Shown: positions 1 through 40,337 of the stretch, piece after piece
Position numbering within the stretch: position 1 is the first letter of the stretch
Layout of the letters: the number at the start of each line of letters is the position of its first letter
Source: Bacteroidales bacterium
Lineage (GTDB): Bacteria; Bacteroidota; Bacteroidia; Bacteroidales; Paludibacteraceae
DNA: 40,337 nt
Assembly: GCA_022784645.1 (NCBI GenBank)
Contig: JALFZG010000059.1
Coordinates: 1-40,337 of the forward strand
Reading direction: 5' to 3'
Program-made: the position numbers and the translations under genes
Notes under the pieces: model-generated
Databases searched by the model: none
What the model was told of the DNA's origin: nothing
Seen by the model: the letters and a program-made list of their open reading frames with translations, nothing else

Positions 1-557
1 GCTATCTTGATGAGTTGCTCTGCAAAGAGTCGTGCATCCAACACCTGTCCTTCGTAGAATATGCCCTCGATAGGAGGAACATTGGTGCGGACGAAGAAAT
101 CAATCTGCTTCTGCTGATTATCGAGACGCTGCTCGATATCAGCGAAGCGTTGGTCAGTGCGCTCCTGAAGGGCTACAAGATGGCGATTGATGCTATAACC
201 TTGAAGTAAGTACTGTTTGAGGATGGTGTTACTCCACCTGCGAAAAGCTGTCGCATTGACACTATTGACTCTATAGCCAACTGATAGAATAGCATCAAGA
301 TTATAATATGCAGTAGTATAGTGCTGTTTGCCGTCATTACCCATGTGTTCCAAAATGGAACATGTGCTTGCCTTGTCCAGTTCGCCACTTTGGTAAATAT
401 TGTTTAAATGTTTCGTTATTGCCGGACGCTTGGTTCCAAACAACTCCGCGATTTGCTGCTGAGTAAGCCATACGGTTTCATTGCCAGCATCAATCTTTAC
501 TTCAAGACGTATGCTGTCATCTGGCTGGTAAAGCACAATCTGTGACTCGTTATTCAT
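1..557 (-). CDS. RhuM-family protein (3' end outside window)
   Basis: The reading frame opens at the ATG complementary to 555-557 and runs off the left edge without a stop, giving 185 codons. The N-terminal part reads as a winged-helix DNA-binding segment (TVWLTQQQIAELFG, about residues 29-42). It continues through NLDAILSVGYRVNS and FRRWSNTILKQYLLQGY, the signature of the virulence RhuM family, then IEGIFYEGQVLDARLFAEQL at the start of the C-terminal domain. RhuM was named from a Salmonella pathogenicity island. Homologues are common beside restriction and defence genes, but their biochemical role is not settled. Here it lies downstream of the RloA/RloB pair in the same orientation, separated by 330 bp. 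DNA binding is inferred from the family. Confidence 0.85.
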   Translation of the reverse strand, partial: MNNESQIVLYQPDDSIRLEVKIDAGNETVWLTQQQIAELFGTKRPAITKHLNNIYQSGELDKASTCSILEHMGNDGKQHYTTAYYNLDAILSVGYRVNSVNATAFRRWSNTILKQYLLQGYSINRHLVALQERTDQRFADIEQRLDNQQKQIDFFVRTNVPPIEGIFYEGQVLDARLFAEQLIKI

Positions 558-607
558 GGCTGATGACTGATTATTGATTACTGATGAGGTGAGCGGTGAG
601 TGATGAA

Positions 608-720
608 CGAAAATCCTAAACTAAAATCCTAACCAAAATGCGCTCGATGCCTCGCTTGAAAGAGTAGTATTAGATGGATCGCTTCGCTCGAAATCCGAAC
701 TAAAATCCTGAGAAGAATCC
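608..720. repeat. ~110 bp direct repeat, copy 1
   Basis: This stretch matches 3017-3136 in the same orientation over about 110 bp with scattered mismatches. Shared strings include AACCAAAATGCGCTCGAT, GGATCGCTTCGCTCGA and AATCCGAACTAAAATCCTGA (ATCCGAACTAAAATCCTGA in copy 2). The two copies bracket the RloA/RloB genes. The rest of the 558-887 gap is AT-rich. It has a short run of TGAGCGGTGAG-like heptads at 580-605, resembling the longer array at 11018-11108, and an imperfect inverted repeat near 798-835 that could act as a weak terminator for the gene ending at 888. Confidence 0.75.
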
Positions 721-887
721 GGAACTATCTTTTGATTATAGGGTATTTAACTTCAAAATTTTCAAGATTTCTGCAAAAAAGCCACTTATCTTTCGAATTC
801 TTTGAAGGAAACTCTTTAGAAAATTCCAAAGAAAACTCCAAACGCTGTGATTGGGATTGTGCATGAATGATTGCAGGAAGTAGGCGT

Positions 888-1517
888 TTAGAGATACTTG
901 TTTAGCTCTTCAACCAGCAGATGCACCGTGGTTGAAGACTCTTCCATCGCGGGATTGCCATGGGAGATTTCCTGAAGAACAGCCTTCGCATTACGGATGG
1001 CGATAGGTTGATGCTGGAGGAGACGGTTGTACATGAGAGCTCCGAATCCCTCTCGTTTGCTATATGTCATCCCGCAAAGCCTGGTGAGCATGGTGGCATA
1101 ATTATCGCGATGCAAGGGTCCGCTATATAGATTAAAATGGAGAAGGAACCAATACTCGAATGCCTGGTTGCTATAAGCCACTCTGAATCCATTCTTTTGA
1201 GCCATAATAATGGCACGATTGAATTCGCTGGCTGGGAAGTCATCTTTATCAAAAACCACCCAACATTGGTCGTAATATCGCTTCCGAGTTGCAGCCGTAT
1301 CTCTTATGCTGATGGCTTTTTCTACAAGACTGGTGGTATTCATTGCCTGACCGACCACTTTAATGGTAGCGGTGGTCATTCGAAAAGCCTTGAAATAGTC
1401 GGGCTCTGTACATTCTCCTTCGCATACGATTAGAAATGACTGCTTCACAGCTCGAAAGCCTTGTCGGCGGGTTATGCCGCTTTTCCGGCGGTCAGTTGCT
1501 TTCCGTACCATAGTCAT
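888..1517 (-). CDS. rloB: RloB-like Toprim-type protein
   Basis: A 209-residue protein of the RloB family (restriction-locus ORF B, first named in Campylobacter type I restriction loci). Visible landmarks are FLIVCEGECTEPDYF (28-42) with Glu33, VVFDKDD (87-93) with Asp90 and Asp92, the conserved SNQAFEYWFLLHF block (116-128), and a tail ending STTVHLLVEEL. A Glu after the first strand followed by a D-x-D motif is what a Toprim metal site needs, so a nuclease role is plausible. That is inference from motifs, not a demonstrated activity. The start codon overlaps the stop of the upstream ATPase gene by 4 bp (ATGA at 1514-1517), indicating translational coupling. The combination resembles ATPase plus Toprim effector defence pairs such as PARIS, though it is not the AriB family. 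Confidence 0.85.
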   Translation of the reverse strand: MTMVRKATDRRKSGITRRQGFRAVKQSFLIVCEGECTEPDYFKAFRMTTATIKVVGQAMNTTSLVEKAISIRDTAATRKRYYDQCWVVFDKDDFPASEFNRAIIMAQKNGFRVAYSNQAFEYWFLLHFNLYSGPLHRDNYATMLTRLCGMTYSKREGFGALMYNRLLQHQPIAIRNAKAVLQEISHGNPAMEESSTTVHLLVEELNKYL

Positions 1518-2728
1518 TTCCTTCCTTTGAATAAGTTCTCGATGTCGCCAATGATGGGTGTTGCCCCATATCGCCCTTGGAGATAGTCGCGCTCGAAGGG
1601 AGAGGTGCTCCTTACTTTATATTCTGCCAACGAATATGCTTCGGTGGTGCCAAAACTGTCTTTTTGTGTGAACCAGACTTGGTCTCTGCGGAAGAGTCCT
1701 GCACTGAGCAGGAATGTGTCGTGGGCTGTAAAGAGCAGTTGTGCGCCTTTGGGGTTGGTTTCAGGTGAATTGAACATCATGACTATCTTTCTGACGAGCA
1801 ATGGGTGAAGCTTGGAATCGAGTTCGTCGATGATCACTCGCTTGCCGTTGTCGAGGGCATCGATGATGGGGTATGACAACGAGAAGTATTTGATGGTGCC
1901 TTCTGATTCGTTGCCAAGGAAGGAGAAGGTGACGTTGTTCACTTCGCGCCCTTCTGAATCATACTGGCTATGCCGGCTGACTATTCTATTGTCAACCTTG
2001 CTTATCTCCTCAATGCCAAGGTCGGCATAACGCGCAAAGGCAGTGATTCGCTCGCGAAGGGCTTCATCATCAAGATGCCTGATGGCCTGCTGCCAGAGGG
2101 TTTCTTCCTCGGAACAGAAGATTACTTGTGTGTTGCCCAACCATTGTAGAATGGCAACTGCCTTGGGGTCGTTGAACTGTGCCGCTGTGGAGAGGATAAG
2201 GGCATTGTCGCGTATCATTTTTTTTGCAACAAGTTCCTTGATATGGTCGCTCTGTGGATGCACGTTTGTCGCGCCATTCTCCCGATAGAAGAGTTCTACT
2301 TCCTTGGCTCTTTTCTTACATGCACGTTGAAAAAGCCATTCTGCCACTACTGCCTTGCTCGTTACCTCAAACCCATAACGATAGATATGGTTGCCATCGG
2401 TAAAGGTGGCTTCCATCATTGTCGGCTCATGCAATGAGGTGGAGTTGAGTCTGAACGGTTGCACGTCAATGTCTTCTCCTGCCTGACTGTTGATGAAGGA
2501 CTCGGTGATGAAGCGCTTGAAGAAGGCCAACGCTTTCAGTATGTTTGACTTTCCAGATGCGTTTGCGCCATAAACGACCGCACTTCTTAGGAGCGACAAA
2601 CCGGTATCGGCAAGGGGCACTGTCTCATTGGGCTCAGGAAGATTCTCCTTGAGCGAGGTTGCCAGAAAAGAGATTTTCACCTCATTCCTTATTGACAGAT
2701 AATTACGCAGACAAAACTCTAAAATCAT
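1514..2728 (-). CDS. rloA: RloA-like AAA/ABC-type ATPase of a defence pair
   Basis: A 404-residue ATP-binding protein of the AAA_15/AAA_21 (OLD/SMC-like) type. Walker A is GANASGKSN (54-62). A degenerate ABC-signature segment ESEGTIKY lies at 274-281, Walker B VIIDELD at 298-304, and the switch-histidine region FTAHDTFLL around 333-341. This is the architecture of the ATPase half of RloAB, PARIS-like and related abortive-infection modules, in which the ATPase senses phage and controls a partner effector. The partner is presumably the overlapping downstream rloB. A Bacteroidota-type promoter sits just upstream, leaving a leader of about 25 nt. The ATPase assignment is firm; the anti-phage role is inferred from the family and pairing. 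Confidence 0.85.
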   Translation of the reverse strand: MILEFCLRNYLSIRNEVKISFLATSLKENLPEPNETVPLADTGLSLLRSAVVYGANASGKSNILKALAFFKRFITESFINSQAGEDIDVQPFRLNSTSLHEPTMMEATFTDGNHIYRYGFEVTSKAVVAEWLFQRACKKRAKEVELFYRENGATNVHPQSDHIKELVAKKMIRDNALILSTAAQFNDPKAVAILQWLGNTQVIFCSEEETLWQQAIRHLDDEALRERITAFARYADLGIEEISKVDNRIVSRHSQYDSEGREVNNVTFSFLGNESEGTIKYFSLSYPIIDALDNGKRVIIDELDSKLHPLLVRKIVMMFNSPETNPKGAQLLFTAHDTFLLSAGLFRRDQVWFTQKDSFGTTEAYSLAEYKVRSTSPFERDYLQGRYGATPIIGDIENLFKGRK

Positions 2729-2759
2729 ATACTTAACCTCGATTTTTGTAAATTTTCTG

Positions 2760-2791
2760 CAAAATTACAACTTTTCTTTCAAATATCCAAG
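2760..2791 (-). promoter_or_regulatory. Predicted Bacteroidota promoter of rloAB
   Basis: Read on the minus strand, the -7 element is TAATTTTG (2760-2767) and the -33 element is CTTG (2788-2791), separated by 20 bp. The -33 box departs by one base from TTTG. The start site would lie about 25 nt before the rloA ATG. Confidence 0.55.
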
Positions 2792-3016
2792 AGAAAACGC
2801 TAAATTTACACTTTTTCTGCATTTTTATCTGCTTTTCCTGCTTGAAAGAGGGTCAGGGAGCGGGTAAAAGGGTCAGATTGATGATTACTGATGATTTAGC
2901 ACTTGCGGGTGTTAACTGTTAACGCGTAACTGGAGTTTCTTTGAACACGAATGACACGAATAACACGAATAGTTTTTTCCACATTCGATAGATTCGTTAG
3001 ATTCGTGTTCGAAAAA

Positions 3017-3136
3017 ATCTTTAACCAAAATCCTAACCAAAATCCTAACCAAAATGCGCTCGATACCTCGCTTGAGGGAAGAGTATTAGAGGGATCGCTT
3101 CGCTCGACATCCGAACTAAAATCCTGAGAAGAATCC
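3017..3136. repeat. ~110 bp direct repeat, copy 2
   Basis: Second copy of the repeat at 608-720, in the same orientation, lying upstream of rloA. It carries an extra AACCAAAATCCT unit at its left end. The non-coding stretch 2729-3016 before it holds the rloA promoter and short iterations of a CACGAATGACACGAATAAC type, with nothing else recognisable. Confidence 0.75.
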
Positions 3137-3150
3137 TAAACAATTATTCG

Positions 3151-3335
3151 GTAGATAGCCATAGGGCTACTTGGAACGCGCGTAAGCGCTTATGGAACAG
3201 CCCGAAGGGCTACTTGGAACGCGCGTAAGCGCAAATGGAACGCCCCCTGGACACCTGGAACGCACGTAAGTGCTTATGGAACAGCCCTTTAGGGCTAACT
3301 GGAACGCACGCAAGTGCATATGGAACCATCCCCTT
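3151..3335. repeat. Tandem array of stem-loop units (~43-45 bp, four copies)
   Basis: Four adjacent units share TGGAACGC(G/A)CG(T/C)AAG(C/T)GC followed by ATGGAAC. In each unit a small hairpin has stem GCGC/GCGC or GCAC/GTGC around a GTAA or GCAA loop. Between units lies a second hairpin, AGCCC/GGGCT, with loop GAA or TTTA. The GCGC to GCAC change is matched by GCGC to GTGC on the other arm, a compensatory pair. The loops fit the GNRA tetraloop pattern. The array lies between the upstream direct repeat and the palindrome mosaic, with no credible coding content. Confidence 0.7.
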
Positions 3336-3469
3336 GGGCACGCTATACCGAAAAAGTACCGCCTTAAAAGCGAAGGGCAAACGAGCATGCTAAATTTCCA
3401 AATTCGCAAAGCGATTTCGAGATCTCTGCGGGAAAAAGGCTGCGGGCAGAGTGTGGGCGATGCGCGTTC

Positions 3470-3815
3470 ATCAGGAAGGTCGGAATGACCTGCAGCTCAG
3501 CTGCAGTTGGGCCGACTTCCGATTCCGCGCTCCCCATTCGAGCGAAGCTCTTTGGGGGCCCCAATATTGTCGGCACTTGGCCTCCGCTCTCCCCAAAAAT
3601 CAGAGATTTTCGGGGGCCCCGATAGGGTCGATAAGAAGGTCGGAATGACCTGCAGCTCTGCTGCAGTTGAGCCGACTTCCGATTCCGCTCTCCCCATTCG
3701 AGCGAAGCTCTTTGGGGGGCGTGGGGAGGACGGAGATACTATCTCCTACCAATAAACAATACGAAACCCAAAAATCAGAGATTTTCGGGGGCCCCGATAA
3801 GGTCGGCACTTGGGC
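3470..3815. repeat. Palindrome mosaic block 1
   Basis: A non-coding block downstream of the minus-strand lipoprotein gene, built from palindromic modules that recur elsewhere. Module B (GGTCGGAATGACC, then CTGCAG..CTGCAG closed by CCGACTTCC) occurs at about 3475 and 3636. Module C (CCCCATTCGAGCGAAGCTC then TTTGGGG) occurs at about 3533 and 3693. Module D (CCCCAAAAATCAGAGATTTT then CGGGG) occurs at about 3593 and 3768. Module A (GGAGATACTATCTCC) occurs at 3732-3746. The stretch 3336-3469 holds no recognisable gene. Confidence 0.75.
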
Positions 3816-3862
3816 GAAATGACAGATTGATTATTCAAAAGCGATGAGCCTTGAGCGGGGAG

Positions 3863-4813
3863 TTAGAACTCGAACTCGTACATGGGGTCAAGAGTGGTGC
3901 TGAGGGTGAAGGAGGAGTTGGCTTCGGAATGGAAGAACGAACCGGTGGCGCGGGTGATGCGATTGGGTTTCATCGAAACATCGGAGAAGGTGCGGGACTT
4001 GATGATATTGCCCGAAGCATCCTTCATGTTCACCGTGATGGATATGTGCTGAGAAGCCTCTGACAGTAGGCAATTGACTCCTAAGGGGATGTTCTGGAAT
4101 GTACTGATACCCATATCGCTTAAAACGAACTCCGTGCGATATCGATAGGTGCTTTCAGCCAAGCCAGTAGTGGGGTTGAAGATATATGCTGAAGTGGCGG
4201 ATGAGGAGGGGTTGAGGATAACCTCGCAGGAGGCCACATTGGCGGGAGTTTCATCGGTGGTTTTGATTTGGAACTTCGAGGTGATGCAAGGGCCAAGGTC
4301 GATGAGGACCGTGTTTGGTTGGTTGGCCAAAATAGTAACCGACTGATTGACAGCAAAGACACTGAGCAACTTCGAGGTTGTAATAGAGGCTTGGGAAGTG
4401 GAAGCAATAGCGGCAGCTGCTTCGCCAGCATCATTCGTTTTGTGTATTACCGCCACAAAATGGTAGTCGCCCGGGAGGAGCGAACTGGATATCGGTTCGG
4501 AAAAGTCCTCATCCACAGAGGCGTTCTTGGTGGTGCTGAAGACTAGCGTGTTATCCGAATTGAAGATCGCAAGCGAGATGCGGTTCATGCCTGCCTCGGA
4601 GGGTGAAACGCGACTCATGCCAGTAATAGAAGGAGCCTTATGGGAAGCCGGAGCATTGAAGGTTAGATCCTCAAACGTAAAGATGAAATCCGGGAAGGTG
4701 ATAGTCACTTCAACTGCTTGGTTGTTGTTTTGCACTTCGTTCGCCTTCTCACAAGAGACAGAAATTAGGGCGAAGAGGACGATGATTACGATGGCTGAAA
4801 GTTTACTTTTCAT
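3863..4813 (-). CDS. Mfa2/fimbrillin-like lipoprotein
   Basis: A 316-residue lipoprotein. A signal peptide ends in the lipobox ISVSC with Cys21 as the lipidated residue, followed by a low-complexity linker. The mature part looks like beta-rich domains. The strings ISLAIFNSDNTLVFST, LLPGDYHFVAVIH and a C-terminal KPNRITRATGSFF match the pattern of the FimB/Mfa2 family, which anchors or caps surface fimbriae in Bacteroidales. Surface anchoring is therefore likely. No major fimbrillin gene lies nearby, so it may be a stand-alone surface lipoprotein. Both flanks are palindrome-rich, and a 14-bp palindrome lies 35 bp upstream of the ATG. Family assignment is moderate, lipoprotein assignment strong. 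Confidence 0.65.
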   Translation of the reverse strand: MKSKLSAIVIIVLFALISVSCEKANEVQNNNQAVEVTITFPDFIFTFEDLTFNAPASHKAPSITGMSRVSPSEAGMNRISLAIFNSDNTLVFSTTKNASVDEDFSEPISSSLLPGDYHFVAVIHKTNDAGEAAAAIASTSQASITTSKLLSVFAVNQSVTILANQPNTVLIDLGPCITSKFQIKTTDETPANVASCEVILNPSSSATSAYIFNPTTGLAESTYRYRTEFVLSDMGISTFQNIPLGVNCLLSEASQHISITVNMKDASGNIIKSRTFSDVSMKPNRITRATGSFFHSEANSSFTLSTTLDPMYEFEF

Positions 4814-4847
4814 TTCGAAAAAAATTTAAGTAAAAAATATATTTTTT

Positions 4848-4861
4848 GGGATAAATATCCC
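4848..4861. promoter_or_regulatory. Palindrome upstream of Mfa2-like gene
   Basis: GGGATAAATATCCC is an interrupted palindrome with 6-bp arms, 35-48 bp upstream of the start at 4813. It could be an operator or a leader hairpin. No clear TAnnTTTG box was found beside it. Confidence 0.35.
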
Positions 4862-4894
4862 TTTCGGGAGACTTGGGGACAGAGGGAGCGCATT

Positions 4895-5370
4895 CATCCG
4901 GAAGGTCGCATGACCTGCAGCAATGCTGCTTGAAAGGACGGAGATACTATCTCCTGCCAACGAACAATACGAAGCCCATTCGATCGGAGCTCGATGGGGG
5001 CCTCGATGGAGGGAGCGCATTCATCCTGAAGGTCGCATGACCTGCAGCAATGCTGCTTGAAAGGACTGAGATACTATCTCCTGCCAACGAACAATACGAA
5101 GCCCATTCGAGCAGAGCTCGATGGGGCTTGGGGGAGGGAGCGCATTCATCCGGAAGGTCGCAAGACCTGCAGCAATGCTGCTTGAAAGGACGGAGATACT
5201 ATCTCCTGCCAATGAACCTCGCGTTCGGCACTTGGGTCGCAAGGCTGATTGCCGCTCCACTTAATCAGCGGGCGACCAAGGCTTCCGCTCTCCCCAAAAA
5301 TCAGAGATTTTCGAGGACCCCGAGATTTTGCGTTTCCCATTCGAGCAGAGCTCGATGGGGCTCGGGGGAG
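4895..5370. repeat. Palindrome mosaic block 2
   Basis: Three near-identical composites of ~110-125 bp lie in tandem: module B (GGTCGCATGACC, then GCAGCAATGCTGC) at about 4903, 5032 and 5155, followed by module A (GGAGATACTATCTCC and variants) at 4940, 5067 and 5192. The first two are followed by module C (CCCATT then CGAGCAGAGCTCG) at about 4976 and 5102. The third leads into TTAATCAGCGGGCGACCAAG, a near match to 7380-7399, then module D at 5293 and module C at about 5338. There is no plausible gene. The block separates the two lipoprotein genes. Confidence 0.75.
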
Positions 5371-5395
5371 GGAGACACCTTATATAATATATAAA

Positions 5396-5950
5396 GGGAG
5401 GGGGCAAAGAGAGGAAGGAGCAAAGAAGGGGGCAAAGGGAGGGGGCACAATGAGCCCCCTCGGTTAGACAGGGACCTATGGGTGCGTGAAACGCACCCTA
5501 TATAAACGGGGAAGGGGCCCTACTCTACTGAGGGGAGAGGGGGAAGGAGGAAAGAAGGGGAGAGAGAGGACGGAGGGAGGGAGGCCGCCTTAAGAAGGCG
5601 GCATTCCAGACGGGGAGGGGACGCGGATACTATCCGCGGCTAAGTGAACGATACGCCCCAAAGGGGGAGGGACCGATGGGGGCGGAAAACGCACCCTATA
5701 TAAACGGGGAAAAGGGCCCTACTCTACTGAGGGGAGAGGGGGAAGGAGCGGGAGGTGAGGAGACGGAGGGAGGGAGGCCGCCTTAAGGCGGCATTCCAGA
5801 CGGAGAGGGGACGCGGATACTATCCGCTACCAACGAACAATACGAAGCCCATTCGAGCAGAGCTCGATGGGGCACCGAGGGACCGATGGGGGCGGAAAAC
5901 GCACCCGATATAAACGGGAAAAGGGCCTACTCTACTGAGGGGAGAGGGGG
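5396..5950. repeat. Palindrome mosaic block 3, purine-rich
   Basis: Extremely purine-rich on the plus strand. Module G (GGGGGCACAATGAGCCCCC) lies at about 5441. Module F (GGGTGCGTGAAACGCACCC or GGGGGCGGAAAACGCACCC, then TATATAAACGGG and CTACTCTACTGAGG) lies at about 5470, 5670 and 5880. Module E (GCCGCCTTAAGAAGGCGGC, or the short form GCCGCCTTAAGGCGGC) lies at about 5583 and 5772. Module A with the GCGGAT/ATCCGC stem lies at 5633-5647 and 5813-5827. The last copy of F runs into the 3' end of the gene ending at 5932 and supplies its stop codon. Confidence 0.75.
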
Positions 5951-6822
5951 AAGGAGCGGGAGGTGAGGATGCGGAGGCGGTAGGTGGCAGCTTTGGTGCC
6001 GGCCTTGGCGATGGTGGAGGAAGGAACGAAAGAGAACGTCTTGCGGCCTTCATCACAGAGGTAACGGGCATTTTCACTGCCCTCGGTGAGGGCGATAGGC
6101 GGAAGGGAGGCCGACTCGAGCAAGGAGCAGAGCATTGCGAACGACTCCGAATCACCGGGATACAACGCACGAAGGCGTTTGGCCTCTTCCACCGATGGGA
6201 TATGCCATTTCAACAGGGTCATCTCCTGATACGCATCCGCTATATCTCTTGCCTGAAGCGAGTCAGATACATGATTGGCAGAAGGGAGCCCCTCCCACTC
6301 CACCAAAGAGAGGTAAGTGAGACGAAGGCTATCCGCAAGGGTGTCAGCAAACACCACGAGATGTCCATCTACAAAAGCAGGAAGGGAGGTTGGGACCTCT
6401 GCCGAATCAACAGGAGGCAGATCATCGAAGTTTATAAAGATGGTGTCGTTTTCCTCCGTTTCCCCTACTCCACTGCCGGAAAGGAACAAGCAGACGGTCT
6501 TGGGTTGGTCGCGCAGGATACACTCCACAGAAGCAAAAGCACCCTTAGTTGACTGGAGGATAAGCTGATACTGCATCCAAGTGGGAAGGGAGAAAGAGGC
6601 TTTTTCCTGAGGCGAGAGGAGGGAAGCTTGAGCTCGAGTGCGGTAGTCATTGTTGGTGCGGACGGTGATCGATAGGGGATAAGCATCCTCAGAGAGGGTG
6701 CTCTCAGCAGCCACCACCACAGTGAGGGTGGTCTCAGGGAGGAGGGTATCAGGCTGCGGTTGACAAGCCACCAGCAGCAAGAGAAGCAACAATGAAAAAC
6801 GATAAAGGAGAGAACGAACCAT
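5932..6822 (-). CDS. Lipoprotein of unknown function
   Basis: I place the start at the ATG complementary to 6820-6822, giving 296 residues with signal peptide MVRSLLYRF followed by seven leucines, VA and Cys20, a clear lipobox. A longer open frame to 7122 is rejected because it would begin inside the promoter. The mature protein starts with a beta-rich half. Its C-terminal quarter has WHIPSVEEAKRL, ARYLCDEGRKTFSF and TYRLRILTSR, reminiscent of the W-x-P-x-x-x-E modules of Bacteroidota surface proteins annotated as DUF1566-like. That resemblance is weak and from memory. The final residues and stop codon (RSFPLSPQ-stop) are encoded by intergenic repeat module F. A surface lipoprotein is likely; the function is unknown. 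Confidence 0.65.
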   Translation of the reverse strand: MVRSLLYRFSLLLLLLLVACQPQPDTLLPETTLTVVVAAESTLSEDAYPLSITVRTNNDYRTRAQASLLSPQEKASFSLPTWMQYQLILQSTKGAFASVECILRDQPKTVCLFLSGSGVGETEENDTIFINFDDLPPVDSAEVPTSLPAFVDGHLVVFADTLADSLRLTYLSLVEWEGLPSANHVSDSLQARDIADAYQEMTLLKWHIPSVEEAKRLRALYPGDSESFAMLCSLLESASLPPIALTEGSENARYLCDEGRKTFSFVPSSTIAKAGTKAATYRLRILTSRSFPLSPQ

Positions 6823-7086
6823 GCGAAAAATAATTGGGAGAGTCTGCCTAAGTACACAACGACGGTAGGGAAACGGGGAACGTTTTCCTACGCCTTCGGA
6901 AGTAAAGAGGCAGAGCAATCCTGCGTCTGAAGAATCCTTACAACCATAGGTCATGCGGGCATCATGCGCGCGAGAAAAAGGGGCTGACTGCTGACGCAAT
7001 GACCGAGGTATTACATGTTTTTTCGCCCAAGGGGCGAGATAGGGTCTCGCAAAAAGCAAGCAGAGAGTACTACAAAGTAGTAAACC
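6823..7086 (-). promoter_or_regulatory. Long structured 5' leader of lipoprotein gene
   Basis: The predicted transcript has about 260 nt before the chosen ATG. Near its 5' end TACTAC/GTAGTA pair around three bases (7068-7082). Next come two hairpins that cannot form together: GCGAGA/TCTCGC (7045-7050 with 7034-7039) and CGCCC/GGGCG (7032-7036 with 7024-7028), which share 7034-7036. This is the arrangement of an attenuator or riboswitch expression platform, but no known aptamer was recognised. Confidence 0.45.
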
Positions 7087-7091
7087 GACTG

Positions 7092-7123
7092 CAAAGTTAC
7101 GATTTTTTATTAAGAAAAACAAA
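7092..7123 (-). promoter_or_regulatory. Bacteroidota promoter of lipoprotein gene
   Basis: On the minus strand TTTG (7120-7123), a 20-bp spacer, then TAACTTTG (7092-7099): an exact match to the TTTG/TAnnTTTG consensus. It argues for translation starting at 6822 and against the longer frame beginning at 7122. Confidence 0.75.
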
Positions 7124-7184
7124 CTTTTCTTAATATTAACACAACATTTTGACGTTTTTGGGTATAAAAATTGTCGAAATGTTA

Positions 7185-7600
7185 AAAAAGCGGGTCGAGC
7201 GGAAGGCTCGATGGGGACCCCGGGAGGGAAGGACGGAGATACTATCTCCTACCAACGAACAATACGAAGCCCATTCGAGCGAAGCTCTCTGGGGGCGAGG
7301 AGAAAGGGACGGAGATACTATCCCTACCAATAAACTTCGCGTTCGGCACTTGAGTCGCAAGGCTGATTGCCGCTCCACTTAATCAGCGGGCAACCAAGGC
7401 CTCCGCTCTCCCCATTCGAGCGAAGCTCTTTGGGGGCCCCGAGATTTTGCGAAGCCCATTCGAGCGAAGGGCTCTCTGGGAGACCCCGATAAGATCTGCA
7501 CTTGGTCTCCGCTCTCCCCAAAAATCAAAGATTTTCGGGGGCCCCGTGATTTTGCTCTTCCCATTCGAGCGGAGGGCTCTCTGGGGGGCCCGGGAGGGAG
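7185..7600. repeat. Palindrome mosaic block 4
   Basis: Non-coding block between the lipoprotein promoter and the end of ugd. Module A lies at 7235-7249 and, with a shortened arm, at about 7311-7323. Module C variants lie at about 7194, 7270, 7411, 7458 and 7560, with loop changes GAA, GGAAG and GAAGG inside a conserved GAGC/GCTC stem. Module D lies at about 7516. CCCATTCGAGC repeats dominate. Confidence 0.75.
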
Positions 7601-7605
7601 GGGAC

Positions 7606-8961
7606 TTAGTCTCGGCGGAAGATATCGCGGGTATAGACCTTATCGATAACATCCTCGAGGCAAGCATCGAAACGGTTGGCGATGATGGCCTTGGAGCGGG
7701 CCTTGAAGTCCTCCAGGTTATTCACCACCTGACTACCGAAGAAGAGGGTACCATCTTCGAGCGTGGGCTCATAGATGATGATCTCGGCACCCTTAGCCTT
7801 GATACGTTTCATAATACCCTGGATAGCCGACTGGCGGAAATTATCGGAATTGGACTTCATGGTGAGGCGATATACACCGATAACAGGCACAGTGGCCTCA
7901 CCGGCTTTGCCATACTGATTGCAGGTGCTATAGTCATACCAACCGGCCTTACGGAGGACCGCATCAGCAATGTAATCCTTGCGGGTACGATTGGACTCCA
8001 CGATGGCCGACATCATGTTTTGCGGGACATCGGCATAGTTAGCCAAGAGCTGCTTGGTGTCCTTAGGGAGGCAGTAACCACCATAACCGAAGGAGGGGTT
8101 GTTGTAATGGGTGCCGATACGGGGGTCGAGACCGATGCCTTGGATGATAGCAGCCGAATCAAGGCCCTTGACCTCCGCATAGGTATCGAGCTCATTGAAG
8201 TAGCTGACGCGAAGAGCGAGGTAGGTGTTGGCAAAGAGCTTGACGGCTTCGGCCTCCTTGAGGCCCATGAACAAAGTGGCAATATCCTCTTTGATAGCGC
8301 CCTCATGGAGCAACTGAGCGAACGTATGCGCGAGTTGTTCGGCTTCGGGATTGCCAATGGCAGCAATAGCCGCATTCTCCTCATCCCATTTGCTATCCTG
8401 ATCAGCGGGCAGGAGCTTGGGGTAGCCTACGATGATGCGCGAAGGCCAGAGGTTGTCTTCGAGCGCCTTGCTCTCGCGGAGGAACTCCGGAGAGAAAAGG
8501 AGATTGAAATGTTTGCCCTTGAGGGCAGGATCGGTGAGGAACTTCAAGGCATACTTGACATAGAGACTACGGCAATAGCCCACAGGGATGGTACTCTTGA
8601 TGATCATGACTGCATCGGGATTGACGCTGATGACCAGATTAATCACATCCTCGATATGATGGGTATCGAAGAAGTTCTTCACAGGATCGTAATTGGTGGG
8701 GGCTGCAATGACTACATAATCGGCATCCTTATAAGCCGATGCGCCATCTAAAGTGGCAGTGAGGTTCAATTGCTTTTCAGCAAAATACTTCTCGATATAC
8801 TCATCCTGAATGGGCGAGATGCGCTGATTGATTTTTTCTACTTTCTCAGGGATGACATCCACAGCAGTGACCTGGTGATGCTGAGCAAGGAGGGTGGCAA
8901 TACTGAGGCCAACATAGCCGGTACCGGCTACAGCGATTTTAAGATCATCAAAATTTCTCAT
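7606..8961 (-). CDS. ugd: UDP-glucose 6-dehydrogenase
   Basis: A 451-residue nucleotide-sugar dehydrogenase that oxidises UDP-glucose to UDP-glucuronate with two NAD+ for cytoplasmic supply of polysaccharide precursors. The Rossmann motif GTGYVG is at 13-18. The substrate-loop segment [18 protein letters not shown] is at 153-170, and the catalytic cysteine lies in [13 protein letters not shown] (Cys297). The C-terminal part has [18 protein letters not shown] sequence (here [14 protein letters not shown]) and ends KVYTRDIF. Similarity to E. coli Ugd is strong throughout. Its length is slightly above that enzyme because of a small insert near 180-200. It has its own promoter and a G+C-rich leader, and lies 1.16 kb downstream of the antiterminator gene. 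Confidence 0.95.
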
Positions 8962-9028
8962 AACTGCTACGTTTACAGCACCTTGCGCGGGTTGCGCGAG
9001 AGCGCGCGCACAAGGCGAGATATATACT
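8962..9028 (-). promoter_or_regulatory. Hairpin-rich 5' leader of ugd
   Basis: The roughly 67-nt leader begins with CGAG/CTCG arms around seven bases (about 9014-9028). It continues with a G+C-rich inverted repeat in which CCTTG(TG)CGCG pairs with CGCGCAAGG. The A+T-rich surroundings make the G+C content stand out. It may control translation or transcription of ugd; no known riboswitch was recognised. Confidence 0.4.
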
Positions 9029-9034
9029 CGGGTG

Positions 9035-9066
9035 CAAAGTTACAACTTTTTTCTGAATTGGGCAAA
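9035..9066 (-). promoter_or_regulatory. Bacteroidota promoter of ugd
   Basis: On the minus strand TTTG (9063-9066), 20 bp, TAACTTTG (9035-9042): consensus elements with consensus spacing. It shows ugd can be transcribed independently of the upstream antiterminator gene. Confidence 0.75.
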
Positions 9067-9104
9067 TAAAAAATGCTTTTTCTGCGAAAAAGAGGGAAAA
9101 GACC

Positions 9105-10117
9105 CTCTAAATCTCCATGATCGACCCTCTAAATCTCCCTAGGGAGACTTGGAAGACGGAGCGAGAGGGACGCCTTAAGAAGGCGGCATTCCGGACGGAG
9201 AGGGGACGCGGATACTATCCGCGGCTAAGTGAACGATACGCCCCTAGGGAGAGGAAAGAAGGATGAAGAAACTGAAGGAGGGAGAGGAGGAAAGAAGGGA
9301 GGCAGGGGCTAAGGGGAGAGGAGGAAAGGGAGGGAGAGGGATAAGACGGAGATACTATCTCCTACCAACGAACAATACGGACGAAAGAGGAAAGAGGGGG
9401 AAGAGAGGGCGGAGGGGAAAAAGAGGGCGGAGGAACGGACGGAGAGGGAGGAGGGAGCTGCTCTACTGAAGGGAGGCGGGGAAAGAGAGGGAGAGAGGAG
9501 CTAAGGGAGGGGGCACAATGAGCCCCCTCGGTTAGACAGGGACCTATGGGTGCGTAAAACGCACCCAATATAAACGGGAATAGGGTCTACTCTACTGAGG
9601 GGAAGCGGGAAAAGGGAGGACGGAGGGGACAGAGAGGGAGGCAGAAGCAAAGGATGGGGAGAAGCTGAAGGAGGGAGAGGGATGAGACGGAGATACTATC
9701 TCCTACCAACGAACAATACGGACGAAAGAGAAAAGAGGGGAAAGAGAGGGAGGCAGAAGCAAAGGGAGAGGAGCAAAGGGAGGGAGGGGGAAAAAGAGGG
9801 CGGAGGAACGGACGGTAGGGAGGAGGGAGAGAGACGCGGATAGTATCCGCGGCTAAGTGAACGATACACCCCAAAGGGAGAGGAGGAAAGAAGGGAGACA
9901 GAAGCTAAGAGAGAGGAGGAGAGGAGGAAAGAAGGGAGGGGGCTAAGGGAGGGGGCACAATGAGCCCCCTCGGTTAGACAGGGACCTATGGGTGCGTGAC
10001 ACGCACCCTATATAAACGGGAAAAGGGCCCTACTCTACTGAGGGGAGAGGGGACTAAGGGAGGGGCAAAGAGAGACGGGAGCTAAGGGAGGAGAGAAGGG
10101 ATTAAGAGAGGCGGGAG
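9105..10117. repeat. Palindrome mosaic block 5, 1 kb, purine-rich
   Basis: About 1 kb of nearly uninterrupted plus-strand purines (GGAGGGAGAGG-type runs) punctuated by the palindromic modules. E lies at about 9170. A lies at 9208-9222, 9348-9362, 9691-9705 and 9836-9850, the last with loop AGT instead of ACT. The G+F composite lies at about 9505-9600 and 9950-10045. GAGCTAAGGGAGG recurs several times and runs into the 3' end of the gene at 10118, where CTAAGG contains its stop codon. Open frames here encode only Gly/Arg/Glu-rich sequence and are not credible genes. Confidence 0.75.
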
Positions 10118-10993
10118 CTAAGGGGAGACGACTTCGAAGATCTCGCGATGGACGCCACGGAGAGCAATGGTGATGCCACCGAGTTGCATCACCAACTGAC
10201 GGTCACGATGGATGCGGACGATATAACCCTCATGACCCGCGAAAGGACCTGTGAGCAGACGCAGTTTCACGCGATTCTCTGCGAACTTCTCAAACGCATC
10301 GCGCAGGAGCGTGATCTCATAGGGGTTGGACTTCATCAGATCCATGAAAGGCTTCATCTGAGCATGGGGAATGGAGGCCGGACGATTGGTAGCACAATCT
10401 TTAACCAGATAGATCATCGGGAAATTATCCATGAGGAACCGTTCGAGATTTCGGGTTTCGCCTTGAAGAAAGACTAATCCACTGACCGTCAGGGGGTCCT
10501 GAGGTTCGGAATCAGATGAGGATTTACCGGAGTTCTTGGCGGATTTGGATGTTTTTTTGGGGGATTTAGGTGCTGGTTTTTGATTGGTTTTCTTGTTTCT
10601 TCTCGGGGAACGATGTACGAAAGTGGGAGGGGTAAAATCACCTTGAGCTGCTATATAATCGATGAGTTCAAGGAAGCGCTCTACCCTACCATGCGGGATA
10701 TAGACATAGCCCCAAGGGAGGCCATCCGAATCTAGGCGGAAGGCGTGTTCCAACGCCCCATAGGGGGCTGGCGCTGAAGCGCGTTCCATTGTTCCAGTAG
10801 CCTGAGGCTGTTCCAAAGCAGTGGAGAGAGCGGAGGATTGGGTGCACGATGAGCACCCAGATAGAACAGATACCGGAGCATTCGAGGGAGATACCCTCTC
10901 TGGCTCTTTAAGGGGAGAGGGGGATGGATAGATGATACGGAGGCCTTTAGGAAGGCGCTTGAGAGAAGAGGAAGTTGAGCAATCCTGCGTCAT
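10118..10993 (-). CDS. UpxY-like NusG-family transcription antiterminator
   Basis: A 291-residue NusG paralogue. The NGN domain starts at LPWGYVYIPHGRVERFLELI (92-111). It is interrupted by a Lys/Ser-rich low-complexity insert (about 128-166) and resumes at VSGLVFLQG (170-178) through YEITLLRD. A C-terminal KOW domain follows, with LLTGPFAGHEGYIVRI (246-261) and LGGITIALRGVHREIFEVV. Relatives (UpxY) let RNA polymerase read through long Bacteroides capsule operons, fitting the surrounding polysaccharide genes. It lies after capD-gmd-rmlA rather than at the head of an operon. Residues 1-80 are low-complexity and largely encoded by repeat-like DNA, so the ATG at 10789 (residue 69) is a possible true start. 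The insert and N-terminus are unusual for this normally ~180-residue family. Confidence 0.75.
   Translation of the reverse strand: MTQDCSTSSSLKRLPKGLRIIYPSPSPLKEPERVSPSNAPVSVLSGCSSCTQSSALSTALEQPQATGTMERASAPAPYGALEHAFRLDSDGLPWGYVYIPHGRVERFLELIDYIAAQGDFTPPTFVHRSPRRNKKTNQKPAPKSPKKTSKSAKNSGKSSSDSEPQDPLTVSGLVFLQGETRNLERFLMDNFPMIYLVKDCATNRPASIPHAQMKPFMDLMKSNPYEITLLRDAFEKFAENRVKLRLLTGPFAGHEGYIVRIHRDRQLVMQLGGITIALRGVHREIFEVVSP
10735..10865. repeat. Repeat modules inside the antiterminator gene
   Basis: GGGTGCACGATGAGCACCC at about 10841-10859 matches intergenic module G (GGGGGCACAATGAGCCCCC) with the stem changed on both arms, and the following AGATAGAACAGATACC resembles the module G flank. On the minus strand, TGGAACAATGGAACGCGC, a TTCA loop, GCGC and CCCCCTATGGGG (about 10751-10797) resemble the stem-loop array at 3151-3335. 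Residues about 45-85 are encoded by this DNA. Confidence 0.55.
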
Positions 10994-11017
10994 GATTCTT
11001 CATTATGGATAGTCCTG

Positions 11018-11108
11018 AGCGGTGAGCAGTGAGCGGTGAGCAGTGAGCGATGAGTGATGGAGCGATGAGCGGTGAGCGAGCGATGAGCGATGAGCGATGA
11101 GCGGTGAG
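11018..11108. repeat. Heptanucleotide tandem repeat
   Basis: About thirteen tandem copies of a 7-bp unit (GAGCGAT, GAGCGGT, GAGCAGT, GAGTGAT). They fill the space between the rmlA stop codon and the start of the antiterminator gene, with an out-of-phase GAGCGAGCGAT and one inserted G. Units of seven can expand or contract by slippage. Here that would change leader length, not a reading frame. Confidence 0.8.
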
Positions 11109-11111
11109 CTA

Positions 11112-11987
11112 TCAGTCGGCAATGAGCTTGAGGAGATATTGCCCGTATTGATTTTTGAGCATGGGCTGAGCGAGCTCGCGCATGCGCTCTTTGGTGATCC
11201 AACCCTGGCGATAAGCAATGCCCTCGAGACAAGCGATTTTGAGACCTTGTCGTTTCTCCAGCACTTCTACATAAGTAGAAGCCTCAGAGAGTGAGTCGTG
11301 GGTGCCGGTGTCGAGCCAAGCGAATCCACGGCCGAGGGTTTGCACTTTGAGTTCACCTTGCGCAAGGAACTGCTGGTTGACGGTAGTGATCTCGTATTCT
11401 CCACGTGCAGAAGGCTGGATAGATGCAGCTATATCTACCACCTTATTGGGATAGAAATAGAGGCCGACCACTGCATAATTGGACTTGGGGTTGGCGGGTT
11501 TCTCTTCGATGGAGAGACAGTTGCCTTCCTTATCGAATTCAGCTACACCATAGCGCTCTGGGTCGGACACCCAATAGCCGAAAACGGTAGCTTTGTGTTC
11601 TTCTTCGGCTGTACGAACAGCCTCACGAAGCATCTTGGTGAAGCCCGAACCATGGAAGATATTATCTCCGAGAACAAGACAAGCACAATCGTTTCCGATG
11701 AATTCTTTACCTATGGTAAACGCCTGTGCGAGTCCATCGGGCGAGGGCTGTTCGGCATACTCAAAATGTACGCCATAGTCGGAGCCATCCCCGAGGAGTC
11801 GTTTGAATCCGGGGAGGTCGAAGGGCGTAGAAATAATAAGAATCTCCCGAATGCCGGCAAGCATCAGGACGGAGATGGGATAATAGACCATGGGCTTATC
11901 ATAGATAGGCATGAGTTGCTTGCTGATGCCCTTGGTGATGGGATATAATCGAGTGCCGGATCCTCCGGCCAAAACGATACCTTTCAT
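11112..11987 (-). CDS. rmlA: Glucose-1-phosphate thymidylyltransferase
   Basis: A 291-residue enzyme that joins glucose-1-phosphate and dTTP to make dTDP-glucose. The start at 11987 gives [18 protein letters not shown] with the nucleotidyltransferase signature GGSGTRL at 8-14. [32 protein letters not shown] and [13 protein letters not shown] are all RmlA hallmarks, and the length is standard. A longer frame to 12191 overlaps gmd and is an artefact. It lies 13 bp downstream of gmd in the same operon. No rmlB, rmlC or rmlD is in the window, so the final sugar depends on genes elsewhere. Confidence 0.95.
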
Positions 11988-12000
11988 ACTACATAAGAAT

Positions 12001-13119
12001 TTATTTGACGATACCCTTTTCGAGGTATTCAGCAAGGTTGACATGCACCTTAGCCGCAGCATCATCGGCCGCCACCTTAGCCATATCATGGTTGACCATG
12101 AGTTCAACGAGTTGCTCGAAGGTAGTAGATTGCGGGTTCCATCCGAGTTTGGCTTTGGCCTTGGTGGGATCACCGAGGAGGTTGACCACATCGGTAGGGC
12201 GGTAGAAGTCTTCGGATACTGCTACAACGGTATCGCCTACTTTGACGTTAGCGCAAGCGGTTTCACTGACAGCAGCAACGATACCTCGTTCTTGAATGCC
12301 TTCTCCTTCCCATCGGAGCTCGATGCCGGCATGGTGGAAAGCGAGGGTGGCGAACTCACGTACGGTATGTTGCACGCCAGTGGCGATGACGAAGTCTTCA
12401 GGGGTGTCGTGCTGGAGGATGAGCCACATGCACTCTACATAATCCTTGGCATAGCCCCAGTCGCGAAGCGAATCGAGGTTGCCGAGATAGAGGCAGTCTT
12501 GCTTGCCTTGGGCGATACGGGCAGCTGCAAGGGTGATCTTGCGGGTCACGAAGGTCTCACCTCTGCGTTCGGACTCATGATTGAAGAGGATGCCGGAGCA
12601 GCAGAACATATTATATGCCTCACGATACTCCTTGACTATCCAATAGCCATAGAGTTTGGCCACTGCATAGGGAGAGTATGGGTGGAAGGGGGTATTCTCG
12701 TTTTGCGGCACTTCTTCCACTTTGCCATAGAGCTCGGAGGTAGATGCCTGATAGATTCGGCAGGTCTTCTCCAGATGGTTGGTGCGCACTGCTTCAAGGA
12801 TACGAAGCACGCCCACTGCATCTACATCGGCCGTGAACTCAGGCGCATCGAAGCTGACCTGCACATGCGATTGTGCGGCAAGGTTATAAATCTCATCGGG
12901 CAGCACTTTGCCCACGAGTTTAACGAGCGACATGGAGTCGGACATGTCGGCATAGTGAAGGTGGAAATGTGGGGTTCCTTCCAAATGAGCTATTCGTTCG
13001 CGATAATCCACAGAAGACCGGCGGATGATGCCATGGACTTCGTAGCCTTTAGCGAGGAGGAACTCAGAAAGATAGGAGCCATCTTGACCGGTGACACCGG
13101 TTATGAGAGCCTTTTTCAT
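12001..13119 (-). CDS. gmd: GDP-mannose 4,6-dehydratase
   Basis: A 372-residue short-chain dehydrogenase/reductase that converts GDP-mannose to GDP-4-keto-6-deoxymannose, the precursor of GDP-fucose and related sugars. From the chosen ATG it begins [20 protein letters not shown] with the GxxGxxG NADP site. [11 protein letters not shown], the YxxxK pair in [13 protein letters not shown], and [14 protein letters not shown] are characteristic of Gmd. An ATG four codons earlier (13131) is an alternative start. The gene follows the CapD-like gene by 12-24 bp and precedes rmlA by 13 bp. The usual partner GDP-fucose synthase gene (fcl) is not in the window. Confidence 0.95.
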
Positions 13120-13143
13120 TAGGATATTCAAAAATTGTCAGTC

Positions 13144-15084
13144 TTAATCGAGCGCACAATACTTAGAATGGCGGGACTTGAACTCTGGAACGATTTCCTT
13201 CATCTTTCTGACGATAGCCATATCATCGTAAGTGAAAGATATTTGATGCAGTTCTTTTTCGTTTTTCAAAGCGAGATCATAGGGATACTCACGAACGGCC
13301 GCCACCATGATTTTGGGGTGCGAAGTAGGTTTGGTTTGCTCCGCATCAGAGAGCACCTCTTCGTAAAGTTTCTCGCCATCACGAAGCCCAGTAAACTCGA
13401 TTTTTACGTCTTTAGCTCCAGAAAGGTCAATCATTCGTTGCGCCAGATCAGCGATACGAACGGGCTTACCCATATCGAAGACATAAATCTCTCCTCCATT
13501 ACCCATGGTACCTGCTTGGAGCACCAATCGACACGCTTCGGGAATGAGCATGAAGAAACGGATGATATCGGGATGCGTAACGGTAAGCGGTCCACCATGC
13601 GCCAACTGCGACTTGAAGAGCGGAATAACCGACCCGTTGGAGCCTAAGACGTTGCCAAAACGTGTGGTGACAAATTGCGTCACACCTTTAACGGTACCAT
13701 CTTCTATAGCCTTATTCAGTGCTTGGCAGTAGATCTCACATATACGCTTGGAGCAACCCATCACATTGGTGGGGTTGACGGCCTTATCGGTAGAGATCAT
13801 GACGAACTTTTTGGTGCCATATTTAACGGCCAAATCGGCAATGACACGTGTGCCATAGACGTTGTTTTGAACGGCTTCAGCAGGATTATCTTCCATCATA
13901 GGCACGTGTTTGTATGCAGCCGCATGGAAGACATAATCGGGCTTGAACTGGCGGAAAATCTCCTCCATACGTGAAGCGTTGGTTATAGAGCTGACGATGG
14001 TCTCGCAGTTGAGGTCGGTATGCTGTTTGGCCATATAGAGCCGAACATCGTGCATAGGCGTTTCAGCTTGATCAATGAGCACCAATCTTCGTGGGCCAAA
14101 CTTAGCCACCTGACGCGCCATTTCCGATCCGATGGAACCAGCTGCTCCAGTAACCATAACAACCTGATTATGAAGCATTTCGCCTATAGCAGTCATATCC
14201 ACCTCAATCTTATCTCGGGGAAGCAGATCTTCGATATCCACGTTTTTGAGGTTCTGATGAAGAAGGTCGGACTTGCCATCCCATTCTATCTCAGCGGGCA
14301 GCATTTTGATTTTCACACCTTTCTCGATAAGACCATTCACGAGCTTGGTATGCTCGCGGAAATGTTCGCTCTGCAGCGGGCTGACAATCAGCACAGCAAT
14401 ATGCATATTTTCGATGGTCTCCAGAAGTTGATCATCGTCTCGATAGACACGCAATCCGAGGAGCATTTCGGGCGTTCCCTTAAAATGCGAATCATCATCG
14501 GGAGCCACAAATCCTCGGAGGTTATAAACCATCGGGTTCTGGCTGCGGATGGACTTGGCAAGACTGACGCCTCCATCTTTAATACCATAGATGAACGTAC
14601 GCTGGCTGGTGGATGAGAAGCGCATCTCATCGTATAGCGATTTCACGATGATTCGTTCGAGCCACATCAGCACCGTTGCTCCCACCGCAATCATCGTTTG
14701 CTCCTTAAGGGAAGGAAGGGTTAATCGGAACGAAGGGCTGAGGGAAACGTAATGCACATCAAACTGAATGAGCGCAAATCCAACGATGGCAGCCAACACC
14801 ACAGCAGACGCTATTCGACCGAGATCTACAAAGCCGGAATAACGAAGGATTCCGGTGTAGGTACGACGAATTCGGAAGAACAAAACGTATATAAGGGAAA
14901 GTACAAACAACCCCAAAAGGTAGTTCCAAAACGTACAAATAAAACAAGTTCCGCCAACTGCGAAATAATGAGCCGCAATTCCGACAAACATTACAATCAG
15001 CCAATCAATGACCAGTACGCACCAATAAGGAAGCGCACTCTTACTGAAGTACCAAGATGTGAATTTTGTTATTAAAGATTTCAT
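13144..15084 (-). CDS. CapD/WbpM/PglF-type membrane UDP-HexNAc dehydratase
   Basis: A 646-residue membrane-anchored nucleotide-sugar dehydratase. Four transmembrane helices lie in about residues 19-145. A linker domain follows, then an SDR domain with MVTGAAGSIGSEMARQ (310-325), VFHAAAYKHVPMMED (385-399) and STDKAVNPTNVMGCSKR (431-447). The usual SDR catalytic Tyr is Met442 four residues before Lys446, the altered triad described for WbpM-type 4,6-dehydratases. The likely product is a UDP-4-keto-6-deoxy-GlcNAc used to start or build O-antigen, capsule or glycoprotein glycans. It is the first gene of the capD-gmd-rmlA operon, with a consensus promoter directly upstream. Confidence 0.9.
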   Translation of the reverse strand: MKSLITKFTSWYFSKSALPYWCVLVIDWLIVMFVGIAAHYFAVGGTCFICTFWNYLLGLFVLSLIYVLFFRIRRTYTGILRYSGFVDLGRIASAVVLAAIVGFALIQFDVHYVSLSPSFRLTLPSLKEQTMIAVGATVLMWLERIIVKSLYDEMRFSSTSQRTFIYGIKDGGVSLAKSIRSQNPMVYNLRGFVAPDDDSHFKGTPEMLLGLRVYRDDDQLLETIENMHIAVLIVSPLQSEHFREHTKLVNGLIEKGVKIKMLPAEIEWDGKSDLLHQNLKNVDIEDLLPRDKIEVDMTAIGEMLHNQVVMVTGAAGSIGSEMARQVAKFGPRRLVLIDQAETPMHDVRLYMAKQHTDLNCETIVSSITNASRMEEIFRQFKPDYVFHAAAYKHVPMMEDNPAEAVQNNVYGTRVIADLAVKYGTKKFVMISTDKAVNPTNVMGCSKRICEIYCQALNKAIEDGTVKGVTQFVTTRFGNVLGSNGSVIPLFKSQLAHGGPLTVTHPDIIRFFMLIPEACRLVLQAGTMGNGGEIYVFDMGKPVRIADLAQRMIDLSGAKDVKIEFTGLRDGEKLYEEVLSDAEQTKPTSHPKIMVAAVREYPYDLALKNEKELHQISFTYDDMAIVRKMKEIVPEFKSRHSKYCALD

Positions 15085-15106
15085 ACGCTTTTACAATAAG
15101 AGCGCG

Positions 15107-15138
15107 CAAAGTTACAAAAAATTTTTGAATTGAACAAA
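15107..15138 (-). promoter_or_regulatory. Bacteroidota promoter of polysaccharide operon
   Basis: On the minus strand TTTG (15135-15138), 20 bp, TAACTTTG (15107-15114): consensus boxes and spacing, with a short leader before the ATG at 15084. Confidence 0.8.
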
Positions 15139-15199
15139 TTTTTATGTAAAAAAGCGCACTTTTTTTAAAAATATCTTAAAATTAGCATAAAAGCCAAAT

Positions 15200-15209
15200 G
15201 GGGGGGGGG
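15200..15209. repeat. G10 homopolymer
   Basis: Ten consecutive G residues in AT-rich non-coding DNA, about 62 bp upstream of the -33 box of the polysaccharide operon and just past the terminator of the barrel gene. Runs of this length can slip during replication. Confidence 0.85.
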
Positions 15210-15228
15210 TAATTTTCGGATTTAAATA

Positions 15229-15272
15229 AACGACCGAATCGATACCTGACGAGAGCTACCGATTCGGTCGTT
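15229..15272 (-). terminator. Terminator hairpin after the outer-membrane barrel gene
   Basis: A perfect 13-bp stem, AACGACCGAATCG (15229-15241) with CGATTCGGTCGTT (15260-15272), around an 18-nt loop. It lies 33 bp past the stop codon at 15305, and TTTATTT follows in the minus direction. Confidence 0.7.
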
Positions 15273-15304
15273 AAATAACTGATTTTCAAGTTTTTTGGAT
15301 TGTA

Positions 15305-16261
15305 TTACTTGAGATAGAACCCGCAACCAATATTCCAAAGGAAGGGATTTCGGGAGGAATTGATTGAATAATCGGTAGCCATATCGTAAGGATTGATCAT
15401 GAGGTTTGCGAAAGCGGTCATGAGGCAATGCTCAGAGATGGATTTATGCCAATTGAGTTTGGCGCTTACGTTGCAAACAGCGAAGTCTCCCTGCATGCCC
15501 GTGTAGAGACTCTTCCATGGGGTGAGTCCGACCCTGGCTTCGAGGCAGAGGTTCTTAGGCATATAGATGTCGTATCCTAATTCTAAATAAGAGGAATACG
15601 CGCGCTTGAACGTGCACGCGCCTTGCGCCTGCGCATCTAAATTATAGTATTGAGTAGCTGAGATTTGCGTGCCGCTGGCATCCACCATGTAACCATCTCG
15701 ACCAAAGGTACGTGTGCACCAGAGGATAGAAAGCGGAAGTTGGTCGCTCACACGATACTTGATGCGCCATTCTTGGGTGATACCACCTGCCAGTTTGTTG
15801 CCGAAATCGAAATAGCGACTCGTATTGGCGAGTGAGCCATCAGCATTTCGTTCGCGATCAAAATAATACATGTGCATGAACATAACAGTAAGTCCCCATC
15901 TGGAGAAACCAATGGTCATATCGAGCTCTGCATTGAATCCAGGAGCCAAAGTATTAGAAGGGACGTTGAATCCATTCTTGCTGAAGGTCCAATCGCAAGC
16001 CGAGAAGTTCCACCACATATCGAGGAAGAGGCCACCATAGCCTATGTTGGCGTCAGCTTGAACGCCCAAACCACCCACATAGAGTCCTCGCCAGATATAG
16101 TTACTGACGATGTCGGCACCCACTCCATAGGTAAAACCAATCTTCTGAGAATAATCAGGCAGCAACGACTTTTTCGGCTGCACATTCTCCTCTGCAGCAA
16201 TCACTGAGAGGGATAAAACAAAGCCGATGATAAGCATCGGGATTCTGCGATAAGCGTGCAT
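15305..16261 (-). CDS. Outer-membrane beta-barrel protein
   Basis: A 318-residue protein from the ATG at 16261: MHAYRRIPMLIIGFVLSLSV followed by an Ala-Ala cleavage site, a standard signal peptide. The mature protein alternates short amphipathic strands rich in Tyr, Trp and Gly, such as YGVGADIVSNYIWRGLYVGG, and ends in the aromatic-rich FLWNIGCGFYLK, as expected for an outer-membrane barrel. The N-terminal pattern resembles putative porins of the TorF type (GADxVSNYxWRG), but this is not certain. The longer frame to 16429 is unlikely because it would start upstream of the promoter. The gene is monocistronic, with its own promoter and terminator. Confidence 0.7.
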   Translation of the reverse strand: MHAYRRIPMLIIGFVLSLSVIAAEENVQPKKSLLPDYSQKIGFTYGVGADIVSNYIWRGLYVGGLGVQADANIGYGGLFLDMWWNFSACDWTFSKNGFNVPSNTLAPGFNAELDMTIGFSRWGLTVMFMHMYYFDRERNADGSLANTSRYFDFGNKLAGGITQEWRIKYRVSDQLPLSILWCTRTFGRDGYMVDASGTQISATQYYNLDAQAQGACTFKRAYSSYLELGYDIYMPKNLCLEARVGLTPWKSLYTGMQGDFAVCNVSAKLNWHKSISEHCLMTAFANLMINPYDMATDYSINSSRNPFLWNIGCGFYLK

Positions 16262-16324
16262 ATTCAAGATTTGATGGTTAAGCTTTCTGTAAGACCTATA
16301 GTTATCCAAGATATAAGTCGGCTG

Positions 16325-16332
16325 CAAAGTTA
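16325..16332 (-). promoter_or_regulatory. -7 element of the barrel gene promoter
   Basis: TAACTTTG on the minus strand, about 60 bp upstream of the ATG at 16261. The -33 region has no clean TTTG. It supports the start at 16261. Confidence 0.55.
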
Positions 16333-16371
16333 GTGCTTTTTTTTGAAATAAAAAAATTTTTTTAGAGAAAA

Positions 16372-16403
16372 TTTGCATAATTCCAAATAAAGTAGTATCT
16401 TTG
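16372..16403 (+). promoter_or_regulatory. Bacteroidota promoter of symporter-fusion gene
   Basis: TTTG (16372-16375), 20 bp, TATCTTTG (16396-16403): consensus match. It leaves a leader of about 80 nt before the ATG at 16492, and is divergent from the barrel gene promoter. Confidence 0.8.
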
Positions 16404-16491
16404 CGAGGTTTTTTACTAAATTTTACCATAAAAGCACACGAAAACCTCCAATGAAGAGGTAAAAGAAAAACTTAATCTAAAATCCAATAGT

Positions 16492-19032
16492 ATGGCAAGA
16501 AACCAATTTGCAAGTAAGTTTGGTACGATGGCGGCCATTGCCGGTTCTGCCGTTGGCCTGGGAAACATTTGGAAATTCCCCTACGTTGCCGGTCAGAATG
16601 GTGGCGCGGCCTTTTTGATTATTTACATTGTTATCTCATTGTTGATTTCGGTACCTGTGATGCTTTCAGAGTTTGTGATTGGCAGGAAAGGTCAGAGCAA
16701 CACGTATCGGAGTTTTGTTCGCGTAGGCGGCAGCAAAGGTTGGGGAGCGGTAGGCGGAATAGAGATTCTTGCGGGCCTCACTATTTTGGCTTTTTATTGC
16801 GTAGTGGCAGGTTGGTCGCTCCAATACATCTTCCATAGCATCGGTTATGGCTTTGAGGGGATGACGTATGCCGAGATGTCGGATATGTTTGACGGCTTCA
16901 TCAACAGCTGGAAACCAGTACTTTGGACGATTCTGTTTTTGGGGATGAACTGCATTATTTTGGCTTTTGGCGTAAGTAAAGGTATCGAGCGTTGCTCGAA
17001 GTTTATGATTCCTGCACTGTTCTTGATTCTCCTGATGCTAGCCATCGTATCCATTTGGCAGGATGGCTGGGCTAAGGGTGCAGCTTTCTTGTTGAAACCG
17101 GATTGGAGTGCAGTAACCGGTCAGACGATTATCATGGCGCTCGGTCAGTCGTTTTTCTCGCTGAGTTTGGGTATGGCGGCCATGGTGACGTACGGTTCTT
17201 ACATACAGAAAGATCAGAGTTTGGTCAGCGTGTCGCTAACGGTAACGGCCGCCACTGTATTGATGGCAATATTGGCAGGATTGGCTATTTTCCCGAGCGT
17301 ATTTACGTATGGTGTAGAGGTAACGAGCGGTCCTGCACTGGTGTTTAAGACCTTGCCTCCGCTGTTTGCGCAACTCCCGGGCGGACGGATAGTCAGTGTG
17401 CTGTTTTTTGTGCTGCTGTTCTTTGCAGCCATCACGTCATCGTTCTCACTGCTGGAATCGGGAGCTGCATATATATCTGAGGAGTGGAAATTCCGCGGCA
17501 AACCGGTAGGACGAGTAGCCGCATTGGCGATACTCTTCGTATTGGTGGGTTCGCTTTCGGTAGTGTGCGCACTGAGTCAGATTGAGGGTTCGAGCCTCAA
17601 GATTTTGGGATTCACGGTATTTGATTTCACGGATCTCTTGACCTCCAATTTCATCCTTCCATTGGGCGGAATTGCTGCATGTATATTGGTAGGACAGTTA
17701 GTAGATAAAGAAGTGGTATTCAACGAGTTGACTTCTGACGGCAGATACAAGTCAAAGATGGTAAAAGGTTTCTACTGGTTGGCTCGTTACGTTTGTCCGA
17801 TTATTATTTTCTACATGTTTATCAATGGCGTCAATTCGATAGAGCGCCCGAGTGCCCCGGTAGCCGAACAGGTGGTAGTATCGTATCCGAAGGCTGAATA
17901 TGAGCAGTCGAAGATGGTGCTGATGCATACTCCCGGTCGCGAGTTGTATGATGGCGTTATTCATCCTGCAGCCGGTCTTTTTGAAAGCTATTTCAGCATT
18001 GAGAAGGCCGCAGAGCAGCATGATGCTATTAAGGCTCAGCTAAAGAAACAGGGTTGCGAAGTATATACGATAGAGGAGGTACTGTATTCGATGCAACGGG
18101 ATTCGCTCGAAGCACTTGCCGGGAAAGCTCTGTGTTATGAACCAGCCGATGAGGCATACGAACGTCAGACGCTCCTGCAGATGAGCACGGAAGATTTGAT
18201 TCGTACGATTCTGCTTCGTCCGACTGTAAGTCTCAGCCCAACGGACAAGAACACAGGTGTAGAAGCCACCTATAGTCAGACTCCTTTGAGCAACCTGTAT
18301 TTCATGCGTGGGCAAGCAATCGTAACGCCCGCTGGCATAGTGATGGGCAGGATGAACTCTCAGCAACGAGCTGATGAAGTGGAACTTGTGCGCTATTGTC
18401 TCTCGCATTTGGGCATTCACCCGATATATTGTGTAACGGGCGAAGATGCGTATATGGAGGGCGATGATTATCTGGCCTTTGGTACGGTATCGGTAATAGG
18501 CGATGGTTTGCGCACGAATATGGCCGCCATTCAGCAGCTGATGGCTGCTAACTGCCTCGGACACGACACAGTAGTGGTGGTGCACGATAAGATGCGCATT
18601 CAAAAGCAGATGGCTCTTGACACCTATTTTAATATTATAGATAAGGACCTGGTAACGCTCTGTGCGAACCGCTATGATGCCAAGGAAGGTGACGAAGCTT
18701 ACCTGAGTTGCGATATCTACGTAAAGCAAGCCGGTGAACAAAACGAGCAGACGGGCAATTACGGGTTGGTTGCAAGCAGCTTAGGCTATAGAGAATGGCT
18801 GGAGAACCGAGGAGTGGAGATTATCCGCATCTCCGATGAAGATGCTGCTCATTATGCCAACACCTACCTCACTATAGCTCCAAGACATATCGTGGCCATT
18901 CAAGGACAGTCCATTGATTTGGGCAATCAGTTGAGGAAGCATGATGTGATGGTAGATTGGGTAGATGCCTCTACATTGGTGAAGGGCTATGGCGGCATTC
19001 GTCAGCTCACGCAAGTATTGCAACGAAAATAA
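16492..19032 (+). CDS. Sodium:neurotransmitter symporter fused to degenerate arginine-deiminase domain
   Basis: An 846-residue fusion. Residues 1-450 are an NSS/SNF sodium-coupled amino-acid transporter: AIAGSAVGLGNIWKFPY at 15-31 is the TM1 signature, and eleven hydrophobic segments can be counted, the last at about 428-449. Residues ~475-846 read as an arginine-deiminase/GME-fold domain: NLYFMRG (601-607), EGDD (656-659), GLRTN (672-676), MALD (707-710), TIAPRHIVAI (794-803), GYGGIRQ (832-838). The canonical motifs are FxRD, EGGD, MHLD and GGxRC, so Asp is Gly607, His is Ala708 and the nucleophilic Cys is Gln838. The domain should be catalytically dead. With N-in topology and eleven helices it would lie in the periplasm. 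A consensus promoter precedes it and a terminator follows. The transported substrate is unknown. Confidence 0.85.
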   Translation: MARNQFASKFGTMAAIAGSAVGLGNIWKFPYVAGQNGGAAFLIIYIVISLLISVPVMLSEFVIGRKGQSNTYRSFVRVGGSKGWGAVGGIEILAGLTILAFYCVVAGWSLQYIFHSIGYGFEGMTYAEMSDMFDGFINSWKPVLWTILFLGMNCIILAFGVSKGIERCSKFMIPALFLILLMLAIVSIWQDGWAKGAAFLLKPDWSAVTGQTIIMALGQSFFSLSLGMAAMVTYGSYIQKDQSLVSVSLTVTAATVLMAILAGLAIFPSVFTYGVEVTSGPALVFKTLPPLFAQLPGGRIVSVLFFVLLFFAAITSSFSLLESGAAYISEEWKFRGKPVGRVAALAILFVLVGSLSVVCALSQIEGSSLKILGFTVFDFTDLLTSNFILPLGGIAACILVGQLVDKEVVFNELTSDGRYKSKMVKGFYWLARYVCPIIIFYMFINGVNSIERPSAPVAEQVVVSYPKAEYEQSKMVLMHTPGRELYDGVIHPAAGLFESYFSIEKAAEQHDAIKAQLKKQGCEVYTIEEVLYSMQRDSLEALAGKALCYEPADEAYERQTLLQMSTEDLIRTILLRPTVSLSPTDKNTGVEATYSQTPLSNLYFMRGQAIVTPAGIVMGRMNSQQRADEVELVRYCLSHLGIHPIYCVTGEDAYMEGDDYLAFGTVSVIGDGLRTNMAAIQQLMAANCLGHDTVVVVHDKMRIQKQMALDTYFNIIDKDLVTLCANRYDAKEGDEAYLSCDIYVKQAGEQNEQTGNYGLVASSLGYREWLENRGVEIIRISDEDAAHYANTYLTIAPRHIVAIQGQSIDLGNQLRKHDVMVDWVDASTLVKGYGGIRQLTQVLQRK

Positions 19033-19051
19033 GGCCTCTATCAGAAATAGT

Positions 19052-19089
19052 AATCCTCCCTATCGAGCTATCGGTGGGGAGGATTTTTT
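19052..19089 (+). terminator. Rho-independent terminator of the symporter-fusion gene
   Basis: Stem AATCCTCCC (19052-19060) with GGGAGGATT (19077-19085), followed by a T6 tract, 20 bp past the stop codon. Confidence 0.85.
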
Positions 19090-19173
19090 GCGGGTGCGAT
19101 TATTGAAGGTGAAAATGTTTGGCAAGCGGAATCCGTAAAAAAAATGAGTTTGCGGCTCAGTTCAATGCGGACC

Positions 19174-20331
19174 TTATCGAAGAAGAGCAAGCGGAACGGC
19201 AGCAGCCATAGCTGCATATGCCTGTTCTGAGGGATGGAGATGATCGCCAGAATCGAATCCGGGAGCAAAAGCACGAGGGTCAGCAGCATCGCGAACAGCT
19301 TGGTCAAAATCCACACAGCCATCGAAGAGCGATGATGAGCGCAACCATTCATTGAACTGCTGCCGCATGGTTTCGCGCATTGGGAGGTAGGTTCGCCATC
19401 CTAAGATGGGCAATAAGGTAGCGCTCCAAACAGAGAGTCCTCGAGCTCGAGCATGATTGATATACAGTTGCTCCACCCCATCGCATAAGTCTCTGACTGT
19501 AGGTAAATCCGACCATGGGCGGAAACAATTATCTGCTTCTCCTACCGGATGGATGATATCATTGATACCATGCTGGATAATCACTGCTCTTGCTCCCGAT
19601 ACGGAGTCGATCTCTATGGGGAAACGTGTGGTTCCTTTGAGTCCATACGCCTGATAGGTGATGCAATCATACTGGCGGAGGATACGGGTGCCGCTAACTG
19701 CACGACGGATGATAGCAACATGCTGGCAGTCTTCTTCCATAGCACGAATACTGAGGAAATCTGGCCAAGACTGAGCTGTAATGCTGTCACCGAAACAGAT
19801 GAGCGCATAATTATCAGCCTCAGTAAAGATATCGATGGTGTTTAAGAAATAAAACCAATTCGTATTGCGGGTCAGATCGCGCGGAAGAACGGCTTCATCA
19901 GCAAAATTACCATAGGCATATTGGCCTTTGGAAAGCGGGCCCGTAATGAGGGTGCCTGCATTCATCTGGGTAAACTCACCTAAGTAGATGGAAACGATCA
20001 GGGTTTCGCCTGCTTCAATAGAAAGAGGGAGCTCATCAGATAGGATTTCTTTTCCCGGAAGAATCACTCCTTCTGCATTTCCGACAAACGTAAGATGGCG
20101 ACTATTGGTGGGCGCACATTCGTTATTACGAAGGAGGGAAACAGCTACAGAGGTCAACGTAACGGGTTCAGTACCGGTGAGGTTGCTGAAACGCAAACGA
20201 ATCTTGCTTCCGCTAAAGCACATACGAATGGGATAGCGGAGGGTAAGATCACGGGCGTAAGTAGATTCTTTGCGGTCAGTAATAGAAGTGGCATTCCCCC
20301 AACAACTGACCCATTTGGAAAAAGTAGTCAT
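19174..20331 (-). CDS. SGNH/GDSL hydrolase
   Basis: A 385-residue esterase/lipase-type hydrolase. An N-terminal beta-sandwich-like domain (about 1-170) with TLRYPIRMCFSGSKIRLRFS and LSIEAGETLIVSIYLGEF precedes the catalytic domain. FGDSIT (180-185) carries Ser182 or Ser183, AVSGTRIL (211-218) the oxyanion glycine, HGIND (254-258) the Asn, and DHLHPS (363-368) the Asp/His pair. No signal peptide is visible, so it may be cytoplasmic unless the start is further upstream. Similar proteins remove acyl groups from glycans or lipids; the substrate here is unknown. Upstream, a candidate small RNA or attenuated leader points towards it. It converges on the symporter-fusion gene. Confidence 0.85.
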   Translation of the reverse strand: MTTFSKWVSCWGNATSITDRKESTYARDLTLRYPIRMCFSGSKIRLRFSNLTGTEPVTLTSVAVSLLRNNECAPTNSRHLTFVGNAEGVILPGKEILSDELPLSIEAGETLIVSIYLGEFTQMNAGTLITGPLSKGQYAYGNFADEAVLPRDLTRNTNWFYFLNTIDIFTEADNYALICFGDSITAQSWPDFLSIRAMEEDCQHVAIIRRAVSGTRILRQYDCITYQAYGLKGTTRFPIEIDSVSGARAVIIQHGINDIIHPVGEADNCFRPWSDLPTVRDLCDGVEQLYINHARARGLSVWSATLLPILGWRTYLPMRETMRQQFNEWLRSSSLFDGCVDFDQAVRDAADPRAFAPGFDSGDHLHPSEQAYAAMAAAVPLALLR

Positions 20332-20441
20332 AAGAGCTGCAAATGATGAAAATAGGCGGGCAAAAATCCAACCTTAAAAATTGCGAAAATTGGGATTCTG
20401 CATTTCGCTAAAGGGTATCTTTCAGGAGAGGATTTCGTGCT

Positions 20442-20510
20442 AAAAAAAGAAAGGATGTCATCTCGACATCCCAATCTTTACTTAACCTTAAATCTAATAC
20501 CATGAAAAAC
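20442..20510 (-). ncRNA. Candidate ~70-nt small RNA or prematurely terminated leader
   Basis: A consensus promoter (20517-20548) is followed only ~40 nt after the predicted start by a hairpin, GGATGTC (20453-20459) with GACATCC (20465-20471) and a 5-nt loop. A T-rich tract (TTTCTTTTTTT) comes directly after it on the minus strand. The transcript would be about 70 nt. Its only open frame has no convincing coding potential. It lies between queH (ends 20805) and the SGNH hydrolase gene (starts 20331), so it could be an independent sRNA or an attenuator of the hydrolase gene. The hairpin would also terminate queH transcripts. Confidence 0.55.
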
Positions 20511-20516
20511 ACGATG

Positions 20517-20548
20517 CAAAATTACTGCTTTTCTGCAATACTACCAAA
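20517..20548 (-). promoter_or_regulatory. Bacteroidota promoter of candidate small RNA
   Basis: On the minus strand TTTG (20545-20548), 20 bp, TAATTTTG (20517-20524): consensus elements and spacing, with no gene start within 180 bp downstream. The rest of the 20332-20804 gap is AT-rich with nothing else recognised, except the tandem repeat at its right end. Confidence 0.7.
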
Positions 20549-20702
20549 TATTTTGCTAAAAAAATCGCTAAAATACCGCATTTTTCGTTATTTTGCTATA
20601 TATAGATTGCAAAAATGGGTATTTTTGACGATTATTAACAAACAATCGATTAATTTCAAGAAAGAAAGGGAGGGGTCAAAATGGGGAATTCGCCATAGAA
20701 AA

Positions 20703-20829
20703 CTCGCCTCATTGGGCGGGATGCTTATCGAGATGAATTATTGAAGATCACTCGCCTCATTGGGCGGGAAGCTTATCGAGATGAATTATTGAAGACCACT
20801 CGCCTCATTGGGCGGGAAGCTTATCGAGA
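20703..20829. repeat. 48-bp tandem repeat including the queH stop codon
   Basis: Two full copies and one partial copy with period 48 bp: CTCGCCTCATTGGGCGGG begins at 20703, 20751 and 20799, followed by (A/T)GCTTATCGAGATGAATTATT. The rightmost copy lies inside queH and encodes its last residues and TGA stop (20805-20807). The other two repeat that 3' end outside the gene. Each copy has a CGCC..GGGCG stem. Confidence 0.85.
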
Positions 20830-21365
20830 ATGGCCATTGAATATTCGCAACCACAGTAGCGTTGGTTGTAGAACTGATGTTCGCGGAGGAGTTCTGATCG
20901 GCGTTGCTGCAGTCCGCCTTTTCGCCAGTTGCGGTCCCAAAACTCCACCCCACCCACTTGTTCGGCCGCCCAATGACCGGCAATGGCGATTTGCTCGAGC
21001 GATTTCCAGCGGGAGGATGCGAGGGTAGTAGTAAAGGTAGTAATGCCTAATTCCTTGCATTTACGGGCAGAACGAAGCATACGCATACGGAAGCATTCCA
21101 AACAGCGCGAACCACGCTCTGGCTCGTTTTCTCTACCGGCAGCTACTTGCTGAAGCCAAAGCTGATGATCATAGTCATCATCGATTACTTGCAGCCCTAA
21201 TTCGGTAGCATAGCGAGTGAGCTCATTCTTGCGAATGAGATATTCCTCCTGAGGGTAGATATTAGGATTGGAGAAGAAGAGGACCGGACGATAGTCGTTT
21301 TGCATCATCCATTCGATGATAGCGGACGAACAGGGGGCACAACAGCAATGAAGCAGGATAGTCAT
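20805..21365 (-). CDS. queH: Epoxyqueuosine reductase QueH
   Basis: A 186-residue DUF208/QueH protein, which catalyses the last step of queuosine synthesis by reducing epoxyqueuosine in tRNA. From the ATG at 21365 it begins MTILLHCCCAPCSS. The clustered cysteines in that N-terminus, in SRCLECFRMR and in RYCGCEYS match the metal/iron-sulfur ligands expected for QueH. YEYFYGNPNIYP-like sequence (here FFSNPNIYPQEEYL) and TTFTTTLASSRWKS are also typical. A start at 21392 adds nine residues and is less likely. It is the non-cobalamin alternative to QueG. The gene stands alone, with its 3' end inside a 48-bp tandem repeat. Confidence 0.9.
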   Translation of the reverse strand: MTILLHCCCAPCSSAIIEWMMQNDYRPVLFFSNPNIYPQEEYLIRKNELTRYATELGLQVIDDDYDHQLWLQQVAAGRENEPERGSRCLECFRMRMLRSARKCKELGITTFTTTLASSRWKSLEQIAIAGHWAAEQVGGVEFWDRNWRKGGLQQRRSELLREHQFYNQRYCGCEYSMAILDKLPAQ

Positions 21366-21430
21366 AAATAGAGAAAAATTGAAGTCTCTCACCTGTTCTC
21401 CCTATGCGAGAGAGAGGAGATGGGAGAAAG

Positions 21431-21490
21431 ACGCAGATAATATCTGCTGCCAATGAACAATACAATTCCCCAAAATCAAAGATTTTCGGG
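21431..21490. repeat. Palindrome mosaic block 6 (modules A and D)
   Basis: Module A with a third stem version, GCAGATAATATCTGC (21433-21447), followed by the conserved GCCAATGAACAATAC flank and module D, CCCCAAAATCAAAG then ATTTTCGGGG (21468-21491). The order and orientation match copies 14-18 kb away. Confidence 0.8.
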
Positions 21491-21590
21491 GGGAGTAAGA
21501 GGAAGGGAAAAGCAGAGCGCAATAGGGAGCCAAAGATGAGAAAGAACAAGCGCTAAAAGGGAAGTGATAAGAGGGGATATTAAGGAAGAA

Positions 21591-21618
21591 TGAGCGCCCC
21601 GCGGGGGCGGGACGCTCA
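21591..21618. terminator. G+C-rich stem-loop
   Basis: TGAGCG-x-CCCGC pairs with GCGGG-x-CGCTCA around a short G-rich loop. In the minus direction TTCTTCCTT follows, so it may terminate transcripts of the secreted-protein gene beyond the tandem repeats. A weak terminator or a structured 3' end are both possible. Confidence 0.4.
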
Positions 21619-21633
21619 AGGGAGAGCGATGAT

Positions 21634-21880
21634 GGCGGAATCAGATGATGAAGCCAAAGGCGGAATCAAATGATGAAGTCAAAGGCGGAATCTGAGATGA
21701 AGCCAAAGGCAGAATCAGATGATGGAGCCAAAGGCGGGATCAGATGATGGAGCCAAAGGCAGAATCAGATGATGGAGCCAAAGGCAGAATCTGAAATGGA
21801 GTCAAAGTCGGGATCAGATGATGAAGCCAAAAGCGGAATCTGATGATGAAGCCAAAGGCAGCATCGGATGAGAGCCATCA
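21634..21880. repeat. ~25-bp tandem repeat, ten copies
   Basis: About ten degenerate copies of GGCGGAATCAGATGATGAAG plus CCAAA, spaced 24-25 bp. They begin 15 bp past the stop codon at 21896 and are interrupted by stops in the gene's frame, so they are non-coding. Copies differ at fixed positions (GCGGAATC, GCAGAATC, GCGGGATC). Confidence 0.85.
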
Positions 21881-21895
21881 AACGCTTAGGGGCTA

Positions 21896-22849
21896 TTACT
21901 CCTTGATACCAAGGGCATTGTAACGCTCTTCGCCAACGTAGATTACGAGACGGCCGTTCTCAATCACTTTGCGAATGTTTATAGCCTCTACGTTCTCAAC
22001 AGCGGTCTGCTCCTCAACGCACAAGGTATATTTACCAGCAGAGTAGTCAAGAATGATAACAGTATCAGCACCAAGGGTAATGTTCGGGTTGTCGTACCAA
22101 TTACCTGCAGAGTCAAGAAGCTGAATCTGGTTCGTCCAATCGTTATCGGGAGTAGCTTTGAACTTGAAAGCGTGACCAACCTCATCTTCGAACTCATATT
22201 TATACTTACCAACATTCTCACCATCAGGGATAAGATCCATAGCTACACCTTCGCTCCAACCATTGAAGTCACCAATGATATGTGGGTCGAAGCTGTTACC
22301 AGCCTCGTCAGCGCAAAAAGGTGCATCGAGAATAACGGTATAGTTGTGTTTCTCAGCTGCAACGCAAGGAGTGTTGCCGTTCTTCCACATACCGAAAGCG
22401 ATTACAACTGGAGCATCGGTGCCATATCCGCCCAAATTAACCTCACCCGAATAACCCGGGGTAATCGAAACCGTACCACGTACAACTACAGCGTCGTCAC
22501 CAAGCTGGTAATCCCAAGAGAAAGTGCCATCGGACTTAAGCTGAACGGGCTTACCTTGGATGTCTTCAGAAGCATCGGTAAGAGAGGTAACATACCAACC
22601 AGCGAAGTTCTCAACCGGCTCAAACTTAACAAGTGCAGTAGGATCCGTTGACCAGCTGCAATACGTACCGGTGAAAACAATGTCGTTGCAAATCTCAGCG
22701 GTGGTGTAGAAAGCAACTACTACGTTAGCACCTTCAGCCTTGTAAGCATTGAGGGTAGCGTCATCGGGTACGGTGGTAGGTACCTCAACGGTAGCAAAAG
22801 CAGCTACACATGCGAACAAAGCGCATGCAAAAGAGAAAAATTTCTTCAT
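21896..22849 (-). CDS. Secreted protein with starch-module-like domain and C-terminal tail
   Basis: A 317-residue secreted protein with signal peptide MKKFFSFACALFACVAAFA. There is no lipobox after the cleavage site. DPHIIGDFNGWSEG at about 199-212, followed by KYKYEFEDEVGHAFKFKA, looks like an E-set/CBM48-type carbohydrate-binding fold. FTGTYCSWSTDP (59-70) is a second, poorer copy. The end KVIENGRLVIYVGEERYNALG resembles C-terminal tails of Bacteroidales proteins annotated as sorting or T9SS-type domains. It has its own promoter just past the susCD terminator and may act as an accessory glycan-binding protein in place of SusE/F. That role is inferred from position and the GDFNGW motif. Confidence 0.65.
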   Translation of the reverse strand: MKKFFSFACALFACVAAFATVEVPTTVPDDATLNAYKAEGANVVVAFYTTAEICNDIVFTGTYCSWSTDPTALVKFEPVENFAGWYVTSLTDASEDIQGKPVQLKSDGTFSWDYQLGDDAVVVRGTVSITPGYSGEVNLGGYGTDAPVVIAFGMWKNGNTPCVAAEKHNYTVILDAPFCADEAGNSFDPHIIGDFNGWSEGVAMDLIPDGENVGKYKYEFEDEVGHAFKFKATPDNDWTNQIQLLDSAGNWYDNPNITLGADTVIILDYSAGKYTLCVEEQTAVENVEAINIRKVIENGRLVIYVGEERYNALGIKE

Positions 22850-22918
22850 AAGAATAAATTTTAAAAAATGAATAATAAAGTTTATTTAAAAAAATTGATT
22901 ATCAATCGAAAAAACGCA

Positions 22919-22950
22919 CAAAGGTAGTACATTTTTTTGAATTATGCAAG
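22919..22950 (-). promoter_or_regulatory. Bacteroidota promoter of the secreted-protein gene
   Basis: On the minus strand CTTG (22947-22950), 20 bp, TACCTTTG (22919-22926). The start site would be about 65 nt before the ATG at 22849. Confidence 0.65.
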
Positions 22951-22962
22951 AAAAAAGTGAAA

Positions 22963-22997
22963 ATATTCACCCGAACCCGACTGATTCGGGTGAATAT
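22963..22997 (-). terminator. Terminator of the Sus-like operon
   Basis: A perfect 13-bp stem, ATATTCACCCGAA (22963-22975) with TTCGGGTGAATAT (22985-22997), and a 9-nt loop. In the minus direction TTTTCACTTTTTTC follows. It lies 110 bp after the susD stop codon. Confidence 0.75.
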
Positions 22998-23107
22998 GAT
23001 TGCATAAATGTATATTTATAGCGAAGTGCTCAATTATATATTGCAATTATCCAAGATAATGCAACGGCATCATAACAGAGCGGCTTAGCAATAATACATA
23101 TCGCTGC

Positions 23108-24775
23108 TTAGTAACCAATCATTGCATTTACGTTAGCAAGATTGGGGTTAGCGGTCTCGTCCGACTCGGGGATTGGGAACACGCAGAAACGTCCATCGAA
23201 TTTGCCATTGTGGCCTTCCCATACCATAGAAGCTTTTTCGCCAGCGAATTGCTCGAATCGGATAAGGTCGGTACGACGACGACCTTCACCCCAGAATTCC
23301 TTAGCCCATTCAGCCAAGAGTTGCGTATATGAGCAAGAGGTAAGTTCAGCAGCATGTGCACGACGACGGAGCGCGTTGATGGGGTCAAGCATGTTGCTGT
23401 AACGTGCTCCAGCAGGAACAGCAGCACCACGTTGCATGCACTCAGCATACGTCATGTAAGCCTCAGCAATACGGAAGAGAGGGATATCGGTGTCCACCCA
23501 ATCGGCGATACCCACGGGCGAAGTCCAGTTCCAAGGATCGGTAGAAGTGGAGTAGATACCGGTAAATTTCGGCATGCCCCAGCTTGCATACAGGTCAGAA
23601 GCGGTACCACCCGTGAGAGAAAACGCCTTTCCTTGGGTGCTGACAGAGCAGAAGATTGCACGGTCGTCTTTGAGCCGAACCGGCATCTGATACTCGTTGA
23701 GTTTGATATCCTGAGCCACTTCCTTCGACACCCACACATTGGTGATGAACTCGGGGCAAGAGCGAACGCACGTCCAAGAGTCAGAGGAGCCAGACGGAAC
23801 GAAGTCAGCATCACGTGGTGCATTTACTACGAAACGAGCGCCAGCCCACGATTGGCAATATTGTGCATCCTGATAAATGAGGAGGATAGCTTCCTTAGCA
23901 GCCGTTTGGTCGTTGTCGCCCATGAAGAGCTGCTGATATGCTGAATAATACACATGGTCATCATTACGCTCAGCAGCAGGCACGTCATAGAGCTCGTAAG
24001 CAGGGTTCTGGATGAGCTTATCAGCATAGATAGCAGCATCGTTCCAGCGAGCGAGATCGTAGTTCGGGGTACCGGGTGTGCCGAGATAAACAGCTGCATT
24101 AAGATACATACGCATCAGGATAAACTGAGCTGCACCACGGTCAACACGATACTTAGAAGCACGTTGCTCAGGGAGGAGTCCTTCGAGTTCTTTACACTCT
24201 TCTTCGAGCCAAGCAAACATCTCGGCACGAGTAGCATAAGCGGGTTTATCCGGCGAAACGTGCATCGGCATCGGTCCACCATTGAACATATCGAGCACGA
24301 AATAATAGTTGATAGCACGAATCATACGCACCTCAGCACGCTGACGAAGGGTTTTCTCATCATTGAGATCCTCGGTCATATCGAGGAAGTGGTTGCAGAG
24401 GGTGATATCGAAATAGAAACGATAGTAGATACCAGCAACGAACGTGTTGGATTTCGACCATGTCATGGGGAGGATATCAGCTACACCGGCATCGGTTGAC
24501 CAAATCCACCACACCTCATCGGTAGGGAACTCATTCAAGCTCCAGAACATACGGTAGAAACCGGAGGTACCTTCATCGATACCATCTACGTCGCCACTAC
24601 CATCGGGGCCCTTCTGACCGGTGGTACCAAAGGTGGCATACACCTTAGAGTACACCTCGTCTTGATTGAAGGTAGTATTGGTATTCGGGTCAAGAGGCGT
24701 ACGATCGAGCGAGCAAGCGGAAAGACCGAGAGCAGCTGCAATACCAAGACCCATAAAGATTTTATTGAATTTCAT
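23108..24775 (-). CDS. SusD/RagB-family outer-membrane glycan-binding lipoprotein
   Basis: A 555-residue SusD-family lipoprotein from the ATG at 24775, with MIR as a possible three-residue extension to 24784. The signal peptide ends in LSAC with Cys21 lipidated. DRTPLDPNTNTTFNQDEVY is the usual SusD beginning. RAEVRMIRAINYYFVLDMFNG lies in the first TPR helices, and FRIAEAYMTYAECMQRG and LRRRAHAAELTSCS lie near the end. The closing segment EFWGEGRRRTDLIRFEQF is diagnostic. SusD proteins cap the SusC transporter and capture oligosaccharides at the cell surface. It is 36 bp downstream of susC and last in the operon before the terminator. Confidence 0.95.
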   Translation of the reverse strand: MKFNKIFMGLGIAAALGLSACSLDRTPLDPNTNTTFNQDEVYSKVYATFGTTGQKGPDGSGDVDGIDEGTSGFYRMFWSLNEFPTDEVWWIWSTDAGVADILPMTWSKSNTFVAGIYYRFYFDITLCNHFLDMTEDLNDEKTLRQRAEVRMIRAINYYFVLDMFNGGPMPMHVSPDKPAYATRAEMFAWLEEECKELEGLLPEQRASKYRVDRGAAQFILMRMYLNAAVYLGTPGTPNYDLARWNDAAIYADKLIQNPAYELYDVPAAERNDDHVYYSAYQQLFMGDNDQTAAKEAILLIYQDAQYCQSWAGARFVVNAPRDADFVPSGSSDSWTCVRSCPEFITNVWVSKEVAQDIKLNEYQMPVRLKDDRAIFCSVSTQGKAFSLTGGTASDLYASWGMPKFTGIYSTSTDPWNWTSPVGIADWVDTDIPLFRIAEAYMTYAECMQRGAAVPAGARYSNMLDPINALRRRAHAAELTSCSYTQLLAEWAKEFWGEGRRRTDLIRFEQFAGEKASMVWEGHNGKFDGRFCVFPIPESDETANPNLANVNAMIGY

Positions 24776-24820
24776 ACGAATCATTATATTTTAAATGATC
24801 AATAATTAATTATTCAGCAA

Positions 24821-27800
24821 TCAGAACTGCAGGCTGCAGCCGATAACGGTAGTCATAGAACGCGGGTAGATGTTGTTGTCGATACCGCCACTAACTTCGG
24901 GGTCAAGACCCTTATAGCGTGAGAATACGCATGGGTTAGAGATGGTAGCATAAACGCGAGCGTTCAGTTTCTTCTTAGAAGGAATGGTGTAACCAAGGGT
25001 GATGTTGTCAATACGGAGGAACGAAGCATTCTCAACGAAGAAATCACTCATGAAGTAGTTGGCATTGCCTTTTACAGCAGGATTGATGATGTAGTCACCA
25101 GCGGTCTCATCCCAGATAAGTTCCTTGGTAGCATCGCCCTTGAATCCATCGCCATAATAGGTGTTGAAAGCCGAGCGAAGCACGCCATGGTAACCGCCAT
25201 TCTGACTTTGGTAAATCTTAGACGATTCAATCCACTGGAGATTGGCAGCGAGGACGTCGTTATACACATAGTTACCGAGTGCAGCACGGAGAGTGATACC
25301 GAGGTCAACGCCATAGAATTGGAACTTAGTCTGCAAGCCCATGGTCACCTTAGCTGCGGGCGAAGAGTGTATGTAGCGGTCGTCAGAAGAGATCTGACCA
25401 TCTTTGTTGCGGTCAACAAGTGCGTATACCTGCGTGCCATCTTCCATTGCCACTTTCTGCGTCTCATATACGAAGAACGAACTTGCAGCATATCCTACCA
25501 TGTGTGCTTGGATGTTATTACCCGTACCGGAAGAGATACCACCGGTAGCTACGTAGTAGCCTTCTTCGTCAGAGAGGAGTTGGGTAATCTTATTTTCGTT
25601 CCAAGCCACGTTGTAGCTCAAATCCCACTTGAAGTTCTTCTTGTCGATCAACACGCCATTGATAGCAAACTCAACACCCTGATTGTAGAGTGAACCGATA
25701 TTGCCCATCATCTGGTTGCGGAAGTTAGAACCAGCAGAAACGTTCACTTGCGAGAGGAGGTCGCGAGTAGAACGATAGTAGTAATCGAGGTTACCACTAA
25801 TACGGTTGTTCAAGAAAGAGTAGTCAAGACCCACGTTGTAAGTAGTGGTCTTCTCCCAGGTAAGGTCAGGGTTGTAAACGCCCGGACGCGCATTGGCAAA
25901 CACGTTATTGCCATTGGCATCGGTACCAACGATTTCATTGCTGTCACCAACCGGATAATACGCATGCGTTTGCGCATTCTCATAGGTAGCGAGGTAGTAG
26001 TAGTCGAGTCCGAGATCCTGCTGACCGGTGATACCATAGTCAAAGCGGAGCTTAAGGTCGTCGATCTGACGAACATCAGAGAAGAATGTCTCGTTGAATT
26101 TCCAAGCGATAGCAGCCGATGGGAAGAGTCCCCAACGCGCGTTTTTGCCCTTACTGTTCTTACGAGCGAAACGAGACGAACCGTCGGCACGGAAGGTAGC
26201 GGTAAGAAGGATTTGATTCCAACCGTTCCAATTCAAACGACCATACACAGACTGGAGCGCATTATCAGACTCACCACGACGGGTGTTTTCAGCCTTGCGC
26301 TCGTATTCCTGACCAGCGAGGGTAGGATCGGAGTTGGTAGTTTGATAATGACCGCAACCATCGGAGAAGGATTTCCAGTGGAAATACTGGTTTTCGTAAC
26401 CTACCATGATGTCGAAGTGCTGCTCCTCTGTGAAGTCCTTATAATATTGCGCGTACGCAGAGAACTGGAGGTTATATTTCGACTTGTTGGTAAAGCCATT
26501 CCAGCCATAGTAGTGATTCGAATACGACTGATCGGAGATGTCGGTAGTCTGCTTACCATAGGAGTAGTCAGCACCGAAGTTAGCATGAACGCGAAGGTCT
26601 TCAAAACCATGAATCTTATAGTCAGCCTCGAAGTTACCAACGAAAGAACCTGCATGTGCACGGTCGTTCTTCTGATCGAGGGTAGCTACAGGGTTAGCGG
26701 TCGTTTGTGCATTCTTTGTAACGGTCCAAACGGGGTCGCCATAGGTAGCTGTTTTGGTACGCTGATAATATCCGCCGAAGAATTTGTCGATATCATCGTC
26801 AGAAGAAAGCCATTCACCAGCGGCATTCTTAGCGCCACCCTTCACGGGCATGGTGGGGTCCATCGAGAGAGCAGCACCAACTACACCACCATCGGCATAA
26901 CGGTTGTAGATATACATACCCTTACCGTTGATATTGAGGTTGAGGTGGTTATCGAGGAGCGATGGAGCGAGGTTGAAGCTGGCGGTAACACGCTGCATGT
27001 TAGAGGTTTTGATAGTACCATTCTGGTCGGTATAACCGATAGAGAAACGATACGGCATGTTCTTTGCGCCTCCAGAGATAGAGATGTTGTGGTCAGTAGA
27101 AACAGCGGTACGATAGATTTGGTCTTGCCAATCGGTGTTGTAGGTGCCGAGTGAGGACATAGCGTCAGCACTATGACCAAGACCAGAAGCATACGCACGA
27201 ATCTCATCGCCCGTGAGCGTCTCCATACGGTTGGTGAGGGTACCGAAGCTAACGTTACCATTGTACGTGATAGCGGGCTTGCTACCCTTAGCACCTTTCT
27301 TCGTGGTGATGATAATCACACCATTGGAAGCACGGCTACCATAGATAGCGGTAGCAGAAGCGGATTTCAAAACGGTAAACGACTCGATATCAGCGGGATT
27401 CACCATAGAGAGCGGGTTAGCCACACCTTGGATACCATTGTTATCCATAGCCAAACCATCGATAACAACGAGCGGAGCGTTAGAAGCGTTGAGCGAAGCA
27501 CCACCACGGATGGTGATATTACCAGCACCACCAGGGGTACCATCGGCAGCAACGACCGTAACACCCGCAATCTTACCTTGCAGCATGTCTTGTGCATTGG
27601 TCACGAGACCTTTGTTCATATCATCGGGCTTGATAGCGGTAACAGCACCGGTAGCATCGCCTTTTTTCACAACACCATAACCAACGACAACGACTTCTTC
27701 GAGGAGCTCATTGTCTTCAGCCAGGCGAACAGCCATATTAGCCGTAGCGGCAATCGTGAGGGTCTTATAACCCATGTAAGAAATTTGCAATTGCGCCCCC

Positions 27801-28006
27801 GAGTTCACGTTGAGGGTAAAATTGCCGTCCCAATCGGTAATCGTACCGTTGGTAGTACCTACTTCAAGGACACTTGCACCAATAACCGGTTCGCCGGTGG
27901 TAGCATCCGTAACGGTACCAGTAACAGTCATTTGAGCCATAGCCACCAAGCCGAAGCAGAGGAGCAAAGACATCAATGCTGCACGCAGAGAGATATTGTT
28001 TTTCAT
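24821..28006 (-). CDS. SusC/RagA TonB-dependent outer-membrane transporter
   Basis: A 1061-residue TonB-dependent receptor of the SusC family. The signal peptide ends near AMAQ (25). A carboxypeptidase-regulatory-like domain (about 27-98) contains GTVTDATTGEPVIGASV and SYMGYKT. A TonB box EVVVVGYG is at 104-111, followed by the plug with VVIDG and IYGSRASNGVIIITTKKG. The barrel ends in NIYPRSMTTVIGCSLQF, the standard family terminus. SusC forms the energised channel beneath the SusD lid for oligosaccharide import. It sits between an upstream lipoprotein gene (44-bp gap) and susD (36-bp gap). With no glycoside hydrolase in the window, the substrate cannot be named from sequence. Confidence 0.97.
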   Translation of the reverse strand: MKNNISLRAALMSLLLCFGLVAMAQMTVTGTVTDATTGEPVIGASVLEVGTTNGTITDWDGNFTLNVNSGAQLQISYMGYKTLTIAATANMAVRLAEDNELLEEVVVVGYGVVKKGDATGAVTAIKPDDMNKGLVTNAQDMLQGKIAGVTVVAADGTPGGAGNITIRGGASLNASNAPLVVIDGLAMDNNGIQGVANPLSMVNPADIESFTVLKSASATAIYGSRASNGVIIITTKKGAKGSKPAITYNGNVSFGTLTNRMETLTGDEIRAYASGLGHSADAMSSLGTYNTDWQDQIYRTAVSTDHNISISGGAKNMPYRFSIGYTDQNGTIKTSNMQRVTASFNLAPSLLDNHLNLNINGKGMYIYNRYADGGVVGAALSMDPTMPVKGGAKNAAGEWLSSDDDIDKFFGGYYQRTKTATYGDPVWTVTKNAQTTANPVATLDQKNDRAHAGSFVGNFEADYKIHGFEDLRVHANFGADYSYGKQTTDISDQSYSNHYYGWNGFTNKSKYNLQFSAYAQYYKDFTEEQHFDIMVGYENQYFHWKSFSDGCGHYQTTNSDPTLAGQEYERKAENTRRGESDNALQSVYGRLNWNGWNQILLTATFRADGSSRFARKNSKGKNARWGLFPSAAIAWKFNETFFSDVRQIDDLKLRFDYGITGQQDLGLDYYYLATYENAQTHAYYPVGDSNEIVGTDANGNNVFANARPGVYNPDLTWEKTTTYNVGLDYSFLNNRISGNLDYYYRSTRDLLSQVNVSAGSNFRNQMMGNIGSLYNQGVEFAINGVLIDKKNFKWDLSYNVAWNENKITQLLSDEEGYYVATGGISSGTGNNIQAHMVGYAASSFFVYETQKVAMEDGTQVYALVDRNKDGQISSDDRYIHSSPAAKVTMGLQTKFQFYGVDLGITLRAALGNYVYNDVLAANLQWIESSKIYQSQNGGYHGVLRSAFNTYYGDGFKGDATKELIWDETAGDYIINPAVKGNANYFMSDFFVENASFLRIDNITLGYTIPSKKKLNARVYATISNPCVFSRYKGLDPEVSGGIDNNIYPRSMTTVIGCSLQF

Positions 28007-28050
28007 CTGTAATATAAGCTTAAATAATTCTATTACAATCGATTAGGCAA

Positions 28051-29001
28051 TTATTCGTTTACGATTTTGTGTTCATCGTTACCAATCGTAAGCAAGCCTT
28101 TACCCTTGTCAAAGCCACTCAAACGGAGTTGCGACATTTCGCCGGTCTGGTCGTCTTTGATGTTAAGAACAAAACGCTTAGCCGACGTCATAGATGCAAC
28201 ACCCCAGTGGTACGTGGTGGTAACGGTAGTCGGTTTGCCATCAGCAACGAGGGCATCACCGGCATCGTTAACTTTCTTCTTCTCCTCGTACTTGGTAATC
28301 GTGAGGGTGTTAGCCTTCGAGCTCGGATCACGCAAGATAGCATAATCTGACATGATAAGCGAGGTAGCACCAAGGGTATCTTGCAGATACTCCTTTACTA
28401 CCTTAACGGTAGTATCCATCACTATGATAGGCTTACCAGTAACGGGATCCGGACGCTTAACAGGCTTGATAATCGTGTCGGTTTTCTCAAGCGTGTCGTA
28501 AAGAATGTAATACTCCGATTTCTCGAAATGCCATTTGGTGTTAGGCAAATCAGCCACAATCTTCTTTAGATTGGCGATAGGTGCAGAGGCATTGGAAATC
28601 GTGTCTCCCTTGATAATGAGCGAGTTACCCCAATAGAGCACATTGAGCGCTTCACCTTGCCCGAGTGGCGTAAAGGTGTAGTGCACACCAAGGCCATCCT
28701 CATTGATGTCGCCTTGCTCATAGTTGTACACAACCGAAGGCCATTCTTCAGCGACACCATCGCCGAATACATAGCCAAACGGCGCAATCTGATGCTTTTC
28801 AGCATCAACGATAGTCCATTCCACAATCTGCATGGTCAGACCATCCGTCACCGTCTTGGAGCGGGTAACCGTCTTCTCAAACGATGTAGATGCCATTTGT
28901 CCGGCAAGCTCGTTCACATTCACATCCTCCTGCTGGGAGCAACCAACAAGACATGCGAGCGACACCGAAAGAATGGCAGTCAAAAAAACTTTGGTTTTCA
29001 T
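28051..29001 (-). CDS. Lipoprotein upstream of susC, unknown function
   Basis: A 316-residue lipoprotein with signal peptide MKTKVFLTAILSVSLACLVG and Cys21 in the lipobox LVGC. The mature protein is beta-rich and Lys/Asp/Thr-rich, with WGNSLIIKGDTISNASAPI and a paired VKRPDPVTGKPIIVMDTTVK region. No known family was recognised. It lies between the sugar-transporter gene (109-bp gap holding a direct repeat) and susC (44-bp gap), so it probably belongs to the glycan-uptake operon and may be a surface-exposed accessory binding protein. That role is inferred from context only. Confidence 0.7.
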   Translation of the reverse strand: MKTKVFLTAILSVSLACLVGCSQQEDVNVNELAGQMASTSFEKTVTRSKTVTDGLTMQIVEWTIVDAEKHQIAPFGYVFGDGVAEEWPSVVYNYEQGDINEDGLGVHYTFTPLGQGEALNVLYWGNSLIIKGDTISNASAPIANLKKIVADLPNTKWHFEKSEYYILYDTLEKTDTIIKPVKRPDPVTGKPIIVMDTTVKVVKEYLQDTLGATSLIMSDYAILRDPSSKANTLTITKYEEKKKVNDAGDALVADGKPTTVTTTYHWGVASMTSAKRFVLNIKDDQTGEMSQLRLSGFDKGKGLLTIGNDEHKIVNE

Positions 29002-29042
29002 CTTGGAATGTAGTTAATAAAGTTATGATATTTGGTATTTTA

Positions 29043-29098
29043 ACGTGTTTTTCGGAAATGTTTTCACGAACGTGTTTTTCGGAAACTGTTTTTCACGA
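29043..29098. repeat. Two adjacent 27-29-bp direct repeats
   Basis: ACGTGTTTTTCGGAAATG then TTTTCACGA (29043-29069) is followed at once by the same sequence with two extra bases (29070-29098). Each copy starts with ACGTG and ends with CACGA. The pair lies between the transporter stop and the lipoprotein start, a possible operator or mRNA-processing site. Confidence 0.7.
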
Positions 29099-29110
29099 AT
29101 ACTTGCATTC

Positions 29111-30463
29111 TTAATTCTTCTTCTCTCGGATGAGTAGCACGGAAGCGGCACCAGCGAGGAGCAAGACGCCCGCGATGAAGAGCATCCATACTTGCGTACC
29201 CGCGCATATATATTTAAGGAGTACGCCACCGCAGAGAGCTGCCACGATTTGCGGGAGGCAGATGGTGCAGTTGAAGAGTCCGAGATAGTAGCCCATGTTG
29301 TCACCATTGAGTGAGTTGGTAAGGATGGTGAAGGGCAAAGCAAGCATAGCCGCCCAAGCAGCACCAACCAACGCAAACGAAAGGAAGAGCACGTATTGGT
29401 TGGTAACGAAGATAAGGGACATGAAGCCCAACCCACCCACGATGAGTGAGATGATATACGCGCCCTTATTGCCAACCCAATGCTCGAGTTTAGGCAGGAA
29501 AGCCGCCCAGATAAGCGAACCAACCGCCTGCACAGCAAACACCACGCCAACCCAGTTGCCGGCATTCTGATATGCCTCAGCAGCTGTAGTCACGCCATCC
29601 CAACCAAAACATTGGGTAGCTACCGAGCCGTTGGTGTAGGTCCACATGTACATGAACGCAGCCCAGCAGAAGAACTGCACGAGTCCCACTGTCCAGAACG
29701 TAGAAGGAGCATGAACGAGCAACTTAACGAAGTTCACATCCTCTTTCTTACCCTCCTCCTGCTTTTCTGAGAGGCCATGGAACGCCTTGTATTCCTGCGG
29801 GTTAAGCTCTTTGACAGCAAAGAACGTATAAAGTACACAGAGGATCAGGATAGCCGCACCGATATAGAACGACCACTTCACCGAATCGGGGATAACACCT
29901 TCGGGAGCCGTGTTGGCAATACCGATCCATGTAAAGAAAATCGGGAAGAGGTAACCCACGAGCGAGCCTGCGTTGCAGAGGAATGATTGGATACTATAAG
30001 CCGTACCTTTCTGCTCCTCATTGACCATATCGCCCACCATCATCTTAAACGGCTGCATCGCGATATTAATAGAGGTGTCGAGGAACATCAGCGAGAACAA
30101 GCCGAACCACATAGCGGCATTCAGTCCGAGGAAAAGCCCCTGCGAGAACGTGAAATTGCCGGCATTGGGCAAGAGCAGCATCACAGCCACCGCGATGATA
30201 GCGCCCACAAGCAGATAGGGCTTACGACGACCGAGGCGACACCACGTGCGATCCGAATACTTACCGATAATCGGCTGCACAATCATACCCATGAGCGGCG
30301 GAAGGATCCAGAAGAACGAGAGGGTGTGCGGGTCAGCACCGAGGGTTGCAAAAATGCGCGAGATGTTAGCACTCTGAAGCGCATAAGCAATCTGAACGCC
30401 GAAGAAGCCGGCACTCAAATTAAAGAGCTGAAAAAACGATCGATTTGTACTGAGTTTATTCAT
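29111..30463 (-). CDS. SLC45/GPH-like MFS sugar transporter
   Basis: A 450-residue, roughly 12-helix inner-membrane carrier, started at the ATG at 30463 (the frame to 30499 would add 12 residues). FNLSAGFFGVQIAYALQSAN in helix 1 and the loop motif GKYSDRTWCRLGRRKPY (68-84, an MFS motif A of the D-x5-G-R-R form) match SLC45-type sucrose/maltose permeases, which are frequent in Bacteroidota starch loci. It would carry the disaccharide released in the periplasm into the cytoplasm, by cation symport in the family. It is first in the gene set transporter-lipoprotein-susC-susD and has a consensus promoter. The substrate is probably maltose-like, inferred only from the family. Confidence 0.85.
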   Translation of the reverse strand: MNKLSTNRSFFQLFNLSAGFFGVQIAYALQSANISRIFATLGADPHTLSFFWILPPLMGMIVQPIIGKYSDRTWCRLGRRKPYLLVGAIIAVAVMLLLPNAGNFTFSQGLFLGLNAAMWFGLFSLMFLDTSINIAMQPFKMMVGDMVNEEQKGTAYSIQSFLCNAGSLVGYLFPIFFTWIGIANTAPEGVIPDSVKWSFYIGAAILILCVLYTFFAVKELNPQEYKAFHGLSEKQEEGKKEDVNFVKLLVHAPSTFWTVGLVQFFCWAAFMYMWTYTNGSVATQCFGWDGVTTAAEAYQNAGNWVGVVFAVQAVGSLIWAAFLPKLEHWVGNKGAYIISLIVGGLGFMSLIFVTNQYVLFLSFALVGAAWAAMLALPFTILTNSLNGDNMGYYLGLFNCTICLPQIVAALCGGVLLKYICAGTQVWMLFIAGVLLLAGAASVLLIREKKN

Positions 30464-30521
30464 GGCGAATAAAATTTTAACGTTAAAGAGCACACACATT
30501 GGCGCGCGCCCAAAATTTTTG

Positions 30522-30553
30522 CAAAATTACATAAAAAATTTTAATCCACCAAA
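30522..30553 (-). promoter_or_regulatory. Bacteroidota promoter of the glycan-uptake operon
   Basis: On the minus strand TTTG (30550-30553), 20 bp, TAATTTTG (30522-30529), leaving a leader of about 50 nt before the ATG at 30463. No further promoter of this quality was seen before susC or susD. Confidence 0.75.
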
Positions 30554-30796
30554 CGAACTTATACTTTTTTATCCCAAAATTTACACGCAAACGTTTCCAA
30601 AATGCATTTTGAATAGATTTTTGCAATTAGTTGCGATATTTTATATGATAATTTGCGGGAACAGCTATCTCAAGCAACAAAATATTCGCAATTCTACAAA
30701 AACGACAATTTTTCCACAAATTCGGGCTTTCGTGCTGGAATATCCGTCATTTTTTACCATTTCACCCACCGTTCATCCTCCACGCATCGTCCGTTC

Positions 30797-30875
30797 ATCT
30801 AGCTTGTATCTAGCTTGTATCTAGCTTGTATCTAGCTTATTTGCAAGCACGATGGAAGCCAGATACAAGCTAGAT
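30797..30875. repeat. 11-bp tandem repeat with inverted copy
   Basis: Four tandem copies of ATCTAGCTTGT (30797-30840; the last ends TTAT) and, after 20 bp, one inverted copy AGATACAAGCTAGAT (30861-30875). The unit is close to one helical turn, so bound proteins would lie on one face. The array is in the divergent intergenic region between the sugar-transporter and recQ promoters. The rest of 30554-30796 is AT-rich with no gene recognised. Confidence 0.75.
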
Positions 30876-30954
30876 TCGCTATAGATGCTTTACGGCCAAA
30901 CAAGACGAAAAAAAAGTGGCTTCGCGAAAAAAATTCATTTTTTTTAGGCAAATA

Positions 30955-31026
30955 TTTGCGTAATTCAAAAAAAAGCGCTACCTTTGTCTTCGTTTTCGCA
31001 GGAAGGAGCCCTTTCTGCGAGGAAAA
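30955..31026 (+). promoter_or_regulatory. recQ promoter and leader hairpin
   Basis: TTTG (30955-30958), 20 bp, TACCTTTG (30979-30986). Near the predicted start site the leader has a long imperfect hairpin in which TTTTCGCAG (30993-31001) pairs with CTGCGAGGAAAA (31015-31026). About 100 nt of leader precede the ATG at 31094. Confidence 0.7.
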
Positions 31027-31093
31027 CACACGTAATAACAGTAATAAATAAAGCATAGTCAACAACAACTTGACACAAAACAAGCAAATAAAG

Positions 31094-33274
31094 ATGAACA
31101 GACACGATGAACTTATCGAGGCATTAAAAAAGAACTTCGGTTATGACAAGTTCAAGGGCAACCAAGAAGAGATTATCAGTAATCTGATGGATGGCAACGA
31201 CACGTTTGTACTGATGCCAACGGGCGGAGGCAAAAGTTTGTGCTATCAGCTTCCTTCGCTATTGATGGAAGGAACAGCCATTGTAATTTCTCCCCTGATC
31301 GCGCTGATGAAGAATCAAGTAGATGCCATGCGCAATTACTCGGATGAGGATGGAATAGCTCATTTCATCAACTCATCGCTTTCCCGCCCCGAGATTCAGG
31401 CGGTGAAGGAAGATATATTGGCAGGCAAAACGAAAATGCTGTATGTAGCTCCTGAGTCGCTCAAGAAGACGGAGAACATCGACTTCTTAAGGCAGGTAAA
31501 GATCTCTTTTTATGCCGTGGATGAGGCGCATTGTATATCGGAATGGGGACACGATTTCCGTCCGGAATACCGCGAAATCAAGCCCACCACGGAGAATATC
31601 GGCAAAGCGCCTATCATCGCATTGACGGCCACCGCCACACCGAAAGTGCAGAAAGATATTCAGAAAAACTTAGGTATGCAGCGTGCAACCGTCTTCAAGT
31701 CGAGTTTCAATCGTCCGAACCTGATGTACGAAGTACGTCCGAAGACGGAAGATGTAGATAAAGACATTATTAAATATATTCGTCAGATGGACGGCAAATC
31801 GGGCATCATCTATTGCCTGAGCCGCAAGACCGTAGAAGAACTTGCCGCCCGCCTGAAGGTAAACAATATCGAAGCCTTGCCGTATCATGCCGGTATGGAT
31901 GCCGCCATGCGAAGCGAGACACAAGACGCCTTCCTGATGGAGCGTTGTCAGGTGATTGTGGCCACTATTGCGTTTGGAATGGGTATCGACAAACCGGATG
32001 TGCGTTTTGTAATCCATTACGATGTACCCAAATCGCTTGAGGGCTACTATCAGGAGACGGGTCGTGCCGGCAGAGATGGTGGTGAGGGCCATTGCATCTG
32101 CTACTATTGCGACAAGGATATCGACCGCCTCAACAAGCTCATGCAAGACAAGCAGGGAAGCGAAAAAGAGATTGGCCAACAGTTGCTTCAGGAAACGAAA
32201 AACTACTGCACCACCAATATCTGTCGCCGAAAATTCCTTCTCCATTATTTCGGAGAGGAATACACGCAGGAGAATTGCGGATGTTGCGACAACTGCAAGA
32301 AATCTTACAATATGAAGGACGCTACCGAACTGCTTCAGCTCGTTTTGGAAACGATTATCGAACTCAAAGAGCAGTTTAAGGCGGACCATATTATCAATTT
32401 CCTAAAAGGCCACGAGACGGCTGCCATCAAGTCGTATAAACACGATGAGTTGGATTCGTTTGGTTGTGCGGTTGACGAGGATGAAGACCTGCTGAATGCG
32501 GTTATTCGTCAAGCGATGCTTTCGGGGTATCTGAAGCAGGAGATTGAGAGTTACGGCATTCTGAAAATAACTTCAGCGGGTAAGAAATTCCTGAAGAAAC
32601 CGACCGAATTCAAAGTGCCGGTAGAGGGCGATGGCGATGGCGATTCTGACGATATGGAGAATATGGCCGGTTGCGCAGCTGCCGATGACGTGCTCTACAG
32701 CATTCTCAAAGACACGCGCAAGAAGCTATCGAAGAAGATGAACGTGCCGCCTTTCGTTATTTTCCAAGACCCGAGTTTGGAGGCTATGGCTACTACCTAC
32801 CCCATCACCTATGAGGAGCTTCAGAATATCCCGGGAGTAGGTGCCGGTAAGGCGAAGCGATATGGCGAGGAGTTCATCCGCATTATCAAAGAATACGTTG
32901 AAGAAAACGATATCATCCGTCCGGAAGATATGCGTATTCGTTCGGTTGCCAAAAACTCGCAGCAGAAAATCAGCATCATTCAAGCTATTGACCGGCGTGT
33001 GGATTTAGACGATTTGGCTGAGTCAAAGGGCATGTCGATGGAAGAACTGCTGGATGAGATTGAGGCAATCGTATATAGCGGTACGAAGCTGAATATCAAT
33101 TACTTCATCGATGAAATCATGGAGGAAGATAAGCGTGATGAGATCTATGATTACTTCCGTACGGCCCACACCGACAGCGTGAAAGTAGCGATGAAAGAGC
33201 TCGATGAAGATGACATCAGCGAGATTGATGTCCGCTTGGTGCGCGTGAAGTTCCAAAGCGAAATGGGCAACTAA
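31094..33274 (+). CDS. recQ: ATP-dependent DNA helicase RecQ
   Basis: A 726-residue 3'-5' DNA helicase acting in recombination and replication-fork repair. I use the ATG at 31094; the frame also opens at a TTG at 31070. Walker A PTGGGKSLCYQLP begins at 42, DEAH is 143-146 with the aromatic loop HCISEWGHDFRPEY following, and QETGRAGRDG (320-329) is motif VI. The zinc site uses Cys377, Cys395, Cys398 and Cys401. A winged-helix RQC domain follows. An HRDC domain contains VIFQDPSLEAMA and IPGVGAGKAKRYGEEF. A further acidic C-terminal region of about 120 residues is longer than in E. coli RecQ. No key residue is missing. Confidence 0.95.
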   Translation: MNRHDELIEALKKNFGYDKFKGNQEEIISNLMDGNDTFVLMPTGGGKSLCYQLPSLLMEGTAIVISPLIALMKNQVDAMRNYSDEDGIAHFINSSLSRPEIQAVKEDILAGKTKMLYVAPESLKKTENIDFLRQVKISFYAVDEAHCISEWGHDFRPEYREIKPTTENIGKAPIIALTATATPKVQKDIQKNLGMQRATVFKSSFNRPNLMYEVRPKTEDVDKDIIKYIRQMDGKSGIIYCLSRKTVEELAARLKVNNIEALPYHAGMDAAMRSETQDAFLMERCQVIVATIAFGMGIDKPDVRFVIHYDVPKSLEGYYQETGRAGRDGGEGHCICYYCDKDIDRLNKLMQDKQGSEKEIGQQLLQETKNYCTTNICRRKFLLHYFGEEYTQENCGCCDNCKKSYNMKDATELLQLVLETIIELKEQFKADHIINFLKGHETAAIKSYKHDELDSFGCAVDEDEDLLNAVIRQAMLSGYLKQEIESYGILKITSAGKKFLKKPTEFKVPVEGDGDGDSDDMENMAGCAAADDVLYSILKDTRKKLSKKMNVPPFVIFQDPSLEAMATTYPITYEELQNIPGVGAGKAKRYGEEFIRIIKEYVEENDIIRPEDMRIRSVAKNSQQKISIIQAIDRRVDLDDLAESKGMSMEELLDEIEAIVYSGTKLNINYFIDEIMEEDKRDEIYDYFRTAHTDSVKVAMKELDEDDISEIDVRLVRVKFQSEMGN

Positions 33275-33352
33275 GCCGCTGATAGACAGGCATTTACAAA
33301 CGGAGGACATTTTTCCAAAACCCTCCTACCCATTATTAAATACGACTCTATT

Positions 33353-34672
33353 TTGCATAAAAACGAAATCGATATTATCACATTAGGATGCTCCAAAAAC
33401 TTAGTGGATGCAGAGCGGCTGATGCGCCAACTGGAGGCAGCAGGCTATCATTGTGTGCACGACTCCGAGCAGCCACAAGGCGAGATTGCCGTCATCAACA
33501 CCTGCGGGTTTATTGGTGACGCCAAAGAAGAATCCATCAACACGATCCTGCAATTTGCGGAGCGAAAAAAACGAAAGAAACTGAAGAAACTCTTCGTGAT
33601 GGGTTGCCTGAGTGAGCGTTATATGGCAGAATTGGAGGAAGAGTTGCCCGAAGTGGACAAGTATTACGGCAAGTTCTCTTTCATGGACTTGATTGCCGAC
33701 CTCGGGCATGCCGTAGAAACGGGTTGTCTGCAAGAGCGCACCATCACTACGCCCGAGCATTACGCCTATATCAAGATTTCCGAAGGCTGCAACCGCTTCT
33801 GCTCGTATTGCGCTATTCCGCTCATCACGGGTAGGCACACGAGTAGGCCGATGGAGGAGATTCTCCAAGAGGTAAGATGGTTGACGAAGCAGGGCGTCAA
33901 GGAGTTTCAAGTGATTGCCCAAGACCTATCCGCTTACGGTACCGACTTGGAGGTGGATGGCCGAAAAGGGGTGCATCTGCTGCCGGAATTGGTAGAACGC
34001 ATGAGCGAGATCGAAGGCGTGGAATGGATTCGTTTGCATTACGCCTACCCCACCGATTTTCCGATGGACCTCTTGCGCGTAATGCGCGAAAAAAAGAATG
34101 TGTGCAAGTACCTCGATATCGCGCTGCAACATTGTACGGACAATATGCTCACGAAAATGAGGCGACACATATCGGCTCAAGAGCAAAACGACTTGATTCG
34201 CACCATCCGGCAAGAACTACCGGGGATCTGCCTCCGAACGACTCTGATGGTGGGGCATCCGGGTGAGACGGAAGAAGATTTTCAAGCGCTGCTCGAATTC
34301 ACGAAGTCGATGCGTTTTGAACGAATGGGCGCGTTTGCTTTTTCCAACGAAGAAGGCACGTATGCTGCCGAGCATTACCAAGATGATATTCCGGAGGAAG
34401 TGAAGCAGAATCGGTTGGATAAACTGATGCGCATTCAAGAGCAGATTGCCGGTGAGATTAGCGAAAGCCGCATTGGAAAAACGCTCCGAACAATCATCGA
34501 CCGGGAAGAAGACGACTACTATGTAGGGCGAACCGAGTGGGACAGTCCGGAAGTCGATTGCGAGGTGCTCATCAGCAAGCAGACGATCCTCAAGATTGGC
34601 GCATTCTACGATATCAAGATAACAGGAAGTGAAAATTTCGACCTCTATGGCGAACTAAATTCTGAATTATGA
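33353..34672 (+). CDS. rimO: Ribosomal protein S12 methylthiotransferase RimO
   Basis: A 439-residue radical-SAM enzyme that methylthiolates the conserved aspartate of ribosomal protein S12. The UPF0004 domain carries Cys13 (LGCSKN), Cys51 (NTCGF) and Cys85 (GCLSERY) for one iron-sulfur cluster. The radical-SAM CxxxCxxC is CNRFCSYC (146-153). RHTSRPMEEILQEVRWL and QDLSAYGTDL favour RimO over MiaB, and a TRAM domain closes the protein. Initiation is most likely at TTG (33353), since no in-frame ATG precedes the first conserved motif. The stop overlaps the HU gene start by 4 bp. Confidence 0.95.
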   Translation: MHKNEIDIITLGCSKNLVDAERLMRQLEAAGYHCVHDSEQPQGEIAVINTCGFIGDAKEESINTILQFAERKKRKKLKKLFVMGCLSERYMAELEEELPEVDKYYGKFSFMDLIADLGHAVETGCLQERTITTPEHYAYIKISEGCNRFCSYCAIPLITGRHTSRPMEEILQEVRWLTKQGVKEFQVIAQDLSAYGTDLEVDGRKGVHLLPELVERMSEIEGVEWIRLHYAYPTDFPMDLLRVMREKKNVCKYLDIALQHCTDNMLTKMRRHISAQEQNDLIRTIRQELPGICLRTTLMVGHPGETEEDFQALLEFTKSMRFERMGAFAFSNEEGTYAAEHYQDDIPEEVKQNRLDKLMRIQEQIAGEISESRIGKTLRTIIDREEDDYYVGRTEWDSPEVDCEVLISKQTILKIGAFYDIKITGSENFDLYGELNSEL

Positions 34673-34947
34673 CACAAAAAGAACTCATAAGCGAAACGGC
34701 TAAAAGTTTGGACATGACCAAAGTGCAGACCGAACAGCTATTAAATGCTACCAGTGAGCTGATTGTACAAGCGCTCTTGGATGGCAAAAGCGTTATGATT
34801 CAAAACTTTGGTACGCTGGAAGTGAAGCAAAAAAACGAGCGCGTGACGGTTCATCCCAAGACGGGTGTTCGTACGCTCACACCCCCGAAATTGCAAGTCA
34901 ATTTCAAAGCCAATCCGAACTTGAAAGAGGAACTGAAGAACGCATAA
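34669..34947 (+). CDS. HU/IHF-family DNA-binding protein
   Basis: A 92-residue histone-like protein of normal HU length. MTQKELISETAKSLDMTKVQ forms the first helices, and IQNFGTLEVKQKNER leads into the DNA-binding arm VHPKTGVRTLTPPKLQVNFK, which carries the conserved Pro at the arm tip region. It overlaps rimO by 4 bp (ATGA) and is followed after 3 bp by a second HU-domain gene, so the three are translationally linked. HU proteins bend and compact DNA as dimers. Pairing with the next gene product is possible but inferred. Confidence 0.93.
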   Translation: MTQKELISETAKSLDMTKVQTEQLLNATSELIVQALLDGKSVMIQNFGTLEVKQKNERVTVHPKTGVRTLTPPKLQVNFKANPNLKEELKNA

Positions 34948-34950
34948 ACG

Positions 34951-36333
34951 ATGGCAGAAGAAAAGATTACAATAGTCGATTTACGGAAAGCGATAGCCAA
35001 GCAAACCGAGATAGAGGAAGCGCAAGTGAACGCATTTCTCAACCAACTCATTGCTACTATCAAAGATGGACTTCGGAAAGATAAGCTGGTGAAAATCAGC
35101 GGTTTGGGCACATTCAAACTGCAATGGGTTGAACCCAGAAAGAGTGTAAATATCTCTACGGGGGAACCTATCGTAATCGAGGGGTATCAGAAGCTGTCGT
35201 TCACTCCGGAGCAGAGCGTGAAAGAGCGCATCAATGAGCCGTATGCGGATTTGGCACCCGTGATTCTTGACGAACAAGGCAACGTCATCGAAGGACAAGA
35301 GCCGAAGTCCGACCCCATGCAGAAATTCGATGAGCAAGCCCTTGAAATTAAGGATATCTTGGCCGATTTGGGTGCTGATCTCACCCAAGAAGAGCCTGCT
35401 GCAACCGAAACAAAAGTGGATGAACCGATAGTTGAAAGCAACGAGGAATCAGCTATTGAGGAGTCGGCTGCTGAGATTGTTGAAACTCCAACATTGGAGA
35501 CTCCCGAAGTGGAAGTTCCCAAGGTTGAAGAACCCGAAGTAGAGACTCCCGAAGTGGAAGCTCCCAAGGTTGAAGAACCCGAAGTGGAGACTCCCGAAGG
35601 GGAAGCTCCCAAGGTTGAAGAACCCGAAGTGGAGACTCCCAAGGTTGAAGAACCCGAAGTGGAGACTCCCAAGGTTGAAGAACCCGAAGTGGAGACTCCC
35701 GAAGCAACTGAAGTAAGAAGCGAGAAGAAAAGAAAAGAAGAGAAGAAAGAGAAACCATTCAGAGGATGGTTGGTAGCCATAATTACCGTTCTCTCCCTCA
35801 TTATATTGCTATTTATTTGCGGCCTTTTCCTTCAGAATAAGATTGAAGAATGGGCGGACATGCTGAATGGTAAGATTGGTGTAGAAGAAACGATGTTGGA
35901 TTACGAGGATTATTCTTCGGATGCTGTTTCTTCCTCTGCGAATATCGTTGTGCTTTCGAATGATTCGGCTAATACGGAGGCAGTTACGGATAGTGCAACC
36001 GCAGAAAACGGTGATTCTTCCGCTTTGGCCGAGGCAGATAAGCCATTGCCCAAAACGGATTTCTACAAAGAGCGCATTTATACCGAATTTATCGGTTTTG
36101 AGACCGTTAGAGAAGGCAGTCGTTTGACTTGGATTGCCAAAAAGTTTTACGATAATAAGGAACTTTGGGTGTTTATTTATGAAGCCAACAGAGAAAAAAT
36201 TAAGGATCCGAGCACTGTGACGGTAGGTATGCAGCTGAAAATTCCGGCTCTGCCCGATGAGTTGTCTGACCCGAACAATATGAAGGCGCAACACCTGATT
36301 AAGAAACTTCAAGAACAATATTTGAACCAATAA
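34951..36333 (+). CDS. HU-domain / transmembrane / LysM fusion protein
   Basis: A 460-residue protein with four parts. Residues 5-95 are an HU/CCDC81-like DNA-binding domain (TIVDLRKAIAKQTEIEEAQV, LVKISGLGTFKLQWVEPRKS). Residues ~100-255 are an acidic linker ending in tandem KVEEPEVETP repeats. A basic stretch (EKKRKEEKKEKPFRG, 258-272) precedes a single transmembrane helix (273-294). A periplasmic region ends in a LysM-like domain (about 384-432: TVREGSRLTWIAKKFYDNKE, then KIKDPSTVTVGMQLKIP). The basic cluster before the helix supports DNA-binding domain inside and LysM outside. It could tether chromosome to peptidoglycan. HU-SPOR fusions with comparable logic occur in Flavobacteriia. It lies 3 bp downstream of the HU gene. 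Confidence 0.88.
   Translation: MAEEKITIVDLRKAIAKQTEIEEAQVNAFLNQLIATIKDGLRKDKLVKISGLGTFKLQWVEPRKSVNISTGEPIVIEGYQKLSFTPEQSVKERINEPYADLAPVILDEQGNVIEGQEPKSDPMQKFDEQALEIKDILADLGADLTQEEPAATETKVDEPIVESNEESAIEESAAEIVETPTLETPEVEVPKVEEPEVETPEVEAPKVEEPEVETPEGEAPKVEEPEVETPKVEEPEVETPKVEEPEVETPEATEVRSEKKRKEEKKEKPFRGWLVAIITVLSLIILLFICGLFLQNKIEEWADMLNGKIGVEETMLDYEDYSSDAVSSSANIVVLSNDSANTEAVTDSATAENGDSSALAEADKPLPKTDFYKERIYTEFIGFETVREGSRLTWIAKKFYDNKELWVFIYEANREKIKDPSTVTVGMQLKIPALPDELSDPNNMKAQHLIKKLQEQYLNQ
35500..35703 (+). repeat. 30-bp coding repeats in the HU-LysM linker
   Basis: Tandem 30-bp units encoding KVEEPEVETP, some with EVEAP or EGEAP variants, form the acidic Pro/Glu/Val linker at residues 184-251. 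In-frame gain or loss of units would change linker length without disturbing the frame. Confidence 0.85.
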
Positions 36334-36334
36334 G

Positions 36335-39226
36335 TTGGAGACAGAATCGATTCACATACAAGGAGCAAGAACCCACAATTTGAAGGATGTCACGATAGAC
36401 ATTCCTCGAAATAAGTTGGTGGTGATTACGGGCTTGTCGGGTAGCGGCAAGTCCTCGCTCGCATTTGATACACTCTACGCGGAAGGACAGAGGCGCTACG
36501 TGGAGAGTCTGTCGAGTTATGCTCGGCAGTTTTTGGGAAGAATGCAAAAGCCGGAAGTTGATTTTATCGAAGGCATTCCTCCCGCTATTGCTATCCAACA
36601 GAAAGTAACAAGCCGCAATCCGCGATCCACCGTAGGCACAAGTACGGAGATTGCGGAATACTTAAAATTATTGTACGCGCGCGTGGGTCACACGTACTCG
36701 CCCGTGAGCGGAACGGAAGTGAAACGGCATACCGTTCGCGATGTGGTGAACTACATGATGGGGCTTGCGCCCGGAACAAAACTAATGCTCCTTTCACCCG
36801 TTCGTTTGAGCGAAGGCACAACGCTTCAGCAGCAGTTGCAGATTTGGCAAGGACAAGGTTTTTCGCGCATGCTTCAGCATGGGCAAACGATAGGCATAAC
36901 CGATGCCAATTCTACGGATGGGCTGTTTCTTCTGATAGATCGACTGATAGCTGATGGCGAGCAATCCACAGCCAATCGTTTTGCGGATTCCGTGCAAACC
37001 GCTTTCTTCGAAGGCGGAGGAGAATGTGTGGTAGAAACGCTCGTACAGGGTGGAGACAACCATAGAGAATTTTTCTCCGAGCGCTTCGAAGCCGATGGTA
37101 TTCAGTTTATCGAACCCACAGAGCATCTGTTTGATTTCAATAGCCCGTTAGGGGCTTGTCCTGAATGTGGCGGTTTTGGCAATATCATGGGCATCGACCC
37201 TGATTTGGTGGTGCCGGATAAGACCAAGAGCATTTACGAAGAAGCGATTGCATGTTGGAGAGGCGAGAAGATGAGCCGTTGGAATACGGAGCTCATCATG
37301 AACGCGCAGAAGTTTGGTTTCCCCATTCACAAGCCGTTTTACGAACTCACACCCGAGCAAAAACAGTTGCTTTGGACAGGCAACGAATATTTCCGCGGGC
37401 TGAATGATTTCTTCAAAATGCTCGAGAAAGATCAATACGCGAAGATTCAGTATCGCGTGATGCTTGCTCGATACAAGGGTAAGACGACTTGTCCTGAATG
37501 CGAAGGATTCCGACTCAGGAAAGAGGCTCGATACGTACAGATTGCAGGCAAATCCATCGTTGACTTGATGAAAATGCCGGTAAGCGAATTGGAGCCTTGG
37601 TTTGAGCAATTGCCCAATCAGTTGAGTGCGTTTGACAAAGAAGCAGCCAAACCATTGCTGATAGAGATTCAGAATCGTCTGCGCTTCTTGCGCGAAGTGG
37701 GATTGAGTTATCTTACGCTCAACCGATTGGCATCTTCGCTTTCCGGAGGAGAAAGCCAACGCATCACCTTGGCCAAATCGCTTGGCAGCAGTTTGGTGGG
37801 CAGTCTGTATATCTTAGACGAACCCTCTATCGGATTGCACGTTCGCGACACCAACCAGCTCATTCACGTATTGAAGGAGCTTCGCGATTTAGGCAATACG
37901 GTGGTGGTGGTTGAGCATGACGAAGAAATCATGCGCGCTGCCGATTATATCATTGATATCGGTCCGGAAGCCGGTCGCAGAGGCGGTCAGGTGGCTTCTA
38001 TCATGGAGCAAGCCGATGGTCAACTGCATGTGAAGCAGCATTTTCACCACTCTTACACCGAAGATTTTCTCTCGGGAGAAGAGCGTATTCCGGTGCCGGA
38101 GTTTCGCCGGCCGTGGAATAATTATATTGAAGTGCAAGGCGCATGCGAGAACAATCTGAAGAATCTTACGGTGCGTTTTCCGCTCAATGTGATGACGGTT
38201 GTAACCGGAGTCAGCGGTAGCGGCAAGTCGTCGCTCGTCACGAAAGTGCTCCACCCTGCGCTGAAGAAATATTACGGAGGAACGGCTGAGCGAACAGGTG
38301 ATTTCGGCAGCTTGCATGGCTCAATGAGCCGAATGACGGATATTGAGTTTGTAGATCAGAATCCGCTTTCGCGCTCCAGCCGAAGCAATCCGGTTACGTA
38401 CTTGAAAGCATACGACGAGATTCGTAAACTGTATGCCGAGCAGCAACTCTCCAAGCAGATGGGTTATACGGCTGCACACTTCAGTTTCAACACCCCGGGT
38501 GGACGATGCGAAGAATGCCAAGGTGAAGGCACTATCACCGTTGAGATGCAGTTTATGGCTGATTTGGTGCTCCAATGCGAGCATTGTCACGGGCAACGAT
38601 TCTCTGCGGACGTACTCGAAGTGACGTTTTTCGAGAAAAACATCTTCGACGTTTTGGAGATGACTGTCAATCAGGCGATTGAGTTTTTTACCGACCCTAT
38701 TGCATATACCGAAAAGGAAGGCAAAGAGGCTGGCCGAACGCTCACGAAAGACGAACAACTGCTCTGCAAAAAGATCGTTAAACGCATGAAGCCGCTGCAA
38801 GATGTGGGCATCGGTTATATCAAATTAGGGCAATCGTCGAGCACGTTGTCGGGTGGCGAAAGTCAACGAGTGAAACTCGCTTCTTTCCTTGCGAGCGAGG
38901 GACAGAACCCCACGATTTTCGTGTTTGATGAGCCTACCACCGGCTTGCATTATCACGATATCGCCATTCTCTTAAAGGCGCTCAACAGCTTGATCGACAA
39001 AGGGCATACAGTAATCATTATCGAGCACAACCCTGCCATTATTATGGCGGCTGATCACGTGATTGATCTCGGGCCGGAAGGTGGCGAACAAGGTGGACGA
39101 ATTGTGTTTGAGGGCACGCCCGAAGCACTCATGAAATGCGAAGCCGGATACACAGGACGTTTCCTCAAAGCTGGACTCGAGAATGGCACGATTGCTACAA
39201 AAAAAACTAAAAGCAAATCGCAGTAA
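36335..39226 (+). CDS. uvrA: UvrA-family excinuclease ATPase
   Basis: A 963-residue UvrA protein for damage recognition in nucleotide excision repair. Walker A motifs are GLSGSGKS (33-40) and GVSGSGKS in the second half. Two LSGGESQR signatures, LDEPSIGLH and FDEPTTGLH are present. The C-terminal zinc module is complete (RCEECQGEG and QCEHCHGQR). In the first module only CPEC of LGACPECGGFG remains; the preceding ERFEADGIQFIEPTEHLF lacks the two Cys found in E. coli UvrA. I believe this pattern, with PWRGEKMS-like sequence (here CWRGEKMS), belongs to a Bacteroidota UvrA subfamily that coexists with a canonical paralogue. Initiation is at TTG two bases after the stop of the HU-LysM gene. The next gene overlaps by 1 bp. 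Confidence 0.92.
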   Translation: METESIHIQGARTHNLKDVTIDIPRNKLVVITGLSGSGKSSLAFDTLYAEGQRRYVESLSSYARQFLGRMQKPEVDFIEGIPPAIAIQQKVTSRNPRSTVGTSTEIAEYLKLLYARVGHTYSPVSGTEVKRHTVRDVVNYMMGLAPGTKLMLLSPVRLSEGTTLQQQLQIWQGQGFSRMLQHGQTIGITDANSTDGLFLLIDRLIADGEQSTANRFADSVQTAFFEGGGECVVETLVQGGDNHREFFSERFEADGIQFIEPTEHLFDFNSPLGACPECGGFGNIMGIDPDLVVPDKTKSIYEEAIACWRGEKMSRWNTELIMNAQKFGFPIHKPFYELTPEQKQLLWTGNEYFRGLNDFFKMLEKDQYAKIQYRVMLARYKGKTTCPECEGFRLRKEARYVQIAGKSIVDLMKMPVSELEPWFEQLPNQLSAFDKEAAKPLLIEIQNRLRFLREVGLSYLTLNRLASSLSGGESQRITLAKSLGSSLVGSLYILDEPSIGLHVRDTNQLIHVLKELRDLGNTVVVVEHDEEIMRAADYIIDIGPEAGRRGGQVASIMEQADGQLHVKQHFHHSYTEDFLSGEERIPVPEFRRPWNNYIEVQGACENNLKNLTVRFPLNVMTVVTGVSGSGKSSLVTKVLHPALKKYYGGTAERTGDFGSLHGSMSRMTDIEFVDQNPLSRSSRSNPVTYLKAYDEIRKLYAEQQLSKQMGYTAAHFSFNTPGGRCEECQGEGTITVEMQFMADLVLQCEHCHGQRFSADVLEVTFFEKNIFDVLEMTVNQAIEFFTDPIAYTEKEGKEAGRTLTKDEQLLCKKIVKRMKPLQDVGIGYIKLGQSSSTLSGGESQRVKLASFLASEGQNPTIFVFDEPTTGLHYHDIAILLKALNSLIDKGHTVIIIEHNPAIIMAADHVIDLGPEGGEQGGRIVFEGTPEALMKCEAGYTGRFLKAGLENGTIATKKTKSKSQ

Positions 39227-40337
39227 TGGTATCTGTAGAAAATATCAGTATGGAGTTTTCGGCTCGGCCGATACTCAACGACATAACTTTCTTGATCAAC
39301 AAACGTGATCGAGTGGCGCTTATCGGCAAAAATGGTGCCGGTAAGACTACCCTTTTGCGGCTTATTGCCGGGGAAGAAGAGCCTACAAGCGGACGTATTT
39401 CCAAAGATAAAGACCTTCGCATCGGGTATTTGCCTCAGCACATGATTCACAACGAAGGGACGACCCTTAGGCAAGAGGTAGATACGGTACGCGATCAAGA
39501 CGACCCGAAATCGATTGGGCAGATGGAGAAAGTGCTTATCGGTTTGGGATTCGTGCGCACGGATTTCGACCGGTCCTGTTCGGAGTTTTCCGGAGGCTGG
39601 CGAATGCGAATTGAATTGGCGAAGATCTTGCTGCTCAAGCCCGATTTGCTGCTGCTCGATGAGCCTACCAACCACCTTGATATTGAGTCTATACAATGGT
39701 TGGAACAATGGTTGCTGCAGAGCGGTAGTGCTGTGTTGTTGGTAAGCCACGACCGCGCATTTTTGGATAATGTAACCAACCGAACGATAGAAATCAGTCT
39801 TGGACGCATCTACGATTATCAGGTGAGCTACACGCAGTTTATGCAACTTCGAAAAGAGCGCCATGAGCAGCAGGTAAGAGCCTATGAAAATCAGCAGAAA
39901 ATGATTCAGGAGACGGAGGAGTTTATCGAACGTTTTCGCTACAAACCCACCAAATCGGTTCAGGTACAAAGTCGCATCAAGCAGCTCGAGAAACTGGAGC
40001 GATTGGAGGTGGACTTGGAAGATAACAGTCGTCTACGGCTGAAATTTCCGCCCGCCCCTCGGAGTGGCGATTACCCGATTATCGTTGAGGATTTGGGCAA
40101 AGCGTATGGCGAGCATCAGGTGTTCGACCATGTTACCTTCACTAGTCGCAGGGGCGAGAAAGTGGCGTTCGTTGGCAAAAACGGAGAAGGCAAATCGACC
40201 CTCGTAAAGTGCATCATGCAGGAGATTCAAGATTACACCGGCACGCTGAAAATCGGGCACAATGTGAAGATTGGCTATTTTGCTCAGAATCAAGCCTCGC
40301 TCTTGGATGGCGAACTGTCGGTTTTCGATACGATTGA
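39226..40337 (+). CDS. ABC-F family ATPase (3' end outside window)
   Basis: The frame opens at the ATG at 39226 (TAATG overlap with uvrA) and runs off the right edge, 370 codons. It has no membrane segments and two cassettes. The first has Walker A GKNGAGKTT (34-42), EFSGGWRMRIELAKILL and LLLLDEPTNHLD. The linker EEFIERFRYKPTKSVQVQSR is typical of ABC-F, and a second Walker A is GKNGEGKST. ABC-F proteins act on ribosomes in translation or antibiotic protection. The region between TLRQEVD and EKVLIGLGF, which normally holds about 55-65 residues including the arm, is only about 15 residues long here. The subfamily cannot be fixed from a partial protein. Confidence 0.9.
   Translation, partial: MVSVENISMEFSARPILNDITFLINKRDRVALIGKNGAGKTTLLRLIAGEEEPTSGRISKDKDLRIGYLPQHMIHNEGTTLRQEVDTVRDQDDPKSIGQMEKVLIGLGFVRTDFDRSCSEFSGGWRMRIELAKILLLKPDLLLLDEPTNHLDIESIQWLEQWLLQSGSAVLLVSHDRAFLDNVTNRTIEISLGRIYDYQVSYTQFMQLRKERHEQQVRAYENQQKMIQETEEFIERFRYKPTKSVQVQSRIKQLEKLERLEVDLEDNSRLRLKFPPAPRSGDYPIIVEDLGKAYGEHQVFDHVTFTSRRGEKVAFVGKNGEGKSTLVKCIMQEIQDYTGTLKIGHNVKIGYFAQNQASLLDGELSVFDTI

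What the first reader, a model, noticed from the sequence alone, without database searches (positions are those of the whole stretch)
3470..10117. Modular intergenic palindromes with compensatory stem changes and fixed orientation
Seen: at least seven short palindromic modules (A-G) recur in five blocks between 3.4 and 10.1 kb and again at 21.4 kb. Module A occurs about 13 times. Its stem is GGAGAT/ATCTCC, GCGGAT/ATCCGC or GCAGAT/ATCTGC, so both the second and third base pairs change on both arms together, while the 3-nt centre and the CAA(C/T)GAACAATAC flank persist. Every copy of A has the same strand orientation and lies between minus-strand genes. None was seen in the plus-strand half. Inference: selection keeps the structure, not the sequence, as RNA in mRNA tails and leaders or as single-stranded DNA for a REP-like mobile element. 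I know no named family that matches.
Basis: partly seen in the sequence, partly recalled or inferred. Interest (0 to 1): 0.78.

Follow-up and report, generated by a model that had tools for sequence, protein, structure and literature searches.

The report
Hairpin repeats and their DprA-fused transposases
The repeated DNA hairpins between these bacterial genes belong to at least two families whose members also sit in or beside genes predicted to encode a hairpin-cutting transposase fused to a DprA-like DNA-binding domain, and those proteins likely spread them through the genome.

Summary
The repeats are real. Module A has 13 copies in the window, all on one strand, and at least 53 in the genome (E<=1e-5). 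Its stem covaries (97.1% of cells paired; 33 two-sided changes against 10.5 in shuffles). It is a REP-like element tied to a predicted RAYT (REP-associated tyrosine transposase) gene outside the window, whose stop codon lies inside a module A hairpin. Module E pairs separately with a homologous RAYT gene that carries E's tail and hairpin in its linker and 3' flank. The first protein is predicted to be a Y1/HUH transposase with a DprA-like C-terminal domain. In relatives, 59 of 73 such genes carry a hairpin of one grammar in their linker, against a shuffle mean of 0.28. A TCNATT-tailed version gave 669 matches in 151 genus genomes, is commoner where the gene is found (93 of 109 genomes against 17 of 42), and pairs at free stem positions in 141 of 150 listed matches. 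REP-RAYT systems, and REPs inside tnpA, are known. The DprA-like fusion, non-GTAG tails and mosaic of cognate families look new. Mobilisation by the RAYT is inferred.

The parts
3724..3765 (-). module A copy (tail GTATTGTTTATTGG then hairpin GGAGAT-AGT-ATCTCC); abuts module C
4932..4973 (-). module A copy, GGAGAT stem; first of a 127-bp tandem array
5059..5100 (-). module A copy, GGAGAT stem with one broken pair
5184..5225 (-). module A copy, GGAGAT stem, tail diverges after GAAC
5615..5657 (-). module A copy, GCGGAT stem, TAAGTGAACGATAC tail
5805..5846 (-). module A copy, GCGGAT stem, CAACGAACAATAC tail
7227..7268 (-). module A copy, GGAGAT stem
7303..7343 (-). module A copy, damaged stem (one base short)
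9200..9242 (-). module A copy, GCGGAT stem, TAAGTGAACGATAC tail
9340..9381 (-). module A copy, GGAGAT stem; in a 124-nt unit repeated 341 bp on (83% alike)
9681..9722 (-). module A copy in the second unit of that repeat; G073 has one GGAGAT copy in the orthologous block, aligned here (which of the two units is its ortholog is not certain)
9828..9870 (-). module A copy, GCGGAT stem, TAAGTGAACGATAC tail; aligned to a copy in the orthologous block of G073
21425..21466 (-). module A copy, GCAGAT stem; a copy lies in the matching stretch of G073 (L225:6817-6858)
5480..5508 (-). module E copy: tail CGTTTATATA then hairpin GGGTGCGT-TTC-ACGCACCC; same tail and hairpin core as in the RAYT2 gene
5678..5706 (-). 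module E copy, degraded hairpin (not matched by the exact pattern)
5888..5916 (-). module E copy, degraded hairpin (not matched by the exact pattern)
9548..9576 (-). module E copy
9990..10018 (-). module E copy, GGGTGCGT-GTC-ACGCACCC
5584..5602 (+). module F copy (GCCGCCTT-AAG-AAGGCGGC); further copies at 5777-5792 and 9171-9185; a related, imperfect palindrome occurs twice in the RAYT1 linker (weak link)

Best explanation
Modules A and E are two REP-like hairpin families, each of which recurs in or beside its own predicted RAYT gene in this genome (A at C84, E at C14), and the protein of that gene likely recognised the hairpin as single-stranded DNA and copied it into intergenic sites. Shown: A overlaps the stop codon of the C84 gene, and E lies in the linker and 244 nt past the stop of the C14 gene. 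Shown: 22 aligned family members keep the HUH histidines and a tyrosine in the Y..NP motif. Shown: relatives carry other hairpins of the same grammar, mostly in the linker, and copy numbers differ between sister species at orthologous loci. Predicted: an N-terminal IS200/RAYT fold and a C-terminal DprA-like Rossmann domain. Inferred: cutting at the hairpin, spread by transposition, and a role for the DprA-like domain in holding or passing on the excised single strand. Local tandem duplication then likely enlarged the clusters in the window. Once inserted, the hairpins look tolerated downstream of genes rather than needed there.
Against: No transposition, cutting or binding was observed. No perfectly clean empty site was found, because flanks are other repeats: of 4 sites searched in G073 both flanks were found for one, where module A is absent but other repeats fill the place. 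The two module A genomes are sister species, so that co-occurrence is one event. Tandem repeats explain part of the window's copy number. The C84 gene lacks the linker hairpin usual in its relatives. 14 of 73 genes have no linker hairpin of this grammar; 16 of 109 genomes with the gene hold no genus-type repeat and 17 of 42 without it do; of 5 genomes reached through named loci one (L190, Xylanibacter brevis) had none. Most copies lack the GTAG foot: 16 of 75 have it. Pfam finds no DprA domain in 22 members and nothing in RAYT2.
Confidence: 0.8

Rival explanations
1. RNA elements: the hairpins are kept for mRNA 3'-end formation or stability downstream of genes, and the RAYT link is incidental.
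For: Stem covariation; most copies lie downstream of a co-oriented gene in G073 (31 of 33) and few lie between divergent genes (3 of 40 in this genome, 0 of 19 in G073).
Against: None of the 4 terminator-like sites is a module A copy and shuffles give more; RNA folds are modest (z -1.4 to -2.1); orientation outside the window is only 23 of 40; the hairpins are built into RAYT linkers and stops.
Confidence: 0.1
2. Passive mosaic repeats spread only by recombination and tandem duplication, without a transposase.
For: 127-bp and 341-bp spaced units and shared modules in the window.
Against: 40 of the 53 copies at E<=1e-5 lie on other contigs; specific pairing of two hairpin families with two RAYT genes; genus-wide association with the gene.
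Confidence: 0.08
3. DNA-binding sites (dyads) for a dimeric regulator or nucleoid protein.
For: A GATANTATC dyad core is shared by most compact module A copies.
Against: The arms change together while pairing is kept, and across relatives the stem is nearly free in sequence, unlike a sequence-read site; a one-sided tail of about 10-14 nt is conserved.
Confidence: 0.02

Closest known systems
REP / RAYT (TnpAREP) systems and REPtrons (PMC2817692 passages; PMC6006769 sections; PMC3116915 listing only)
   Same: Dispersed intergenic hairpins with covarying stems; each family sits next to its own HUH-Tyr transposase gene; mosaic clusters.
   Different: A DprA-like C-terminal domain; mostly no GT[AG]G foot but a one-sided tail (GTATTGTTCGTTGG, CGTTWATATA or TCNATT); REPs sit in the linker more often than as flanks; ruminant-gut Bacteroidales.
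TnpAREP subclass 2.4 of Quentin et al. 2018 (PMC6006769, sections read)
   Same: [quoted passage not shown] subclass present in Bacteroidetes; WQ (seen in the consensus).
   Different: Subclass 2.4 is described as lacking a core extension and having NH[IFV]H; here a DprA-like extension and DH[LV]H in the 22 aligned proteins.
CGTC-tagged REPs (PMC3733652, sections read)
   Same: Module A stems are followed by (C)GTC; short palindromes; Bacteroidetes is among the phyla reported.
   Different: The paper says CGTC repeats apparently lack a dedicated transposase; here one is adjacent, the C is part of the stem and stems are 6 bp rather than 8-9.
BIME / NIME mosaic elements
   Same: Several palindromic modules combined in intergenic blocks.
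   Different: Dispersed module A copies are mostly single or direct, not regular inverted pairs. NIME likeness is recalled, not tested.

Membership tests
REP (repetitive extragenic palindrome), general | 20-40-nt palindrome in many dispersed copies, stem kept by compensatory change | tested here: met
   53 copies at E<=1e-5; covariation
REP, general | extragenic location | tested here: met
   6 of 61 compact copies inside ORFs of at least 150 aa covering 67% of the loci; G073 6 of 42, 71%
canonical GTAG REP | GT[AG]G directly 5' of the stem | tested here: not met
   GTAG in 16 of 75 scored copies, GCAG in 37; module E has no such foot
CGTC REP | unpaired CGTC tag at one end, 8-9-bp stem | tested here: not met
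   stem is 6 bp and the C of CGTC pairs
RAYT / TnpAREP | HUH histidines and catalytic Tyr with a Y..NP motif | tested here: met
   H87, H89, Y148, N152, P153 invariant in 22 aligned proteins
RAYT / TnpAREP | IS200/RAYT fold | tested here: met
   [not shown]
RAYT / TnpAREP | gene associated with REPs of its own family | tested here: met
RAYT / TnpAREP | single-strand cleavage at the REP | not testable with these tools
   needs a bench assay
TnpAREP subclass 2.4 | REP in frame between HuH and Y | tested here: met
   59 of 73 family members, but not the C84 gene itself
TnpAREP subclass 2.4 | no C-terminal core extension; NH[IFV]H | tested here: not met
   DprA-like extension at about 165-316; DH[LV]H in 22
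DprA | Rossmann fold of DprA | tested here: met
   [not shown]
REPIN / BIME | paired REPs in inverted orientation as the mobile unit | tested here: inconclusive
   inverted pairs at the RAYT unit and its derivatives; other copies mostly single or direct
intrinsic terminator | G+C-rich stem followed by a T run | tested here: not met
   no module A copy among the 4 sites in 3400-10200

The most novel reading that the evidence does not exclude
A separate branch of REP propagation: a RAYT fused to a DprA-like single-strand-binding domain cuts out its hairpin as ssDNA and hands the strand to annealing or RecA-type recombination, so REPs spread by templated copying rather than classical transposition. 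The transposase gene carries the hairpin inside its own reading frame, so gene and repeat stay matched as stems drift, and different paralogues build mosaic intergenic clusters from their separate families.
Probability: 0.3. Interest if true: 0.78.

Novelty: new variant of a known kind. Interest (0 to 1): 0.63.

Why it matters
How REPs multiply is a long-standing open question. This genus offers many related genomes in which a transposase paralogue can be matched to its own hairpin by sequence, often with the hairpin written into the gene, so co-evolution and specificity can be tested directly. The DprA-like domain suggests a concrete link between REP excision and ssDNA-handling proteins; three searches of the held library listed no paper describing such a fusion.

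Tried and rejected
Rfam gathering scan of the window: only FopS, nothing on the modules. The first own-genome pattern missed the main tail type, because the two tails differ by one base in length. Model R1 was built with the stem one column out of register; therefore counted the wrong pairs, and repeats the count in the right register on the same alignment. R1 searches rest mainly on sequence and were not repeated with a corrected model. One search scored 150 of 1414 candidates; the genus search used stricter filters and saw 42 instead of 87 matches in this genome. The C8 RAYT-type gene (L008) was considered first as the partner of A and rejected: it has a GGGGACTGTCCCC hairpin on one side and a close variant on the other, and no module A beside it. 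A strict TCCATT-CCGAATG pattern found only 9 matches in 8 of 151 genomes, 5 of them beside a RAYT gene, which first suggested no spread in relatives; the looser pattern reversed that. Module F with RAYT1 is only a resemblance. Modules B, C, D and G were not assigned to any gene. Terminator reading rejected. The cruder hairpin-length test at stops gave stems of at least 7 bp in 26 of 97 genes against 89 of 1153 control stops. In one search, 73 distinct genes from 110 loci were used; the rest lacked both anchor motifs or were duplicates. One search used 97 distinct genes of 109 loci. In one search, 75 of 87 rows were scored; the rest, mostly the longer-stemmed form, had no AT-NNN-AT core in the place searched. 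The tests ignore phylogeny and genome completeness, and 150 of 669 matches were visible for the pairing count.

Full report
OBSERVATION. The window is contig C27 of a 2.29-Mb draft genome in 90 contigs. The host is therefore likely an uncultured ruminant-gut Bacteroidales of the Paludibacteraceae type. Module A occurs 13 times in the window in one orientation. A 42-position model finds 87 matches at E<=1 in the genome, 53 at E<=1e-5, 40 of these on other contigs (150 of 1414 candidates were scored, so a lower bound). Stems in 75 scored copies: GGAGAT/ATCTCC 39, GCTGAT/ATCTGC with one mismatch 13, GCGGAT 10, GCAGAT 4, GCGAAT 1, GGCGAT 1, and 7 damaged. On 76 distinct rows 97.1% of cells pair (shuffles 88.4%), with 33 two-sided changes (shuffles 10.5); the count of pair types does not exceed shuffles; no shift of register equals it. 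These counts hold few independent events; the genus-wide test below is stronger.

WHERE COPIES LIE. Of 61 compact copies in this genome, 6 lie inside ORFs of at least 150 aa although such ORFs cover 67% of the loci (G073: 6 of 42, 71%); 27 of 40 classified sites are between co-directional genes, 10 convergent and 3 divergent (G073: 11, 8 and 0 of 19). The upstream gene is on the element's strand in 36 of 53 cases, 23 of 40 outside the window, and 31 of 33 in G073. The strict orientation seen in the window is local. Genes here are plain ORFs, so these numbers are rough.

THE TRANSPOSASE OF MODULE A. A Pfam Y1_Tnp search found a 394-aa frame on C8 and a weak match on C84. The C84 gene (L009:902-1894, 330 aa) stops inside a module A hairpin: GGACGGAGA-TAA-TATCTCC, followed by the usual tail, with an inverted copy, mismatched at one stem pair, about 185 bp further on. 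A broken copy on C68 and 3' remnants on C78 and C80 have the same arrangement with a longer-stemmed hairpin. Several loci keep the upstream and 3' parts of the C84 unit but lack the gene (C32, C80:1-2550, C4 and, in G073, C39 and C55), as deletion derivatives would. In G073 a RAYT 3' end at a contig edge (84% identical over 81 residues) runs into GGCGATAGTATCGCC with the TAAGT-type tail, a weak model match (E 0.011). Of 151 genus genomes this one (42 matches) and G073 (39) hold many module A matches, three others hold one weak match each.

A SECOND PAIR. The paralogue RAYT2 (C14, L139:12270-13424, 384 aa) aligns to the C84 family over 284 of 343 columns (hhalign E 4.7e-42), though Pfam finds nothing in it. 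Its linker contains CGTTAATATA-ATTG-GTGCGT-GTG-ACGCAC, and 244 nt past its stop lies CGTTTATATA-CGAA-GTGCGT-GTG-ACGCAC. Window module E is CGTTTATATA-GG-GTGCGT-NNN-ACGCAC on the same reading. Genome-wide the exact pattern occurs 7 times here (2 at RAYT2, 3 in the window, 1 each on C54 and C82) and 7 times in G073 (2 at RAYT2, 5 in the contig orthologous to the window); reversed controls are 0. Two RAYTs, two families, mixed in one set of intergenic blocks. A third paralogue, RAYT1 (E 6.4e-53), has two imperfect palindromes resembling module F in its linker, which is weak.

THE FAMILY RULE. In relatives (30 genus loci including C84, 80 named loci) the hairpin has one grammar: stem of at least 6 bp, AT before a 3-nt loop and AT after it. 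It lies in the linker between the HUH motif and the PF[IV]R motif in 59 of 73 genes (shuffle mean 0.28, maximum 3), in the 3' region in 32 of 73, upstream in 19 of 73, in the later core in 4 of 73, and in at least one of the first three in 65 of 73. The C84 gene has only the 3' one. Near stops: 36 of 97 against 17 of 693. With the tail TCNATT the family has 669 matches in 110 of 151 genus genomes and 1 match of the reversed control. Two positions per arm were left free in that pattern; in 150 listed matches the outer pair is complementary in 146 (71 expected from column composition), the inner in 145 (49 expected), both in 141. Genomes with the gene have at least one match in 93 of 109, those without in 17 of 42. 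Five genomes reached through named loci gave 15, 7, 1, 0 and 9 matches, no control match. This genome and G073 have none of that type and carry A and E instead.

MECHANISM. Shown: cognate placement, family-wide hairpin grammar, co-occurrence, and copy-number difference between sister species at orthologous loci: L101/L227 has 3 here and 1 in G073; the window block at 9.1-10.1 kb has 4 here and 2 in G073; L020/L230 has 1 here and 3 compact copies in G073. Others are equal (L113/L248). Inferred: the RAYT binds the hairpin with its tail as ssDNA, cuts, and the copy is inserted elsewhere; the DprA-like part may hold the strand. Tandem duplication adds copies locally (D15, 124-nt unit, 341-bp spacing).

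KNOWN WORK. Read in part: PMC3733652 (abstract, sections 6, 15, 16, one passage search), PMC6006769 (abstract, sections 11, 12, 23, 25, passages), PMC2817692 (passages). They establish REP-RAYT pairing, in-frame REPs in subclass 2.4, REP-supplied stop codons and a preference for 3' flanks of genes. PMC3116915 was seen in listings only. Against these the new points are the DprA-like fusion, the non-GTAG tails, the genus-wide covarying family in ruminant-gut Bacteroidales and two cognate pairs building one mosaic.

VERDICT. An unusual, well-supported variant of REP-RAYT biology. Mobility is inferred.

Noticed in passing
window 619-728 and 3035-3144: A 110-nt direct repeat (90% alike) flanks the RloB (PF13707) and AAA ATPase gene pair at 888-2728, as if that cassette were a unit.
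   Followed up: no
window 3159-3339: 43-bp repeats TGGAAC-hairpin-TGGAAC whose stems change on both arms (GCGCGTAAGCGC / GCACGTAAGTGC); arrays of the same style lie at other loci of this genome and G073.
   Followed up: partly
window 20441-20512 (-): Rfam RF04319 BTncRNA_FopS sRNA, 78.9 bits.
   Followed up: no
L008:997-2178 (C8): A different RAYT-type gene with a GGGGACTGTCCCC hairpin on one side and a close variant on the other, like the TIR-flanked genes (TIRYTs) of PMC3733652.
   Followed up: no
window 21634-21871: 25-bp tandem repeat, 9.6 copies, just beyond the lone module A copy.
   Followed up: no
window 16492-19032: One ORF matching a sodium-dependent transporter in its first half and arginine deiminase in its second.
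   Followed up: no
window 35437-35734: 15/30/45-nt coding repeats inside an ORF with an IHF/HU-like N-terminus and a LysM-type C-terminus.
   Followed up: no
L069, after the RAYT stop: Regularly spaced repeats of about 46 nt that look like a CRISPR array directly follow a RAYT gene in G041 (CRISPR label recalled).
   Followed up: no
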